From positions 124,001 through 188,000 of the forward strand of contig JAJPHC010000060.1 of the NCBI GenBank assembly GCA_021325515.1: a stretch of DNA of 64,000 nt, given 5' to 3'. The number at the start of each line of letters is the position of its first letter. Position 1 is the stretch's first letter. Positions 1 through 64,000 of the stretch are shown in pieces. The translations under genes and the position numbers were made by a program. Below the pieces are notes generated by a model. The model saw only the letters and a program-made list of their open reading frames with translations. It made no database searches and was not told where the DNA came from. The stretch comes from Acidobacteriota bacterium. Its GTDB lineage: Bacteria > Acidobacteriota > Thermoanaerobaculia > Gp7-AA8.

Positions 1-412
1 CTTTCCTGCTGTCGGCCGCCAGCGCTTCGGCGTCGCGCTTTTTCTGCGCCTGGGCACGCGCGACCCACTCGCGCAATTGCGCGTAGTACTGCGTCGACTG
101 TACGACGCCCTGTTCCTCCGACATCTTGAACTCGCGCAGCGAGCCGTCGATGTCGCCGAGGTTGTAGCGGGCGATGCCGAGCCAGAAATGCGGAACGTAG
201 GTGATGATCTCGTTCTTCGCCCGCGCCGCACCGTTCTCGTTCGGCATCTCACTAACCGCGCGTTGCAGCTCATCGACACCGGTCTGATAGTTGTGCGCAC
301 GGACGGCAGCGACGCCGCGGTTGTAGGCATCCCACCATTTGTCGCTCGCCGCGAACAGCGAAACGACAGACAGGAGACAGCAGAGCGCAGGGATCAGCCG
401 GCGCCGGATCAT
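1..412 (-). CDS. Partial secreted TPR-like protein, C-terminus outside the window
   Basis: The frame opens with ATG at 412 and stays open to the window edge, so only about 137 N-terminal residues are visible. Residues 1-21 look like a signal peptide (MIRRRLIPALCC followed by a hydrophobic stretch ending LFA). The rest is helical, with WWDAYNRGV and FWLGIARYNLGDIDGSLREF resembling TPR helices, then an Ala/Lys/Glu-rich stretch. Its start overlaps the kinase stop as ATGA, so the two genes are probably translationally coupled. The function is unknown; a periplasmic TPR partner of the kinase is only inference. Confidence 0.7.
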   Translation of the reverse strand, partial: MIRRRLIPALCCLLSVVSLFAASDKWWDAYNRGVAAVRAHNYQTGVDELQRAVSEMPNENGAARAKNEIITYVPHFWLGIARYNLGDIDGSLREFKMSEEQGVVQSTQYYAQLREWVARAQAQKKRDAEALAADSRK

Positions 413-1947
413 TCGCGCACTCCGAACCGGGGAAGAGGCGCCTGCGAGGGATCGGCGAAGTGAACGTCGAGCGTTCGCTCCTCCCCTTCCTTCACCTCGA
501 CCAGCTGCTTGATCGGGTCCTTGAATTGCGGATTCGAAAACGTCACCTCGTAGCGGCCCGGCGTGACGCTGATCGCATCGGGCGTCAGCAACTCCGGCTT
601 GCCTGCGATCGAGACGTCCTGGCCGCTGTCGAGATTGCGGATGTGGGTCACGGCCGCCCATGGAAACGCATTCATGGCCAGATGCGCGGCCGCGACCGGC
701 TTCGCCGCTTTCGCCGTGCGGGGCGGAACCTCGTCGTGCCTGCGGAATGTGAACAGGAGTCCGACGACGAGCGCGATCGCCGCAGCCAGACCGATGAGCC
801 ATCCTTTTCTGCGCGGCGCAGCAGCCTCGATCGTCGGCGACGCCACGCGATCCAGCACGACATCTCCCGGCTCGCGCGTGGTGATGACGGTCGCGACATC
901 GGCCTGCCTCGGCGTCTCCCGCACGACGCGCGTCGCCTCCTCCGTCGCTTCTGCCGCCACCGGCAGTTGCACCGGCGCGCCGGCGCGATCGTCGAGCGAC
1001 GGCAGCACTTCTTCGAGCGCGTGCGCGAAGTCGCGCGCCGTCGGGTAGCGGTTCTTCCGGTCTTTCTCAAGCGACTTGAAGAGAATCCTCTCCAACTCCG
1101 GCGACGCCGTCACGTTGGGATTCACTTCGCGCAGCCCCTTCGGACGCTCCGACGCGTGGAGCATCACGTAGGCGTGCGGCGTGTCCGCCTGAAACGGCGG
1201 CACACCGGTGAGCATCTCGTACAGCACGATGCCGAACGAGTAGAGATCGGCGCGGCCATCGATCCGCTCTCCGTCCGGCATCATGCCGAGATGCTCAGGA
1301 GAGCAGTACTTCCACTTACCGACGAACATGCCGGTCTGCGTCTTCGCTTCTTCCCCGCCGCCGGACTGCTTGGCAATGCCGAGGTCGATGATCTTCACAT
1401 GCTCGACGCCTTCGTCGTCGCGAGTGATCATCAGGTTCTCGGGACTGATGTCGCGATGCACGATGCCGGCGCGATGAATCGCGTCGAGGCCCATCAGCGC
1501 CTGAATCGCCAGAGTCGCGGCATAGCGCGGCGAGAGCGGGCCGCGGCTGTCGATCAACTCGTGCAGATTCGTTCCCTCGATGTACTCCCAGACCATGTAC
1601 CAGGAGCCGTCGTCGATCGTGGAGAAATCGAAGAGCGTCGCGACGTTCGGATGGTGAATCCGCGTCGCCAGACGCGCTTCGCGCAGAAAGCGTTCGTTCG
1701 CACCGGGATCGGCCGCGACGTTGGGCCGCATCAGCTTGATCACCCGCAGCGCATTCAGATGAATGTGCAGCGCCTTGAAGACTTCCCCCATCCCGCCGAT
1801 GCCGAGGCGCGAGAGAATCTGGTACTTGCCGTCGACGGGCACTTCGAAGTGCCGGCGCAGAAAGTCGGTGATCGCTTCACCGCAGTACGGGCATGCTTTG
1901 AATTCGGGGTCGATCGCCGACCTGCAGTGGATGCAGAAGAAGGGCAT
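409..1947 (-). CDS. Membrane Ser/Thr protein kinase with N-terminal zinc ribbon
   Basis: This 512-residue Hanks-type kinase transfers phosphate from ATP to Ser/Thr on unknown targets. Residues 5-22 hold CxxC...CxxC, a zinc ribbon. The kinase domain spans roughly residues 43-310: glycine loop GIGGMGEVFK, the ATP lysine in RVIKLM, catalytic loop HRDISPEN, DLG in place of DFG, and CSPE in place of APE. A single transmembrane helix (GWLIGLAAAIALVVGLLF) follows near residue 385, then a roughly 90-residue extracytoplasmic tail resembling a PEGA-type beta domain. It is coupled by ATGA overlap to the TPR-like gene downstream. Kinase identity is firm; the signal and substrates cannot be read from sequence. 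Confidence 0.95.
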   Translation of the reverse strand: MPFFCIHCRSAIDPEFKACPYCGEAITDFLRRHFEVPVDGKYQILSRLGIGGMGEVFKALHIHLNALRVIKLMRPNVAADPGANERFLREARLATRIHHPNVATLFDFSTIDDGSWYMVWEYIEGTNLHELIDSRGPLSPRYAATLAIQALMGLDAIHRAGIVHRDISPENLMITRDDEGVEHVKIIDLGIAKQSGGGEEAKTQTGMFVGKWKYCSPEHLGMMPDGERIDGRADLYSFGIVLYEMLTGVPPFQADTPHAYVMLHASERPKGLREVNPNVTASPELERILFKSLEKDRKNRYPTARDFAHALEEVLPSLDDRAGAPVQLPVAAEATEEATRVVRETPRQADVATVITTREPGDVVLDRVASPTIEAAAPRRKGWLIGLAAAIALVVGLLFTFRRHDEVPPRTAKAAKPVAAAHLAMNAFPWAAVTHIRNLDSGQDVSIAGKPELLTPDAISVTPGRYEVTFSNPQFKDPIKQLVEVKEGEERTLDVHFADPSQAPLPRFGVRE

Positions 1948-1975
1948 AGTCTGAGGATTCCGGTATTCAAGCGAT

Positions 1976-1981
1976 TATAAG
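1976..1981 (+). promoter_or_regulatory. -10 element of a likely leaderless promoter for yjbQ
   Basis: TATAAG lies 9 nt before the ATG at 1991 and no Shine-Dalgarno sequence intervenes. The transcript would therefore start at or next to the start codon. Confidence 0.5.
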
Positions 1982-1990
1982 CTGCGCATC

Positions 1991-2380
1991 ATGAAGGAGA
2001 AGACCATCTCGGTGCGCTCCAGCGGGCGCGAGCAGATTCTCATCGTGACACGGGACGTCAACGCGGCCCTCGGCGAGCTCACCAGCGGAGAGGGGATCTG
2101 CACGATCATCGTCCCGCATACGACCTGCGCGATCTCCGTCAACGAGAATGCCGACCCCGACGTTCCCGCCGATCTCACCCGCGCACTGCGAGCCATGATT
2201 CCCGGCGTGCGATTCGATCATGGCGAGGGCAACTCCGATGCGCACCTGCTCTCGATGATCATCGGCACATCGCTGAGCTGGCCATATCGAAACGGAAAGC
2301 TCGTCCTCGGCACGTGGCAGGGCATCTACTTCGTGGAGCTCGACGGACCGAGGGAGAGGAAGATCATCGTGTATGTCTGA
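1991..2380 (+). CDS. yjbQ: YjbQ/UPF0047 family protein
   Basis: The 129-residue protein matches the YjbQ family along its whole length: HTTCAISVNENADP, the HGEGNSDAHL metal-site segment with a conserved His and Asp, and the C-terminal GTWQGIYFVELDGPR. Family members form trimers; E. coli YjbQ has weak thiamin-phosphate synthase activity, but the physiological role is unsettled. The gene follows the divergent kinase by about 40 nt and is followed closely by a flavin reductase gene. The ATG at 1991 has a -10 box directly upstream instead of a ribosome site. Confidence 0.9.
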   Translation: MKEKTISVRSSGREQILIVTRDVNAALGELTSGEGICTIIVPHTTCAISVNENADPDVPADLTRALRAMIPGVRFDHGEGNSDAHLLSMIIGTSLSWPYRNGKLVLGTWQGIYFVELDGPRERKIIVYV

Positions 2381-2390
2381 CAGGGGAACC

Positions 2391-3815
2391 ATGGACAACT
2401 TCGATGTCATCGTCATCGGCGGCGGTACCGCCGGTCTCGTCACCGCCTCCGGTTGCGCGCGCCTCGGGCGGCGCGTCGCGCTCATCGAGCAGCATGCGCT
2501 CGGGGGCGACTGCCTCTGGACCGGATGCGTCCCGACAAAAGCGCTCGTCGCCACCGCGAAGCTCGCACATCAGATGCGCAACGCGCACGTCTTCGGACTC
2601 GAGCGTCACGAACCGGCGATCACGCCGCGCGCGATCATGGATTCCATGCGCGCCGAGCGGCATCGCATCGAGCATCACGACGATCCGGAGAAATTCCGCG
2701 GCCTCGGCATCGACGTCATCTTCGGCAGCGCGAAGTTCGTCGCGCGCGATCAGATCGAGGTCGATGGACGAGTCCTCCGAGGCAAAGACATCGTGATCGC
2801 GACCGGCGCTCGCACCGCGGTGCCGCCGATCGAAGGTCTCGCGGATGCGAAGTTCATCGATCACGCGACGTTTCTCGACCGCAACGAGTTCCCGCAGTCG
2901 CTGCTGATCCTCGGCGGCGGAGCGATCGGCATCGAGTTCGCGCAGATGTTCCGCCGCTTCGGCTGCGAGGTCACCGTCGTCGAAATGGCCGCCGAGATCA
3001 TCAACAAGGAAGATGCGGATGTCATCGCGCGCGTCCGGCAGATTCTCACCGAGGAGGGTGTGGCGCTGCACACCGGCTGGGGCGTGAAGTCGGTGCGCAC
3101 GAGCGGCGGAAAGAAGATCGCGCGGATCGAGAACAGCGTTGCGGAGTCGCGCGAGATCACCGTCGACGAGATCTTCGTCGCCTCGGGACGCCGCGGAAAC
3201 ATCGACACGCTCGGCCTCGACGGCATCGGAGTCGCCACGAACCGCACGTTCGTCGTCGTCGACAAATATCTGCAGACGTCCGTGCCGCGCATCTGGGCCT
3301 GCGGCGACGTACACGGCGGCCTGCAGTTCACACACGTCGCGGCCTTCGAAGCGGTCAAGCTCGTGCGCAACATCCTCTTCCCCGGAAAGTCGGCGATGTC
3401 GTACGACGACATTCCGTGGGCGCTCTACACCGATCCGGAGGCGGGCCACATCGGCATGACGGAGCGCGAGGCGCGCGAAGCGATCGGCGATCGCGTGCGC
3501 ATCTACAAAGTCGAGATGAGCGATGTCGACCGCGCCGTCGTCGACCGCACGGACAAGGGTTTCATCAAGTTCGTCTGCGACGAGAAAGGGCGCATCCTCG
3601 GGGCGCACGCACTCTGCGCAAACGCCTCGACGCTGATCGCACAGATCGTGCAGGCGCGGAAGAAGAAGATGAAGGTGGGCGAGCTCGCAGGAGTCGTGTC
3701 GCCCTATCCGTCGCTGGCGGACGCGATCGGCAAGACGGCGACGCTGTACTACCAGAATCTCGCGGCGTCGTGGATCGGGAAGCTGGGAAGAAGGATCGCC
3801 GCCTGGTCGCAGTGA
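2391..3815 (+). CDS. FAD-dependent pyridine nucleotide-disulfide oxidoreductase (MerA/Lpd-like)
   Basis: About 474 residues with the full two-dinucleotide-fold plan of the dihydrolipoamide dehydrogenase/mercuric reductase family: FAD motif VIGGGTAG at the N-terminus, redox disulfide GGDCLWTGCVPTK, NAD(P)H fold ILGGGAIGIEFAQ, and the second FAD motif RIWACGDV. The C-terminal catalytic segment reads SPYPSLAD where Lpd enzymes have a His-containing motif, so the usual active-site base appears missing, as in MerA. There is no N-terminal HMA domain. I chose ATG 2391 because AGGGG precedes it; an ATG at 2373 overlaps the yjbQ stop but lacks a good ribosome site. The substrate is unknown. Confidence 0.85.
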   Translation: MDNFDVIVIGGGTAGLVTASGCARLGRRVALIEQHALGGDCLWTGCVPTKALVATAKLAHQMRNAHVFGLERHEPAITPRAIMDSMRAERHRIEHHDDPEKFRGLGIDVIFGSAKFVARDQIEVDGRVLRGKDIVIATGARTAVPPIEGLADAKFIDHATFLDRNEFPQSLLILGGGAIGIEFAQMFRRFGCEVTVVEMAAEIINKEDADVIARVRQILTEEGVALHTGWGVKSVRTSGGKKIARIENSVAESREITVDEIFVASGRRGNIDTLGLDGIGVATNRTFVVVDKYLQTSVPRIWACGDVHGGLQFTHVAAFEAVKLVRNILFPGKSAMSYDDIPWALYTDPEAGHIGMTEREAREAIGDRVRIYKVEMSDVDRAVVDRTDKGFIKFVCDEKGRILGAHALCANASTLIAQIVQARKKKMKVGELAGVVSPYPSLADAIGKTATLYYQNLAASWIGKLGRRIAAWSQ

Positions 3816-3853
3816 CCGCGGCGGGGAATGTTATCGTTGCGAATGGAGGGCCC

Positions 3854-4384
3854 ATGAAAAAGATCATTCTCGTTACCCTCGTCTGTCTCGCAGCAATCGC
3901 GTGCTCGCACGCGAAGAACGGTCCGATGGCGATGGCCACGCTGTCACCGACGACCGGCCAGACGGCGACAGGCACCGTGCGTTTCCAGGATCTCGGTGAA
4001 AACGGAACAGAAGTGACCGTCGACCTCACCAGCGTGCCGCCCGGCGTGCACGGCTTCCACATCCACGAAGGCAACAGCTGCGCGGATGATGCGAAGGCCG
4101 CGGGCGGGCACTTCAATCCGACGAGCATGCCGCACGCTGCGCCCGATGCCGTCTCGCATCATTCCGGCGACTTCGGCAACGTCACGGCTGACGACAAGGG
4201 AGAAGTGCACACGACGTTCGTCACGCACTCGATCACGGTCGCACCGGGCACGACGTCGGTCGTCGGCCACACGGTCGTCCTGCACGCGAGTCCCGACGAT
4301 CTGACGACGCAGCCTTCGGGAAACGCCGGCGCGCGCATCGCCTGCGGCGTCGTCAGCGGGATGGCAGGTTCAATGCAGCACTGA
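3854..4384 (+). CDS. sodC: Secreted Cu/Zn superoxide dismutase, probable lipoprotein
   Basis: A 176-residue SodC that converts superoxide to peroxide and oxygen outside the cytoplasm. The signal sequence MKKIILVTLVCLAAIAC ends at a Cys that could be lipidated. Copper and zinc ligands are all visible: HIH in GFHIHEGNSC, GGHFNP, the HSGDFGN zinc loop, and the distal His in GHTVVLHASPDD. The paired cysteines (GNSC and RIACGVV) would form the conserved disulfide. GGAGG lies just upstream of the ATG. The longer open frame reaching back into the preceding gene is an artefact. A small lipoprotein gene follows within 7 nt. Confidence 0.95.
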   Translation: MKKIILVTLVCLAAIACSHAKNGPMAMATLSPTTGQTATGTVRFQDLGENGTEVTVDLTSVPPGVHGFHIHEGNSCADDAKAAGGHFNPTSMPHAAPDAVSHHSGDFGNVTADDKGEVHTTFVTHSITVAPGTTSVVGHTVVLHASPDDLTTQPSGNAGARIACGVVSGMAGSMQH

Positions 4385-4390
4385 GCGTGC

Positions 4391-4864
4391 ATGAAGCGCG
4401 TTCTGCTGATCTCATTTCTGCTCCTCACATCCGCCTGCGCATCGCCTCAGGGCGGCGCGACGCAATCGAGCTCACAACCGGGGCATGGGGCGATCACCAT
4501 GATGGTCGTCCCCAACCCCATCGTCGCGAAGAGCGCGGGCCGGGACATGTACGACTTTCCCTTCGACGTCGTCGTTCGTGAAACCGGCGGACATCCCGTT
4601 CACGTCACGCGCGTGTCCGCTGACGTTTACGCGCTCGGATCGATCCTCGTGGCGCAGCAGACGTATGACGCCGCGCAGATCGCATCGATGGGATTCGCGA
4701 CGACCATTCCGGCGAACGGCGAATTGCGCTACTCGTTCCGGCCGCGCAAGGAAGTGACCGACGAGCGCCTCTTCGGAGGCGTGAGCGCCGAGGTCGTGGC
4801 AGAGGGCGCGGATGAAACAGGCACCGCCGCCAGCGCAACGACGACGGTGTCCGTGACGCGATAA
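4391..4864 (+). CDS. Putative lipoprotein of unknown function
   Basis: 157 residues. The N-terminus MKRVLLISFLLLTSAC is a lipoprotein-type signal with Cys16 as the likely lipidation site. The remainder looks like a small beta-sandwich (VVVRETGGHPVHVTRVSADVY region), without a motif I can name. It follows sodC by six bases and probably shares its transcript, suggesting an envelope location, but no role can be given. Codon usage matches its neighbours. Confidence 0.65.
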   Translation: MKRVLLISFLLLTSACASPQGGATQSSSQPGHGAITMMVVPNPIVAKSAGRDMYDFPFDVVVRETGGHPVHVTRVSADVYALGSILVAQQTYDAAQIASMGFATTIPANGELRYSFRPRKEVTDERLFGGVSAEVVAEGADETGTAASATTTVSVTR

Positions 4865-4928
4865 ATCAGCCAGCAGGCAGCGGGACCTTCTTCCCTGCTG
4901 CCTGCTGCCTGTCCCCTGCTGCCTGATT
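4864..4928. repeat. Palindromic repeat, AGCAGGCAGC family, copy 1
   Basis: Outer arms AATCAG and CTGATT enclose an imperfect stem built from GCAGGCAGCGGGA and TCCCTGCTGCCTGC. It fills the gap between convergent genes exactly and could fold as a bidirectional terminator. A related element lies at 46011-46085. Confidence 0.6.
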
Positions 4929-5386
4929 CAGAGGAGCCCGAACTCGCGCATCTTCCGCCAAAGCGTGGCGCGAGAGATGCCGAGAGCGCGTGCCGCTTCT
5001 TCGCGGCGCCAGCGATGCGCTTCGAGCGCAAGGCGGATGCGATCGGCCTCTCCGGAAATCTCCTCCGGCTTGAACGCGAGGACATAACGAACGCCATGGA
5101 TGCCCATGTCCTCTTCGGACTCGAACGGAGCGACCGTAATCGTACCCGCGCGCGGGCCGCGGACCGTCTGCACCATCGTGTGGAGCGTCTCACGATGTTC
5201 GGCCTTCATCGCGAGATCGACGGCAACGCCGAGCGCGTCGGCGACGGAGCGGCCGCGAAGTTCACGATAGGCTTCCGGCGCGTAGATCAGCCGGCCATCC
5301 GACGAGGCGCAAAGCAACACTTCACCGACTGATGCGAACAGCACACTTGCCGCTTCAATCGCGGTCTTTTCTTCGGCTACCAGCAT
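4928..5386 (-). CDS. PAS-like sensor with Fis-type helix-turn-helix
   Basis: About 152 residues from ATG 5386. Residues 1-100 resemble a PAS-type sensory domain (VLLCASSDGRLIYAPEAYRE). The C-terminus carries a Fis-type HTH, IRLALEAHRWRREEAARALG followed by ISRATLWRKM, as in NtrC-family activators, but there is no AAA+ domain. An in-frame GTG at 5476 overlaps the upstream crp-like stop, but the extra 30 residues are Arg/Cys-rich and unlike a protein domain, so I prefer ATG 5386. It sits directly downstream of a Crp/Fnr regulator and is probably cotranscribed. The ligand is unknown. Confidence 0.75.
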   Translation of the reverse strand: MLVAEEKTAIEAASVLFASVGEVLLCASSDGRLIYAPEAYRELRGRSVADALGVAVDLAMKAEHRETLHTMVQTVRGPRAGTITVAPFESEEDMGIHGVRYVLAFKPEEISGEADRIRLALEAHRWRREEAARALGISRATLWRKMREFGLL

Positions 5387-5472
5387 GATGCGAACAGGAT
5401 CTCCGCACCTATTGCCGGCCCGCTGTGACGTGCGACGCCTCGCTCTGTGACACGTAGCGTCGCGGGGAGCAG

Positions 5473-6156
5473 TCACTCGGACGTCATCGATTTCAACGCG
5501 TCGACGGCCGGAATCAAAAACCCGCTCTTCTCCGTCTCGACGATTCCGTCCTTCTGCCAGCGGCTCATCAGGCGGATCGCGGTCTCCAACGTCGTTCCGA
5601 TCAGATCCGCGATTTCCTGACGCGAGAGCGGCAGAGGGATGAAGGTCGCGTTTCCACGCGGAATCCCGACGCGATCGCCGAGCGTGAGAAAGAGGCGCGC
5701 CGCGCGATGTTCGGCGGAGCCGGTGAGATCGGCGATCCGCTTGTTGACCATCATCAGGCGATAGGTGAGACCGGCGAGCAGATGCCGCATCATCTCCGAG
5801 CGCCGCTCGAGCAGCGCGAAGAACTCCCGCTCCGGAATGGAGAGGATGCCCGAAGGCTCGAGTGCGATGGCACTCGCCGGGAAGGGACGGCGCTCGAACA
5901 CCGCGACCGCTCCCACCGGTTCGCCCGGCCCGAGGATCTCGAGGATGACGTCGCGGCCGCCGGCGGCTTTGACGATCTTCACGCGGCCGATGTGGACGAA
6001 GTGGATGCGATCGGCCGGCTCCCCTTCCTGAAAAATCGTCTCGCCCTTCTCATAGCCGCGCATGCGGCACAGCGGAGCAAGCGCATCGCGGTCATCTTTC
6101 TTGAGCGCGGAGAGAAGGGGAATCGCGTCGAACGGGATGGGCACTTCGATCGGCAT
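5473..6156 (-). CDS. Crp/Fnr family transcriptional regulator
   Basis: 227 residues. The N-terminal cyclic-nucleotide-type beta barrel includes KGETIFQEGEPADRIHFVHI and ILGPGEPVGAVAVF; the C-terminal winged helix has LSRQEIADLIGTTLETAIR. No Fe-S cysteine cluster is seen at the N-terminus. The reading head TLETAIR differs from the CRP (RExxxR) type, so its site should differ from TGTGA. It is divergent from the RIC/YtfE gene, a common context for nitric-oxide-responsive Dnr/NnrR-type regulators; that link is inference. ATG 6156 is chosen because a -10 box lies 9 nt upstream and the longer frame adds only Arg-rich sequence. Confidence 0.88.
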   Translation of the reverse strand: MPIEVPIPFDAIPLLSALKKDDRDALAPLCRMRGYEKGETIFQEGEPADRIHFVHIGRVKIVKAAGGRDVILEILGPGEPVGAVAVFERRPFPASAIALEPSGILSIPEREFFALLERRSEMMRHLLAGLTYRLMMVNKRIADLTGSAEHRAARLFLTLGDRVGIPRGNATFIPLPLSRQEIADLIGTTLETAIRLMSRWQKDGIVETEKSGFLIPAVDALKSMTSE

Positions 6157-6165
6157 ACCGCGGAG

Positions 6166-6171
6166 TCTATA
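6166..6171 (-). promoter_or_regulatory. -10 element of a likely leaderless promoter for the crp-like gene
   Basis: On the minus strand TATAGA stands 9 nt before the ATG at 6156, with no Shine-Dalgarno sequence between them. Confidence 0.45.
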
Positions 6172-6216
6172 TGGTCGGGCGGTTGCGCGCGCCGCCGGAT
6201 CGAGGTTGGAAACCGT

Positions 6217-6230
6217 ATGACAGAAGTCAT
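6217..6230. promoter_or_regulatory. Inverted repeat ATGAC-N4-GTCAT in the crp/ric divergent gap
   Basis: A perfect 5-bp inverted repeat with a 4-bp spacer ends 35 nt before the RIC start. It is a candidate site for the divergent Crp/Fnr regulator; the link is inference. Confidence 0.4.
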
Positions 6231-6265
6231 GGCTCCTTCTCTGGCCCAACCGCAAACTGCAACGC

Positions 6266-6961
6266 ATGGATACGAACACGAAATCGATCGGCGAACTCGC
6301 ATTGGAAGTCCCACACGCAATCGCGGTGCTGGAGAAATGGAGAATCGACTACTGCTGCCACGGACAGCGTTCCGTCGCAGAAGCCTGCAAGGACGCAGGC
6401 GTCACGGCCGAAGAGCTCCTGCGCGAAATCGGCACAACTCCCGTCACCGACGACGGACGCGACTGGTCCTCGGAATCGCTCATCGCGCTGCAGGACTACA
6501 TCATCGACACGCATCACGTCTTCACGCGCCAGGCGATGGAAACGATCACCGTGCTCGCGGACAAGGTCGCGATGCGTCACGGCCCGTCGCATCCCGAAGT
6601 CAACCGCGTGCATGAGATCGTCACGGCACTCGTCAACGACCTCGGCCCGCACATGATGAAGGAAGAGATGGTCCTCTTCCCGTACGTCGCAGCCCTCGAG
6701 CGCGGAGAGCAGCCGGCGAACTGCTTCGGCACCGTCCGCAATCCGGTGCGCATGATGATGATCGAGCACGACGCGGTCGGCGGCCTGCTCCGCGATCTCC
6801 GCGAAGCGACGAACGACTACCGGCTCCCCGATGACGCATGTCTCAGCTTCCGCGCACTGTACGAGCGCCTCGCGGAGCTCGAGCAGGATCTGCACAAGCA
6901 CATCCATCTCGAGAACAACGTTCACTTCCCGCGTGCCGTGGAGCTCGAGGACCATGTGTAG
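6266..6961 (+). CDS. ric: Iron-sulfur cluster repair di-iron protein (RIC/YtfE/ScdA)
   Basis: 231 residues. The N-terminal ScdA_N domain shows the family signature DYCCHGQRSVAEAC; the C-terminal hemerythrin-like domain has the metal His/Glu residues in DTHHVF, RHGPSHPEV, MMKEEMVLFPY, MMIEHDAV and DLHKHIHLENNVHFPRA. Family members use a non-haem di-iron centre to restore Fe-S clusters damaged by nitric oxide or peroxide. The gene is divergent from a Crp/Fnr regulator with an inverted repeat between them. Its TAG stop lies inside the palindromic repeat that starts at 6956, so the last codons and the stop may have been set by insertion of that element. Confidence 0.93.
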   Translation: MDTNTKSIGELALEVPHAIAVLEKWRIDYCCHGQRSVAEACKDAGVTAEELLREIGTTPVTDDGRDWSSESLIALQDYIIDTHHVFTRQAMETITVLADKVAMRHGPSHPEVNRVHEIVTALVNDLGPHMMKEEMVLFPYVAALERGEQPANCFGTVRNPVRMMMIEHDAVGGLLRDLREATNDYRLPDDACLSFRALYERLAELEQDLHKHIHLENNVHFPRAVELEDHV

Positions 6962-7055
6962 GACAGGCGCCCTCGCCTGTCCCCCAGGTATGGTTTCTTC
7001 GCCGGAGACACGACGACAGGCGGGGGCGCGACAGGCGGGGGCGCCTGTCGTACAC
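6956..7055. repeat. GTGTAGGACAGGCG palindromic element, copy 1 (ric/ywiC junction)
   Basis: The 100-bp element starts with GTGTAGGACAGGCGCCC and ends with GGGCGCCTGTCGTACAC, which are near-perfect terminal inverted repeats. It supplies the ric stop codon, and a candidate ATG and first 22 or so codons for the next gene. Other copies are at 8787-8869 and 42457-42599. Confidence 0.85.
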
Positions 7056-7799
7056 CTTTCGCTGCGGCCGCTGGCCCTTCCGACCGAGCATGGCGGCTGG
7101 GGCTTCCTCTTCGAGCCGCTCGTTCTGGCGATGATCGCAGCACCGTCGTGGTGCGGCGTTCTTCTCTGCGCCGCGGCGATCGGCGCGTTTCTCACGCGGC
7201 AGCCGCTGAAGCTGGCGATGCAGGATCTGCTCAAGCGCCGTCTCTATCCGCGCACGAAGTGGTGCGCGATGTTCGCGATCTCCTACGGCGCGGCGGCGTT
7301 CGTCGCGCTCGCCGTGGCGCTGGCGTTCGGCGGATGGCGCATCGCGATTCCGTACGCGGTCGCCGCACCGCTGGCAATCGTGAACATCGTCTACGACGCG
7401 CGCAACAGAAGCCGCGCGCTCCTGCCGGAGCTCACCGGACCGGTCGCGATGGCGAGCAGCGCGGCAGCGATCGGAATCGCCGGCGGGCTGCCGCTTCGCG
7501 CTGCATTCATCCTGATGACACTCGTCGTCCTGCGCGGATTGCCCGCCGTTGTCTATGTACGCACGCTGCTCCTGCGCGCGCACGGCAAGACGGCGTCGAA
7601 CATCCCGGCAATCGCCATGCACGCCGCATCGATGTTGATCGCCGCCGTGCTCGGCCGGTTCGTCGCTGTCTTCATGCTCACCGCACTCCTCGGCCGCGCG
7701 CTTTACGGTCTCACGCACACCGTCGCGCCCGCGAAGAGCATCGGCTGGCGCGAAATGGGATGGGGCGCCGTCTACGCCGTGGTGTGCGGCGCGGCGTAG
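6990..7799 (+). CDS. YwiC-like integral membrane protein with repeat-derived N-terminus
   Basis: The family signature PTEHGGWGFLFEP occurs near residue 31 of this 269-residue frame, followed by about six hydrophobic helices; this matches YwiC-like proteins of unknown function. No ordinary start codon lies close to the signature. The nearest in-frame ATGs, at 6990 and 6954, both fall in or next to the palindromic element, so residues such as RQAGARQAGAPVVH are repeat-encoded. B. subtilis ywiC lies beside fnr/nar genes, and here the gene follows an NO-stress gene, which hints at anaerobic respiration. The start is uncertain; the family assignment is good. Confidence 0.8.
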   Translation: MVSSPETRRQAGARQAGAPVVHLSLRPLALPTEHGGWGFLFEPLVLAMIAAPSWCGVLLCAAAIGAFLTRQPLKLAMQDLLKRRLYPRTKWCAMFAISYGAAAFVALAVALAFGGWRIAIPYAVAAPLAIVNIVYDARNRSRALLPELTGPVAMASSAAAIGIAGGLPLRAAFILMTLVVLRGLPAVVYVRTLLLRAHGKTASNIPAIAMHAASMLIAAVLGRFVAVFMLTALLGRALYGLTHTVAPAKSIGWREMGWGAVYAVVCGAA

Positions 7800-7802
7800 A
7801 CG

Positions 7803-10607
7803 TCACCATTCCCATCTCGCGAGAAACAGATTCGTATCGTGGCTCGCCGGGTTCGCGCGATTGCTCGCCCAGACGAGCCATTTACCGTCGGGGCTGAACA
7901 TCGGAAACCCGTCGAAGCCCGGCGCGGTCGTGACCTGTTCCGCCTCGCCCCCTTCCTTCGGGATCAGGAACAGATTGAACTCGCGCCCTTTCGGATCGCC
8001 GGCGTTCGATGCATAGATGACCTTCTTCCCGTCGGGCGTGAAGTAGGGGCAGAAATTGGCGGCGCCGTTGTGCGTGATCTGCCGCTGATTCGTGCCGTCG
8101 GCGTTCATGACGAAGAGTTCCATGGTCGTCGGCTTCACGAGGTTCTTCGCGAGCAGCGCGCGATAGGCATCGAGCGCCGCGCCGGTGGGCCGTCCCGCGC
8201 GCCAGACGATCTCCGTGCAATCCGCATTGTAGAAGGCGCCGCCGTCGTAGCCCGGCGTATTGGTCAACCTCTTGACCTTCCCGCTCTCGTCCATCTCGTA
8301 CAGATCGAGATCGCCATCGCGCATCGACGTGAAGACGAACTTCCCTCCCTTGTGGCACCACGTCGCCTCGGCGTCATATCCCTCGCTGTTGGTGAGGCGC
8401 CGCATTCCGGAGCCATCCGGATTCGCTTCCCAGATGTCGTAGGACGGATAGACGGCCCACACGTAGCCCTGCGAGTGGTCAGGCGGCGGCGGGCATTCGG
8501 CGCCTCCCGTCTCCGTCGTCGCGTAGATGATCTTGTCGCCCTGCGGATAGCGGAAGTACCCGCACGTCGTCCGCCCCTTGCCGCTCGAGATCCGCTTCGA
8601 CTCGCCGGTCGTGAGATCGAGAATGAACTCCTGATCACAACCTCCGGCCTCGACGAATCCCTGGTAGATCAGCTTCGTTCCGTCGGGACTCCAGTACGCC
8701 TCGGCATTCTGTCCGCCAAACGTGAGCTGGCGAATGTCTTTCAGATGCTTCTCGCCGTCGAAGGTCTTCTCGAACGGCTTGCCGGCGTGTGGGACAGGCG
8801 CCCCCGCCTGTCCCGGCGCCCCCTGCCCTGCTCCCTGGCCGTGGACAGGCGAGGGCGCCTGTCCTACACCTCTCGAGCCCAGGGTCGCGCGCAGCTTCAC
8901 CCGCTCGTTGTTGCGGATCACGATGACGTCGATCGTCTGTCCCGGCTTGTGATCCTGCAGCGCGTAGGTCATGTCGTAGAGGTTCTCGATGCGCGTGCCG
9001 GCCATCTCCACGATCTTGTCGCCGCCTTTGATGCCAGCCTTCTCGGCCGGGCTGCCCGGTCTAACGTCCGACAGCAGCACGCCCCCCTCCGTGGCCTCCA
9101 TCGCGCGGTAGTCGGGAACGGTGCCGAGGTAGGCGCCGTAACCGCGGCTGTCGCCCTGCATGGCCGGAGCGGCGGTCGTGCGCGCGTAGTGCGGCGTGAT
9201 CTCGCCGCTTGCGAGCGCCGCCGCGAGAGACGCCGTCGCCGCGACCGCTTTCTCCGCGCCCGCGTAATTCAGAAACTCCGGCTTGTCCTCCGGCGTGTGA
9301 TAGCGCTCATGCGCGCCGGTAAAGAAGTGGATGACCGGAACGTGCGCGGCGTAGAAGCTCGTCTGATCGGACGGCCCGTAGCCGTCGCCGCTCGACTTGA
9401 TCGTCAACTTGTTGACCGATGCGATGCGGTCAATCGCCGCCTTCCATTCCGGCGCCGACTCCGACCCGAACGCGACCAGCACGTCGTCCTTCATCGCGCC
9501 GATCATGTCCAGATTCACCATCGCCACGATGTGCTCCATCGGATAGTGCTCGACGAAGTACGAAGAGCCAGCCAGCCCGCTCTCCTCGCCGGAGAAGAGC
9601 GCGAAGACCATCGTGCGGTGATTCGCGGCATGCGCGAGCTTTGCCTCGAGCCGTGAGGCCGCCTGCAGCACGCCCGCGGTTCCTGACGCGTTGTCGTCCG
9701 CGCCCGGGTGGATCGCGTGCTCGTTCGGCTTCATCGAGCCCTCGCCGCCGTAACCGAGATGATCGTAGTGAGCGCCGACGACGACGATGTCGCCCGCGAG
9801 GGCGCCCTTGCCGGGGATCACGCCTGCGTAGTTCGCGGTTTCGGCGTAGGCCGCCTTCACGTCGAGGCGGCCGTCGATCCGCTGCTCGAGTGCGCGCGAG
9901 CGCGGCTTCAGATCGTGGTCGACATCCTTCTGCCATTGCTCGAGATCGGTGCCGATCCACTTCTGCGCGACCGAAGTCTTCACCTGAATGACGGGAATGC
10001 CGGCGGGACTCTGCGGACCATCGTTCTTCAGCGCGGGGATGCCGTCACGCTTCTCGTCCTGCAGCGGGCCTGTCGTGAAGATCACGGCAACCGCGCCGCG
10101 CTCCCGCGCCTGCAGGACTTTGTATCGCATCGCCGACCAGCGGCTCGGCTTGCGGCCATCGAACGGCGAGTTGTCGTCCTTCTCCTGCGGCTCGTAGCGG
10201 AGAATCAACGCGACTTTGCCCTTCAGATCAATGCCTGCGAAGTCGTCGTAGTTCAGCGGCGGCGCGGAGATGCCGTAGCCCGCGAAAACGACCGGCGCGT
10301 GAATCTCGCCGGAGCTCGAGAATCCGAGCGGCGTCCAGTCATCCTTGCTCAGACCCTCGATGTGATTGCCGGCCCCGAGCTCGACTCCGGTCTTCACCGG
10401 AAACGGCTGGGCGAACTTGCCGTTGAATGCCGGCTTCAGTCCGATGCCCTTCAGCCGCGACTCGATGTACTTCCCTGCGAGCACGATTCCTTTCGTGCCG
10501 AGGCCGCGACCCTCCATGTCAGGCGCCGCGAGTGTGCGGACATCCTGCTCGAACGTCTGAGCGAAGAGCGGTGTGGTGAGAAGAAGAAGGAGCAGGCATC
10601 GCTTCAT
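7803..10607 (-). CDS. Secreted M28 aminopeptidase fused to PDZ and TolB-like propeller
   Basis: 934 residues. A signal peptide (MKRCLLLLLLTTPLFAQ) precedes an M28 zinc peptidase domain. Metal ligands are seen in AHYDHLG, HPGADDNASG, GEESGLAGS, NLDMIG and HERYHTPED. A PDZ domain follows (GVLLSDVRPGSPAEKAGIKG). The C-terminal half carries PD40/TolB-type propeller blades such as AYWSPDGTKLIYQG and PYFTPDGKKVIYAS. M28 enzymes remove N-terminal amino acids from peptides; this one would act outside the cytoplasm. Between PDZ and propeller lies a 28-residue Gly/Ala/Pro/Gln linker encoded by a palindromic repeat (8787-8869) inserted in frame. The operon context is simple: transcribed alone from a leaderless-type promoter. 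Confidence 0.93.
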   Translation of the reverse strand: MKRCLLLLLLTTPLFAQTFEQDVRTLAAPDMEGRGLGTKGIVLAGKYIESRLKGIGLKPAFNGKFAQPFPVKTGVELGAGNHIEGLSKDDWTPLGFSSSGEIHAPVVFAGYGISAPPLNYDDFAGIDLKGKVALILRYEPQEKDDNSPFDGRKPSRWSAMRYKVLQARERGAVAVIFTTGPLQDEKRDGIPALKNDGPQSPAGIPVIQVKTSVAQKWIGTDLEQWQKDVDHDLKPRSRALEQRIDGRLDVKAAYAETANYAGVIPGKGALAGDIVVVGAHYDHLGYGGEGSMKPNEHAIHPGADDNASGTAGVLQAASRLEAKLAHAANHRTMVFALFSGEESGLAGSSYFVEHYPMEHIVAMVNLDMIGAMKDDVLVAFGSESAPEWKAAIDRIASVNKLTIKSSGDGYGPSDQTSFYAAHVPVIHFFTGAHERYHTPEDKPEFLNYAGAEKAVAATASLAAALASGEITPHYARTTAAPAMQGDSRGYGAYLGTVPDYRAMEATEGGVLLSDVRPGSPAEKAGIKGGDKIVEMAGTRIENLYDMTYALQDHKPGQTIDVIVIRNNERVKLRATLGSRGVGQAPSPVHGQGAGQGAPGQAGAPVPHAGKPFEKTFDGEKHLKDIRQLTFGGQNAEAYWSPDGTKLIYQGFVEAGGCDQEFILDLTTGESKRISSGKGRTTCGYFRYPQGDKIIYATTETGGAECPPPPDHSQGYVWAVYPSYDIWEANPDGSGMRRLTNSEGYDAEATWCHKGGKFVFTSMRDGDLDLYEMDESGKVKRLTNTPGYDGGAFYNADCTEIVWRAGRPTGAALDAYRALLAKNLVKPTTMELFVMNADGTNQRQITHNGAANFCPYFTPDGKKVIYASNAGDPKGREFNLFLIPKEGGEAEQVTTAPGFDGFPMFSPDGKWLVWASNRANPASHDTNLFLARWEW
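8787..8869. repeat. GTGTAGGACAGGCG palindromic element, copy 2, inside the M28 peptidase gene
   Basis: Termini GTGTGGGACAGGCGCCC and GGGCGCCTGTCCTACAC form inverted repeats around 83 bp. The element keeps the reading frame and encodes a linker ending QAGAPVPH between PDZ and propeller domains. Confidence 0.88.
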
Positions 10608-10615
10608 GGGCGCAG

Positions 10616-10621
10616 TTTATA
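10616..10621 (-). promoter_or_regulatory. -10 element of a likely leaderless promoter for the M28 peptidase
   Basis: TATAAA on the minus strand lies 8 nt before the ATG at 10607. No Shine-Dalgarno sequence is present. Confidence 0.5.
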
Positions 10622-10703
10622 TGGCCCGGAGACGCCGGCATCTACGATCACCCCACTCCTGCCTCCGAAGATCCTGGCGCTTCGCACCAGGATGAACTCG
10701 GGA

Positions 10704-10709
10704 TAGGAT
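10704..10709 (+). promoter_or_regulatory. -10 element of a likely leaderless promoter for the DHS-like gene
   Basis: TAGGAT stands 8 nt before ATG 10718. TTCGCA, a partial -35 match, lies 17 nt upstream of it. Confidence 0.5.
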
Positions 10710-10717
10710 TCGCCGCC

Positions 10718-11695
10718 ATGCGAGGCCCGATCACTGAATTCATCAAGCACCACTACCGCCACTTCAACGCCGCCGCACTGGTGTCTGCCGCCGAGGACTA
10801 CAACAAGTACCTGGCGAGCGGAAACAGGATGCTGATGACGGTCGCCGGCGCGATGTCGACCGCGGAGCTTGGAATCTCGCTCGCCGAGATGATTCGCCAG
10901 GACAAAGTGCACGCGATCAGTTGCACCGGCGCGAACCTCGAAGAGGACATCTTCAACCTCGTCGCACACGATCACTACGAGCGCGTGCCGCACTACCGCC
11001 AGCTCTCGCCGGCGGAAGAGCAGGCGTTGCTCGAGCGGCACATGAATCGCGTGACCGACACCTGCATCCCCGAAGGCGAGGCGATGCGCCGCATCGAATC
11101 CGCGGTGCTGAAACATTGGATGGAGAAGGACAAGGCGGGCCAGCGTCTCTTCCCGCACGAGTTCATGTACGAGATCCTGCGCGACGGCTCGATCCAGCAG
11201 TACTACCAGATCGATCCGAAGCACTCGTGGATGATCGCCGCCGCGGAAAAGAATCTGCCGATGTTCGTCCCCGGCTGGGAGGATTCGACGCTCGGCAACA
11301 TGTACGCCGGGCACTGCATCTCGGGCGACGTGAAGAACGTGCACACCGTGCGCACCGGCATCGAGTACATGATGTCGCTCGCCGACTACTACACGAACAC
11401 GTCGGCCGATGGAAAGACGATCGGCTTCTTCCAGATCGGCGGCGGCATCGCCGGCGATTTCCCGATCTGCGTCGTCCCGATGCTGCATCAGGATCTGCAG
11501 CGCACGGGCGTTCCCCTGTGGGGCTACTTCTGCCAGATCAGCGACTCGACCACGTCGTACGGCTCCTACTCCGGCGCCGTGCCCAACGAGAAGATCACCT
11601 GGGGCAAGCTCGGCATCGATACGCCGAAGCACATCATCGAGAGCGACGCGTCGATCGTCGCACCGCTGATGTTCGCGTACATCCTCGGATGGTAG
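10718..11695 (+). CDS. Bacterial deoxyhypusine synthase-like protein
   Basis: 325 residues matching the deoxyhypusine synthase family. In eukaryotes and archaea the enzyme uses spermidine and NAD to modify eIF5A; bacterial homologs are homospermidine-synthase-like or of unknown substrate. Visible family features include the Rossmann-type segments MLMTVAGAMSTAELG and AISCTGANLEEDIF, the GFFQIGGGIAGDFPI loop, and EKITWGKLG, which contains the position of the catalytic lysine that carries the aminobutyl intermediate. No EF-P or eIF5A gene is nearby. It appears monocistronic, with a leaderless-type start and a hairpin downstream. Confidence 0.9.
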   Translation: MRGPITEFIKHHYRHFNAAALVSAAEDYNKYLASGNRMLMTVAGAMSTAELGISLAEMIRQDKVHAISCTGANLEEDIFNLVAHDHYERVPHYRQLSPAEEQALLERHMNRVTDTCIPEGEAMRRIESAVLKHWMEKDKAGQRLFPHEFMYEILRDGSIQQYYQIDPKHSWMIAAAEKNLPMFVPGWEDSTLGNMYAGHCISGDVKNVHTVRTGIEYMMSLADYYTNTSADGKTIGFFQIGGGIAGDFPICVVPMLHQDLQRTGVPLWGYFCQISDSTTSYGSYSGAVPNEKITWGKLGIDTPKHIIESDASIVAPLMFAYILGW

Positions 11696-11711
11696 CCTCA
11701 AAAGAACAGAC

Positions 11712-11743
11712 CCTTCCCCTCCGCTGATTCGAAGGGGAAGGGC
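11712..11743. terminator. Hairpin downstream of the DHS-like gene
   Basis: A perfect 10-bp stem, CCCTTCCCCT against AGGGGAAGGG, has a 12-nt loop and begins 16 nt after the stop codon. The T-tract is poor on the plus strand, but the minus strand ends in TTCTTTT. Confidence 0.6.
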
Positions 11744-11768
11744 CTCGTAGGAGAGAAGGAGACCAGGA

Positions 11769-11837
11769 ATGAGAGAGCGGTCACCGCTAGACCGCGAACG
11801 CAACTCTTGGTACGGGGGTCGAAGAAAAAGCGTCTAG
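11769..11837 (+). CDS. Possible 22-residue basic peptide
   Basis: An ATG at 11769 is preceded by a purine-rich GAGAAGG...CAGGA stretch resembling a ribosome site. The frame encodes 22 residues, beginning MRERSPLDRERN and ending GGRRKSV. The TAG stop lies within a weak AAAAAG/CTTTTT inverted repeat. It sits between convergent genes. No homolog can be recognised, and a chance ORF is quite possible. Confidence 0.2.
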   Translation: MRERSPLDRERNSWYGGRRKSV

Positions 11838-11847
11838 AACTTTTTTT

Positions 11848-11880
11848 ACCGCGAGCCCGCGAGCCCGCGAATCCCCGCCC
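11848..11880. repeat. GCGAGCCC short repeat, copy 1
   Basis: ACCGCGAGCCCGCGAGCCCG occurs immediately after a T7 run and abuts the tetR stop. The same words occur at 26192-26285 and near 30716-30730. Confidence 0.6.
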
Positions 11881-12552
11881 TCACGAACCGTCGCGCAACA
11901 TGCCGCGCCGCAGAATCGTCGAGATCTCCGAGACGACCTCATCCGTGCTCTTCCCGAAGTGATCCTTCACACCAAAGAGGATCTCGACGGAGAAGTAGTT
12001 GTAGAAGATGCGGGTCGCGAGCATGACCGCGGAGGTCGGCGAGAGACCTTCCTGCAGCCGCGCCTTCAGCGGCTCCTCCAGCCCGTTGATCCGGATGAAG
12101 GCCTCGAAGCGGCTGGCCATCTGCTCGTAGAACTTGCGGATGTGGGAGCCGTCGAACTCGACGACGTCGACATAGATCAGCGCAACATACGCGCGATAGT
12201 CCTTGACCGTCTTCCGCGCGGCGAAGCCGAGCTCCTCGAGATTGTCGGGAAACGTCCCGTGCTTCAGCGCCTGCAGGAAGGGGAAGTCCGGCCGCGACGT
12301 CTCAGCGAAGTACTGATCGAGCAGGGCGCGGAAGATCGTCTCCTTGTCGGGAAAGTGGTGATAGACGTTCCCCTTCGACAATCCCGCCGCCTCGGCGATG
12401 TCGCGCACGCTCGTCGCGCCGTATCCACGATGCGAAAAGAGTTTCAGCGCGGCATCGAGAATCTGCGCGCGACTCCGCTCCGATCGTTCTTCCTGCGACA
12501 TGGGTGGAACTTTATCCTTAACGGGCCGCCGTTTGGTGGGTTCAGTTCTCAT
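11881..12552 (-). CDS. TetR family transcriptional regulator of the lipid operon
   Basis: 223 residues. The N-terminal HTH is typical of TetR: RAQILDAALKLFSHRGYGAT then SVRDIAEAAGLSKGNVYHHF with the PDKE turn. The C-terminal ligand domain resembles fatty-acyl or lipid-responsive members only in a general way. It is the last gene of a minus-strand operon and its ATG at 12552 overlaps the ligase stop as ATGA. The perfect palindrome CCGACCGGTCGG just downstream of the operon promoter (19369-19380) is the obvious candidate operator, implying autorepression of the whole operon; this is inference from position and symmetry. Confidence 0.9.
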   Translation of the reverse strand: MRTEPTKRRPVKDKVPPMSQEERSERSRAQILDAALKLFSHRGYGATSVRDIAEAAGLSKGNVYHHFPDKETIFRALLDQYFAETSRPDFPFLQALKHGTFPDNLEELGFAARKTVKDYRAYVALIYVDVVEFDGSHIRKFYEQMASRFEAFIRINGLEEPLKARLQEGLSPTSAVMLATRIFYNYFSVEILFGVKDHFGKSTDEVVSEISTILRRGMLRDGS

Positions 12553-13937
12553 GGCACCATCTCGCGAAGCGTTTCCTTGACGACTTTCCCATAAGGCGTG
12601 CGCGGCAACGTCTCGAGAAAAACGAACCGCCGCGGCACCTTGTATCTTGCGATGCGCAACGCCAGATACGACGCCAGCTCTTCCTCGGTTGCACGGCCGA
12701 CGACGAAGGCGACGCCGATCTCGCCCCACGTCTCGTCCGGGACCGCGACGACGGCGGCGTCGCTGACCGCCGGATGCTGCACCAGTTCCGCTTCGATCTC
12801 CGCCGGGTAGATGTTCACGCCGCCGCTGATGAACATCTCCTTCTTGCGCCCTGCGATGTAGAAGAACCCTTCGTCGTCGCACCGCGCGAGATCGCCGGTG
12901 CGAAACCAGCCGTCCTCTCCGTACGCGGCGCGGGTTGCCTCCTCGTTGTTCCAGTAGCCAAGGCTGACGTGCGGGCCGCGGATCTCCATCTCGCCGATCT
13001 CACCATCCATGTTCGTCAGCCGCACCTCGGTGAACATCATCGGCTTGCCGATCGAGCCCGGCTTCCGGAACGAATCCTCGACCGTCATCGTGAAGCAGTT
13101 CACGCCGGCCTCCGTCATTCCATAGCCCTGCTTGAAGGTCACGCCGCGCTTCTGGTAGGCCTCGATGATGAAGTGCGGCAGCGGCGCGCCGCCCGAGATG
13201 AACCAGCGGACGCGGGAGAGATCCACGGTGGCGAACTCCGGAGCCTCCATCAGCATCTTCCAGATCGTCGGGACGCCTAACACGACGCTGCACCTCTCGC
13301 GCTCGATCGTCTGCCACACCTCGGTCACGTTGAAATTGCGATGGAGGATCATCGTGCCGCCGGCGGTGAAGATCGGGATGAGAAACGCCGCGAGCCCGCC
13401 GGCGTGATAGATCGGCGTGTAGAGCGGAGAGATGTCGTCCGCGCGCAGGTCCCAGTTCACGACGGTGTTGTAGCCGTTCCAGAAAAGCTGCCGCCGCGGA
13501 ATCATCACGCCCTTCGGCCTGCCGGTCGTCCCGGAGGTATAAAGGAGCGCGGACGTCTCGTCCGCATCGATCCGGCGGCTCACCGGATCGGCGTAAGGCC
13601 CGTTCAAGGCATCCAAAGGAACGATCTCGCGCATCCCGCAGTCGGCGGCGATCTGCGCGATTTCGTGCCCGGTGGCGCGCGTGGAAAGCGGCACGGCGAT
13701 CGCCCCGATCTTCATCGCGCCGAAGAACAGCGCGATGAACTCCAGCCGGTTCTCGCCCGGGATGCCGACCCGATCCCCCGCGCTGATCCCGCGCGCGAGG
13801 AGCGCGCCCGCCGCACGCTCGATCTGCGTCTCGAGATCTCTGTAGGTGAGGCGCTGCCCGCTCTCCAGCACGACGAGCGCGACGCTTTCCGGCGTCACAC
13901 GCGCGCGCTCGGCGAGCAGGTCGCCGTCGAACATCAT
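12549..13937 (-). CDS. AMP-forming acyl-CoA synthetase/ligase
   Basis: 462 residues of the ANL superfamily, which activates carboxylates as acyl-adenylates and usually transfers them to CoA. Motifs are complete: P-loop LLYTSGTTGRPKGV, GYGMTEAG, the hinge and lid segment WFRTGDLARCDDEGFFYIAG with RKKEMFISGG, and the C-terminal lysine in PYGKVVKETL. It is shorter than FadD and close to MenE/CaiC size. It overlaps both neighbours as ATGA. Next to a KASIII-like enzyme, a hydrolase and an SDR, it resembles the set of enzyme classes in ole (beta-lactone/olefin) clusters, but the sequence does not distinguish a beta-lactone synthetase from an acyl-CoA ligase. Confidence 0.92.
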   Translation of the reverse strand: MMFDGDLLAERARVTPESVALVVLESGQRLTYRDLETQIERAAGALLARGISAGDRVGIPGENRLEFIALFFGAMKIGAIAVPLSTRATGHEIAQIAADCGMREIVPLDALNGPYADPVSRRIDADETSALLYTSGTTGRPKGVMIPRRQLFWNGYNTVVNWDLRADDISPLYTPIYHAGGLAAFLIPIFTAGGTMILHRNFNVTEVWQTIERERCSVVLGVPTIWKMLMEAPEFATVDLSRVRWFISGGAPLPHFIIEAYQKRGVTFKQGYGMTEAGVNCFTMTVEDSFRKPGSIGKPMMFTEVRLTNMDGEIGEMEIRGPHVSLGYWNNEEATRAAYGEDGWFRTGDLARCDDEGFFYIAGRKKEMFISGGVNIYPAEIEAELVQHPAVSDAAVVAVPDETWGEIGVAFVVGRATEEELASYLALRIARYKVPRRFVFLETLPRTPYGKVVKETLREMVP

Positions 13938-14803
13938 TGCAGCGCTCCGTACAGCAGGCGGAGGAACTCCGCCGGAGCCTGGCGGTGCGGAATGTGTGCG
14001 GCGCCGTCGATCACGTGCAGCGAAGAGTTAGAGATCCGCGACTGCAGCGTCTTCGCGTAATCGAGCGGCAGCAGTCCGTCGTCCGCCCCCCAGATCAGCG
14101 TCACCGGCATCGTCAGCTTCGGCAGGCGCGTATCGACGAGCCATTCCAGAATGCCGCCCTCCAGCACGCGCTTCTGCGGCAGATCCTTTGCCTTGAGCAC
14201 GGCGTCGACGAGAAACTCGGGGATCGCCGCGTTCGGTCCGTGCACCATCCGCAACAGCCGGATCGCCTCAGTCCGGTCCTTCGGGAAGAGCGGCACGTGA
14301 CTGACGTCCCACGCCATGCCGCTCGCATCCTCGAGGATGAGATTCGACACTCGCTCGGGATGCTCGCTCGCGTACAGCATGCTGACCCAGCCGCCCATCG
14401 AGTTGCCGGCGAGAACCACAGGCTGCCCCGGTGACTCGCGATCGATCACCATCGCCAGCGCGTCGATGAGCGACCGCATCGGCAACGGCCCCGTCTTCGG
14501 CTGGCTCTCGCCATGACCCGGGAGATCGATGATGATGACCTTGTAGTCCTTCTTCAATTGCGGCGCGACGGCCGACCAGCTTCCGGCCTGATCGTTCACG
14601 CCGTGCACGAGCACGAGCGTCCGCTCGCCGCTGCCGCCGCGAAACCAGACGACGCCATTCGACGAGTACTTCGCGAAGCCTGCGCGGCGCAACCCGCCGC
14701 GCGTCATCTTCTCGAAGGCCTGCAGCGGATGGGAGCGCGCGTAGAGCGTCGTCGCGGTGAAGGTCGCGATGATGAGCGCGAGGAACGTGAGAATGACGTT
14801 CAT
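13934..14803 (-). CDS. Membrane-anchored alpha/beta hydrolase
   Basis: 289 residues. An N-terminal hydrophobic segment (MNVILTFLALIIATFTATTL) acts as signal anchor. The alpha/beta hydrolase fold follows: oxyanion motif LVHGVNDQAGSW, nucleophile elbow GNSMGG, acid in LIWGADDGLLP and base in VIDGAAHIPH. It would hydrolyse an ester, thioester or related lipid bond. ATG 14803 is chosen because AGGGG lies 6 nt upstream; ATG 14809 directly abuts that ribosome site. The stop overlaps the ligase ATG. The gap from the KASIII-like gene is the only loose junction in the operon (43 nt). Confidence 0.9.
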   Translation of the reverse strand: MNVILTFLALIIATFTATTLYARSHPLQAFEKMTRGGLRRAGFAKYSSNGVVWFRGGSGERTLVLVHGVNDQAGSWSAVAPQLKKDYKVIIIDLPGHGESQPKTGPLPMRSLIDALAMVIDRESPGQPVVLAGNSMGGWVSMLYASEHPERVSNLILEDASGMAWDVSHVPLFPKDRTEAIRLLRMVHGPNAAIPEFLVDAVLKAKDLPQKRVLEGGILEWLVDTRLPKLTMPVTLIWGADDGLLPLDYAKTLQSRISNSSLHVIDGAAHIPHRQAPAEFLRLLYGALQ

Positions 14804-14846
14804 CTTCATCCCCTGAACGTGCGGACGAGGCGACCGCACTCCTCCA

Positions 14847-15857
14847 TCATCCGAAGAGTCTCTCGTCGTCCGGAACGCGGAACGCCGCGCCGGCCTGGTT
14901 GTACCCGACTCCCGACCCGATCATCACCACGAGATCGCCGGCCTTGATCTTCTTCTCCCGCAGCGCGTCATCGAGCGCCATCGGAATGCAGGCCGATCCC
15001 GTGTAGCCCCACTTTTCCATCACGGTGTGCGTCTTCGACATCGGCAAGCCGAGCTCGTTCATCACCAGCTCGATCGTCGGCTTGCGGACCTGCGTGAAGA
15101 TGAGGAAATCGATGTCCTGCACGTCGAAACCGCCGTTCTTCGCCACGTCGCGCACGACGGCGGGCCAGCCATCGTTGTTGATCTCCGGCGGATAGCGGTC
15201 ATACATCTTCACGCGCGCGCGTCCCTGCCTGAGCGATTCCTCGGTCGTCGGCTCGACGGTACCACCGGCGAAGATCGCCCAGCGCTTCGCATACGAGCCG
15301 TCGGCGCGAAAGGCGGAGGAGACGAAGCCTCCGTCCTCCGACCGCTCCAGCACCGCCGCTCCCGCGCCGTCGCCGTAGAAGAACACCATCGGGTCATCCG
15401 GCGCGCTGAGCTTGTGCATCAGGTAGACGCCGATGACCAGCACCGTCTTCAGATTGGCGTTCGTCGCCATCATTCCCGCGGCTGCCGTGTACGCCGTGGG
15501 AAACGACGCGCACGCACATCCGACATCGAACGTTCCGGCCCGCGCCGCGCCGAGCTTGGCCTGGACGATGACCGACGTCGCCGGCGTGATGAAGTCCGGC
15601 GAATCGGTGCCGACGAGAATCAGGTCGACATCGGCCGGAGTCTTTCCGGCTCGCTGCAGCGCAAGGTTAGCCGCGCGCACCGCCAGATCGGACGTGGCCC
15701 AGTCCTCGGGCGCATACCAGCGCGTGAGAATGCCGCTCGATGCCTGCATCTTGTCGACGAACTCCGGCGCCACGTCCTTGAATCGCGCGCGAAGCACGTC
15801 GTTGGTTACTTCGATCTCCGGCAGGTAGCTGCCGGTCGCCACGATCGTTGCGTTCAT
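14847..15857 (-). CDS. KASIII-like (FabH-family) enzyme lacking the usual His and Asn
   Basis: 336 residues with the thiolase fold of 3-oxoacyl-ACP synthase III. The catalytic cysteine is present in DVGCACASFPT. Where FabH has PHQAN this protein has FTQVR, and where FabH has GNTSAAS it has GYTGSACIP, so the His and Asn needed for decarboxylative condensation are absent. It may therefore act as an acyl transferase rather than a condensing enzyme; this is inference. The ATG at 15857 shares one base with the SDR stop (TGATG) and has GGGGA upstream. The longer open frame is not coding. Confidence 0.9.
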   Translation of the reverse strand: MNATIVATGSYLPEIEVTNDVLRARFKDVAPEFVDKMQASSGILTRWYAPEDWATSDLAVRAANLALQRAGKTPADVDLILVGTDSPDFITPATSVIVQAKLGAARAGTFDVGCACASFPTAYTAAAGMMATNANLKTVLVIGVYLMHKLSAPDDPMVFFYGDGAGAAVLERSEDGGFVSSAFRADGSYAKRWAIFAGGTVEPTTEESLRQGRARVKMYDRYPPEINNDGWPAVVRDVAKNGGFDVQDIDFLIFTQVRKPTIELVMNELGLPMSKTHTVMEKWGYTGSACIPMALDDALREKKIKAGDLVVMIGSGVGYNQAGAAFRVPDDERLFG

Positions 15858-16582
15858 CAGGTCCCCAGCACGAGTCCACCATCGACCGACAGCACCGCAC
15901 CATGGACGAACTTCGCCGCGTCGGACGCCAGCCACGCGTACGCATTGGCGATGTCTTCCGGCTCGCCCATCACACCGAGCGGCGTGTGCTGGCGCATGCC
16001 GTCCAGCACTTTCTCCGGCATCGCCTTCACCATCTCCGTGGCGATGAATCCGGGAGCGACCGCATTCACGCGGATGTTGTATTTCCCAAGCTCGCGCGCC
16101 CACGTCTTCGTGAAACTGATGACGCCCGCTTTCGTCGCCGCGTAATTCGTCTGGCCGAAGTTGCCGTAGAGACCGACGATCGACGATGCGTTGAGAATCA
16201 CTCCGCTCTTCTGCCGGATCATGTGCGGCACGACGGCACGAGTGCAGACGAACACGCCCTTCAGATTCACGTTGATCACGGCGTCGAACGTCGCGTCGTC
16301 CATCATCGAGGCGATCGCGCCATCCTTCACCTTCACGAGCTGCGCGTCACGGACGATGCCGGCGTTGTTCACCAGCACGTCGATGCGGCCGTACTTCGCC
16401 ACCACATCGTTCACCGCCGCCTCGACCTCTTCGCGATTCGTGACGTCGATCTTCGGTTCCGTCGTCACGTCCCACGCAAGAACCGTCGCACCTTCGTTCT
16501 CGAAGCGCGCCACGGTGGCGCGGCCGATGCCGGCCGCACCACCCGTCACGATGACGATCTTGTCCCTGAGGTTCAGGTCCAT
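15857..16582 (-). CDS. Short-chain dehydrogenase/reductase, FabG-like
   Basis: 241 residues of the classical SDR family: cofactor motif TGGAAGIGRATVARF, NNAG in VLVNNAGIVRD, catalytic Ser in ILNASSIVGLYG, and YAATKAG containing the Tyr and Lys. FabG-type enzymes reduce 3-oxoacyl thioesters with NAD(P)H. The ATG at 16582 overlaps the TonB-receptor stop by one base (TGATG), so translation of this gene is coupled to that of the receptor. It is a classical SDR, not the extended type found as OleD. An acyl-thioester or beta-hydroxy-lipid substrate is likely given the KASIII and ligase neighbours. Confidence 0.93.
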   Translation of the reverse strand: MDLNLRDKIVIVTGGAAGIGRATVARFENEGATVLAWDVTTEPKIDVTNREEVEAAVNDVVAKYGRIDVLVNNAGIVRDAQLVKVKDGAIASMMDDATFDAVINVNLKGVFVCTRAVVPHMIRQKSGVILNASSIVGLYGNFGQTNYAATKAGVISFTKTWARELGKYNIRVNAVAPGFIATEMVKAMPEKVLDGMRQHTPLGVMGEPEDIANAYAWLASDAAKFVHGAVLSVDGGLVLGT

Positions 16583-19344
16583 CAGTAGATCCAGCGGAGA
16601 CCCAACTGGATCTCGCGGGGCATCAGCGTCGCGGTGTACTGCCCGAACCGCGGGTTGTTGACGTACGCCGCCTTCGGATTCGCAATCGTCGGGCCGCTGA
16701 GGAACTCGCCGGCCTGCACCGACTGCACATCGAAGTTCTTGAAGTTCGTCACGTTGAACGCCTCGGCGATCGCCTCGAAGTGGCCCATCGGTCCAACCGC
16801 GAACGCCTTCGTCAGCCGCAGCGAAAGCTGCCGGAACTTCGGTCCATGCTCGGTGTTCCGGCCTACGCCCGCGGGACGATCGGAGTTCTTGCCGTCGCCG
16901 TTGTAGTCGTAGCCGAGACGGTGCGTCCACGGCTGGCCTGAGCCGTATTCGAAGATCGGCGAGATCGCGATATCCCACGGCGCATGGAAGATGCCGGAGA
17001 GCACGACGCGATAACGCTCGTCGCCGCGCGCGCGGCCGTACTCCGATTCGAGGTCGGCCGGATCGTTCGGATAGCCCGTCGGGAAGTCGGGTGAGAAGTC
17101 GTCGCTGATGTTCTTCTTGTTGGCGAGCGTCACCGACGCCGTGACGAGATCGTTCTTGCGCACGTTCCCGTTCAGGCTGAAGACGAGCGCCTTGTACTTC
17201 GAGTGCCCGTCATTCGAGTAGACGTTCACCTGGTCGTACGTCTTGATCGGACGCGTGTGCGTCGCGTTGCCGCTCCAGTTGATGTCGTGAATGACGACTT
17301 CGTCGCGGCCATCGACATAGACCGCTTCCGTATCGAACACGAGGCGCGACTGCCCGAGGCGCATCGAGTATCCGAGGGTGGCCTGATCGGCTTCGGGGCT
17401 GTGGTAGTCGGGCGAGAGCAGCGCAATCGCCGGCTTCGACACGATTCCGGTCGTCGTCGGATTCTGCGGATCGAGCGCCAGCGCCGGAATGCCGAACAGC
17501 GCACCATTCACGCGCGTGTACGTCACGCGGCCCGTGACGCCGTTCTGCTGGCGCTCGGTGAGCGCCGGCACGAGGAGGAAGCGGCCGATGAAGCGGCCCG
17601 CGCCGCCGCGCAGCACGTTGCGGCCGTCGCCGTTCATGTCGTAGCTGAACGAGAAGCGCGGCTGATAGTTGTTCGTGTCCTTCTTGCGCGGATTCGGAAT
17701 CAGCGGGTGCGTGTAACCCGGGTTGTTGCCGTTCGTGTCGAGGTCGTAGCGGATGCCCGCATTGATGACGAGGTTCGGATTCGGACGCCACGCATCCTGC
17801 AGGAACACGCCATAGATCGTCGTGTCCATCGCCACATCCGATGAGCCGACGCCATACGCATACGCGAGCGGAATCGTCTTCGTGTCGGTGAGCCAGAGGA
17901 AGAGGCCGTGCTCGTACGTGTCGAGGCGAAAGCGCTCGTGCACGCGCTGATACGACGCGCCGGCCTTCAGGTCATGCGAGCTCTTGCCGGTGACGAAGTG
18001 CTGGTTGTAGGTGTCGCGGAGCTCCCAGGTGTGGCCGTCGCCGAGAAGATCGCCGAGGATGTTGCCGCCGGTCTGAAGCGTGTTGCCGGAGGAGAACCAG
18101 TCGGCGGTCGCATCGGAGTTCGTCGGCTCGTAGAAGCGGCGCTTGCCGAACTGCATGCGCGCCTCGTTCGATGCGTTCGCGTTGATCGCCCAGTTGTGCT
18201 CCGCCGTGCCGTTCCAGTTGCGGCGCTCGAGCGTCTGGCCGTAGGACGCATCCGCGACACCGCCGACACGGAAGTTGTCCTCGTTGTACTTCTCGTACGC
18301 GATCTTGAAGCCGGCCGTGGTCTGCGGATTGATGTTCGTGTCGAGGCTTCCGAAGATCAGCGTCTGATCAAATGGATGCTTGACGTCGGCCGCCTGACCG
18401 GCGAATGCACCACCGGGGCGGAAGAGCACGATGTCACGCTGATTGATCTGCTCGACCGATGCGAAGTAGAAGAGCTTGTCCTTCTGGAACGGGCCGCCGG
18501 CTGTGAAGCCGAGCTGATGGCGCGAGAAGTCGTTGTTCTTCTTGAGATCGAGCGCGCCCTTCGAACGGAGAGATGCATCGCGGAAGAAGCCGAAGACCGT
18601 GCCGTGCATGTCGTTCGTGCCCGACTTCGTCACGATCGACAGCGCACCGCCGGCCGAACCGCCGATCTCCGTGTCGAAGCGATTGTTGATGACGCGGAAC
18701 TCGCGCACTGCATCCTGGCTGAAGCGCGCACGCGCGAGACCATTCACCTGGTCGGTCATGTCGACGCCGTCGACGAAGATCGTCGACTGGGATGCGTTGC
18801 CGCCCGCGCCGATCACCGGCCCGCCGTTGATGAAACGGAAGCCGCCGCGCTCGCGCTCGACGCCCGGCGCGATGAACGCGAGCTGCTCGAAGTTGCGATT
18901 CACCGTCGGCAGTTGCTGGATCTGCTCCGGCGTCACGTTCGTCGACGAGTCGGTGCGATGCACATCGACGACCGGCACATCGGCGCTGACCGTGATCTGC
19001 TCGCTCGCCGCCGCCTTCATGACTGCAGAGAGCTTCGCGGTCTGCCCGACGAGAATCACGACCGACTTCTGCGTGATCGGAGCGAAGCCTTCGAGTGCGA
19101 AGGTGACGTCGTAGTGGCCCGGCTGCAGCACGCTCACGCGCGCCGTTCCGCTCGGATCGGTCACGACGTTCGTCGTGAAGCCGGTCTCAGGACGGGTCAC
19201 GGTGACGGTGACACCCGGGAGGGCAGCCCTTGATTGATCGAGAGCCACCGCTTCGATCGCGCCGGTATCGATCTGCGCGAAGAGCGGGAGCGAGAAGAGA
19301 CAAACGAGGGCAAATGCAAGCAAGGCACGGGGGTGAGACGACAT
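16582..19344 (-). CDS. TonB-dependent, Oar-like outer membrane receptor
   Basis: 920 residues. The signal peptide ends LPLFAQ. Residues of about 25-110 form a carboxypeptidase-regulatory (CarboxypepD_reg) beta domain (AALPGVTVTVTRPETGF), then a plug (EQIQQLPTVNRNFEQLA, SIVTKSGTNDMHGTVFG), then a large beta barrel ending with an aromatic C-terminus (LGLRWIY). Such receptors import or bind large or hydrophobic ligands with TonB energy. AGGAGG lies 6 nt before ATG 19344. It is the first gene of an operon that continues with lipid enzymes and a TetR, so its ligand may be a lipid or fatty-acid-like molecule; that is inference. Confidence 0.93.
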   Translation of the reverse strand: MSSHPRALLAFALVCLFSLPLFAQIDTGAIEAVALDQSRAALPGVTVTVTRPETGFTTNVVTDPSGTARVSVLQPGHYDVTFALEGFAPITQKSVVILVGQTAKLSAVMKAAASEQITVSADVPVVDVHRTDSSTNVTPEQIQQLPTVNRNFEQLAFIAPGVERERGGFRFINGGPVIGAGGNASQSTIFVDGVDMTDQVNGLARARFSQDAVREFRVINNRFDTEIGGSAGGALSIVTKSGTNDMHGTVFGFFRDASLRSKGALDLKKNNDFSRHQLGFTAGGPFQKDKLFYFASVEQINQRDIVLFRPGGAFAGQAADVKHPFDQTLIFGSLDTNINPQTTAGFKIAYEKYNEDNFRVGGVADASYGQTLERRNWNGTAEHNWAINANASNEARMQFGKRRFYEPTNSDATADWFSSGNTLQTGGNILGDLLGDGHTWELRDTYNQHFVTGKSSHDLKAGASYQRVHERFRLDTYEHGLFLWLTDTKTIPLAYAYGVGSSDVAMDTTIYGVFLQDAWRPNPNLVINAGIRYDLDTNGNNPGYTHPLIPNPRKKDTNNYQPRFSFSYDMNGDGRNVLRGGAGRFIGRFLLVPALTERQQNGVTGRVTYTRVNGALFGIPALALDPQNPTTTGIVSKPAIALLSPDYHSPEADQATLGYSMRLGQSRLVFDTEAVYVDGRDEVVIHDINWSGNATHTRPIKTYDQVNVYSNDGHSKYKALVFSLNGNVRKNDLVTASVTLANKKNISDDFSPDFPTGYPNDPADLESEYGRARGDERYRVVLSGIFHAPWDIAISPIFEYGSGQPWTHRLGYDYNGDGKNSDRPAGVGRNTEHGPKFRQLSLRLTKAFAVGPMGHFEAIAEAFNVTNFKNFDVQSVQAGEFLSGPTIANPKAAYVNNPRFGQYTATLMPREIQLGLRWIY

Positions 19345-19368
19345 CGTTCCCTCCTGGACGCTTACCGG

Positions 19369-19380
19369 CCGACCGGTCGG
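19369..19380. promoter_or_regulatory. Perfect palindrome CCGACCGGTCGG, probable TetR operator
   Basis: The 12-bp perfect palindrome lies about 15 nt downstream of the -10 box and 25-36 nt upstream of the receptor ATG. It fits a TetR-type operator that would block early transcription. The TetR encoded at the operon end is the likely binder. Confidence 0.7.
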
Positions 19381-19395
19381 TTTCTTTTTCGGCGC

Positions 19396-19424
19396 AGTGT
19401 AGGAGCGGTCGTTACCGAAGTCAA
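19396..19424 (-). promoter_or_regulatory. Sigma70-type promoter of the TonB-lipid operon
   Basis: On the minus strand TTGACT (19424-19419) and TACACT (19401-19396) are separated by exactly 17 bp. The predicted transcription start falls just before the palindrome at 19369-19380. Confidence 0.75.
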
Positions 19425-19452
19425 GCACACGCCCCGTCGTCTCCTCACGAAC

Positions 19453-19480
19453 CCCCTCTCCCCGCAAGCGGGGAGAGGGG
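19453..19480. repeat. GC-rich perfect hairpin
   Basis: CCCCTCTCCCCGC and GCGGGGAGAGGGG form a 13-bp perfect stem with an AA loop, 20 nt beyond the DUF2911 stop. It may stop transcription of that gene, although there is no T-tract; it looks like a dispersed REP-type element. Confidence 0.6.
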
Positions 19481-19500
19481 CCAGGGGGGAGGGGCCGTGC

Positions 19501-20535
19501 CTACGACTTCGCCTCAGCCCCGAGCGCGTTGATGCTGTCCTGCACTTCCGTCTTGTCCGACTGATTCTGCGCGGCGCTCATCGCCTTCCCGTAAAACTCC
19601 ATCGCCTTCGCTTTGTCGCCTTTGCCTGCCCACGCATCGCCGAGAGCGTTCAACCCGCGCCACGACTTCGTGTCGCCGAGCGACTTGATCGCCTCGTCGA
19701 ACTTCTTCTGGCTCATGAGCACGTAGGCGGTATTGATCGGCGCGATCTCAGGAGACATGAGCGTCTCCGCCCGTGCGCGCAACTCCTTCGCGCCCGCGGC
19801 GTCGCCCTTCTTCTCCAGGATGCGCGCTTTCAGGCGCAGCGCCTGCGCATTCGGCTGCATCTGCACGGCGTGATCCGCGTAGGTCAGCGCGAGATCGAGA
19901 TCGCCTGCGCCGAGCGTCCAGCTCGCGGCTTCCGTCCACGCCTGCGCATCCCAGTGCATTTCGCTCCGGAGCTTGTTCCTGATTCCTTCCGCGACGAGCG
20001 ACTGCGTGTCGGCGGAGATCTTCACCGGCACGCGCGTCTTCTCCCAGCGCATCACCAGCGTGATCTCGTCTTTCTTCCCGTCGTCGAACGAGTAGACGAG
20101 CCGCTCCTGCATCTCCGCAGGCTGCGCCGTGACTTTTACGCGCAGCACGTCTTCAGCCGGATCGTAGCTGTACGTGCCCCATCCGCCGGTGAAGCGATTC
20201 AGGACGAACATCCACTGATCGCGGCCGGGGATGTAGAAGAAGCTGTACGTTCCGGGGGCGACCTCCTGCCCTTCGATCTTCACCGGCGTCGAGAACGTGA
20301 TCGTGGTCGGATCATTCGCGCCCGCGCGCCAGATCACATCGTACGGAACGAGCCCGCCGAAGATGTGCCGGCCATTCGCCGATGGGCGGTGATACGAGAC
20401 GCGAACATCGGTGATGCCGAACGATTCTTCGATCACCGCGCGGGGACTGGCCTGCGGAACGCGGATGTGCGGCTGAGCGATCGCGCTCGCGCAGATGGAG
20501 AGAGTGAGAGCCACGAGAAGCAGACGACGATTCAT
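19501..20535 (-). CDS. Secreted DUF2911 protein with TPR C-terminus
   Basis: 344 residues with a signal peptide (MNRRLLLVALTLSICASAIA). Residues 25-190 match DUF2911: VRVSYHRPSANGRHIFGGLV, PYDVIWRAGAND, PGTYSFFYIPG and WGTYSYDP. The C-terminal part contains TPR-like repeats (ALTYADHAVQMQPNAQALRL; DKAKAMEFYGKAM). DUF2911 proteins are common in Acidobacteriota and Bacteroidota and have no established function. GGAGG lies 4 nt before ATG 20535; the longer frame upstream is noise. The gene is divergent from the Vgb-like protein. Confidence 0.88.
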   Translation of the reverse strand: MNRRLLLVALTLSICASAIAQPHIRVPQASPRAVIEESFGITDVRVSYHRPSANGRHIFGGLVPYDVIWRAGANDPTTITFSTPVKIEGQEVAPGTYSFFYIPGRDQWMFVLNRFTGGWGTYSYDPAEDVLRVKVTAQPAEMQERLVYSFDDGKKDEITLVMRWEKTRVPVKISADTQSLVAEGIRNKLRSEMHWDAQAWTEAASWTLGAGDLDLALTYADHAVQMQPNAQALRLKARILEKKGDAAGAKELRARAETLMSPEIAPINTAYVLMSQKKFDEAIKSLGDTKSWRGLNALGDAWAGKGDKAKAMEFYGKAMSAAQNQSDKTEVQDSINALGAEAKS

Positions 20536-20646
20536 GTTTCCTCCGATTGTTTCCGAGGATCGTAGTCTCGAAATTCGCTCCTCCTGTTTCGCGACGGTGA
20601 ACGAATCGCTACCATTGGCGCAACCCGACAATCCGGAGGCGGCACC

Positions 20647-23538
20647 ATGCTGGTCACTGCTCTTCTGTTGATCACGGGAAGTGTCTTCGCCGACATTCCC
20701 GGCACGACAGTCTCGCTCCCCAAGCTGAGCACGACGATCAATCCTCGCCTCGTCCTCCCCACTGCCGGCGGAACGATCTGGTTCGACGAAGAGAAGTTCA
20801 CGCCGCACACGATGGGCTTCTTCACTCCCGGCGGAAACGTGACGAAGTTCAACATCCCGTGCGACAAGTGCGATCCGATCGGCAATTTCATGAGCTACGT
20901 CGAATCGATGACGGCCGGTCCCGACGGCAACATCTGGTTCGTCTGGACGCGCGTCGCAGGCGACGGAGCGCCGATCGACAACGGGATGAACAACTACGTG
21001 AGCCGCGTGACGCGCGATGGCACCTTCACCACCTATCCCGTCCCGACTCAATACGCGTTCCGCCGCTTCCTCGGCTTCAACGGGCACTCGGCGATCATCA
21101 CCGGGCCCGATGGCAATCTCTGGTTCAGCGAATGCACGGGAAACAAGATCGGGCGCATCACCACGGCGGGCGTGCTCACCGAGTTCACCGTCCCTTCCTC
21201 CGTGCTCGTTCCGACGGCGCCGTCGAACATCATGACGAGCTTCGCGTCGGGACTCACGATCGGTCCCGACAACAACCTCTGGTTCGTCGAGAACCGCACG
21301 GACAAGATCGCGCGCATCACGACGAGCGGCGCGATCACCGAGTTTCCGCTCGCTCCGCACAGCGCGCCGTACTGGATCACGACCGGCTCCGACGGCAACC
21401 TCTGGGTGACGGAGATCGGAGAGGCAGGCCGCAGTTCGATGATCGCGCGCGTGACGACAGCGGGCGCCGTGACCGAGTATGCGATTCCCGCCGGCACGAA
21501 CTTTCCGCTCGAGATCACGAGCGCGCCCGACAAGAATCTCTGGTTCACACTCGCGAGTGGATCGGTCGCGCGGCTCGAGCTGCCGGTCAGCGGTGCGGCG
21601 CCGGTGATCACGACCTCCGCGGTCCCCGAGTCTGCGCGTCCCTTCGAGATCGCGTTCGCACCGGCATCGGCGCCCGCCTCACGCACAACGCCGCAGCAAT
21701 CGTCCGAAGCGAAGCCGCAACCCGCGGCACCGCTTCCTCCGCCCGGCAGACGCCGCGCCGTCGGGCCGTCGCGCACACTCTGGACCGGCCGCGTCACGCT
21801 CACGCTCAAGATGCCGCTCAAGGACGAGCAGCGCGCGTACTTCGAGCAGCACACCGCGGAGCTCGCAGCAGAGGGCGTCACGCTGAATGCGGAGGGACTG
21901 CAGTTCGCGACGAAGCCGGCCGCAGGATTCAAAGTCGTCGTTGGCGACGAAGTCGCGATGACCGGGCTCGACGGCGTGTTCCGCCTCGCGGCGCAACCGC
22001 GTGCGGGCGCGCAGATTCGCGTCACAGGAACCGACGGCTTTTTCGACAAGACCGTGCCGGCGCAGGATCACGTTGCCGCGAATGGCGCGCCCGTCACTCC
22101 GATCGATTTCGCCGTCACGCTCTCGAACGGCCCGAACGGGATGAATGACTATCCGTCATCCACCGGCAACCTCGTCGTCATCGACGCCACGCCGCCGGAT
22201 CAGGGCTTTCCCTGCGGATCGCATAAGGACTGCATGCTCGCGAAGTGTCCGCCCGGACGCTGCTGCCTCGATTACGACGGCAAGTGCAAAGACACGCCGC
22301 TGACGCGCTGGGACTGCGAGCCGCTGCGCGTGCAGCAATTCATCGGCAGTACCTGCCAATGGTGGGTGACCGAAGGATCGTGCATCAACGAGGGGGCGAT
22401 GACACTCGGCCTGGGGCCCGGTTGTTTCGACAACCACCGCGGACGCGAGTGTCAGGATATCGACGCCACCTTCCTCGGCCTGCAGCTCACGACGAAAGAC
22501 GTCGTCACGAATGCGCCTCCACCCGATCCCCGCACACTCGCACAAGAATCGTACGACAGCAGCACGGAAGAGACGACCGCCTTCTGCGGCGACTTCGTCC
22601 AGCTTCAGTTGCACAACAACACGCAGGCGAACGAGACGCAAGTCTCGTTGAATCCTCTGCTGTCAGGCCTTTTCGGGTGCGTTGCCAACGGGGAGATCGA
22701 TCGATCGGGAACGATCGAACATTTCGCGCAGGTAAGTGAGAGCACCAAATCAACGGAACTATCGGGCGCTTATCGCCACATCAACGACTTCTCGATTCTC
22801 TACACGGCACCGAAGACTCTCTCCTGCGATCCGGCGACCGACTACATCGAGGCGGCGGCCGCCGGCCGTTTCCGCGTGGTCAAAGTTCACGTGACGTGCG
22901 GTGGCTCGGATCCCAATCACGGCATCGCGATCCCGGCACCGGTGATCAGGCCGCCCGGCGGCCAGTATCCGGCTCCATCCGTCGACGTGACGATCACATC
23001 ATCGATTCCGGATGCCGAGATTCACTACACGATCGACGGAAACAATCCGAGCATTCTCAGCCCGATGATCGCCAGCGGCGGCACGCTTACCGTCGGTTCT
23101 TCGACCACGGTCAAGGCACGTGCGTTCCTGCGCAACAGCGGCGGAAAGAGAAGCTTCGTGTCGTCGGAGAATTACGAGATCTACAGGCAGCTCGAGGCCT
23201 CGATCACGCGCGTCGAAGACACACCCAACGGCGGGTGCAAGCCGATCAGGATCCGGTACGCGGTCAAACCGGCAAACGATTTGACGAAGATCGCGATCAC
23301 GCTCGATGGCAGTGAGCCGCTCGAAGCAAACGCCCTTCTCTCCCGCGGCGACGAAAAGCTTTTCGCTCCCGGCCCGCCGGTGACGATCAAAGTGCGTGGC
23401 TTCCGCCCCTTCTACATTCCGAGCATCATCGTGATGGACACGTTGACGTGGGGTGACTGCGGCATCGACGGTTTTGGCACCGCATCCACACCCGACGGCG
23501 ATCAGCTCATGCAGGTGCACACGACGCCGCCGAAGTGA
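20647..23538 (+). CDS. Secreted streptogramin-lyase-like propeller with chitobiase-type C-terminal domain
   Basis: 963 residues. A short signal peptide is followed by Vgb/NHL-type blades that repeat GPDGNLWF and IARITTSGAITEF across residues of about 40-340. A Pro/Ala-rich linker comes next, then a middle region containing a Cys-rich block near residue 520 (PCGSHKDCMLAKCPPGRCC). The C-terminus has a CHB_HEX_C_1-type domain (EIHYTIDGNNPS). GGAGG lies 7 nt before the ATG. Vgb enzymes linearise streptogramin B antibiotics, but large secreted propellers like this are more often surface or binding proteins, so no lyase activity should be assumed. Confidence 0.85.
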   Translation: MLVTALLLITGSVFADIPGTTVSLPKLSTTINPRLVLPTAGGTIWFDEEKFTPHTMGFFTPGGNVTKFNIPCDKCDPIGNFMSYVESMTAGPDGNIWFVWTRVAGDGAPIDNGMNNYVSRVTRDGTFTTYPVPTQYAFRRFLGFNGHSAIITGPDGNLWFSECTGNKIGRITTAGVLTEFTVPSSVLVPTAPSNIMTSFASGLTIGPDNNLWFVENRTDKIARITTSGAITEFPLAPHSAPYWITTGSDGNLWVTEIGEAGRSSMIARVTTAGAVTEYAIPAGTNFPLEITSAPDKNLWFTLASGSVARLELPVSGAAPVITTSAVPESARPFEIAFAPASAPASRTTPQQSSEAKPQPAAPLPPPGRRRAVGPSRTLWTGRVTLTLKMPLKDEQRAYFEQHTAELAAEGVTLNAEGLQFATKPAAGFKVVVGDEVAMTGLDGVFRLAAQPRAGAQIRVTGTDGFFDKTVPAQDHVAANGAPVTPIDFAVTLSNGPNGMNDYPSSTGNLVVIDATPPDQGFPCGSHKDCMLAKCPPGRCCLDYDGKCKDTPLTRWDCEPLRVQQFIGSTCQWWVTEGSCINEGAMTLGLGPGCFDNHRGRECQDIDATFLGLQLTTKDVVTNAPPPDPRTLAQESYDSSTEETTAFCGDFVQLQLHNNTQANETQVSLNPLLSGLFGCVANGEIDRSGTIEHFAQVSESTKSTELSGAYRHINDFSILYTAPKTLSCDPATDYIEAAAAGRFRVVKVHVTCGGSDPNHGIAIPAPVIRPPGGQYPAPSVDVTITSSIPDAEIHYTIDGNNPSILSPMIASGGTLTVGSSTTVKARAFLRNSGGKRSFVSSENYEIYRQLEASITRVEDTPNGGCKPIRIRYAVKPANDLTKIAITLDGSEPLEANALLSRGDEKLFAPGPPVTIKVRGFRPFYIPSIIVMDTLTWGDCGIDGFGTASTPDGDQLMQVHTTPPK

Positions 23539-23539
23539 A

Positions 23540-24088
23540 TCACCATCCGCCCGGTCGTCTTCCGCCGCGCGGATAGCCGCCGCGTCCGCCGCGTCCGCCG
23601 AAGTTGGTGTCGCGCAGGCGTTCGCGGCGCTGTTCGCGGATCGCATCCTGCAACGCCTCCCACTGCGCGCGCGAGAGCAGCGCGCGTTGTGCCGCGAGGT
23701 ACTTCAGCTGGCGCGCGAAGAGATCGTCGCGCAGAACGCGCAGCCGCTGCCCCGCGCTCATGATGTCCTCAGCGGACGGCTTCTCCATGTCGAGTGCGTT
23801 GCGCAGATCGCGCTCGGCGACGCCGAGGTCGCGCTGAAGGCGGGAGATCTCATCGCCTTGCTCGGACTGGAGCTTGTCCAGCGCCGTCATCTGCTCCGCC
23901 GACGGCTTCACCGCCTCGGCGAGCCGCGCCTGCCGCCACCAGTCGGCGGGAGGAAGAAGCATCGCTGCATCGCGAACGCGCTCCACATCCTCCATCGGAC
24001 GCCGTGACGGCTGCGGCTGATCGTCGTAATCCGAGCTGGCACATCCTGCGGCAATCAGAAGAAGAGCGGCGGCGAGCAGGCGTCTCAT
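23540..24088 (-). CDS. Small helical lipoprotein, Spy/CpxP-like
   Basis: 182 residues. MRRLLAAALLLIAAGCASSD is a lipoprotein signal with Cys at position 16. The body is charged and helical (SEQGDEISRLQRDLGVAERD, LKYLAAQRALLSRAQWEAL), a layout like the Spy/CpxP/heavy-metal-sensor group of periplasmic proteins. It ends in an Arg/Gly-rich tail (FGGRGGRGGYPRGGRRPGGW). The LTxxQ motifs of Spy are not evident, so the family link is tentative. It converges with the Vgb-like gene with almost no gap. Confidence 0.7.
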   Translation of the reverse strand: MRRLLAAALLLIAAGCASSDYDDQPQPSRRPMEDVERVRDAAMLLPPADWWRQARLAEAVKPSAEQMTALDKLQSEQGDEISRLQRDLGVAERDLRNALDMEKPSAEDIMSAGQRLRVLRDDLFARQLKYLAAQRALLSRAQWEALQDAIREQRRERLRDTNFGGRGGRGGYPRGGRRPGGW

Positions 24089-24180
24089 GCCTCTCGCTAC
24101 GCCCGAGTCACCGAAATGTTGAATGAGGATCGCGGCCCGCACTCCGCTAGAATTCAGAACGCAACTTCGGAGGCTCACGG

Positions 24181-24816
24181 ATGTCGCTCCTCTCCCAGCG
24201 TCAAGGTCCGGCGTTACCCCTCCCTCGCCTCGAGGGAAAGGAAGTCCTGGTTGGCCCTGATCCTTCGATCGCGAAGGTGAAGGGGGTCATGTTCGGAGGC
24301 CGGAAACAGCTTCTCACCGATGTCGGTGGCGATGAGCTGTTCTACGCCGTCCTGGCGAAGCTGACTCCGCGCACGTTGCAATACACGCGCACGCCGCTCG
24401 CGTCGAGCTGGTGCGAATTCGAGTCGCTGATCGAGCTCGACAAGTCGATCTACGACGCGCTGCGCGTCAAGCATCCGAATGTCCTCGCGCTGATCGGCGC
24501 GGCCTCCGCGGAGCTCGGGATCGGCAAGGTGTACAAGTCGCTCGACACGGGAGAGCTGACGAAGTTCATGGAGAACATCGCGCTCTTCCACAGCCAGTAT
24601 CAGAAGTTCGGCCGTGTGAAGTTCGAGAAGACCGCGAACGGCGGCCGCATGGTCTATACCGACTATCCCTGCTACAGCCCGATCTTCTGCGCCAGCGGCA
24701 TCGGCTACTTCCTCGAAGCGATTCTCCGCCACGGCGGAACGGATCCCGCCGTCGTCGAAACGAAGTGCCAGACGCTCGGCGATACGACCTGCACGTACGA
24801 CATGACCTGGAAATGA
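24181..24816 (+). CDS. V4R/DUF2378-like sensory protein
   Basis: 211 residues. The C-terminal VETKCQTLGDTTCTYDM resembles the end of 4-vinyl-reductase (V4R) domains, which bind small hydrophobic ligands or metal through conserved Cys; YPCYSPIFC adds further Cys residues. The central region (KGVMFGGRKQLLTDVGG, YDALRVKHPNVLALIG) is like DUF2378/TIGR02265 proteins of myxobacteria. Function is unknown. GGAGG precedes the ATG by 8 nt, and a TAGAAT -10 box lies near 24150. A sulfur enzyme gene follows within 15 nt, so a sensing role in sulfide handling is possible but unproven. Confidence 0.7.
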   Translation: MSLLSQRQGPALPLPRLEGKEVLVGPDPSIAKVKGVMFGGRKQLLTDVGGDELFYAVLAKLTPRTLQYTRTPLASSWCEFESLIELDKSIYDALRVKHPNVLALIGAASAELGIGKVYKSLDTGELTKFMENIALFHSQYQKFGRVKFEKTANGGRMVYTDYPCYSPIFCASGIGYFLEAILRHGGTDPAVVETKCQTLGDTTCTYDMTWK

Positions 24817-24830
24817 GGTCGCAGGGCGCG

Positions 24831-26189
24831 ATGATCTTCCATCAGTTCTATCTCAACTGTCTCGCCCATGCCTCGTACCTCGTCGGATCGGAGGGCGAGT
24901 GCGCGATCGTCGATCCGCAGCGCGATGTCGATCAGTACATTGCCGAGGCGGAGGCGCGGGGGCTGGCGATCCGCTGGATCCTCGAGACGCATCTGCACGC
25001 GGACTTCGTGAGCGGGCATCGCGAGCTCGCGGCGCGAACCGGTGCGGAGATCGTGTTCGGCGCCGCTGCGAATGCCGGCTTTCCGCATCGCGCAGTCAAC
25101 GACGGCGACGTGCTGCAGATCGGCTCGCTGCAGTTGCGCGCGCTGGCGACGCCCGGACATACGCCGGAGAGCATCTCCTGGCTGATCGTCGAAGACGGCG
25201 AGCCGCGCAAGCTCCTCACGGGCGACACGCTCTTCATCGGCGACGTGGGCCGCCCCGATCTCGCCGGTGCCCGGGGCTTCACCTCCGAGCAGATGGCCGC
25301 ACTTCTCTACGATTCGCTGCACGGGAAGATCCTCACGCTGCCGGACCATGTCGAGGTCTGGCCCGCGCATGGCGCCGGCTCGGCGTGCGGCCGCAACATC
25401 TCGGCGGATACCTCCTCGACCATCGGCCTGCAGAGGAAGACTAACTATGCGTTGCAGCCGATGTCCCGCGAAGAGTTCGTCCGGCTGATGACGACCGACA
25501 TCTCCGAGCCTCCTCCCTACTTCTCCCGCGATGCGGAGATCAACCGCACCGGCGCCCGCCCGCTCGCCGACATCGATGCTCCGCCGCTGCAGCCGGCGGA
25601 GGTCAAGGCGCGGATTGCCGAGGGCGCCGTAGTCCTCGATGTCCGCGACGCGGACGCCTTCGGCGCCGGCCACATCCCCGGCTCGATCAACATCGGCCTC
25701 GGCGGGCAGTTCGCATCGTGGGCCGGAACGCTGCTCTCCGCCGGTGATCGCCTCATCATCGTCGCCGATTCGGCCGAGCGGTCGAAGGAGGCCGTCATGC
25801 GGCTGGCGCGCGTCGGAATGGAGAACATCGTGGGCTGGCTGGACGGCGGCATCTTCGCCTGGAACAACGCAGCCTTCGAGCTCGCACAGCTCCCGCAGAT
25901 ATCGCCGGCTGAGCTCAAAGGCTCTTCATCGCGCGTCCTCGACGTACGCCGTCCCGCCGAATACGCCGGCGGGCATGTCCCCGGCGCGCTGTCGATCCCG
26001 CTCAACGAACTGCAGCGGAGAGTTGGGGAAATCAAGAGCGGCGGCCCGCTGGCCGTGATCTGCGCCGGCGGCTATCGCTCGTCCGCCGCTGCATCGCTGC
26101 TCGCACGCCACGGCTTCCACGGCGAATTGCAAAACGTCACCGGCGGAACGAGTGCATGGATCCGCGAGGGTTTCGAGACTGAGAGATAG
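24831..26189 (+). CDS. CstB-like persulfide dioxygenase-rhodanese fusion
   Basis: 452 residues. The N-terminal metallo-beta-lactamase fold has persulfide-dioxygenase ligands THLHADFVSGH, TPGHTPES, TGDTLFIGDVGRPD and PAHGAGSACG. Two rhodanese domains follow: the first (residues of about 258-345) reads VADSAERS where the active loop should have Cys, so it is inactive; the second has CAGGYRSS with the catalytic Cys. This is the layout of S. aureus CstB, which oxidises glutathione or CoA persulfide and transfers sulfur to sulfite, making thiosulfate. ATG 24831 has CAGGG upstream; ATG 24813 overlapping the previous stop is an alternative. Confidence 0.9.
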   Translation: MIFHQFYLNCLAHASYLVGSEGECAIVDPQRDVDQYIAEAEARGLAIRWILETHLHADFVSGHRELAARTGAEIVFGAAANAGFPHRAVNDGDVLQIGSLQLRALATPGHTPESISWLIVEDGEPRKLLTGDTLFIGDVGRPDLAGARGFTSEQMAALLYDSLHGKILTLPDHVEVWPAHGAGSACGRNISADTSSTIGLQRKTNYALQPMSREEFVRLMTTDISEPPPYFSRDAEINRTGARPLADIDAPPLQPAEVKARIAEGAVVLDVRDADAFGAGHIPGSINIGLGGQFASWAGTLLSAGDRLIIVADSAERSKEAVMRLARVGMENIVGWLDGGIFAWNNAAFELAQLPQISPAELKGSSSRVLDVRRPAEYAGGHVPGALSIPLNELQRRVGEIKSGGPLAVICAGGYRSSAAASLLARHGFHGELQNVTGGTSAWIREGFETER

Positions 26190-26191
26190 TT

Positions 26192-26285
26192 GGGGTACTG
26201 GGGCTCTGGGTGGTGCAGCGAGTTGTTAGCACCGCGAGCCCGCGAGCCCGCGAAACCGCGAACCCACCCAGCACCCCAGCGCCCC
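26192..26285. repeat. GCGAGCCC palindromic repeat, copy 2
   Basis: Outer arms GGGGTACTGGGGCTCTGGG and CCCAGCACCCCAGCGCCCC pair imperfectly around a core with three GCGA(G/A)CCC-type words. It fills the gap between two convergent genes and could act as a bidirectional terminator. Confidence 0.65.
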
Positions 26286-26297
26286 GCGAAGCGAAAC

Positions 26298-27155
26298 CTA
26301 CTCCCCGTTCCGCCTCACCAGTTGGCGTTCCACCAGCGCGACGCGCGCGAGAAGCTCCGCCTGACCGCGAAGCAGTGCCTCGATCTCCATTTCCGCCTTC
26401 AGATTCACCTGATAATCGTTCTCGGCGAGCAGCTTGTCCTTCGATGACTGGCGGTTCTGGCTCATCATGATGATCGGCGCCTGCAGCGCGGCCACCGTCG
26501 ACAGCGCGAGATTCAGCAGGATGAACGGATACGGGTCGAACGGATGGGCCAGCAGCAGGATGTTCGATCCCATCCAGATCGCCATGATCGTGCTGAAGAG
26601 AATGATGAACGGCCACGAGCCGCCGAACGCAGCGACGCGATCCGCAATCCGCTGACCGAACGTCAGCGTCTCTTCCGCTTCCTCCAGCACGTTGCGCGAG
26701 ACCTGCCGCGACATCAGCTCGTTCGTCTGCCGCATCCGCTCGCTCATCTCCGCGATGATCCGCAGCGCGGCCGCCGGATTCTTGTTCACGAAATCGACCA
26801 TGTCGTCGCGGTCCAGCCGCACGAGATGCGACGGCTTGATCGCCGTAGCCGTCGCCGATCGCGGAGAGCCGTCGAAGAGCGACAGCTCTCCGAAGTACTG
26901 TCCCGGGAAGAGCGTCGCAAGACAGACGCGTCCCTTCCCTTCGCCGTACGAGATCTCCACCGCTCCTTCGTCGATGACGAACAGCGATGAGCCCTCGTCG
27001 CCCTGGCTGAAGATCACGTCGCCGGGCGCATAGTCCGCCGACTCGAGCCGTTTCGCGAGCGAGGCGAGATCCTCTTTCGTCAGCGATTCGAAGAGCGCAA
27101 TGTTGCCAAGCAACTGCTCGCTCGTCATGCGAGAGGACTGCGACTCTGTGTCCAT
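26298..27155 (-). CDS. Cyclic-nucleotide-binding domain fused to DUF1003 membrane domain
   Basis: 285 residues. Residues of about 20-140 form a CNMP-type barrel (GDVIFSQGDEGSSLFVIDEG; LFPGQYFGELSLFDGSPRSA). The C-terminal half is DUF1003: FGGSWPFIILFSTIMAIWMG, two membrane helices, then APIIMMSQNRQSSKDKL and AENDYQVNLKAE. There is no DNA-binding domain. Function is unknown; the design suggests a membrane protein gated by a small ligand. ATG 27155 is the first ATG of the frame; the further upstream TTG lacks support. It lies downstream of the CLC gene on the same strand. Confidence 0.88.
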   Translation of the reverse strand: MDTESQSSRMTSEQLLGNIALFESLTKEDLASLAKRLESADYAPGDVIFSQGDEGSSLFVIDEGAVEISYGEGKGRVCLATLFPGQYFGELSLFDGSPRSATATAIKPSHLVRLDRDDMVDFVNKNPAAALRIIAEMSERMRQTNELMSRQVSRNVLEEAEETLTFGQRIADRVAAFGGSWPFIILFSTIMAIWMGSNILLLAHPFDPYPFILLNLALSTVAALQAPIIMMSQNRQSSKDKLLAENDYQVNLKAEMEIEALLRGQAELLARVALVERQLVRRNGE

Positions 27156-27193
27156 GTGTCGATAAGGATACGACAACGATGCCTTAACGGCGC

Positions 27194-28993
27194 CTATCCC
27201 TCTTCCCTCAGGCGCCGCTCGTGCGCGGCCAGCAGATCGCTGCGGGTGATGATGCCGACCAGTTGCTGCGGATGCGCGCGCGATACGACCGGCAGCCGGC
27301 CGACGTTCTCGCGCACCATGTGATCCGCCGCTTCGCGCAGCGACATGTCGGGAAAGATCACCGAGGGCGGGCGCGTGATCAGATCGCCGACGCGCGTCGT
27401 CGCCGGCTTGCCGAGAAAGTCGCGCCGCGTGACGACGCCGAGAAGGCGCTGTTTCTCATCGACGACCGGAAAGCCCTGATGCGTGTCGAGCACGGCTCCC
27501 GCATCTCCCAGCAGCGAATCGGCGCGCAGCGTTACGACGTTCGAAGAACATGCGGTGGCGATCGAGATCTGATCGAGAAAATCGGCCGCGTACTCCATCG
27601 GCACCCGCACGCCGCGCCGCGCAAGCTTCTCCGTCATGATCGTGTTGCGCATCAGAAGGGCCGAGACGAGGAAGCCGGCGGTGCAGCCGGCGAGCAGCGG
27701 CAGGAGTCCCATCGGCTGCAGCGTCGTCTCGAACGCGAACACCACGGACGCCAGCAGTGCTCGCGACGCGCCGGCGAACATCGCCGCCATTCCGACGAGC
27801 GCGCAGATGCGCGGATCGATCCCGCTGCCCGGCCATTGGTGCGCGATCAGTTCACCCAGCGCAACGCCCGTCGCCCCGCCGATCGTAAACAGCGGCGCGA
27901 GCGTTCCTCCCGAAGTGCCGCTGCCGAGGGAGATGGACCAGGAGAAAAACTTCATCAGGCAGAGGAAGAGCACCACCTTTCCTGTGATCGTCCCCGCGAC
28001 GAGCCCTTCGATGTTCGTGTAGCCCACGCCCAACGTACGCGGCGCGAAATAGCCGACGACACCGACGGCGATTCCGCCGAGTGCCGGCCACCACATCCAG
28101 TGCACGGGCAGCTTCTCGAAGAGATCCTCGATCCAGTAGACGGCGCGCGTCACATAGACGGAGAGCCAGCCGATCAACGCGCCGAGGAGGGCGTACATCG
28201 CGAGTGCCTCGCCGTTTGGACGCGCGAGGAGCGGCATCGCGAAAATCGGTTCGGTGCCGACATAGAGCACGCGGACGGCCGTCGCGGTGGCACTCGCGAG
28301 CGCGACAGGGACGATCGAGCGCGGACGGAACTCGAAGAGCAGCAACTCGATCGCGAGCAGCACGGCCGAGACCGGACTGCCGAACGTTGCTGCCATACCA
28401 GCCGCTGCACCTGCCGCGAGCAGCGTCTTCCGTTCCGACGGCGTCGTGCGCAGCAACTGTCCGGCGAGCGATCCCAGCGCGCCGCCCGTCGCGATGATCG
28501 GTCCTTCTGCACCGAACGGGCCGCCGGTGCCGATCGAGATCGCAGCCGACAGCGGCTTGAGAAACGTCACGCGCGCCGGAATCCTGCTCTCGTTCAGCAG
28601 CACCTGCTCCATCGCTTCGGGGATTCCATGGCCGCGAATCGCTTTCGATCCGTAACGCGCCATCACGCCGACGATCAGACCGCCGATGACCGGCACGCCG
28701 ATCACGAGCAACCCGAGATGATTTCCCGCCGGCGAGGTGAACGCGGTCGAGAAGCGGCCGTAGAAGGCGATGTTGGTGATCAGGCCGATCAGCCCGACGA
28801 GCGCCTGCGCCACGAATCCGGTCACGAAGGCGAGCAGCATCGCCCACATCGAAATCACGACGACACGGCGGTCGAGTGCATTGCGCTCGATCGGCACGCG
28901 CGCCGACTGCAGCGCCGCTCCCAGCGACGGCGCGACAGGCACTCCTTCGGTCGTTGCTCCTGCTTCGAACTCAGTCACGGCTGCTCCTCTCAT
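27194..28993 (-). CDS. CLC-family chloride channel/antiporter with CBS pair
   Basis: 599 residues: about 420 residues of CLC membrane domain, then two CBS domains (GFPVVDEKQRLLGVVTRRDF; GRLPVVSRAHPQQLVGIITR). CLC motifs are GHGIPEAME, GAEGPIIATGG with the gating Glu, FGSPVSAVLLAIE with a Glu at the proton-path position, and GSGTSGGTLAPLF. The chloride-coordinating Ser of GSGIP is His here. This suggests an anion/proton exchanger of altered selectivity. Its ATG overlaps the MarR gene by 23 nt, so it is in a MarR-controlled operon. The start has no strong ribosome site. Confidence 0.92.
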   Translation of the reverse strand: MRGAAVTEFEAGATTEGVPVAPSLGAALQSARVPIERNALDRRVVVISMWAMLLAFVTGFVAQALVGLIGLITNIAFYGRFSTAFTSPAGNHLGLLVIGVPVIGGLIVGVMARYGSKAIRGHGIPEAMEQVLLNESRIPARVTFLKPLSAAISIGTGGPFGAEGPIIATGGALGSLAGQLLRTTPSERKTLLAAGAAAGMAATFGSPVSAVLLAIELLLFEFRPRSIVPVALASATATAVRVLYVGTEPIFAMPLLARPNGEALAMYALLGALIGWLSVYVTRAVYWIEDLFEKLPVHWMWWPALGGIAVGVVGYFAPRTLGVGYTNIEGLVAGTITGKVVLFLCLMKFFSWSISLGSGTSGGTLAPLFTIGGATGVALGELIAHQWPGSGIDPRICALVGMAAMFAGASRALLASVVFAFETTLQPMGLLPLLAGCTAGFLVSALLMRNTIMTEKLARRGVRVPMEYAADFLDQISIATACSSNVVTLRADSLLGDAGAVLDTHQGFPVVDEKQRLLGVVTRRDFLGKPATTRVGDLITRPPSVIFPDMSLREAADHMVRENVGRLPVVSRAHPQQLVGIITRSDLLAAHERRLREEG

Positions 28994-29444
28994 CTTCAAA
29001 AAACATCGGCGGAGCTTCGGTGCTCCGATCCATGGTGTCGACGATCGCGACGAGGTAATCGGCGAACTGCCTCCGATCGGCCTCGCTCATCCGCTCCAGC
29101 AGATCGATCAGCTCCTGCTGCGCCACGCGCGGAGCCTTGCGGACCGCCGCACGCCCCGCGCGCGTCGGCTTGATCACCAGCCGCCGCGCGTCCTCCTCGG
29201 CGCGCCTGCGCTCCAGCAGCCCCGCGTCGCACAGACGGGCGACGACGACGGAGACCGAGCTCTGATCGGTGCGCGTCCGCTCGGCGAGCTCTTTGAGCGA
29301 GAGCTCCGGCGTCTTCGTCACTTCGTGCAGGACGAAGAGCTGTGCACTGGAGAGGCCGCGCTCATTCCGCGCGGCCTGATCGGAGAGGCGGAGCAGGCGA
29401 ACGAGGCGCCGGATGGCGTCGAGAATCCGCTGGCTGTCGGTCAT
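28971..29444 (-). CDS. MarR family transcriptional regulator
   Basis: 157 residues with the MarR winged-helix plan: LSSAQLFVLHEVTKTPELSL, KELAERTRTDQSSVSVVVAR for the HTH, and the wing RRRAEEDARRLVIKPT. The perfect 11-bp inverted repeat at 29458-29481, 14 nt upstream of the start, is the natural autoregulatory operator. It overlaps and precedes a CLC antiporter gene, which it probably controls. MarR proteins commonly release DNA on binding phenolic ligands or on Cys oxidation; no Cys-based switch is obvious here apart from one Cys in VARLCDAG. Confidence 0.92.
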   Translation of the reverse strand: MTDSQRILDAIRRLVRLLRLSDQAARNERGLSSAQLFVLHEVTKTPELSLKELAERTRTDQSSVSVVVARLCDAGLLERRRAEEDARRLVIKPTRAGRAAVRKAPRVAQQELIDLLERMSEADRRQFADYLVAIVDTMDRSTEAPPMFFEDERSSRD

Positions 29445-29457
29445 CGTCGCACCCCAC

Positions 29458-29481
29458 AATTACTTGGGACCCCAAGTAATT
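29458..29481. promoter_or_regulatory. Perfect MarR-type operator
   Basis: AATTACTTGGG and CCCAAGTAATT are exact inverted repeats with a 2-bp spacer, in the divergent gap between marR and the gene starting near 29551. Confidence 0.75.
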
Positions 29482-29536
29482 CCAGAAGGAGCCGATCCAC
29501 CCCCATCCACCGTCCCTCGTCCCTCGTCTCACGTGC

Positions 29537-29542
29537 TATCCT
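29537..29542 (+). promoter_or_regulatory. -10 element of a possible leaderless promoter
   Basis: TATCCT, preceded by TG as in an extended -10, stands 8 nt before TTG 29551. No Shine-Dalgarno sequence is seen. Confidence 0.4.
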
Positions 29543-29550
29543 CCCCGGCG

Positions 29551-30069
29551 TTGAGCGAGCAATCGTCCGAAGAACTCGACGAACGAAGCATTGCCAGGAA
29601 ATACGGTCTGCGGGAGCTGGTCTACCCGGGCTCGGAGCAGCTCAAGACCCTGACTCATTTCCTGAACGGCCTGGTGGAAACACGCCGCTGCGGAGCCGTC
29701 CCGAAGACCGCAGTCGTCGCGCTGCTCGATTTCCTGCAGGGCATCGTGAACCGCCAGCACATCACGAAGGGACCGCACATGACGCAGGAGGAGTTCGACT
29801 TCCTGCAGACACCGTATTACCTCGCGGCGCGCATCGTGACGAAGCTCGTGCGGGAAAAGAAGCTGCAGTACGAGCGCGAGGGGAAGATCTACCACACGAC
29901 CTACAACGCGCTCTCGCAGTTCATCGAGCTGCTGAGAAGCCTGCTCGATCCCGGCTGCTACTGGCTGCGCGTCAAGACCGTTCCGGATGGCATCGTGGAA
30001 AGCGCCGAGCTGCTGCGCGACTTCCTCTACGCCTATCCCGAGCAGCGGAAAAAGGGTCGCGCGCTCTGA
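29551..30069 (+). CDS. Conserved-looking protein of unknown function
   Basis: About 172 residues from a TTG at 29551 (GTG 29533 is the alternative). The sequence is well-ordered and mostly helical (YGLRELVYPGSEQLKTLTHF, FDFLQTPYYLAARIVTKLV, SQFIELLRSLLDPGCYW), cytoplasmic, with no signal peptide or motif I recognise. The Arg-rich longer frame upstream crosses the MarR operator and is unlikely to be translated. A methyltransferase gene follows 7 nt later and probably shares the transcript. It may be coregulated by MarR, whose operator lies 70 nt upstream. Confidence 0.6.
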   Translation: MSEQSSEELDERSIARKYGLRELVYPGSEQLKTLTHFLNGLVETRRCGAVPKTAVVALLDFLQGIVNRQHITKGPHMTQEEFDFLQTPYYLAARIVTKLVREKKLQYEREGKIYHTTYNALSQFIELLRSLLDPGCYWLRVKTVPDGIVESAELLRDFLYAYPEQRKKGRAL

Positions 30070-30076
30070 CACGCCG

Positions 30077-30658
30077 ATGGTGAAACGCTACGACCGCGCG
30101 TATTTCGACAAGTGGTACCGCCGCGTCCGCGTACACACCCAGGGTGAGATGCAGCGAAAAGTTGGGATGGCCGTCAGCGTCTGCGAGTATTTCCTCCGGC
30201 GCCAGATTCGCAGCGTTCTCGACATCGGATGCGGGGAAGGCGCCTGGTTCCCGCATCTCCGCACGCTGCGCCCCCGCCTCGCCTATCTCGGCATCGACCC
30301 GAGCGATTACGCCGTGGAGCGCTTCGGTGAGACGCGCAACGTCCGCAAAGGCTCGTTCGCGGATTTCGATGCCGGCCGGCGCTTCGACCTCGTCATCTGC
30401 AGCGACGTGCTCCACTATCTGACCGAAAAAGAAATCCGCCGCGGACTCCCTGCGCTCGTCGCCGCGACCGGCGGCATGGCCTATCTCGAGGTCCTGACGT
30501 CGAAGGAAGACATCATCGGCGATCTCGATGGCCTCATTCGCCGCTCACCGAAGTGGTACCGCAGCCTGTTCCGCGACGCAGGACTCGTCGAGTGCGGACC
30601 CTACGCCTGGCTGTCCGCCGACGTGGCGTCCGACGCCTCGGACCTCGAGCTGGCGTGA
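30077..30658 (+). CDS. SAM-dependent class I methyltransferase
   Basis: 193 residues. The SAM-binding motif VLDIGCGEGAWFPHL and the acidic loop YLGIDPSDYAVE identify a Rossmann-fold methyltransferase; FDLVICSDVLHYL is motif II. The C-terminal part (SPKWYRSLFRDAGLVECGPY) is typical of small-molecule or lipid methyltransferases. The substrate is unknown. The start at 30077 follows the previous stop by 7 nt. It is the last gene of a two-gene plus-strand unit. Confidence 0.88.
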   Translation: MVKRYDRAYFDKWYRRVRVHTQGEMQRKVGMAVSVCEYFLRRQIRSVLDIGCGEGAWFPHLRTLRPRLAYLGIDPSDYAVERFGETRNVRKGSFADFDAGRRFDLVICSDVLHYLTEKEIRRGLPALVAATGGMAYLEVLTSKEDIIGDLDGLIRRSPKWYRSLFRDAGLVECGPYAWLSADVASDASDLELA

Positions 30659-30668
30659 TGGTCGCGCG

Positions 30669-30730
30669 GATACGCGGGCGCGCGGGCGCGCCGGCGTCCA
30701 CCCATCACCACCACCACCGCGAGCCCGCGC
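30669..30730. repeat. Low-complexity GC stretch with GCGAGCCC word
   Basis: GCGGATACGCGGGCGCGCGG, CACC repeats and GCGAGCCCGCGC fill the gap between convergent genes. It shares words with the repeats at 11848 and 26192. Confidence 0.45.
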
Positions 30731-30732
30731 AA

Positions 30733-31191
30733 CTACTCGATCACCGACAACTGGATGTTCGGCACTACGGTGACGATCGCGCGCAGCGAGTTCGCAATCA
30801 GGCAATCGCGATGCGCGATCTCGATCGCCTTCAACGTCTTCTCCGCCGCAAGCGCATCGGTGATGACGATCGTCGGCTTCACGATCACACGCGTGAAGCA
30901 GTAGCCGGCGTCACCGGCCTCCAGAAATCCTTCCGCCTCGCTGTAATACGCTTCGACCGGCAGTTGCTGGCGCTCGACGTGATGCGCAAACGTAATCAGC
31001 AGACACGTCTCGACGGCCGCCACCAGAAAGTCCTCGGGCGTCCAGAAACCTTTTTCGCCCTTGAACTCCGGCGGTGAGGAGACGGCGAGCGCCGGCTTGC
31101 TCGCCGCCGACAGCTTCGCGTTCCTGCGGCCGAGCCATTCCGTGGACGTGCGGTAGGTGAACGCCTTGCGTGCAACCGAAGTGGTACTCAT
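30733..31191 (-). CDS. OsmC/Ohr family peroxiredoxin-like protein
   Basis: 152 residues with the two reactive cysteines of the OsmC family, in VETCLLITFAHH and HRDCLIANS, and the usual GFWTPEDFLVAA lead-in. OsmC/Ohr proteins reduce organic hydroperoxides with a dithiol partner. It is the last gene of a minus-strand series after the GNAT-acyl-CoA synthetase fusion (71-nt gap), within the block I assign to an FNR-like regulon, so it may protect thiol chemistry under shifts in oxygen. Confidence 0.9.
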   Translation of the reverse strand: MSTTSVARKAFTYRTSTEWLGRRNAKLSAASKPALAVSSPPEFKGEKGFWTPEDFLVAAVETCLLITFAHHVERQQLPVEAYYSEAEGFLEAGDAGYCFTRVIVKPTIVITDALAAEKTLKAIEIAHRDCLIANSLRAIVTVVPNIQLSVIE

Positions 31192-31262
31192 ACGCGTCAG
31201 GTTGCGCCGAGCACCGGAGCCGGGCCGTGCCTGAAATCACGAAGCCTTGTGACGGCCGCGTC

Positions 31263-33956
31263 TCAGTATGCGATCCGCCGCGAAGGCGGCCGCGGAACGA
31301 CGGCCTCGACTTTCACCCGTGCATCGACGGCGATCGCACCGCGCGGCAGCACCTTCAGCGGATTGATGTCGAGGTCGCGGATCTCCGGGCAAAGGCGCAG
31401 CAATTCCGAGAGCCGCAGAATGACTTCCTTCAGCGCCTGCACATCGCACGGCGGCGCGCCGCGGAACCCCTGCAGCAGCTTCGACCAGCGGACGTCGCCG
31501 ATCATGTCCTCGACATCGACGTCATTGAGCGGATGGATTCGGAACGAGACATCGCTCAGCAGCTCGACGAGCGTTCCGCCCGCTCCATACGCAAGGACAT
31601 GTCCGAACGTCGGATCCTCGGTTGCACCGAGCATGACCTCCACGCCGCCCTCAACCATTCGCTGCACCAGCACGCCCGACATCCGTTCTTCGAGCCGCTC
31701 TTCCATCTCTTCGTAGGCGATGCGTACCTCGCGCTCATCCTGAAGGTTGAGCACGACGCCGCCGGCGTCGGTCTTGTGCAGCAGCGTCGCGCCGACGGCC
31801 TTCAGCACGACGGGGAAGCCGATGCGCATCGCGGTCTGCACCGCGTCGTAGACGGTCGCCGCGTAATCCATCGGCGCGGTGGGAATCTTCGCCGCATCGA
31901 ACAGCGACTGCACATCGAGAGGTCCCAGCCACCCTCCGCCTGCCGCGAGCTTGCGCTGCACGATCTCGCGCAGCACGGGCACATCGACATCCTCGAAGCG
32001 CATGCCGTCGCCGATCGGTCTGCGGCGCCATTCCGCGTAGTTCGTCGCGCGCGCGAGCGCAGCCACCGCCCGCTCCGGGAACGGAAACGAAGGCACCGGC
32101 TCCAGCGAAGTCACCACGCCCTGCGATCCCATGAACGTCGCGACGAGCGTCTTCCCCTTCGCCTCCTGCGCGCATTCGCGAATCACGGCGGCGACATCGA
32201 GCGCGTCCTTCGGCAGCACCGGAATGTAGATGACGATGATCGAGTCGACATCCGGATCGTCCACGAGCAGCTTCAGCGTGCGGCGATAGTCGCTGGCCGA
32301 AGCGGAGGCGATCATGTCGATCGGATTGCCGACGCTCGCCGCCGCCGGCAGATACTCGCGCATCTTCGCCGCCATGTCCGGTGTGATCGGCATCAGCTCC
32401 AGACCGCGCGCTTCGCAGGCATCGGCGGCGAGGATTCCCGGTCCGCCGGCATTCGTGACGATCGCCACGCGGCGGCCGAGGGGGAGCGGCTGGTTCGCGA
32501 GGAGAGCCGCGATGTCGAACATCTCTTCCAGCGTATCGGTGCGGATGATGCCCGCCTGCTTGAACAAATCGCGAACGATCGCATCGGACTCGGCCAGCGC
32601 GCCGGTGTGCGACGACGCCGCACGCGCGCCGGCCTTCGAGCGCCCCGACTTCACGGCGATGATCGGTTTGCGGCGCGCGACACGGCGCGCAATCTCGCCG
32701 AACTTGCGCGGATTTCCGAAGCTCTCCAGATACAGCAGCATCACATCCGTGTTTGGATCTTCCGACCAGTATTGAATGAGGTCGTTGCCGGAAACATCCG
32801 CCTTGTTGCCGACGGAGATGAAGGTCGAGAACCCGACGCCGATCGAGCGCGCGTAGTCGAGGATCGCCAGCCCGAGCGCGCCGCTCTGCGACGACATCGC
32901 GACGTTGCCGGCCGGCGGATAGATCGACGTGAACGTCGCGTGCATCTTCACGCTGGGATCCGTGTTGAGCACGCCCATGCAGTTGGGACCGACCATGCGC
33001 ATGCCCGCACTGCGCACTTTGTCCAGCAGATGCTGCTCCAGCGCGCGGCCCTTCTCGCCCGTTTCTCCGAACCCCGCGCTGATGACGACGACCGCCGCGA
33101 CTTTCTTCGCGATGCAGTCATCGATCACCGCCTCCACATCGGGAGCCGGCACTGCGATCACCGCGAGATCGACCTGGCCCGGTATGTCCGCAATGCCCGC
33201 AAAGCAGGGAACGCCTTCGATGTCGCGGGCCATCGGGTTGATCGCGTAGAGCTTGCCCTGAAATTCCGTGGCGACGAGGTTGTGCAGGATCTCCGCGCCG
33301 AGGTTGCCACGCCGGCGCGAGGCACCGACGACGGCGATCGACTGCGGATGAAAGATCGAGCGCATCGACGCATACGCCGCTTTCTGCGAGCGCTCCGCAG
33401 ACTTGTTCTCGTACTCGCTCGTCGCCTCGATCGAGAACGCGACATGCACCGTTCCCTCTGCCGACTTGCTCCGCGGTGCGAAGCCGGAGAGCAGAAACAC
33501 ATCGAGCATCTTTCGATTCGTCGGCAACACCTCGGCCACGAACGTGTCGATGTTCTTCGTCCGCGCGATCTGCGCCAGCTTGTTCAGGAGATGCGTGCCG
33601 ATGCCGCAGCCCTGCGCGGAATCGGCGATCGTGAAGGCGACTTCCGCACTCTTCGGATTGCGCCTCGCGCGGAAGAAGTGCGCGATCGCCACCAGCTCGC
33701 CACCGAGCTCGCCGACGACGCCGAAGTCCGCGTCGTAGTCGACGTCGACCGGCGAGTCTTTCAGTGCCGCGTCGGGCGTGCGCACGTCGAAGAAGCGCGA
33801 GTGAAGACTGTCGGAGGAGAGCCCGCGAAACAGCGCGAGCAATGCGTCCCGGTCCGACGGGCGGACCGGCCGTATGCGAAGAGTCCTTCCATTACGAAGG
33901 ACGACATCCGATTCGAAGTGGGCGGGATAGACGGCAACGGGATCGATGATCGACAT
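31263..33956 (-). CDS. GNAT acetyltransferase fused to ADP-forming acyl-CoA synthetase
   Basis: 897 residues. Residues of about 1-180 are a GNAT domain (RPVRPSDRDALLALF; AQGCGIGTHLLNKLAQIA binds acetyl-CoA). Next come the CoA-binding domain (GASRRRGNLGAEILHNLVAT, MVGPNCMGVLNT), a ligase domain with the phospho-histidine motif ASSHTGALAESDAI, and a C-terminal ATP-grasp domain (FPVVLKAVGATLLHKTDAGG). The synthetase half would make ATP from acyl-CoA; Pat-type fusions in enteric bacteria have GNAT at the C-terminus, whereas here it comes first. GGAG lies upstream of the ATG. It follows a small gene whose promoter has a TGTGA-N6-TCACA site. Confidence 0.92.
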   Translation of the reverse strand: MSIIDPVAVYPAHFESDVVLRNGRTLRIRPVRPSDRDALLALFRGLSSDSLHSRFFDVRTPDAALKDSPVDVDYDADFGVVGELGGELVAIAHFFRARRNPKSAEVAFTIADSAQGCGIGTHLLNKLAQIARTKNIDTFVAEVLPTNRKMLDVFLLSGFAPRSKSAEGTVHVAFSIEATSEYENKSAERSQKAAYASMRSIFHPQSIAVVGASRRRGNLGAEILHNLVATEFQGKLYAINPMARDIEGVPCFAGIADIPGQVDLAVIAVPAPDVEAVIDDCIAKKVAAVVVISAGFGETGEKGRALEQHLLDKVRSAGMRMVGPNCMGVLNTDPSVKMHATFTSIYPPAGNVAMSSQSGALGLAILDYARSIGVGFSTFISVGNKADVSGNDLIQYWSEDPNTDVMLLYLESFGNPRKFGEIARRVARRKPIIAVKSGRSKAGARAASSHTGALAESDAIVRDLFKQAGIIRTDTLEEMFDIAALLANQPLPLGRRVAIVTNAGGPGILAADACEARGLELMPITPDMAAKMREYLPAAASVGNPIDMIASASASDYRRTLKLLVDDPDVDSIIVIYIPVLPKDALDVAAVIRECAQEAKGKTLVATFMGSQGVVTSLEPVPSFPFPERAVAALARATNYAEWRRRPIGDGMRFEDVDVPVLREIVQRKLAAGGGWLGPLDVQSLFDAAKIPTAPMDYAATVYDAVQTAMRIGFPVVLKAVGATLLHKTDAGGVVLNLQDEREVRIAYEEMEERLEERMSGVLVQRMVEGGVEVMLGATEDPTFGHVLAYGAGGTLVELLSDVSFRIHPLNDVDVEDMIGDVRWSKLLQGFRGAPPCDVQALKEVILRLSELLRLCPEIRDLDINPLKVLPRGAIAVDARVKVEAVVPRPPSRRIAY

Positions 33957-34024
33957 GGTTCTCCATCGTCCCCTCTCATCGCATTGCGGCGAGCGGGGCC
34001 AGGGGTGAGGCTCAATTGAGAAAA

Positions 34025-34399
34025 TCAGGCGACGACGCTGACCTTGTTCCCCGACAACTCGAAGTACATCCGTTCGAGCTGATCATCCGTGAAGTCGTCC
34101 CAGCCGCAGCAGATGTCATGGATGTCGGTCTGGACATCGCATGCGATCGGCCGCTCGTGGACCTGCTGCTCCGCAAGCTGCCAGTCGTTGGCAATCTGCT
34201 CGAGCTGCCCGCGCGTCAGCGACGGCCGCTTGCGCACGACCCAGTCGAATTTGCGCCGCAGGTCGCGATCGCTGAAGTGGCTGAAGCCGTGGCAGAAGAT
34301 GCCCTTCTCCGCAGCGACCTTGCAGATGGAGTTCTCCTCGTCGGTCAGCTTGACCAGTTCGGAACGAATGAGGGAAATGAGCTCGTTGCGAGTGGACAT
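34025..34399 (-). CDS. Small protein of unknown function, first gene of the Pat-like unit
   Basis: 124 residues, soluble and charged, no recognised domain. Cys residues occur in SICKVAAEKGIFCHGFSHF and DIHDICCGWDDFTDDQ. The segment SDRDLRRKFDWVVRKRPSLT looks helical. GGAGG lies 6 nt before ATG 34399. It heads a minus-strand unit that continues with the GNAT-synthetase fusion and OsmC. A perfect TGTGA-N6-TCACA site lies 75-90 nt upstream, shared with the divergent radical SAM gene. Function cannot be named. Confidence 0.75.
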   Translation of the reverse strand: MSTRNELISLIRSELVKLTDEENSICKVAAEKGIFCHGFSHFSDRDLRRKFDWVVRKRPSLTRGQLEQIANDWQLAEQQVHERPIACDVQTDIHDICCGWDDFTDDQLERMYFELSGNKVSVVA

Positions 34400-34473
34400 T
34401 GGCAACCTCCGTCGGTTGATCTTCATCATCGAGTCGGCGCAACCATGCCGCCGTAAGGCACCTCACAACGGGA

Positions 34474-34489
34474 TGTGAGGCGCGTCACA
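34474..34489. promoter_or_regulatory. Predicted FNR/CRP-type site 1 (perfect TGTGA-N6-TCACA)
   Basis: TGTGAGGCGCGTCACA sits in the divergent gap, 57-72 nt before the radical SAM start and 75-90 nt before the small gene start. Confidence 0.75.
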
Positions 34490-34545
34490 CGGCGACACCG
34501 CCACCGTCATAGGCCGAAGTTCGCACGGCGAGGTCCAATGCCGGC

Positions 34546-35790
34546 ATGTTCAAACCGGTCGAGCTCGAGATCGAGCTGTTCTGTCGCGGCATGCGGATCG
34601 ACTCCGCTGCCGGCCGCCGCATCACCCGCACGCGCGCCGGTCTCGGCTCCGGCCTCGAGATCGTCATCCCCGCGAAAACGAAAGACATCTGGATCAACGT
34701 CCCGGTCGTCGAAGAATTCGCGAAGCACTCGCCGTTCGAGCTGCACGAGACCGATGGCTCGTGGTACGTCGCCGACCATCGCAACGGCGTTCAGTATCGC
34801 GTCACGATACCGAAGGAGCCGGAATGGTATTCGCGGCTCACGTCCTCGGGCGTCGAGATGAGCCGCATCGGCGTGCTGCAGGGCAACTACCTCGGCATCT
34901 ACGTATCGGCGCGCTGCCTCTACTGGGCCTCGAACATCTCCGCCGCGTGCAAGTTCTGCACGACGGGCGAGAACGTCGGCACCGCCGAAGAGTCGCGCAA
35001 GAAGATCTCCGATGTGGTCGAAACGGCCATCGCGGCGCGCGACGAGTCGGGCTCGATCTTCACGCACTTCAACACCGGCTACCACTACGAAGAGCAGGAC
35101 GATCGCGAATCGATGCACGGGCTGAAGATGTGTGAGCCGTATGTGCGCGCGGTGCGCGAACAGGTCGGGGGGTTCATCGGAGTGCAGGCCGTGCCGGTGC
35201 CGAAGCGGCTCTTCCGCGAATACGACCAGCTCATCGACGCCGGCACCGATCACTTCTCGTTCTGTTATGAGTTCGAAGATCCTGTGGTGTTCGCGCGGCT
35301 CTGTCCCGGCAAAGCGAAGACGCTCGGCCAGCAGGCCTTCTTCGACGCGATGGAGTACACGGCGAAGAAGCTCGGCCAGGGACGCGTGTCGGGCGAGATC
35401 ATCGCCGGTCCGGAGCCGATCGAGGCGACGAAGCGCGGCATCGACCGCATCGTGAACGCCGGCGCGTTCCCCACGGTGTGCATCTTCCGCCCGACGATCG
35501 GCAGCGAGATGGAACACGAGCCGCCGCCGCACCCCGAAGACATGAAGGAAGTATTCGCCTATCTCCATCAGGCATGCCGCCGCGCCGGATTGCCGGTCGG
35601 AATTCTGCCGATCGAAGTCTCACTCGTGGTGCAGCCGGAGGAAACCGCCGATCTCGTCGAACCGCTGTTCGCCGACCGCGTCTATGCCGCGAAGAACTGG
35701 ACGCTCCGGCAACTCGCGAAGCCGTATGTGGCGTGGAAGACCCGGGCGATGGTTCCCGGTGGCCGCGGACTCGCCGCCGCGCGGTATTGA
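34546..35790 (+). CDS. Atypical radical SAM protein with CX10CX2C cluster motif
   Basis: 414 residues. The presumed [4Fe-4S] ligands are in RCLYWASNISAACKFCTTG, i.e. C-x10-C-x2-C rather than the usual CX3CX2C; the aromatic before the last Cys (KFC) is as expected. The following segments (SGSIFTHFNTGYHYEEQDD, QAVPVPKRLFREYDQLIDAG, GEIIAGPEPIEATKRGID) fit a partial TIM barrel. There is an N-terminal beta-rich domain of about 110 residues. Substrate and reaction are unknown. It is transcribed alone, with a predicted FNR/CRP-type site 57-72 nt upstream. Confidence 0.82.
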   Translation: MFKPVELEIELFCRGMRIDSAAGRRITRTRAGLGSGLEIVIPAKTKDIWINVPVVEEFAKHSPFELHETDGSWYVADHRNGVQYRVTIPKEPEWYSRLTSSGVEMSRIGVLQGNYLGIYVSARCLYWASNISAACKFCTTGENVGTAEESRKKISDVVETAIAARDESGSIFTHFNTGYHYEEQDDRESMHGLKMCEPYVRAVREQVGGFIGVQAVPVPKRLFREYDQLIDAGTDHFSFCYEFEDPVVFARLCPGKAKTLGQQAFFDAMEYTAKKLGQGRVSGEIIAGPEPIEATKRGIDRIVNAGAFPTVCIFRPTIGSEMEHEPPPHPEDMKEVFAYLHQACRRAGLPVGILPIEVSLVVQPEETADLVEPLFADRVYAAKNWTLRQLAKPYVAWKTRAMVPGGRGLAAARY

Positions 35791-35797
35791 GCCGGCC

Positions 35798-36193
35798 CTA
35801 CTTCCAGTGCAGCAATCGCAGCGCGTAATCGCGCGGCGCGACGCGCTCCTCGTAGTCCTCCGAGCTCGCCGGATCGAGCTCCCACCGGTGCAGGTCGCGC
35901 TCGCGCTCTTTCTCGCCGAAGCGAAGGATCTCGTCTTCGTCGTAGCCGATGCCCATCGCGTCGCCGTATTCGTCGACCACGTTCTGATCGGGCGTCATCA
36001 TGCTTCCGCAGACGGTTTCGTCGCCGCACGACTCGGCCATCTCCCACTGCGCGTCGATGTCGCCGCCGGAGAGCTCCGGACCATTCGCCGTGTTGTGGCG
36101 CAGGCGCGCCTCGAGACGCTGGCGTCCGAGCTGGATGTTGAACTCGTCATCGATTTCGGATCCGAGGAGCATGAGATCGTCGAGCTCGTCCAT
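35798..36193 (-). CDS. DUF6335-like acidic protein
   Basis: 131 residues, acidic and soluble. LSGGDIDAQWEMAESCGDET and MTPDQNVVDEYGDAMGIGYD match my memory of the DUF6335 family signature, seen often in cyanobacteria; the function is unknown. The C-terminus (KERERDLHRWELDPASSEDY) is conserved-looking. It follows the CBS gene by 9 nt on the same strand, so the two form an operon under the predicted site at 36721-36736. Confidence 0.75.
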   Translation of the reverse strand: MDELDDLMLLGSEIDDEFNIQLGRQRLEARLRHNTANGPELSGGDIDAQWEMAESCGDETVCGSMMTPDQNVVDEYGDAMGIGYDEDEILRFGEKERERDLHRWELDPASSEDYEERVAPRDYALRLLHWK

Positions 36194-36202
36194 GACTTCA
36201 CC

Positions 36203-36664
36203 TCAATGATCGCGTCTGGTCAGTGACTCGTTGTGCACATAGATCGGACGATTGCGAATCGATGTGAGCCGCGCCATCTGGCCGAACTCGCGATTCGTCA
36301 TCCGGCGTCCGAGGTCGGACTGCGCGACCATGCCGACGAGCCGGCCCTCGGCGGTGATCACAGGGAGATGATGAATCTGATTCTCCGTCATCAGCTCCGC
36401 CGCCCGCTCGATCGTGTCATCGGGCGACACCGCGATGACAGGCGCCGTCATGAACTGCGACACCGGAAGGTCGGAGGCATTCGTGACGTTCGCGACTGCG
36501 CGGCAGGCGATGTCGCGGTCCGTGATGATTCCGATCAGCTCTCCATCGCGCGTGACGGGAATCGCAGCGCAGTCATTCGCGCTCATGAGCTGCGCAGCAA
36601 CCCGAAGCGTGGTCGACGGCTCGCAGGAAGCAGGACTGGTCGTCATCAGCTCGTGCACTCTCAT
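36203..36664 (-). CDS. Two-CBS-domain protein
   Basis: 153 residues with two CBS repeats: VHELMTTSPASCEPSTTLRV to GELIGIITDRDIACRAV, and VSQFMTAPVIAVSPDDTIER to GRLVGMVAQSDLGRRM. CBS pairs bind adenine nucleotides and act as energy sensors; similar stand-alone proteins occur in dormancy and hypoxia regulons such as Hrp1 of M. tuberculosis. ATG 36664 is chosen because the longer frame adds only Arg-rich residues. It is divergent from the HypC-like gene, with a TGTGT-N6-TCACA site between them. Confidence 0.92.
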   Translation of the reverse strand: MRVHELMTTSPASCEPSTTLRVAAQLMSANDCAAIPVTRDGELIGIITDRDIACRAVANVTNASDLPVSQFMTAPVIAVSPDDTIERAAELMTENQIHHLPVITAEGRLVGMVAQSDLGRRMTNREFGQMARLTSIRNRPIYVHNESLTRRDH

Positions 36665-36720
36665 GCAAGCCAAGGTACGCCCTGGCGAACCCGCCTGCGC
36701 TGCGCGCAATCGCCGTGCCG

Positions 36721-36736
36721 TGTGTGCCGCGTCACA
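36721..36736. promoter_or_regulatory. Predicted FNR/CRP-type site 2 (TGTGT-N6-TCACA)
   Basis: TGTGTGCCGCGTCACA matches the consensus arms at 9 of 10 bases, 57-72 nt before the CBS start and 69-84 nt before the HypC-like start. Confidence 0.65.
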
Positions 36737-36804
36737 AGGCGGAGTGCGCACAGTCATCGGGCGAAAACCTCTTCGCCTTTAGCCTCTGCTTGCGGAGGTG
36801 ATGT

Positions 36805-37098
36805 ATGTGTCTCGGACTGCCAGGACGCATCGTATCGATCAGCGGGAAGACGGCCCGCGTCGACTTCTGGGGCAGCGTGCGAACGGTGAAACTCGACGCG
36901 ATGAAGGAAGCCATCACCGCGGGCGACTACATCATCGACCACGCCGGCTACGCCGTGCGGCGCATTCCCGACGAGGATGTCGCCGACACTCTCGCGCTCT
37001 ATGAAGTGATCCTCTGCGAGGCCGGAGGCGATCCGATCGCGACCGACGTCATCGCCGCATTGCAGGAAGAGAGCGAAGAAGAGCTCGCGCTGGTGTGA
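36805..37098 (+). CDS. HypC/HupF-like chaperone
   Basis: 97 residues. The family N-terminus MCLGLPGRIVSISGKTARVD keeps Cys2, the residue that binds the Fe(CN)2CO unit in hydrogenase maturation, and GDYIIDHAGYAVRRIPDEDV matches the second conserved block. GGAGG lies 6 nt before the ATG. No hypD, hypE, hypF or hydrogenase gene is visible in the window, so this may be a stray maturation factor or have another job. It is followed after 4 nt by a formyltransferase-like gene. A predicted FNR/CRP-type site lies upstream. Confidence 0.88.
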   Translation: MCLGLPGRIVSISGKTARVDFWGSVRTVKLDAMKEAITAGDYIIDHAGYAVRRIPDEDVADTLALYEVILCEAGGDPIATDVIAALQEESEEELALV

Positions 37099-37102
37099 TG
37101 CC

Positions 37103-37747
37103 ATGAACGGAGACTCCTTCACGCCGTTGCGCGTGGCGATCGCAGGATCGCGATCGCTGCCCGGCGTACGGCAACTCCTCGCTTCTCCGAATCGCGGGCG
37201 GCTCTTCGAGCTCGTCTGCGCGATCTCCGGCGATGACCACATCGCGGAGCGCGAAGATCTCGAGATGTTCGGCATCCCGCTGGTGCAGTCGCCGGATGAT
37301 GTCGAAAGCGATCACATCTTCCTCACCTCGGGATCCTTTCCGCTGGACAGCCGCACCTACGTCCTCGACACGGGAGATGTGCTCGGCGCGCTGTTCGCCG
37401 GTGCGACCGAGACGCGCAGCACGATGTGCCTCGCGGATGGAACACCGTTCCTCGTCAGCGGACCCTTTCACGTGCCGCCGATCATCGACGATGCGCGCGC
37501 GCGCGGCGATGCGGAGATGATCGAGGCCTACGCGAAACTGCATCGCCGGTGGATGATCGAAGCGTCGTATGGCGTGATGCTGCAGAAAGCGATCGAGTTC
37601 CTCGCCGCAGGCAGCATGCAGATCGTCAACGGTGTGGTGTGGATCGACGGCGTGCCCGGTCCCTGCAGAATGGGCGACGCGCCAGCGTCGTGTCACGAGC
37701 AGGAAGAGGGCGTCCCGATCCGCTGCCCGTTCATCGAAGCGCGGTGA
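37103..37747 (+). CDS. Formyltransferase-like protein paired with the HypC-like gene
   Basis: 214 residues. The N-terminus VAIAGSRSLPGVRQLLASPN and the spacing to AISGDDH, FGIPLV and DHIFLTSG resemble the PurN/formyltransferase Rossmann fold. The C-terminal HRRWMIEASYGVMLQKAIEF and GSMQIVNGVVWI recall the end of PurN. The Asn-His-Asp catalytic set of formyltransferases is not evident, so activity is doubtful. Four Cys-containing patches lie near the C-terminus (GPCRMGD, SCHEQ, IRCPF). Its tight link to the HypC-like gene is notable because HypX, which also has a formyltransferase-type domain, makes the hydrogenase CO ligand. Confidence 0.6.
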   Translation: MNGDSFTPLRVAIAGSRSLPGVRQLLASPNRGRLFELVCAISGDDHIAEREDLEMFGIPLVQSPDDVESDHIFLTSGSFPLDSRTYVLDTGDVLGALFAGATETRSTMCLADGTPFLVSGPFHVPPIIDDARARGDAEMIEAYAKLHRRWMIEASYGVMLQKAIEFLAAGSMQIVNGVVWIDGVPGPCRMGDAPASCHEQEEGVPIRCPFIEAR

Positions 37748-37750
37748 GGG

Positions 37751-37879
37751 GGATGGGAGAATGGGACCTATAGGACCTATAGGACCTATAGGACCTATGG
37801 GACCTATAGGTGGAACGTGCAAACAGCAACGGTTCCGCCTATAGGTCCCATAGGTCCCATAGGTCCCATTCTCCCATCC
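37751..37879. repeat. GGACCTATA palindromic array, copy 1
   Basis: Outer arms GGATGGGAGAATGGGACC and GGTCCCATTCTCCCATCC are exact inverted repeats. Each side carries several 9-bp GGACCTATA/GGACCTATG units, with a short unpaired centre near 37817-37832. It fills a gap between convergent genes. A second copy lies at 40721-40847. Confidence 0.9.
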
Positions 37880-37885
37880 AAAAAA

Positions 37886-37915
37886 AAAAGACAGCACCCG
37901 CGGGTGCTGTCTTTT
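37886..37915. terminator. Rho-independent terminator of the cold-shock gene, bidirectional
   Basis: AAAAGACAGCACCCG and CGGGTGCTGTCTTTT form a perfect stem. On the minus strand it is followed by a run of ten T, 21 nt after the csp stop. Confidence 0.92.
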
Positions 37916-37935
37916 GTTCGCTTCGCGAGTTTCGC

Positions 37936-38139
37936 TTAGATGACGAAAACGTTCGCGGCCTGCAGGCCCTTCGGGCCACGTGCCACTTCGAATTCGACCT
38001 GCGCGCCTTCGGCGAGCGTGCGGAAGCCCTGGCCCTGAATCGCGCTGAAGTGGACGAAAACGTCCTCGCCACCTTCAGTCGTGATGAAGCCGAAGCCCTT
38101 CGCGTCGTTGAACCACTTGACGGTACCGGTAGTCTTCAC
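37936..38139 (-). CDS. csp: Cold-shock domain protein
   Basis: 67 residues, full length for the CspA family. RNP1 is [10 protein letters not shown] and RNP2 is DVFVHFSAI; the protein starts [11 protein letters not shown]. These proteins bind single-stranded RNA/DNA and relieve secondary structure. The start is GTG at 38139, preceded by AAAGGAG at 9-nt spacing; the longer open frame upstream is not coding. A strong terminator follows. It lies among the genes I assign to the FNR-like regulon, but no predicted site is directly upstream. Confidence 0.95.
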
Positions 38140-38258
38140 GGTGTGTATCTCCTTTCTGCTGTGCTGCCAGATCGGAGACTGCTCTCCACCAGCGGGCAAA
38201 CAACGGAATCGAGGCAGCGCAACCCTGGGTGTGCGCCGGATATTCCCCAGCGGCCGAA

Positions 38259-38477
38259 CTACGACGACCGGCAGGGGCAGAACGCGCCATCGTTCGGCCG
38301 GCAGATTCGCTCGCGGCCGTGATCGCCGGCGCTGTGTCCACACGACGCACACACATTCCCCCCTGCCACCAGTCCTTCGCAGACGCACATGTAGTCTTCC
38401 GATGGATAGTGGATCACCTGATGGCAGAGCTCGACCACATGGTGCTCTTCGGGCTTGTGCTCGCAGCAGATCTTCAT
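38259..38477 (-). CDS. Small Cys/His-rich, probably zinc-binding protein
   Basis: 72 residues with about ten Cys and several His: [54 protein letters not shown]. The CxxC/CxxH spacing suggests one or two zinc sites. No family is recognised. AGGAAGGA lies about 15 nt upstream. It is divergent from the radical SAM gene, with a CGTGA-N6-TCACG palindrome 36-51 nt upstream. A regulatory or redox role is possible but not shown. Confidence 0.7.
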
Positions 38478-38512
38478 CGCCTACATCGTCCTTCCTGCGG
38501 CAAACGTCGCAA

Positions 38513-38528
38513 CGTGAGCTGCATCACG
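38513..38528. promoter_or_regulatory. Predicted FNR/CRP-type site 3 (CGTGA-N6-TCACG)
   Basis: CGTGAGCTGCATCACG has perfect arms, each with one change from TGTGA/TCACA, in the divergent gap. Confidence 0.55.
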
Positions 38529-38589
38529 AGTGGATGTGCGGCGAATCATCGGAACCATTCTGCCACGCGTGCTCTCATCGGAACACACA

Positions 38590-38607
38590 GGACAACTCCA
38601 GTTGTCC
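38590..38607. promoter_or_regulatory. Perfect inverted repeat upstream of the radical SAM gene
   Basis: GGACAACT and AGTTGTCC flank a CC spacer and end 21 nt before ATG 38629. It could be an operator or an RNA hairpin in the leader. Confidence 0.5.
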
Positions 38608-38628
38608 GACGTTCCTTTGAGGTGCGCG

Positions 38629-39699
38629 ATGGAATCCTTGCAATCACCGGTCGTTACCTGGGAGCTCACCCGGGCCTGCCGCCTGTCCTGCCTCCACTGT
38701 TCCGTGGGCGCCCAGGCCAAACGGAGCCCGCTCGAATTGTCGACGTATGAGGCATACAAGACAATCGATCAGATCGCCGCGATCCGTCCTCAGGAGCTGA
38801 CCATCACCGGCGGCGATCCCCTCGAGCGCAGCGACATCTACCAGCTCCTCGACTACGCACGCCGCCGCGCACTCGCACCGACACTCACCGTCACCGCATC
38901 CCCCTCGCTCTCCGGATCGACCATCGGCACGCTGAAGCGCAATGGGCTCTCGCGCATGGCGATCGCGCTCGATTCCGCAAAGCCGAGCCAGCACGATGCG
39001 GCGCGCGGCATCACGGGCCTCTTCGGCTCGACGCTGCTCGCGATCCGCTGGGCCAGGACCGTCGCGCTGCCCGTCGAAGTGAACACGCTCGTGACCCGCG
39101 CCAACTTCGCCGAGCTCAACACCCTCGCCTCTCTCCTCGGAGATCTCGCGGTCGAGCGCTGGAATCTCTTCTACCCCGTTCCGATCGGCGAATCGAAGCA
39201 TCTCCCGATGCTCAACGCGGACGAGACCGAGCAGACCTTCGGAGTCCTCTGGGAAATCTCGAGGAAGGCGAGCTTCAAGATTCGCACGGTCGAGGCGCCG
39301 CACTACCGCCGCTATGCGATCCAGCGCGAAGCCGGCGCTCACACGCTGAACGGCGCGCCGAATGGGAAGCTCACTGCGAACGACTGCGCGGAACAGATCT
39401 TCATCTCGCACACCGGCGAGGTGAGCATCAGCCCGTTCCTTCCGCTGACTGCAGGCAATGTCCGCTACCAGCCGCTCACGACGATTCATCAGCGTTCCGA
39501 TCTCTTCATGTCGCTGCGCAATCCGGCGAATCTCAAAGGAAAGTGCAGCCGATGCGAGTTCCGCAGCGTCTGCACCGGCTCGCGCGCACGCGCGTTCGCA
39601 GTGACCGGCGATCTCTTCGCAACCGATCCGCTGTGCGCCTATCAACCTGGAGCGTTTGCCGCAGCAACACCGATTCTTCAGCCTGTTGAAGTGACATGA
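38629..39699 (+). CDS. AhbC/TIGR04053-like radical SAM protein with SPASM-type C-terminus
   Basis: 356 residues. The radical SAM motif is CRLSCLHC (CX3CX2C) followed by ITGGDPLERSDIY; the C-terminus CSRCEFRSVCTGSRARAFA with a later Cys in DPLCAY would hold an auxiliary cluster. The pattern fits TIGR04053/AhbC-NirJ-like proteins, which act on haem precursors or peptides; the exact substrate is uncertain. ATG 38629 is preceded by GAGG; the GTG at 38530 used by a longer frame would lie over the regulatory palindromes. Its stop overlaps the Acg-type gene as ATGA. Confidence 0.88.
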   Translation: MESLQSPVVTWELTRACRLSCLHCSVGAQAKRSPLELSTYEAYKTIDQIAAIRPQELTITGGDPLERSDIYQLLDYARRRALAPTLTVTASPSLSGSTIGTLKRNGLSRMAIALDSAKPSQHDAARGITGLFGSTLLAIRWARTVALPVEVNTLVTRANFAELNTLASLLGDLAVERWNLFYPVPIGESKHLPMLNADETEQTFGVLWEISRKASFKIRTVEAPHYRRYAIQREAGAHTLNGAPNGKLTANDCAEQIFISHTGEVSISPFLPLTAGNVRYQPLTTIHQRSDLFMSLRNPANLKGKCSRCEFRSVCTGSRARAFAVTGDLFATDPLCAYQPGAFAAATPILQPVEVT

Positions 39700-40721
39700 A
39701 CAGCAGCGAGTACGACCCGCGGGTGACCCCGTGGCGCATCGACGACGGCGAGTTCTACGATCTCGAAGACCGGCGTGCGCAGATCGAGTTTCTGCTCCGC
39801 TATGCCGTGCTCGCACCATCGGGCCACAACACGCAGCCGTGGTCGTTCCACATCACCGATGACGGCGTCGAGGTCAACGCCGACTTCCAGCGATGTCTCA
39901 GCGTCGTCGATCCCGACGATCGCGAGCTGTTGATGAGCATCGGAGCGGCCATCACGAATCTCCGCGTCGCGGCGGCGCGCTTCGGCTTTGAATCATCGGT
40001 CCTCTACCGCGCCGATGCCGATCCGCTCGCACTCGTCGCGCTGCGCGAGACGAGCAGTCCCGATGCGGATCTCATCCGCCTCTTCCCCGCCATCAAGATG
40101 CGGCACACGAACCGCCACGACTTCGACGGCCGCGCCCTCGAGCCGGAAGCCCTCGGGTCGCTCTGCGATTTCATCGACGACCATGCCCTGACGATTCACA
40201 TCGTGGCGCCGCACGAGAAGACGCAGGTCGCGGAGCTGATCGAGGAAGGCGACAAGCTGCAGATGGCCAACGGCAGCTTCCGCCGCGAGCTCGCCGACTG
40301 GGTGAGGCCCAGCGATAGCGACCAGCCCGATGGAATCAGCGGTGACGCGCTCGGCATTCCCGATCCCATCACCCCCGCCGCCCCCTGGCTCCTGCGCCGC
40401 TTCGACGTCGGCGCCATCCAGTCACGCCATGACCGCGAGCTCGCGGAGCACGCGCCGGCATTGCTGATCGTGCACGCCGACGACGATCGCGTATCGCTCC
40501 TGCGCGCCGGCGAGACCCTCGAGCACCTGCTCCTCCTGCTGACGAAGCTCAGCCTCCAGTACTCGTTCCTCAATCAGGCCATCGAGGTGCCCGTCCTCCG
40601 CGACCAGTTGCAGTTGATCGCCGGAACACTCCACCCTCCGCAGCTACTGTTGAGAGTGGGTTACGGCCGCCCGATCGAAAGGGCAACACCCCGGCGCGAG
40701 GTAGGTGCAGTGGTTAGTTAG
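39696..40721 (+). CDS. Acg family FMN-binding nitroreductase-like protein
   Basis: 341 residues. The layout matches the Acg family (M. tuberculosis Rv2032), divergent nitroreductases in the DosR dormancy regulon: LLRYAVLAPSGHNTQPWSFH near the N-terminus, a roughly duplicated fold with IKMRHTNRHDFDGRAL, and the C-terminal QYSFLNQAIEVPVLRDQLQL, LLRVGYGRP. The biological substrate is unknown; Acg may act as a flavin store. It is translationally coupled (ATGA) to the upstream radical SAM gene. The stop codon runs directly into the GGACCTATA palindrome. Confidence 0.88.
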   Translation: MNSSEYDPRVTPWRIDDGEFYDLEDRRAQIEFLLRYAVLAPSGHNTQPWSFHITDDGVEVNADFQRCLSVVDPDDRELLMSIGAAITNLRVAAARFGFESSVLYRADADPLALVALRETSSPDADLIRLFPAIKMRHTNRHDFDGRALEPEALGSLCDFIDDHALTIHIVAPHEKTQVAELIEEGDKLQMANGSFRRELADWVRPSDSDQPDGISGDALGIPDPITPAAPWLLRRFDVGAIQSRHDRELAEHAPALLIVHADDDRVSLLRAGETLEHLLLLLTKLSLQYSFLNQAIEVPVLRDQLQLIAGTLHPPQLLLRVGYGRPIERATPRREVGAVVS

Positions 40722-40847
40722 GGTGGATGGGACGGATGGGACCTATAGGACCTATGGGACCTATGGGTGGAACGGTGATCTGCCTATAGGTCCCATAGGT
40801 CCTATAGGTCCCATAGGTCCTATAGGTCCCATCCGTCCCATCCACCC
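40721..40847. repeat. GGACCTATA palindromic array, copy 2
   Basis: Outer arms GGGTGGATGGGACGGATGGG and CCCATCCGTCCCATCCACCC are exact inverted repeats, with 9-bp units inside. It exactly fills the gap between the convergent acg-like and pyruvate:ferredoxin oxidoreductase genes. Confidence 0.9.
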
Positions 40848-40848
40848 C

Positions 40849-44430
<3,582 letters not shown>

Positions 44431-44497
44431 GTTCAGCCTCCAGGAGTGAACATAGTCGTGTGACGAAACAGGCCCGAGGACCGGCAGCACAGGAGCG

Positions 44498-44513
44498 TGT
44501 GATGGTGATCACG
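44498..44513. promoter_or_regulatory. Predicted FNR/CRP-type site 4 (TGTGA-N6-TCACG)
   Basis: TGTGATGGTGATCACG matches 9 of 10 arm bases, 68-83 nt upstream of the nifJ start. Confidence 0.65.
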
Positions 44514-44545
44514 AAAGGAGCGCGGGCGGGGCGCCCGCGCTTCAC

Positions 44546-44983
44546 TTACCGGCCGTTGTGGGTCAGGGTCTTCATGCAGTCGTAGCACGAATTGATGTCC
44601 GTGCTGAGCAACTGCAGGATGCTCCACCAGAGCGAGGGCTGCTCTTCCAGAATCGTCGTGAAGCGGTCTTTGTCGATGAAGCCTGTGACGGATGGAGTGC
44701 GCGCGGTCGCGGAGCAGTTGTGCGGCTTGCCCGACACGACGCAGCTCAGGCCGAGGATCTGGCCGGGGCCGGCGACGAGGAGCGGCTTCGCATGTCCACC
44801 GCGCGACGAAAACACCTGATCGATTTCACCGGAGTGGACGATGTAAACGCCGCGCGGATGCTCGCCTTCGCGGAAGAGGATACTTCCCGTCGGCCATCCC
44901 TCGGCTTTTTCATAGCGGGCCAGCGCACGAACGACAGATTCGCTCAGTGCCGGATTGATTGCTTCCTGGAGTTCGACGGTCAC
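44546..44983 (-). CDS. Stand-alone cyclic-nucleotide-binding-type domain protein
   Basis: About 145 residues forming only the sensory barrel of the Crp/Fnr family (GSILFREGEHPRGVYIVHSG; VAGPGQILGLSCVVSGKPHN) with no helix-turn-helix. Cys residues in LGLSCVVSGKPHNCSA and the C-terminal NSCYDCMKTL could be redox-active. GTG 44983 has GAGGTGG at suitable spacing; GTG 44992 is an alternative. It lies between the full-length FNR-like regulator and nifJ on the same strand. It may modulate the regulator through dimerisation, but this is speculation. A near-consensus TGTCA-N6-TCACA site lies upstream. Confidence 0.8.
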   Translation of the reverse strand: MTVELQEAINPALSESVVRALARYEKAEGWPTGSILFREGEHPRGVYIVHSGEIDQVFSSRGGHAKPLLVAGPGQILGLSCVVSGKPHNCSATARTPSVTGFIDKDRFTTILEEQPSLWWSILQLLSTDINSCYDCMKTLTHNGR

Positions 44984-45073
44984 GTTCGCCACCTCATATA
45001 CGAGAGTTTTGCGCAGCCTTCACGGTACGAACATCGTTGTGTGATGCACTGTGATGGCTCGTACATGAGGTGG

Positions 45074-45089
45074 TGTCACCCGTCTCACA
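45074..45089. promoter_or_regulatory. Predicted FNR/CRP-type site 5 (TGTCA-N6-TCACA)
   Basis: TGTCACCCGTCTCACA matches 9 of 10 arm bases, overlaps the end of the fnr-like gene, and lies about 90 nt upstream of the cNMP-domain gene. Confidence 0.55.
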
Positions 45090-45804
45090 CGCTGACCATC
45101 GTCTCCAAATCATTCCGATTCACGACGAACAGCGTCGACCCCTTCACGTCGATGATCTTCTTCCGCTTGAAATCGCTCAGCAGGCGCGTGACGGTCTCGC
45201 GTGTGGTGCCGATCATCTGTGCAATCTCTTCATGCGTCAGCAGAACTTTGAGCCGCGTTCCTTTCGGTGTCGCCTCACCGTCGCTGATGCACCAGTCGAG
45301 CAGCAGACGTGCGAGCTTCTCCGCGGTCGTCTGCGACAGGCCGAGCGAACGGATCTCTCGCTGCGCCGAGTGATACTTCTCACTGAGCTGCTGTGCGGTG
45401 TGCATGCACGCTTCGAGATGCGTGTTGAGGAACTTGAGAAAGTCCTCGCGCTTGACGAAGTTCAACTGCGACGGCTCGATCGTCTCCGCTGAGACTTCGT
45501 AAGGACGGCCGAGGATCGTCGCGCTCGCGCCGAGGACTTCACCCGGCTCGGCGATCTTGACGATCAGCGTCTTTCCTTCGGTCGACGACGTAGTCAGCTT
45601 CGCTCGTCCGCTGCAGAGGATGAACACGCCTCGCGGTTCTTCCCCTTCGACGAACAACAACGAGCCCTTTGGATAGAGGCTCGTGAACTTCACACCGTCG
45701 AGTGCGCGCACCACCGGTTCCGCCATGTTGCAGAAGAGCCGCTCCGCGCGAACGCTGCATTCATTACAGTTGTATTCGACTTCCAGGTTGTACGGTGACG
45801 GCAT
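45085..45804 (-). CDS. FNR-like regulator with N-terminal Cys cluster and CRP-type recognition helix
   Basis: 239 residues. The N-terminus has YNCNECSVRAERLFCN (C13, C16, C25), and two more Cys lie in FILCSGRAKL and LEACMHTA; such clusters bind an oxygen- or NO-sensitive Fe-S centre in FNR, although the spacing differs from E. coli. The effector barrel (KGSLLFVEGEEPRGVFIL) is complete. The recognition helix TTRETVTRLLSDFKRKK contains the RExxxR pattern that in CRP reads TGTGA. Matching sites occur in the promoters of this and neighbouring genes. ATG 45804 has GGAGG 4 nt upstream; ATG 45825 does not. Confidence 0.9.
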   Translation of the reverse strand: MPSPYNLEVEYNCNECSVRAERLFCNMAEPVVRALDGVKFTSLYPKGSLLFVEGEEPRGVFILCSGRAKLTTSSTEGKTLIVKIAEPGEVLGASATILGRPYEVSAETIEPSQLNFVKREDFLKFLNTHLEACMHTAQQLSEKYHSAQREIRSLGLSQTTAEKLARLLLDWCISDGEATPKGTRLKVLLTHEEIAQMIGTTRETVTRLLSDFKRKKIIDVKGSTLFVVNRNDLETMVSV

Positions 45805-45915
45805 ACGGCCTCCGATTGTGCTCATGACGGGAACGGCTGATTACGCAGCACTTCTCACGTCACACAATGTAGCGAGGCCGCTCGCAAGCGCGCACGGTCA
45901 GGGGTCACAAGTCGA

Positions 45916-45931
45916 TGTGACATCAATCACA
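45916..45931. promoter_or_regulatory. Predicted FNR/CRP-type site 6 (perfect TGTGA-N6-TCACA)
   Basis: TGTGACATCAATCACA lies about 112-127 nt upstream of the fnr-like ATG 45804, suggesting autoregulation. Confidence 0.75.
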
Positions 45932-46010
45932 AGGCGGGGTGCCTCGAAGTACCGTGCCGACCAACTGGCCGGTTTAGATTGCATGGCGAGCCGGTCATGT
46001 TCAAGGCAGA

Positions 46011-46085
46011 AGACAACAGACAACAGGCAGCAGGACTCAACGCGACGTCGAGCGCCTGCCGTCTGCTGTCTGCCGCCTGCTGTCT
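46011..46085. repeat. Palindromic repeat, AGCAGGCAGC family, copy 2
   Basis: Arms AGACAACAGACAACAGGCAG and CTGCTGTCTGCCGCCTGCTG pair imperfectly around a roughly 20-nt loop. It shares words with the element at 4864-4928. Confidence 0.55.
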
Positions 46086-46219
46086 CAAACGAATCACCCG
46101 CTCAGGTGCCACCCTGCCGTGCGCGTCCGCTGCGGTATCGAGCAACCAAACGACGCACTCCTCCTTCCGATCACACCCTTCCGTCATCCGCAATTTCAGG
46201 CACTCCTACTGATACCGCT

Positions 46220-46255
46220 CCCCGTGCCGCCTCGCTTCCGCGAGGCGTCATGGGG
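46220..46255. other. Strong 16-bp hairpin of unknown role
   Basis: CCCCGTGCCGCCTCGC pairs with GCGAGGCGTCATGGGG (one mismatch, one G-T pair) around a TTCC loop. It may be a REP element or part of a structured RNA. Confidence 0.5.
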
Positions 46256-46277
46256 AGACCTCCCTTTGCTTCAGACT

Positions 46278-46374
46278 TTTTCAGTGGGCGATTCAATGAA
46301 AAATCCCTTCCACCAAGGGCGACGAAAAGGGCGCTTCACCGAGCACGGATAGCGAAGCAGTTACTCACTGAAAA
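46278..46374. repeat. 97-bp unit with 9-bp terminal inverted repeats
   Basis: TTTTCAGTG at the left end and CACTGAAAA at the right end are exact inverted repeats. The inside contains only an 18-codon frame (MKNPFHQG...). It could be a miniature element or an RNA stem. Confidence 0.35.
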
Positions 46375-46402
46375 CCACCATATCCCGCATTGCGGAGTTG
46401 GT

Positions 46403-47284
46403 TCAGGAGACCGCGGCCTCGACCAGGACCGGATGTGAATCGACGGCGCCTTTGAGCCGCGAGAACCGAAGGAAGCGCGCCGGCGCCGCAGTCGTACTCG
46501 CGATCGTGAATGGACGATCGGCCATCACCAGCACTGCATCACCATCTCTCAAAAGATGATGCTCCGTCTCGAAGCTCACGCGAATGCTTCCTTCGACGAC
46601 ATACAACATCGCCGTCGATCCGGCCGGCGACGCCGGCGACGACATGCGCTGCCTTCCCTCGAGGCGGCAGTCGTCGAGCTCCACGCGCTCCGCCGGCTCG
46701 GTGTGCTGGAGGAGATGCTGATGGCTTCGATCGGACGCAGACGACGCAGATCGCGAAATGGCGATGACCGGCGATTCCACGATCTCCACGAAGTCGGCGA
46801 GCGACATGCCGAACGCCGCGGCGACGCGATCGACCACGGAGAGCGTCGGCTCGACGCTGTTCGTCTCCAGATAATGAAGCGTTCCCTTGCTGATACCGGA
46901 ATGCGCGACGAACTTGCGCCGGCTCCAGTTGTCGCGCTGGCGATACGCACGCGAGCGAGGTCCGATCGCGGCCGCAACCGCATCGGGATCGTCATAACAC
47001 CGAACGATCGAATCCTCGGGTGGCAGCATTCCGACCTGAATCGGCTGCTCGTCGAGCATGCGCGAGAGGCGAATGCCTACCGCGTTCGCCAGCCGCAGCA
47101 CGCTTGCGATTCCCGGATTCGAACCGCGCCGCAAAAGATGTTTGACGATGTTCTGGCTCAACCCGGCGCGCGCCGCAAGCGCAGCCAGCGACCAACCGTA
47201 ATGTTCTCGAATCGCTTCGAGATTTCGTGCGAACCGCTCCGATAGAACGTCCGCACGACTGATGATTTCCTGATTGGAGTTCAC
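46403..47284 (-). CDS. Tandem XRE HTH regulator with C-terminal cupin
   Basis: 293 residues. Two XRE-type HTH domains occur (WSLAALAARAGLSQNIVKHL near residue 30; NWSRRKFVAHSGISKGTLHY near 118), followed by a cupin-like ligand domain (YVVEGSIRVSFETEHHLLRDG). Such proteins respond to small molecules and repress metabolic or detoxification genes. The start is GTG at 47284 with GGAG 7 nt upstream. The target is unknown; it reads away from the fnr region and lies downstream of a small membrane protein gene on the same strand. Confidence 0.88.
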   Translation of the reverse strand: MNSNQEIISRADVLSERFARNLEAIREHYGWSLAALAARAGLSQNIVKHLLRRGSNPGIASVLRLANAVGIRLSRMLDEQPIQVGMLPPEDSIVRCYDDPDAVAAAIGPRSRAYRQRDNWSRRKFVAHSGISKGTLHYLETNSVEPTLSVVDRVAAAFGMSLADFVEIVESPVIAISRSASSASDRSHQHLLQHTEPAERVELDDCRLEGRQRMSSPASPAGSTAMLYVVEGSIRVSFETEHHLLRDGDAVLVMADRPFTIASTTAAPARFLRFSRLKGAVDSHPVLVEAAVS

Positions 47285-47335
47285 GCTCTTGCTCCTTCAC
47301 TCGGATCTGTTGAACCGCGCGAGTGGAGGAGCGGA

Positions 47336-47674
47336 TCAAATGCGAAGAGCCGAGAGGAGGGAGAGACGCCGTACCGCCGACGACGATTCGCCGGCGAATT
47401 CTTCGAGCGCCTCCAGCCGGCGCGTGTGCAGCAGGTGAGGCAACTCCGTCAGCGCTGCCGCCGCACACTCGCTGCGCGTGGTACGCGGCGACGAATGCGA
47501 TAAGCGCACCGAATGAACGGGCTGCCCCTTGAGCGGCACGTGATGAGAGTCGCAGGCCACCGAACATGCCGAGTCCGGCGCAAGGGCCTGCTCAGTCACC
47601 ACAGCAAAGCTGATCGCGATCGCCACTGCGATCATGAGCAGCGTAAGAACGCCATGCCGGACGGGAAGACTCAT
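47336..47674 (-). CDS. Small membrane-anchored or secreted protein, unknown
   Basis: 112 residues. VLTLLMIAVAIAISFAVVTE is a hydrophobic N-terminal helix, followed by a Cys/His segment (DSACSVACDSHHVPL) and a Ser/Arg-rich tail. No clear Shine-Dalgarno sequence is seen. The hydrophobic start and same-strand placement upstream of the XRE gene support it modestly. No function can be named. Confidence 0.45.
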   Translation of the reverse strand: MSLPVRHGVLTLLMIAVAIAISFAVVTEQALAPDSACSVACDSHHVPLKGQPVHSVRLSHSSPRTTRSECAAAALTELPHLLHTRRLEALEEFAGESSSAVRRLSLLSALRI

Positions 47675-48087
47675 GTCGTTATGAGCGGAAGTATAGCGAA
47701 CGAAACGGATGGGGCAAGCGCGAGCGCCAGGGTCAGGACCTGCGCATCTGGCCGTCCAAGTGACCCACGCCGCAGCCAGCTACGCCATATCACATGCGAC
47801 AGTGACACTAACCATTTGTTGCATCATCACGTTAGCACTTCGCCACTCCATGACCCGCGTGTCACGGTCTTTACCGTCCGGCTCTCCCGGTCAACCTTCA
47901 TCGCGTTGAGCAGCGGCTCACGGACAGCCATCGGAAACTGACCCACCAGACGCCGGCTCGCGAGAGAAGCAATCGCGATAACTCTTTCCTTTTGCAGCAC
48001 TTGGGCCGCTCCTGTTCCTGATGGAGCAAGCGGCACAGCCGTTGCGCTGAGAGCGAGCACTCGAAACACGAAAAGAAGGGGGAATTC
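47675..48087. other. 413-base gap with no supported gene
   Basis: Short frames on both strands lack ribosome sites and family resemblance. It must contain the promoters of the flanking divergent genes, but I cannot place them. AAGGGGG at its end is the ribosome site of the zincin-like gene. Confidence 0.5.
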
Positions 48088-48948
48088 ATGTCTCGAACCC
48101 GATTCGCGTCTGTGGTGCTGCTCCTCGCTCTCTCCGTCCCGATGATGGCCAGCCACTCCTGGGGCGGATATCACTGGGCTCGCACCTCCAATCCTTTTAC
48201 TCTCAAGCTCGGTGACAACCTGACGAGTGCGGACTGGAAGGGTCATCTCTCGCAGACCAGCAGCGACTGGAATTCAGGCAGCTCGCCAGTCCGCACGACA
48301 GTCGTCGCCGGCACGTCCAACAAACGCTGCTCGATGGTCGCCGGCACGACTCAGGTGTGCAACAGCCGCTATGGCAACAACGGCTGGCTCGGCCTCGCAT
48401 CGATCAACCTGACCGGCGGCACGCACATCACGCAGGGCTCGGCGAAGATGAACGACACCTACTTCGACACCGCTACGTACAACAACAAAAACGAGCGGGA
48501 GCACGTGATGTGTCAGGAAGTCGCCCACACGTTCGGCCTGGACCACCAGAGCACCGACGGCTCATCACAGAATTCCTGCATGGACTACTTCTCGAACACA
48601 GGTGCGAACGCCGGCAGCACGCAGAGCACGAAGCCGAACTCGCACGATTTCCAGGAGCTCAGCTCGATCTACGCGCACCTCGACAGCTTCTCCACCCTCA
48701 GCCTGACGACGGGACTCGACCACATGGCCGAGTCACTCAGCATGCCCGTGCGCTGGATCGGCGATGATCTCACCGAAGTGTGGCAGCTCGGCACACCGAT
48801 CGAGTGGGATCACAAAGGCCGCGCGATCACATTCGTACTCGAGTTCGGATCGGATCACGATGGCGAGGAAGAAGCCATTCTCAGCCATGTCTTCTGGGCC
48901 GACGATGACCTGCTCGATCATCCGACGGTGCAGCACAGCAACGAATAA
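48088..48948 (+). CDS. Secreted zincin-like protein with QExxHxxGxxH motif
   Basis: 286 residues with a signal peptide (SVVLLLALSVPMMASHS). MCQEVAHTFGLDHQ aligns with the metzincin motif HExxHxxGxxH, but the first His is Gln; NSCMDYFS nearby resembles a Met-turn. The N-terminal half (GYHWARTSNPFTLKLGDNLT) looks like matrixin-type proteins that release or bind small host-like substrates. Whether zinc is bound with Gln as ligand, or activity is lost, is unclear. AAGGGGG lies 5 nt before the ATG, and a strong terminator follows. It is transcribed alone. Confidence 0.8.
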   Translation: MSRTRFASVVLLLALSVPMMASHSWGGYHWARTSNPFTLKLGDNLTSADWKGHLSQTSSDWNSGSSPVRTTVVAGTSNKRCSMVAGTTQVCNSRYGNNGWLGLASINLTGGTHITQGSAKMNDTYFDTATYNNKNEREHVMCQEVAHTFGLDHQSTDGSSQNSCMDYFSNTGANAGSTQSTKPNSHDFQELSSIYAHLDSFSTLSLTTGLDHMAESLSMPVRWIGDDLTEVWQLGTPIEWDHKGRAITFVLEFGSDHDGEEEAILSHVFWADDDLLDHPTVQHSNE

Positions 48949-48970
48949 GGTCCCGTTCTAAAAAACGATG

Positions 48971-48996
48971 AGAGCCCCGCCACAACGCGGGGCTCT
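48971..48996. terminator. Bidirectional Rho-independent terminator
   Basis: AGAGCCCCGC and GCGGGGCTCT form a 10-bp stem with a CACAAC loop, followed by TTTCATTTC on plus and by TCGTTTTTTAG on minus. It separates two convergent genes. Confidence 0.9.
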
Positions 48997-49003
48997 TTCA
49001 TTT

Positions 49004-49291
49004 CTATGGGATGTGAACTTCCGCGGCTCTTCCGTTGGCTCCGGGATGCACGACGACCCGCATCCCGCTCCGGAGCTCCTCCGGCTTCGCTTCATGACTC
49101 GTCCCGCTGCCGTGGTAGTAGCGCGTCGACGCGGAGAGTGGAACCGTCGTGTTTCCCGCATCGGTCTTCACGACGATCTCCGTCGCAGAAAACGCCGCAA
49201 TCGTGCCGGCTACATGCTTGTGCCCGGCATGCGCGAACACATTAATGGTGAGCAGAGCCGTGAGGGAGAGGAGCAGCAGTCGTCGTTTCAT
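49004..49291 (-). CDS. Small periplasmic DUF5666-like protein at the end of the copper operon
   Basis: 95 residues. The signal peptide ends NVFAHAGH. The body VAGTIAAFSATEIVVKTDAG, RYYHGSGTSHEAKPEELRSG and RVVVHPGANGRA has the look of small OB-like DUF5666 proteins. Two N-terminal His (HAGHKH) may bind metal. It overlaps the cytochrome c gene by 50 nt, so it belongs to the copper operon. Its exact role is unknown. Confidence 0.78.
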   Translation of the reverse strand: MKRRLLLLSLTALLTINVFAHAGHKHVAGTIAAFSATEIVVKTDAGNTTVPLSASTRYYHGSGTSHEAKPEELRSGMRVVVHPGANGRAAEVHIP

Positions 49292-49856
49292 CTCCCTGTA
49301 GAAACAACTCCTCGTCCTGTTCTTCTTTCCGCTCGGCGGGACTGACTGGATTCAGCGACTCCATTTCCTTCAGCTCATCCGGTGTGATCTGCGGCAGATG
49401 GCGGATGAAATGGACGAGTGTCCAGCTCGCATAGCCTGATGACGCGGTTCCATTTCCGAAACCCGGCATCCCGCTGAGCCGCACGCCATTCTCGATCGTC
49501 GCGAAAAGCTCTCCATCGGAAAGCGACTGCGTCTCGCTTCGCGCCAGGTCGGTCGCCCGAGGATAGAGGTGCGCGCCCATCTCCGTCTTACCTCTCCCAT
49601 CGTTGCCATGACAGTTCGCGCAGTGATCCGCGAAGTGCGCTCGCGCCTCGGCGAGCACTTCCGGCGTCAGCGCAACCGGATTCTTCATCCCGCGCAAATC
49701 CGAAGGAACAGCCAGATGCCGCATCGAGCGCGCGGCCACTGCCTCGATCGCCGTCGGCTCATCGTGCGCGCTGAATCCGTAGCGCAGCGTCCGCACCGCC
49801 ATGAACATTCCGATGAGCACGAGAATCAGGAGGACGCCGGCGATCGCCTTTCGCAT
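49242..49856 (-). CDS. Membrane-anchored c-type cytochrome
   Basis: 204 residues. An uncleaved N-terminal helix (IAGVLLILVLIGMFMAV) anchors a mono-haem domain with CANCHGNDGRG and the distal Met in VRLSGMPGFG. It probably carries electrons from the multicopper oxidase or another periplasmic donor. It lies 3 nt after the oxidase stop on the same strand. The C-terminal tail contains Glu/His runs (EEQDEELF, HGSAHH). Confidence 0.9.
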   Translation of the reverse strand: MRKAIAGVLLILVLIGMFMAVRTLRYGFSAHDEPTAIEAVAARSMRHLAVPSDLRGMKNPVALTPEVLAEARAHFADHCANCHGNDGRGKTEMGAHLYPRATDLARSETQSLSDGELFATIENGVRLSGMPGFGNGTASSGYASWTLVHFIRHLPQITPDELKEMESLNPVSPAERKEEQDEELFLQGDETTTAAPLPHGSAHH

Positions 49857-49859
49857 CGC

Positions 49860-51107
49860 TCACTCGACGCGCCGCGCGCGCGGCCCCTGTGAATACCAGC
49901 CCGGATCGCGCGTGTAGTCCATGTCATCGCGAATCTTCACGATCGTGAACATGCCGCCCATGTCGATCGGACCATACGGCCCCTCGCCGCCCCGCATCGT
50001 GATGCTGTTGCGCGGCATCGGCATCATGCCCTGCATCTCCGCCATCTCGCCCATGCCCGTTGGCCCCATGATCATCGTTCCCGGCGCCAGCGTATTGAGC
50101 CTCGCCTGCGTATTCGCGGCGTCGATGCCGAGGAGATTCGGGAGGCCGTGCCCCATCTGATTCATGACGTGGTGCGACTTGTGGCAGTGGAAGGCCCAGT
50201 CGCCGGGATTGTCGGCAACGAGCTCGATGTCTCGCGTCGATCCCACTGGCACATTGACGGTGTTCTCCGGAATCCAGGCCGATTCCTGGATCGGGCCGGC
50301 GTCGGTTCCCGTGACGTAGAACTTGTGTCCATGAATGTGAATCGGATGGGAATCCATCGTCAGGTTCGCGATGCGAATTCGGACGCGATCTCCTGTCCGC
50401 ACGAGCAGCGGCTCGGTTCCGGGGAACACGCGGCTGTTGAATGTGAAGACATTGAAGTCGAGCATCACCGTGGGATCAGGCGTCGATGCTCCCGGTTTGA
50501 TGAACCATTCATTGAGAAAGATCGCGAAATCACGATCGACGCGGCGCGTGCCCGCGTCGCGCGGATGAATGACGAAGAAGCCGTGCATCCCGAGCGCGAT
50601 CTGCACCATCTCATCGAAGTGCGGGTGGTACATCAGCGTCCCGTTCTGCTTGAGCGTGAACTCGTACGCGAACGTCTCGCCGGGTGCAATCTTTGGTTGG
50701 GTGAGCCCGCTGACGCCGTCCATTCCGTTCGGCAGGATCACTCCGTGCCAATGAATCGACGTCCCCTCGGGGAGATGATTCGTCACCAGAATTCGCACGC
50801 GATCGCCTTCGAATGCCTCGATCGTCGGCCCGGGCGTCATCCCGTTATAGCCCCAGCAATTCACCTGGAATCCATCGACGAACTCACGCTTCACCGGCTC
50901 GGCGGTCAGGTGAAACTCCTTGACGCCGCCCACCATGCGATATGGAAGCGTTGCTCCGTTCGGCGTGACGACGTTCGTGCGTCCTCCCGCGCGGCGCGCG
51001 TGGCGCAGCGCCGAGCGCGTTTCCTTCGCTTCGCCGCGCCGCGCAGCGAGGCCGGCGAGCGTCGCGCCGAACGATGAAAAGAGGACGTTGCGGCGCGTGA
51101 TGCCCAT
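49860..51107 (-). CDS. Periplasmic multicopper oxidase
   Basis: 415 residues. All four copper-binding segments are present: SIHWHGVILP, MYHPHFDE, HPIHIHGHKF and FHCHKSHHVMNQM. A possible Tat-type signal (MGITRRNVLF) starts the protein. A Met-rich stretch near the C-terminus (MIMGPTGMGEMAEMQGMMPM) resembles CueO/CopA oxidases that oxidise Cu(I). Its ATG overlaps the outer-membrane factor stop by one base (TGATG). Expected role: lowering periplasmic Cu(I) within the copper island. Confidence 0.94.
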   Translation of the reverse strand: MGITRRNVLFSSFGATLAGLAARRGEAKETRSALRHARRAGGRTNVVTPNGATLPYRMVGGVKEFHLTAEPVKREFVDGFQVNCWGYNGMTPGPTIEAFEGDRVRILVTNHLPEGTSIHWHGVILPNGMDGVSGLTQPKIAPGETFAYEFTLKQNGTLMYHPHFDEMVQIALGMHGFFVIHPRDAGTRRVDRDFAIFLNEWFIKPGASTPDPTVMLDFNVFTFNSRVFPGTEPLLVRTGDRVRIRIANLTMDSHPIHIHGHKFYVTGTDAGPIQESAWIPENTVNVPVGSTRDIELVADNPGDWAFHCHKSHHVMNQMGHGLPNLLGIDAANTQARLNTLAPGTMIMGPTGMGEMAEMQGMMPMPRNSITMRGGEGPYGPIDMGGMFTIVKIRDDMDYTRDPGWYSQGPRARRVE

Positions 51108-52441
51108 CAGCGGTCTCCGATCCCATGCAGCGCGCGATCGAGCCCGATTCGCGCGCGCCAGTAGTCGCGCTGCGCTTCGATGAGGCCGCGCCGCGCTTCG
51201 GCTTCACTCTGCTTCGACTGCAGAAGCTGGAACGTCCCGACGAGCATCGCGTTGTGCTCGAGCGTCGTGAGGTGCACGATCCGCTCGCGACGGGGGACGA
51301 CGACGTTCCGGTAGTACTCGACACGCGCGCGCGCCTCGATGAGCGATGCCCGCGCCGCGCGCAGGGATGAGGACGACTCCGCGAGCAGCGCGTTCAACAT
51401 GTGCTTCGATCGCAGCCACTCCGCTTCGACGCGATTGCGCGCCGCAGTTCCCCGGTTGAACAGCGGCAGTGGAAACTCGAGTCCCGGTCCCCACGTGCGC
51501 GGCCCTTCGGCATCGCGCTGATAGTGAATGTCGCCAACGAGCTCGCCGAGTGCGGCGAGGCGGGCCAGCGGGAGCTGGCGGCCGGCGGCGTCGATCTCGC
51601 GGCGCACGATGGCGATGTCGAGCCGCTGCGCGGCTGCAAGCTCTTCGAGTTGCGATGGTTCCGGTTCACTCGCCGGCAGCGGAGGAAAATCCTGCGGCAA
51701 TTGCCACTCGATCGAGTTGTCGCGCAGCCCCATGTTCCTCACGAGTGCCTCGCGCGCGACCAGCAGATCGCGCTCCGCTCGCGCCAGCCCGAGCTTCGCC
51801 TGCTCGTAGCTCGCCTGCTCGTTCTCGAGATCGAGATCGGTGATGTTGCCGGCGTCGTGCTGCCGGACCGCAAGCTCGGCGGCGGCCTTGGCCGATTCGA
51901 GCGCCACCCGGTTCTGTGCAACCTGCTGCGAGGCAGCGAGCAGATCGCAGTAACTCTCGCGCACTTCGGCGGCGATACGCAGAACTGCGGCGGTGATCCG
52001 CATGCTTGCCGCGTCGAATCCGATCCGCGCGATCGCGCGGCGGCTGCCGAGGCGCAGCAGATCGACCAGCGATTGTGCGAGTCTCAATTCGTACGCGTGG
52101 AAGGGATCGGCAGGAATGCGGTACTCGACTTCGAGCAGAGGATTCGGAATCGTGCTCTCCTGCAGCAGTGCGACGCGCGCGATGCCGAGCTCCGCCAGCG
52201 TCACCTGCAGCCGCGGACTGTTGCGCATCGCGATGGCGACCGCTTTCTCCGCGGTCAACTCGCCGTCACGCAGCAGCGCGAGAGACTGCGGATCGTCAGA
52301 CGCGTTGGGCTGCGCCGCCCACACGACGCGCTCCACTCCGCGCGCCGCGAGTGCCTGTTCGACCTCCGCTACTCCCGCATCGCGGGGAACCGAGGCACAT
52401 GCAGTCAGGAGTGCCGTGGCGACCACTGCTGCGAACTTCAT
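51107..52441 (-). CDS. TolC/CusC-type outer membrane lipoprotein
   Basis: 444 residues. A lipoprotein signal (FAAVVATALLTAC) precedes the two helical repeats of outer-membrane efflux proteins (RNSPRLQVTLAELGIARVAL; RQHDAGNITDLDLENEQASY). It gives an exit duct across the outer membrane. It starts immediately after the Met/His-rich gene stop and overlaps the multicopper oxidase start, placing it firmly in the copper operon. No RND or ABC pump gene is in this arm; the divergent arm has its own TolC-type gene with CusBA. Confidence 0.92.
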   Translation of the reverse strand: MKFAAVVATALLTACASVPRDAGVAEVEQALAARGVERVVWAAQPNASDDPQSLALLRDGELTAEKAVAIAMRNSPRLQVTLAELGIARVALLQESTIPNPLLEVEYRIPADPFHAYELRLAQSLVDLLRLGSRRAIARIGFDAASMRITAAVLRIAAEVRESYCDLLAASQQVAQNRVALESAKAAAELAVRQHDAGNITDLDLENEQASYEQAKLGLARAERDLLVAREALVRNMGLRDNSIEWQLPQDFPPLPASEPEPSQLEELAAAQRLDIAIVRREIDAAGRQLPLARLAALGELVGDIHYQRDAEGPRTWGPGLEFPLPLFNRGTAARNRVEAEWLRSKHMLNALLAESSSSLRAARASLIEARARVEYYRNVVVPRRERIVHLTTLEHNAMLVGTFQLLQSKQSEAEARRGLIEAQRDYWRARIGLDRALHGIGDR

Positions 52442-52972
52442 TCAGCGATCCTTCGTTTTCGGCGCGTCGAATTCATCGGGATGGAGCGTCACATCGGGAT
52501 GAACGCGAGCCATCGCGCCCGATGACCGCGGCGCCTCGAGATTCATGGTGACATCGGCGTTCGCCGCGGAATGTTCGTGCTGCATGCCGGCCATCGTGCC
52601 GTGATGCATCTGCGAGTGATCCATCTGCGAATGATCCATCCCGGGCATCGCTGAATGGTCCATCTTCGAATGATCCATTCCCGCCATCTGCGAATGGTCC
52701 ATCTTCGAATGATCCATCCCCGCCATCTGCGAATGATCCATCTTCGAATGATCCATGCTCATCCCCGGCATCGCTTCATGAGCCGTCGCGGGAGGAGCAG
52801 GCTCCGGCGCGTGATGTTCCTGAGCTCCTCCGCCATGATCTCCCGCAGTGACCGGAGTCCCCTTCTTCACCGCCTCGGCATATGCGGCCGCGCTTTTCGA
52901 GGCGACCGATTGCCTGCCGCCGCAGGCGAGCAGCATCGCGATCGCGCTGCAGAGCGCGAGCCGCCGGCTCAC
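52442..52972 (-). CDS. Met/His/Asp-rich lipoprotein, probable copper-binding
   Basis: 176 residues. The lipoprotein signal is [17 protein letters not shown]. The central region has at least three 13-residue repeats of the type [13 protein letters not shown], giving dense Met and His ligands suited to Cu(I)/Cu(II); the DNA repeat is visible near 52620-52760. The C-terminus is less repetitive. It lies between the ATPase and TolC genes with ATGA overlap to the ATPase. It is likely a periplasmic copper sponge or chaperone; binding is inferred from composition. Confidence 0.88.
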
Positions 52973-55233
52973 AGCTTCACTCCGCGCAAACGCAACGCAT
53001 TCGTGATGACCGACACCGAGCTGAAGCTCATCGCGGCCGCAGCAATCATCGGGCTGAGCAACACACCGAAGAATGGATAGAGCGCGCCGGCAGCGATCGG
53101 CACACCGAGCGCGTTGTAAACGAACGCGAAGAAGAGATTCTGCCGGATGTTCTTCATCGTCGCCTCACTGAGGTGGCGCGCCCGCGAGATCGCGCGGAGA
53201 TCGCCTTTCACCAGTGTCACGCCGGCGCTCTCCATTGCGACGTCCGTTCCCGTTCCCATCGCGATGCCGACATCCGCCTGCGCGAGCGCCGGCGCATCGT
53301 TGATTCCATCGCCGGCCATCGCGACGACGCGCTTCTGCTTCTGCAGCCGCTGCACCACCTCCGCTTTCGATGCCGGCAGCACATCCGCGATCACTTCATC
53401 GATTCCGAGCTTCTTCGCCACGGCCTTCGCCGCAGTCTCACTGTCGCCGGTCACCATCACCACGCGAAGACCGGACGCATGCAGTTCGCGGATCGCATCC
53501 GCCGTCGTCTCTTTCACTGGATCCGAGACAGTCAGAAGTCCCGCGCACTCGCGGCCAATCGCAACGAACATCACGGTCTGGCCGTCGGCGCGCAGCCGCT
53601 CGGCCCAGTCATTCAATGCACTCGCATCGATCCTGAGCTCGTCGAGCATCGCGTGGTTGCCGACGATGACATCTTTCCCATCGACATCGCCGCGCACTCC
53701 TTTGCCCGTGATCGACGTGAAGTTCGTCGCCTTGCTCACCTGGATGCCGCGCGCTTCCGCGCCGGCGATGATCGCCGAGGCCAGCGGGTGCTCGCTCGCC
53801 CGTTCCACGGCAGCCGCGAGGCGAAGCAGCTCGTTGCCGTCCACTCCCTCCTTCGCGACGAGCGACGAGAACACAGGCTTCCCCACCGTCAGCGTGCCGG
53901 TCTTGTCGACGACGAGCGTATCCACCTTGCGCAAACGCTCGATGGCGTCCGCGTTGCGGAAGAGCACACCCGCGGTCGCCCCTTTGCCCGCGGCCACCAT
54001 GATCGACATCGGAGTCGCGAGTCCCAGCGCGCAGGGGCAGGCGATGATCAACACGGCGACGGCGTTCACGATCGCGTACACGAACCGCGGCTCCGGCCCG
54101 TACACCATCCACAGTCCGAACGTCGCGAGCGACGCGAGAATCACGGCGGGCACGAAGAACGCCGACACTCGATCGGCGAGCTTCTGAATCGGCGCGCGGC
54201 TCCGCTGAGCCTGCGACACCATCTGGACGATCTGCGCGAGCAGCGTCTCCCGGCCGACTCGCTCTGCGCGCATCAGCACGGAGCCGGTCGTATTGACCGT
54301 CGCTCCGATCAGCCGGTCGCCCTTCTGCTTTTCGACCGGCAGCGGCTCGCCGGTCACCATCGATTCGTCGACGCTCGTCGTCCCCTCCAGCACGACGCCA
54401 TCAACCGGAATCTTTTCACCCGGTCTCACGCGCAGCGTGTCGCCGGCCTTCACTTCTTCGAGCGGCACATCGCGCTCGCCGCCTTTCGCGTCGACACGAC
54501 GTGCGGTCTTCGGCGCGAGGCCGAGCAGTGCACGAATCGCAGCTCCGGTCCGCTTGCGCGCCCGCAGCTCGAGGACCTGCCCGAGGAGGACGAGCGTGAC
54601 GATGGCGGCGGCGGCTTCGTAGTAGACATCGCCGCGCACCGCCGGCGGAAAGATCCCCGGTACCACGGTGGCCACGATGCTGTAGACGAACGCGACGAAG
54701 ACGCCGAGTCCGATCAGCGTGAACATGTTGAGATTGCGCGTGACGATGGAATCCTTCGCGCGAACGAAGAACGGCCAGCCACCCCACAACACGACGGGCG
54801 CCGCGAGCGCGAGCTCGATCCACGGACTGATGCCGTGCATGAACATCGCGATTCCCACGAGTGGGATCGTGAGCAGAGCGCTGATCCAGAAGCGGATCGA
54901 CATGCTCTTCAACTCAGGATCGGCTTCCTCTTCGAGCGTGATCGTCTCCGGCTCGAGCGCCATGCCGCACTTCGGACACGAGCCCGGCCCGTTCTGCCGC
55001 ACCTCGGGATGCATCGGGCAGACGTAGACCGCGCCGGGCATCGTCTTCGCCGGCCGCGCCGCCGCCGGCTCCGGCGTTGCCGGCTCCTTCTTCATGAACG
55101 ACTTCGGATCTTTGTCGAACCGGACTTTGCAGTGCGGGTTGCAGAAATAGATCGTCTGCCCCTCGTACACCGACGAGCCTGCTGCTCGTGCCGGATCGAC
55201 TGTCATGCCGCAAACGGGATCGATGTGTGTCAT
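52969..55233 (-). CDS. copA: Copper-transporting P1B-type ATPase with YHS and heavy-metal-binding domains
   Basis: 754 residues. The N-terminal YHS domain ([24 protein letters not shown]) and a heavy-metal-binding domain ([20 protein letters not shown]) precede the ATPase core. CPC in [12 protein letters not shown], phosphorylation site DKTGTLT and hinge [16 protein letters not shown] are complete. Such pumps move Cu(I) from cytoplasm to periplasm. It is the first gene of the minus-strand copper operon, and its start faces the cus-type operon across about 120 nt. No CsoR/CueR regulator is next to it. Confidence 0.95.
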
Positions 55234-55303
55234 ATCGGTTGTGACGCAGACTGCGCTAACTCATTACTCGGTAAAATGTGACGCGCGGTACATGGCGATG
55301 TGT

Positions 55304-55320
55304 CCGGGAGAAACTCCCGG
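55304..55320. promoter_or_regulatory. Hairpin CCGGGAG-AAA-CTCCCGG in the copper divergent gap
   Basis: A perfect 7-bp stem lies 37 nt before ATG 55358 and covers a potential ribosome-site sequence for ATG 55322. It may regulate translation or bind a regulator. Confidence 0.4.
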
Positions 55321-55357
55321 AATGCCTTCTTCGTCTATCTTGTCGTTGAGATTGTTC

Positions 55358-55732
55358 ATGGGCACCAGACGACTCCTCGGCGGTCTCGGCGTTCTGTTGT
55401 TCTTCGCCGCATTCTTCGCACTGCCGCTTTACGCGGCTGCGACGATCTGCACGATGGCCTGCTGCCATCACGCGCCGAGCGTTTCGATGACGACGGCGGA
55501 GGCGAATGGCTGCAGCACCGAGTGCTCGATCCGGTCCGGCGTTGCAGCCGATGCCGCGCAGGCAAAGACGCTTCCGGCGCCGAATCGGACGACGCATCAT
55601 GCCACCACTGCCGCCACATCCGTAAACATCTCCGCATTCCGCGCCGGCAATCCGCTCGCACTCGATTCCAGTCACCACGCGCCTCCCGGCGGCACAGCGC
55701 TGCACATCCTCCACACCGTTTTTCGCATCTGA
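55358..55732 (+). CDS. Cys/His-rich secreted protein at the head of the cus-type operon
   Basis: About 124 residues. MGTRRLLGGLGVLLFFAAFF begins a signal or anchor sequence; the next part has TICTMACCHHAPS and NGCSTECSIR, then several His (NRTTHHATT, SSHHAPPGG). Such residues suggest metal binding, but no known family is recognised. ATG 55322 would add 12 residues. It precedes a CusC-type gene by 51 nt. It may capture periplasmic copper; this is inference from position and composition. Confidence 0.65.
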   Translation: MGTRRLLGGLGVLLFFAAFFALPLYAAATICTMACCHHAPSVSMTTAEANGCSTECSIRSGVAADAAQAKTLPAPNRTTHHATTAATSVNISAFRAGNPLALDSSHHAPPGGTALHILHTVFRI

Positions 55733-55783
55733 TCCTCGCCGCTCGTTCGCTCTTCAACGAACTCTGAAGCTTGCGAGGACTCC

Positions 55784-57052
55784 ATGTTTCGAACTCTCGG
55801 CGCCTGCATGGCAGGCGCACTGCTGCTGACCACGAGCGCATTCGCGATCGACTGGAATGATCCGCATTCCGTCGTTGGCGCTGCGCTCGCCAACGCTCCG
55901 TCACTCCGCGAAATCGACGCGAAACTCGCTGCCGCGCGCGCGCTCCAGCAGGAAGCGGGAACGTTGCCGAACCCGATGCTGATGGCCGGTGTGCAGAACC
56001 AGCAGATCGATCTCAAGCGCGATCCGGCGATGACGATGTACATGGCGGGAGCGTCCCAGACATTCATCCGCCGCGATCGCCGCGAGGCGATGCAGCGTGT
56101 CGCCGCGCTCGAGGTCGAGAGCCTGGAGCAGGAAGCGGAGTCACGGCGCGCAGCGATCACGCGGGATGTGCTCGTCGCGTACGACGAGGCGGCCACCGCC
56201 GAGAATCAGATCGCAGCGAACGAGGATCTCGCGAAGCTCGCTGCTCTCACGGCTGACGCCGCGAAGAGCCGGTATGAAGCCGGCGCCGCGCCGCAATCCG
56301 ACATCATTCGCGCGAAGCTCGAAGCGAGCAATGTGCGCCATCAGGTGCTGATGCAGCGAGGCGTCCGCGATACCGCGCTCGCACAGCTCCGCGCTCTGCT
56401 GAGCCTCGCGCCCTCCGAGAGCATCCCGTCGTTCGCTCTTCGTCACGAGATGGAGCACCACCAACGCGGTGCTGATCCTCTGCTCAACCCGGCGACGCCA
56501 GCGACAGCCGCGCTCGAGTCCGAGCTCGGCCGCGCGGAGGAGGAGATCCGCCTCGCCAGACTCGCAACGAAGCCGGACATCAGCGTCGAAGCTTCGTACG
56601 GATTCAGGCCGGGGATGACGGATGTCTTCAGCATCGCCGGACGAATCGAGCTGCCGATCCGCCGGAAGACGGCGATCGAGCCGCGGATTGCGGCGGCGAT
56701 CGCACGCCGCGACGAAGTGCGCGCGCAGATCGACACGCTGCGCCAGCAGCTCGTTTCCGCGTTCGGCGAGGCACTCGCCTCGCGCAATGAAGCGATCGAG
56801 CAGATCAACCTGCACGTCGAGCAGCTCGTGCCCGAGGCGAAGCTGGGATTCGAGTCGGCACTGGCCTCGTATCAGGCCGGAAAGACCACATTCGATTCCG
56901 TCCTCGGCGCGCTGCAGACGTACCGCCTGCTCAACGTCGACTACTACGACTTCGTGCGCCAGCTCCTCATCGCCGACGCGGAGATCGACGCCCTGCAGCA
57001 TGGCGCGACGGGGCGAAGCGGCGCGATCCAGATGATGGGAGGTGCACGATGA
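55784..57052 (+). CDS. cusC: TolC/CusC-type outer membrane factor of the Cus pump
   Basis: 422 residues with a signal peptide (ACMAGALLLTTSAFA) and the repeated helical hairpins of outer membrane efflux proteins (AAARALQQEAGTLPNPMLMA; AAPQSDIIRAKLEASNVRHQ; VPEAKLGFESALASYQAG). It is the outer channel of the CusCBA-type tripartite copper efflux pump. It overlaps the cusB start as ATGA, so translation is coupled. Family assignment is firm; Cus specificity follows from its neighbours. Confidence 0.92.
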   Translation: MFRTLGACMAGALLLTTSAFAIDWNDPHSVVGAALANAPSLREIDAKLAAARALQQEAGTLPNPMLMAGVQNQQIDLKRDPAMTMYMAGASQTFIRRDRREAMQRVAALEVESLEQEAESRRAAITRDVLVAYDEAATAENQIAANEDLAKLAALTADAAKSRYEAGAAPQSDIIRAKLEASNVRHQVLMQRGVRDTALAQLRALLSLAPSESIPSFALRHEMEHHQRGADPLLNPATPATAALESELGRAEEEIRLARLATKPDISVEASYGFRPGMTDVFSIAGRIELPIRRKTAIEPRIAAAIARRDEVRAQIDTLRQQLVSAFGEALASRNEAIEQINLHVEQLVPEAKLGFESALASYQAGKTTFDSVLGALQTYRLLNVDYYDFVRQLLIADAEIDALQHGATGRSGAIQMMGGAR

Positions 57053-58287
57053 AACGCTGGGCTCCGTGGATCGTTGCAGCAGTGTTCGCGATCGCATTCG
57101 TCGTCGCCCTCGCCGGCAGGCGCGGCGGCAACTCGAACGAGATCGACGGCGTCACGCAGGATGGATCCGGGCGGCGCGTCGTCGCATGGATCGACCCGAT
57201 GTACTCCATGGGTCCGCCGCACGAGTACAAGTCGAATCATCCCGGCGTCGCGCCGGACTGCAACATGAAGCTGGTGCCGCAATACGCGGCGGAGAGCACG
57301 AGCAGCGGCGACGCGGGCGCGGTTTCGATTCCGTCGCAGCAGCAACAGTTGATCGGCGTCAAGCTCGCCACCGCCGGGCTGCGCGACCTCACACATACGA
57401 TTCGCACCACGGGACGCGTTGCCGCCGACGAACGGCGCACGGCTCAGGTGCGCACGAAGTTCGAAGGTTTCATCGACACGCTTTACGTCAACGTCACCGG
57501 GCAGCCCGTTCGCCGCGGCGAACCACTCGCCGCGATCTACAGCCCCGACCTTCTGGCGACGCAGAACGAATTGATCCTCGCCGAGCGCAATCACTCCGAG
57601 CTCGGCCGCACGCTCGCCGGCGCGGCGCGCGCGCGCCTGCGCCTCTGGGACATGAGCGGCGCCGACATCGATCGCGTCGCAGCAACGGGCAAGCCCATCC
57701 GCGATGTCGTCCTGCGATCGCCGGTCTCCGGCATCGTCACGACGAAGAACGCGGTAGCAGGTGCGCGCGTCACTCCGGCAGACATGCTGTACGAGATCAC
57801 GGATCTCTCGCACGTGTGGGTGCTCGCGGATATCTACGAATCGGAACTGGCCGCGATTCATACCGGCACTCCCGCGCAGGTCACGGCCGGAGGACAAACG
57901 CTCTCGGGCCGCGTCACGTTCATCGGTCCCGTCATCGCGGCCGCCACGCGGACCGCGACCGTACGCATCGAGCTGGATCATGCAGATGGTCTGTTGAAGC
58001 CCGACATGTTTGCAGAGGTACTTCTCGAGCAGCAGCAGGGAAAGTCGGTCGCCGTTCCCGACAGCGCGGTGATGAACACGGGATCCCGCATGATCGTCTT
58101 CGTCGCGCGCGACAACGGGACGTTCGAGGCGCGCGAAGTCACGGCGGGTGCGAAGGCTGACGGCTACTACGCGATCCGCTCCGGCGTCGCGGCGGGCGAG
58201 CGTGTCGTGGTCGACGCGAACTTCCTCGTCGATTCCGAGTCGCGTCTCAAGTCCGCGCTCTCGCGCATGAACGGGAGCGGCCAATGA
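57049..58287 (+). CDS. cusB: Periplasmic adaptor of copper RND efflux pump, with heavy-metal-binding domain
   Basis: 412 residues. An N-terminal membrane anchor precedes a heavy-metal-binding segment (WIDPMYSMGPPHEYKSNHPG, then GVAPDCNMKLVP). The membrane-fusion barrel and lipoyl domains follow (EGFIDTLYVNVTGQPVRRGE; VLRSPVSGIVTTKNAVAGAR; GGQTLSGRVTFIGPVI). It links CusC with CusA and may hand copper to the pump. Both junctions, to cusC and cusA, are ATGA overlaps. Confidence 0.93.
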   Translation: MKRWAPWIVAAVFAIAFVVALAGRRGGNSNEIDGVTQDGSGRRVVAWIDPMYSMGPPHEYKSNHPGVAPDCNMKLVPQYAAESTSSGDAGAVSIPSQQQQLIGVKLATAGLRDLTHTIRTTGRVAADERRTAQVRTKFEGFIDTLYVNVTGQPVRRGEPLAAIYSPDLLATQNELILAERNHSELGRTLAGAARARLRLWDMSGADIDRVAATGKPIRDVVLRSPVSGIVTTKNAVAGARVTPADMLYEITDLSHVWVLADIYESELAAIHTGTPAQVTAGGQTLSGRVTFIGPVIAAATRTATVRIELDHADGLLKPDMFAEVLLEQQQGKSVAVPDSAVMNTGSRMIVFVARDNGTFEAREVTAGAKADGYYAIRSGVAAGERVVVDANFLVDSESRLKSALSRMNGSGQ

Positions 58288-61200
58288 TCGACCGGATCAT
58301 CCGCTGGTGCGCGATCAATCGCGGCATCGTCGTGATCGTCGTCGGCGCACTCGTCGCGATCGGCGTCTGGAGCATCCAACACATCGCCGTCGACGCCCTC
58401 CCCGATCTCTCCGACACGCAGGTGATCGTCTTCTCGAAATGGGACCGCAGTCCCGACATCGTCGAAGATCAGGTCACGTATCCCATCACGACCGCCCTGC
58501 TCGGCGCGCCGCATGTGAAAGCGATCCGCGGCTTTTCCGACTTCGGCTACTCGTACGTCTACGTGATCTTCGACGAAGGGACCGACATCTATTGGGCGCG
58601 CAGCCGCGTGCTCGAATATCTGTCCAAGGTTCAATCGCAGTTGCCGCAGGGAGTCGAGACTTCGCTCGGCCCCGACGCGACCGGAGTCGGCTGGGTCTTT
58701 CAGTACGCGCTCGTGGATACGACGGGCCAGCACTCACTCGCGGATCTGCGCACGCTGCAGGACTGGCACATTCGCTACGAGCTGCAGTCCGTGCCGGGCG
58801 TCGCCGAAGTGGCCAGCGTCGGCGGCTTCGTGCGGCAGTACCAGATCACCGTCGATCCGCAGAAGCTCGCGTCGTACGGCATCCCGCTGATGCAGGTGAG
58901 CGACGCGGTGCGCAAGTCGAACAACGACGCCGGCGGGCGGCTGATCGAGTGGAGCGGCGCGGAGTACATGGTCCGCGCACACGGATACGTGCGCAGCAAA
59001 GCGGATCTCGAACAGATCGCGCTGAAGGCCGCGAACGGGACTCCCGTGCGCCTCGGCGACATCGCCGAGGTCCAGCTCGGGCCGGAGCTGCGGCGCGGCA
59101 TTGCGGAGCTCGACGGCAAGGGAGAAGTTGCCGGCGCCGTCGTCGTCATGCGCCATGGCGAGAACGCGATGAACGTGATCAACGGCGTGAAACAGCGGCT
59201 CGCGCAGATCGAACGATCACTGCCGAAGGGCGTGAAGATCGTCACGACGTATGACCGCTCGGAGCTGATCGCCGAATCGATTCACACCCTCAAACACGAG
59301 CTGCTGATCGAGATGCTGATCGTCTCGCTCGTCATCCTCATCTTCCTCTGGCACATCCCCAGCGCGCTGATTCCGATCTTCACGCTGCCGGCCGCGGTGA
59401 TTCTCGCGTTCATCCCGATGCGCCTCTTCGGCATCAACGCAAACATCATGTCTCTGGGCGGCATCGCGGTCGCGATCGGCGCGCTGGTCGATGCCGCGGT
59501 GGTCGTCGTCGAGAACGCCCACAAGAAACTCGAGGCGTGGGAGAGCGGCGGCCGGCAGGGCGACTACAAAGAGATTCTCATCACCGCCATTCAGGAAGTC
59601 GGACGCCCCAGCTTCTATTCGCTGCTGGTCATCGCTCTTTCGTTCATGCCGATCTTTGCGCTCGAAGCGCAGGAGGGAAAGCTCTTCAAGCCTCTCGCCT
59701 TCACCAAGAATCTCTCGATGGCGCTCGCGGCGCTGCTGGCCATCACGCTCGATCCAGCGCTGCGGCTGATGTTCACGAAGCTGAAGCGCTACGACTTCAG
59801 ACCGCGCTGGCTCGCGGCGGGGGCGAACGCGGTCCTCGTCGGCCGCATGGTTCCCGAGGAACGGCATCCGATCTCGCGAGTGCTCTTCAGAATCTACGGC
59901 CCGCCGATCCACTGGGTGCTGCGCCACGCACGCCTGGTGATCGTGCTGGCGGTCATCGTCGTCGCGGCGACGATCCCGGTCTATTTCCGCGTCGGCCACG
60001 AGTTCATGCCGCCGCTCAACGAAGGGGTCATTCTCTACATGCCGACGACGCTGCCCGGCATCTCCGTCACGGAAGCGAGCGCACTGCTGCAGAAGCAGGA
60101 TGAGCTGTTGCGGCAGGTTCCCGAGGTGGAGCGCGTGTTCGGCAAAGCGGGCCGCGCCGAAACCTCCACCGATCCCGCGCCGTTCTCGATGATGGAGACC
60201 ACCGTCGTCCTGAAACCGGAATCGGAGTGGCGGCACAAGAAGCGCTGGTATTCCTCCTGGATGCCGGACTTGCTGCAGCCGCTGGTTAGACCGTTATGGT
60301 CCGATCGACTGTCATGGGAGGATCTGACCAACGATCTCGATCGCCGGCTGCAGATTCCCGGACAGACGAACGCCTGGACGATGCCCATCCGCAACCGCAT
60401 CGACATGCTGACGACGGGCATCCGCACGCCGGTCGGCATCAAGGTCTTCGGCTCCGACCTCAAGCAGATCGAGAACATCGGCAAGCAGCTCGAACAGATC
60501 GTGGGCCAGGTGCCGGGCGTGCGCAGCGTCTACGGTGAGCGCGTTTCAGGCGGCTACTTCGTCGACTTCGACATCAACCGCGCCGCGATCGCGCGTTACG
60601 GATTGACCGTCGACGACGTGCAGCAGACGATCATGACCGCCATCGGCGGCGAGAACGTTTCCACGACGATCGAAGGCCGCGAGCGCTACCCCATCAACAT
60701 CCGCTATCCGCGCGAGCTGCGCGACGAGCTCGACAAGCTGGGCCGCGTGCTCGTCGCCACGCCGTCAGGCCCGCAGATTCCGCTCGCACAGCTTGCGTCG
60801 CTGCGCATCGCAGAAGGGCCGGCGATGATCCGCGACGAGAACGGACGTCTCGCCGGCTACGTCTACATCGACGTCGACACCGCGCGCCGCGACCTCGGCA
60901 GCTTCGTCGACGACGCAAAGCAGGCCGTCGCCTCTCACCTGCGTCTGCAGCCTGGCTATACGCTGCAGTGGAGCGGTCAGTACGAAGCCATGCAGCGCGT
61001 GCGCGATCGGATGATGTTCGTCGTCCCGCTCACGCTCTTCGTCGTCGCCTTCCTCATCTACCTCAACACACGCTCGATGCCGCGGACGCTGCTCGTGCTG
61101 CTCGCCGTGCCGTTCTCCGCCGTCGGCGCCGTCTGGTTGATGTGGGCACTCGGCTACAACGTCTCCATCGGTGTCTGGGTCGGCCTCATCGCGCTCCTCG

Positions 61201-61553
61201 GTCTCGATGCGGAGACCGGCATCTTCATGCTGCTCTATCTCGACCTCGCGTACGATCAGATGAAGCCGCGCAACCAGGACGAACTGCGCGAGGCGATCTA
61301 CCACGGCGCGGTGAAACGAGTGCGGCCGAAGGTGATGACCGTCGCCTGCGCATTCTTCGGCCTCGTCCCGATCATGTGGTCGGCGGGCGCGGGCGCCGAT
61401 GTGATGAAGCGCATCGCCGCGCCGATGATCGGCGGCCTTTTCACCTCGTTCCTCATGGAGCTGCTCGTCTATCCGGCGGTGTATCTGTTGTGGCGGAAGC
61501 GCGAGTTGCCGGATACAGCAGAGCCGGCGCTCGCTAAGACTGCTGGACAATGA
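58284..61553 (+). CDS. cusA: Heavy-metal RND efflux pump, CusA family
   Basis: 1089 residues, full length for HME-RND proteins. Features include the N-terminal helix with INRGIVVIVVGALVAIGV, the periplasmic porter domain, helix 4 acidic residues in GGIAVAIGALVDAAVVVVEN, and the conserved ALDAETG-like segment ALLGLDAETGIFMLLYLD. The copper-binding Met residues of CusA are expected in the porter cleft; I have not placed them all. It drives Cu(I) (or Ag(I)) out through CusC using the proton gradient. It overlaps cusB by ATGA. Confidence 0.95.
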   Translation: MIDRIIRWCAINRGIVVIVVGALVAIGVWSIQHIAVDALPDLSDTQVIVFSKWDRSPDIVEDQVTYPITTALLGAPHVKAIRGFSDFGYSYVYVIFDEGTDIYWARSRVLEYLSKVQSQLPQGVETSLGPDATGVGWVFQYALVDTTGQHSLADLRTLQDWHIRYELQSVPGVAEVASVGGFVRQYQITVDPQKLASYGIPLMQVSDAVRKSNNDAGGRLIEWSGAEYMVRAHGYVRSKADLEQIALKAANGTPVRLGDIAEVQLGPELRRGIAELDGKGEVAGAVVVMRHGENAMNVINGVKQRLAQIERSLPKGVKIVTTYDRSELIAESIHTLKHELLIEMLIVSLVILIFLWHIPSALIPIFTLPAAVILAFIPMRLFGINANIMSLGGIAVAIGALVDAAVVVVENAHKKLEAWESGGRQGDYKEILITAIQEVGRPSFYSLLVIALSFMPIFALEAQEGKLFKPLAFTKNLSMALAALLAITLDPALRLMFTKLKRYDFRPRWLAAGANAVLVGRMVPEERHPISRVLFRIYGPPIHWVLRHARLVIVLAVIVVAATIPVYFRVGHEFMPPLNEGVILYMPTTLPGISVTEASALLQKQDELLRQVPEVERVFGKAGRAETSTDPAPFSMMETTVVLKPESEWRHKKRWYSSWMPDLLQPLVRPLWSDRLSWEDLTNDLDRRLQIPGQTNAWTMPIRNRIDMLTTGIRTPVGIKVFGSDLKQIENIGKQLEQIVGQVPGVRSVYGERVSGGYFVDFDINRAAIARYGLTVDDVQQTIMTAIGGENVSTTIEGRERYPINIRYPRELRDELDKLGRVLVATPSGPQIPLAQLASLRIAEGPAMIRDENGRLAGYVYIDVDTARRDLGSFVDDAKQAVASHLRLQPGYTLQWSGQYEAMQRVRDRMMFVVPLTLFVVAFLIYLNTRSMPRTLLVLLAVPFSAVGAVWLMWALGYNVSIGVWVGLIALLGLDAETGIFMLLYLDLAYDQMKPRNQDELREAIYHGAVKRVRPKVMTVACAFFGLVPIMWSAGAGADVMKRIAAPMIGGLFTSFLMELLVYPAVYLLWRKRELPDTAEPALAKTAGQ

Positions 61554-61557
61554 AGAA

Positions 61558-62661
61558 ATGATCGCCGCTCTGTTTCTCGCCGCGCAACTGATCTCGATTC
61601 CCTCACCTGCCGGCCCCGGGTCCGCGGAGCCATCGCTCTTCGCAGCGAGGGACGCGCTCATTCTGAGCTGGACCGAGGGGCCGGAGCTGCGGTTCGCGCG
61701 CTACGACGGAAAGAAGTGGTCGGAACCGCGCACGGTCGTTCATCGCGATGACCTCTTCATCAACTGGGCGGATTTCGGCACGGTGATCGAGGATTCCAAC
61801 GGTGTGCTCTTCGCACACTGGCTGCAGAAGAGCGGATCGGGATACGCCTATGACATCTGGATGTCGTCGTCTTCCGATCGCGGCAGGACATGGAGCGCAC
61901 CGTTCCTGCTCAACCGCGACGGCAGGAAGAACGAGCACGGTTTCGTCTCGCTCGTTCCGCTCGCCGGCGGTGGTGTCGCGGCGGCATGGCTCGATGGACG
62001 GAACATGCCCGAGGGAAAAGAAGAAGGAGAGATGTCACTCCGCTACGCGACGATCGATGCGCGCGGCAAGATCGCCGCCGAGACGGAGCTAGACGGAAGG
62101 ACTTGCGAGTGCTGCACGACGGGAATGGCGATGACCTCGAACGGGCCGCTCATCGTCTATCGCGACCGATCCGCGGACGAAGTTCGCGATATCGCGTACG
62201 TGCGGCCCGGCTCGAAGCCGCACATCGTGCACGATGACGGGTGGAAGATCACAGGCTGTCCCGTCAACGGACCGCAGGTGGACGCCAAAGGAAAAAGCGC
62301 TGCGGTCGCATGGTTCACGGCGGCCAATGGTGCGCAGCATGTGTATGCCGCCTTCTCGCGCGACGGAGGAGCGGCGTTCGGCTCTCCGATCGCAGTCGAT
62401 GGCGGGCATCCCTCCGGCCGCGTCGACATCGCGCTGCTCGATCGCGATCGCGCGTTCGTGACGTGGCTCGAAGGCGATGAGATCCGCGGCCGTGAAGTCA
62501 CACGCGACGGACACGCAGGCGCGCCGATGAAGATCGGCGACTCCGGCTCGTCGCGTGCCGCGGGCTTCGCGCGCATCGCCGTGTTCGCGCGCGATGTCTA
62601 CGTCGCATGGACAGAGCCGGCGCCCGGCGGGAAACGCGTTCGCGTCGCGCGGATTCATTGA
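61558..62661 (+). CDS. Sialidase-like (BNR) propeller protein, secreted
   Basis: 367 residues. The start MIAALFLAAQLISIPSPAG is a short signal. BNR/Asp-box-like segments occur (SSSSDRGRTWSAPFLL; AFSRDGGAAFGSPIAV), indicating a six-bladed propeller. A CxCC motif in DGRTCECCTTGMAM is distinctive. It follows cusA by 4 nt and is probably cotranscribed. The catalytic residues of true sialidases are not evident, so it may be a binding or structural protein in copper handling. Confidence 0.8.
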   Translation: MIAALFLAAQLISIPSPAGPGSAEPSLFAARDALILSWTEGPELRFARYDGKKWSEPRTVVHRDDLFINWADFGTVIEDSNGVLFAHWLQKSGSGYAYDIWMSSSSDRGRTWSAPFLLNRDGRKNEHGFVSLVPLAGGGVAAAWLDGRNMPEGKEEGEMSLRYATIDARGKIAAETELDGRTCECCTTGMAMTSNGPLIVYRDRSADEVRDIAYVRPGSKPHIVHDDGWKITGCPVNGPQVDAKGKSAAVAWFTAANGAQHVYAAFSRDGGAAFGSPIAVDGGHPSGRVDIALLDRDRAFVTWLEGDEIRGREVTRDGHAGAPMKIGDSGSSRAAGFARIAVFARDVYVAWTEPAPGGKRVRVARIH

Positions 62662-62712
62662 AGGGAATCCCGCAGCCTCAGGAGTAGACTCGGCGGCGAA
62701 TCGGAGGTGACC

Positions 62713-63069
62713 ATGCCCGCTGCGATCGCGCTCGCCGTCGTTGCTCTCATCCATGTGTGGGCATTCGTACTCGAGTCCATCCTCTGGACGACGCCAACCG
62801 GCAAGCGCTTCTTCGGACTCTCGACCGAGCTCGCCGAAGGATCGAAAGCGCTGGCGATGAATCAGGGGTTGTACAACCTGTTCCTCGCCGCGGGGCTCGT
62901 GTGGGGAATCGTCGCGCCGGCGGCGTACCGATTCGACATCCGCCTCTTCTTTCTCTCCTGTGTGATCATCGCCGGAGTCTTCGGCGCGATCACGGCGAAG
63001 CGATCGATCCTGTTCGTGCAGGGCGTGCCGGGATTGATCGCGCTCGCGCTCGTCATCATCACGCGGTGA
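62713..63069 (+). CDS. DUF1304 small membrane protein
   Basis: 118 residues, four hydrophobic helices. The DUF1304 signature is visible: IHVWAFVLESILWTTPTGKR and MNQGLYNLFLAAGLVWG. Function is unknown. ATG 62713 has GGAGG 5 nt upstream; a GTG 62707 overlaps that ribosome site. A TAGACT -10 box lies near 62686. It is transcribed separately from the copper operon. Confidence 0.88.
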   Translation: MPAAIALAVVALIHVWAFVLESILWTTPTGKRFFGLSTELAEGSKALAMNQGLYNLFLAAGLVWGIVAPAAYRFDIRLFFLSCVIIAGVFGAITAKRSILFVQGVPGLIALALVIITR

Positions 63070-63104
63070 GGCCGGCGGCCTCACGCTTGCAAACGGAGTG
63101 AACC

Positions 63105-63968
63105 ATGCGACTCGACGATCAACGGCGAAGCTCCAATGTCGAAGATGAGCGCGGCAGCGGCGGAGGCGGAGGCGGTTTCGGCCTGCCGGTCATCGGCGGC
63201 GGCATCGGGACGCTCGTGATTCTCATCATCGCGGCCCTGTTCGGGATCAATCCGCGCGCGCTGCTGCAGCAGCAGCCGGCGCAGCAACAGGCGCAGCGGC
63301 GCGCACCGGCCCAACCGGGAGCTGCACCCGCCGATCCGCAGGCGGACTTCGTCGCTGCGGTTCTCGGCGACACGGAAGACGTCTGGCACGCCTACTTCAA
63401 GGAGCACTTCGGAAAGGACTACGAGGAGCCGCACCTCGTGCTGTTCAGCGGAGCGACGCAGTCCGGCTGCGGCTTCGCACAATCCGCGACCGGCCCCTTC
63501 TACTGTCCTGCCGACGAGAAGGTTTACATCGATCTCGAGTTCTATCGTGAGCTCAAGGAGCGCTTTCAGGCGCCGGGCGATTTCGCGCAGGCCTATGTCA
63601 TCGCGCACGAAGTCGGCCATCACATTCAAAACCTCCTCGGCACATCGGAAAAGGTTCACGCGATGGAAGAGCGCGCGTCGCAGCGGCAGGCCAATGCGCT
63701 TTCCGTGAGGCTCGAGCTCCAGGCCGACTGCTACGCAGGCGTCTGGGCCAACCACGCGCAGAAGATGAAGAACATCCTCGAGCCGGGCGATGTCGAGGAA
63801 GCGCTGAGCGCGGCCAGCGCGATCGGCGACGATCATCTGCAGATGCAGTCGCGAGGCTACGTCACGCCCGACTCATTCACGCACGGCAGCTCCACACAGC
63901 GCGTGAGCTGGTTCAAGCGCGGATTCGAAGGCGGCCAGCTGGAGAACTGCGACACGTTCTCGCGCTAG
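63105..63968 (+). CDS. YpfJ-type membrane zinc metallopeptidase
   Basis: 287 residues. A Gly-rich stretch and a membrane helix (GTLVILIIAALFGINPRALL) are followed by the neutral zinc metallopeptidase domain: SGCGFAQSATGPFYCP, the zinc motif IAHEVGHHIQ, and the third-ligand segment ELQADCYAGVWANH. Family members resemble YpfJ; their physiological substrates are unknown. The start MRLDDQRRSSNVED is typical of the family. A 35-nt gap separates it from the DUF1304 gene. Confidence 0.93.
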   Translation: MRLDDQRRSSNVEDERGSGGGGGGFGLPVIGGGIGTLVILIIAALFGINPRALLQQQPAQQQAQRRAPAQPGAAPADPQADFVAAVLGDTEDVWHAYFKEHFGKDYEEPHLVLFSGATQSGCGFAQSATGPFYCPADEKVYIDLEFYRELKERFQAPGDFAQAYVIAHEVGHHIQNLLGTSEKVHAMEERASQRQANALSVRLELQADCYAGVWANHAQKMKNILEPGDVEEALSAASAIGDDHLQMQSRGYVTPDSFTHGSSTQRVSWFKRGFEGGQLENCDTFSR

Positions 63969-64000
63969 TGCTCTGTCCGTCCCCCTCGCCCCGTCGAAGA

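Follow-up and report, generated by a model that had tools for sequence, protein, structure and literature searches.

The stretch of 64,000 nucleotides of Acidobacteriota DNA analysed here (the window) encodes a 286-residue protein that is probably a secreted metallopeptidase with a metzincin fold, from a bacterial family in which Gln appears to be fixed where the first metal-binding His would stand. A zinc site made of three His is the textbook mark of metzincins, and a Gln-fixed family divided from HExxH relatives by one branch would be a natural experiment on metal change in a peptidase. The sequence, its conservation, the His/Gln split on a tree, the predicted fold and the neighbouring genes are what we show; secretion, metal ligation, catalysis, the identity of the metal and the substrate we infer. 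The features of the gene and its neighbours are located in Table 1.

Table 1. Positions (window numbering) of the gene, its parts and the neighbouring copper genes
Feature	Coordinates	Strand	Basis or remark
Regulator, two HTH stretches and cupin	46403..47284	-	
QExxHxxGxxH metzincin-fold protein, 286 aa, ATG start	48088..48948	+	Boundaries are exactly those of the open reading frame; Sec-type signal peptide by eye
Putative signal peptide, residues 1-21	48088..48150	+	From sequence by eye
Predicted metzincin-fold domain, residues 22-198	48151..48681	+	AlphaFold2 model; VIA-align ranges 22..197 and 34..198
Putative metal-site motif C142-Q143-E144-V-A-H147-T-F-G150-L-D-H153	48511..48546	+	Sequence, alignment
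Met-turn C164-M165-D166-Y167, Tyr at M+2	48577..48588	+	Sequence, alignment
Small C-terminal part, three predicted strands, residues 231-273, less conserved	48778..48906	+	Alignment, AlphaFold2
Terminator-like hairpin separating the gene from the convergent copper genes	48970..48997	both	
Small His-containing protein, signal-like N-terminus	49004..49291	-	No family match
Cytochrome c	49242..49856	-	
Multicopper oxidase	49860..51107	-	Pfam; best NCBIfam copper_res_A 186 bits, under cut-off 479
Outer membrane efflux protein (OEP)	51107..52441	-	
Met/His/Asp-rich protein with repeats	52442..52972	-	No family match
Copper-translocating P-type ATPase	52969..55233	-	TIGR01511 597 bits, cut-off 397
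Three genes: OEP, efflux adaptor, CusA/CzcA pump	55784..61553	+	

An earlier note, made from the letters of this DNA, had called the protein metzincin-like, with a motif matching HExxHxxGxxH except for Q at position 1 and with CMDY at a Met-turn distance. Both readings hold: Q143-E144-V-A-H147-T-F-G150-L-D-H153 is present, with the Gln143 codon CAG at 48514-48516, and C164-M165-D166-Y167 starts 11 residues past H153. The note's remark that the rest looks secreted agrees with the signal-like N-terminus, as judged by eye. The sequence GAAGGGGG lies five bases upstream of the ATG. When the residues ahead of H23 were tallied across homologues, they were mostly N, S, T or D, and from this family-wide A-[N/S/T/D]-H pattern the mature protein is expected to start at S22-H23-S-W. 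Directly past the expected cleavage point, H23-S-W-G-G-Y-H29-W30-A-R (residues 22-32, window 48151-48183) is near-invariant. A mature X-His N-terminus could bind Cu(II) by itself, or could dock in the way the N-terminus of active MMPs does. The dN/dS ratio is about 0.14 against a paralogue from the same genome and 0.27 against locus L001, with dS near saturation at about 1; both values point to purifying selection on the gene. The hairpin beyond its end is weak evidence of termination because 1.4 such sites are expected in shuffles, and two were found.

Relatives were sought in 84,980 species, one genome each, by means of six peptide patterns that all avoid QExxH; one of them (QNSCMDYF) covers the Met-turn. 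This gave 111 candidate stretches and 104 relatives, of which the best 80 were kept. An alignment of 81 sequences was built from the window protein, its two paralogues and 78 loci, leaving out L024 and L077 (broken frame). C81, C91, C142, Q143, E144, H147, G150, H153 and C164 are invariant in all 81, and M165, the Met of the Met-turn, a feature of the metzincin clan, and Y167 are each found in 80. Since C142, Q143, E144, H147, G150, H153 and C164 never vary, the motif is no chance pattern. The distinct homologues with a readable motif number 113 (this tally required a Cys before the motif and expected the Glu, and omits four fragments from L077, L024 and L004 whose motif cannot be read); 108 are Q-E-H-H, four are H-E-H-H and one, L140, is degenerate. 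What separates a Gln codon from a His codon is the third base alone. The 109 Gln codons are 96 CAG and 13 CAA, so that this base shifts between A and G, and C or T at that base, giving His, is confined to the four distant sequences. The Glu is kept in 112 of the 113.

The earlier note had proposed following the Gln through homologues, and had taken close homologues with His as a sign of a strain-specific mutation. Gln is present in all 81 aligned and in 109 of the 113 distinct sequences; no close homologue among these has His, the four His sequences being distant (31-149 bits against the family profile, where most Gln sequences exceed 300). Branches as distant as L094, L105 and L127 still carry Gln, as do two Deinococcus plasmid genes of 27% and 36% identity. 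Nothing was found in favour of a strain-specific mutation or sequencing error, a vanishingly improbable explanation that is ruled out by the Gln in all 81 sequences, both paralogues included. On this alignment the Gln is a hallmark of the family and not a strain trait.

A second explanation is that the proteins are pseudoenzymes, with a metal-free site and a fold reused for binding. The first His is absent, and L140 (- strand, genome G1146; CQYMGWSSGLDY) has lost the Glu and both His and retains the Cys and Gln; L140 is thus apparently a pseudoenzyme, and such decay does occur in the wider family. However, L140 is one sequence in 113, and none of the 81 aligned sequences varies at the other catalytic residues; we consider this explanation for the family very improbable.

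The His-type relatives are L125, L129 and L130, all from genome G438, and L128. L125 (CHELGHSIGLGH) scores 149 bits over positions 8-221 of the family profile and also passes Pfam M10, and through it the family is homologous to HExxH metzincins. For a first tree the 116 core sequences were reduced by similarity to 35, including very distant outgroups; it needed three His/Gln changes and joined long branches. A second, maximum likelihood tree of 30 sequences, from which L095, L099, L103, L128 and L140 were removed and in which the Gln/His column was masked, has a single branch (98/95) that parts 27 Gln from three His sequences, and therefore one change suffices. We trust this second tree more than the first, although its three His rows come from one genome. 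Because of that, a change from His to Gln, and not the reverse, is suggested by Gln at the first ligand being, to our knowledge, rare among metzincins. A search for more His-type relatives that reached three genomes gave no new one, and L125, L129, L130 and L128 are the best entry to the putative ancestral state.

The window protein is predicted to have a metzincin fold, as the earlier note's comparison with metzincins would lead one to expect. The AlphaFold2 model made from the 81-row alignment has a mean pLDDT of 80.6 and a pTM of 0.66, with pLDDT mostly above 90 at residues 41-190 and below 50 at 202-230. In Foldseek it is matched best by proteases of the serralysin type and by matrix metalloproteinases, with E values starting at 3.5e-5. 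VIA-align gave karilysin at Z 13.8 (141 residues, rmsd 2.6 Å), MMP-9 at 13.5 and snapalysin at 13.2 (132 residues), which are in effect tied, and the 50 matches listed span Z 12.4-13.8; the karilysin alignment starts at residue 22, the expected mature start. The clan motif HExxHxxGxxH/D is departed from at the first His and followed at the remaining positions, and because that His is Gln in all 81 sequences we say metzincin-fold and not canonical metzincin.

In Pfam the window protein has one match, Reprolysin_2 at E 1.2, far under the cut-off; NCBIfam gave no match, PHROGs gave three weak ones (best E 0.0098, a repressor family), and in PDB sequence searches the protein matched nothing, while the family profile had a single, spurious match (RMD5, E 0.36). 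Across the 81 members at E <= 1 the most widely shared Pfam matches, though weak, are of metzincin type: Reprolysin_2 in 52, DUF4953 'Met-zincin' in 42, Reprolysin_5 in 36 and M10 in 30. The window protein itself has no match to M10 (PF00413) and so does not reach the Pfam cut-off, which the divergent L125 (His) and L094 (Gln) narrowly pass. The Cys-switch pro-domain of M10 is absent, the predicted fold beginning directly past the signal peptide; the third-ligand Asp of M7 is replaced by H153 in all 81. M54 gave weak matches in three of eight proteins scanned. M11 (PF05548) was absent for the window protein, for eight further proteins and from the 25 listed of 34 families matched across the 81 members.

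The titles of the kept loci name Acidobacteria, Proteobacteria, Actinobacteria, Chloroflexi, several candidate phyla and others. Two clear paralogues occur in the genome of the window, with identities of 83% and 45% across the matched parts (blastp: 76% and 38%), and there is one further, doubtful match (E 0.03). A profile search of the same phylum hit 19 of 396 genomes at E <= 0.001, ten strongly (E <= 6e-27, own genome included) and nine weakly, the latter with HExxH proteins. At E <= 1e-6 it hit 10 of 296, 3 of 299 and 9 of 286 genomes in the phyla of Streptomyces, Pseudogulbenkiania and Woesebacteria, respectively, counting the centre genome of each. Because the family is thus broad yet patchy, its distribution fits horizontal spread. 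A phage origin was considered and rejected: 50,697 phage records gave no match; two viral contigs carry a relative, and three plasmid records match, their members being annotated 'hypothetical protein'. L107 and L108, IMG/VR contigs with a viral label that may be host DNA, encode a Q-type protein whose N-terminus resembles a lipobox (LLSSC).

The gene converges on a set of copper-efflux genes that begins 55 bases past its end. The run from the small His-containing protein to the ATPase is divergent from the OEP-adaptor-pump genes. The pump scores 1147 bits with TIGR00914 (cut-off 701) and the adaptor 120 bits with TIGR01730 (cut-off 95) and 190 bits with the CusB model, under its cut-off of 390; oxidase and adaptor are thus both under the cut-offs of copper-specific models. 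The Met/His/Asp-rich protein is a probable copper binder. The ATPase has no other match in its own genome at E <= 1e-40. A second island in that genome (L164, 1119-11793 and 16128-19901) holds diverged copies of the copper genes of the window (oxidase 84% identical, outer membrane protein 63%, cytochrome 61%) and adds a membrane-type multicopper oxidase and two Q-type paralogues. One of these paralogues likewise faces the end of the copper genes, and between the two sits a gene that by eye resembles the HTH-cupin regulator. At L164 11850-12950 (-) an ordinary HExxH protein (HELGHTLGFHH) adjoins the third Q-type paralogue.

Elsewhere in the window, by eye, an open reading frame at 63105-63968 (+) with HEVGHH appears to encode another zinc metallopeptidase, distinct from the Gln protein and retaining the usual His. 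A long frame at 40849-44490 (-), which we take to resemble pyruvate:ferredoxin oxidoreductase, has an internal run of GQAWAP-type repeats, and short simple repeats that translate to GPIGPI or GTYGTY occur in two separate places (about 37780-37890 and 40720-40840).

Since the window locus prompted the copper idea, it was excluded from the counts in other genomes. At distances up to 20 kb, at least 7 of 52 loci have a P-type heavy-metal ATPase where 2.1 are expected (P 0.004), and 3 of 52 have a copper oxidase where 0.24 are expected (P 0.0016), both in the best-ranked 50 of 79 genomes. Within flanks of about 4 kb, 4 of 79 loci (79 genomes) have such an ATPase against 0.75 expected (P 0.007), not counting short ATPase matches at L024 (E 1e-13) and L073 (E 1e-8); some loci enter both ATPase tests, which are thus not independent. 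Expectations were taken from whole-genome densities with rounded genome sizes, and are upper bounds because contig ends were ignored and many contigs are short; nearby gene pairs were chosen by eye, the genomes are not independent, and short contigs make a missing neighbour weak evidence. In Albitalea an oxidase and an outer membrane protein lie within 7 kb of the locus, and in G026, on a 5.8 kb contig, an oxidase is 1.8 kb and a weakly similar outer membrane protein 3.3 kb away; L006 has an ATPase, a cytochrome and a small protein as neighbours, and L008, L031 and L050 each have an ATPase. Clustering of the neighbouring open reading frames gave no widely common partner that would mark a conserved operon: P-type ATPases occur at five loci, tied with histidine-kinase-like and glycine-rich proteins, and the larger clusters resemble other frames of the gene itself. 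The association with copper is therefore partial, most loci having neither an ATPase nor an oxidase nearby.

These neighbourhoods bear on the tentative idea that the family, or the clade of the window protein, is a copper-dependent or copper-activated envelope peptidase of the copper-stress response. The algal protein VMP3, with QEXXH, is described in passages of PMC7717551 as favouring copper; the three clear copies in the genome of the window adjoin copper-efflux genes, and the oxidase close to two of these copies shares 84% identity with that of the window; and heavy-metal ATPases and copper oxidases exceed expectation in the 50 other genomes. Against it, 45 of the 52 loci have no heavy-metal ATPase listed within 20 kb, Massilia accounts for two of the positive genomes, zinc and cadmium pumps are included in the ATPase test, and metal islands travel horizontally and may carry passengers. 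We hold as doubtful the wider proposal of an undescribed, horizontally spread group of copper-using metallopeptidases, in which a single His to Gln change would have switched zinc to copper and made an envelope protease that acts under copper stress.

How the site might work can be sketched from the conserved residues. The metal would be held by the side-chain oxygen of Gln143 with His147 and His153; Glu144 would be the general base acting on the metal-bound water, Met165 would lie underneath the metal site, and peptides would be cleaved outside the cytoplasm. Tyr167, at M+2, would occupy the place that a Tyr has in astacins and serralysins. A C142-C164 disulfide may link the active-site helix to the Met-turn. 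The Gln would weaken zinc binding and broaden or shift the choice of metal; the analogy with VMP3 makes Cu(II) the leading alternative.

The same residues could serve in a metal binder that hydrolyses nothing, an envelope copper buffer or sensor or a metal-dependent binding surface. One His ligand lost, the small size, the copper neighbours and the extra conserved His and Trp in H23-S-W-G-G-Y-H29-W30 all fit such a role, and yet the general-base Glu, needless for binding alone, stands in all 81 and in 112 of 113 sequences; we regard a binder as unlikely. The earlier note had offered two readings, zinc held with Gln or water and a non-catalytic binder. Because no aligned sequence of the 81 departs from the Glu, the two His or the two pairs of Cys, a working Q-H-H metallopeptidase is likelier than a dead binder. 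Two points count against an active peptidase: the Tyr at M+2 (read in 100 of the 113 distinct homologues) is absent from divergent Gln branches, and strict conservation could equally serve non-hydrolytic metal binding. Given the active-site parts that are kept and the precedents of LRA-12/GOB-18 and VMP3, we favour, by analogy, a Q-H-H site that is active as a peptidase, with copper a serious candidate metal.

The QEXXH motif in Volvox and the common fold are known already; in the open-licence literature we found no description of this bacterial Gln family and no assay, metal analysis or solved structure of a member, and the motif peptide, sought there in five variants, occurs in none of those papers. 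In snapalysin (M7, Streptomyces), a small secreted bacterial metzincin and tied in Z with the matrixins, the first ligand is His and the third Asp, whereas the window protein has Gln and His there. The matrixins (M10, including bacterial karilysin) are the best structural match of its model, from which it differs by the Gln, by a Cys preceding both this Gln and the Met of the Met-turn, and by leaving no room for a pro-domain. Archaemetzincin (M54) also has Cys close to the metal motif and Met-turn, but these, as presented in parts of PMC3427221, come after the third His, and those of the window protein stand before the Gln and before the Met. A Gln as first ligand in an active enzyme is exemplified by the beta-lactamases LRA-12 and GOB-18, which according to excerpts of PMC5531557 work with a Gln-His-His zinc site; their fold and reaction are unrelated and the likeness is one of analogy only.

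VMP3 of Volvox carteri is a eukaryotic extracellular-matrix protein and the present family is bacterial. We take VMP3 to belong to peptidase family M11. As M11 was not listed for the members scanned, the Gln in the two groups is likely to reflect convergence. In VMP3 QEXXHXXGXXH replaces HEXXHXXGXXH and copper is favoured in catalysis, as stated in sections of PMC7717551, where the source is Heitzer and Hallmann 2002 (also a reference title in PMC5704591); by this quoted motif the extracellular VMP3 matches the window protein and offers a precedent both for a Gln ligand and for a preference for copper. The same sections report a model of MMP8 H197Q in which the computed Cu(II) coordination is more stable. 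With the bacterial family, the report of a copper-preferring algal QEXXH protease becomes testable in small bacterial proteins.
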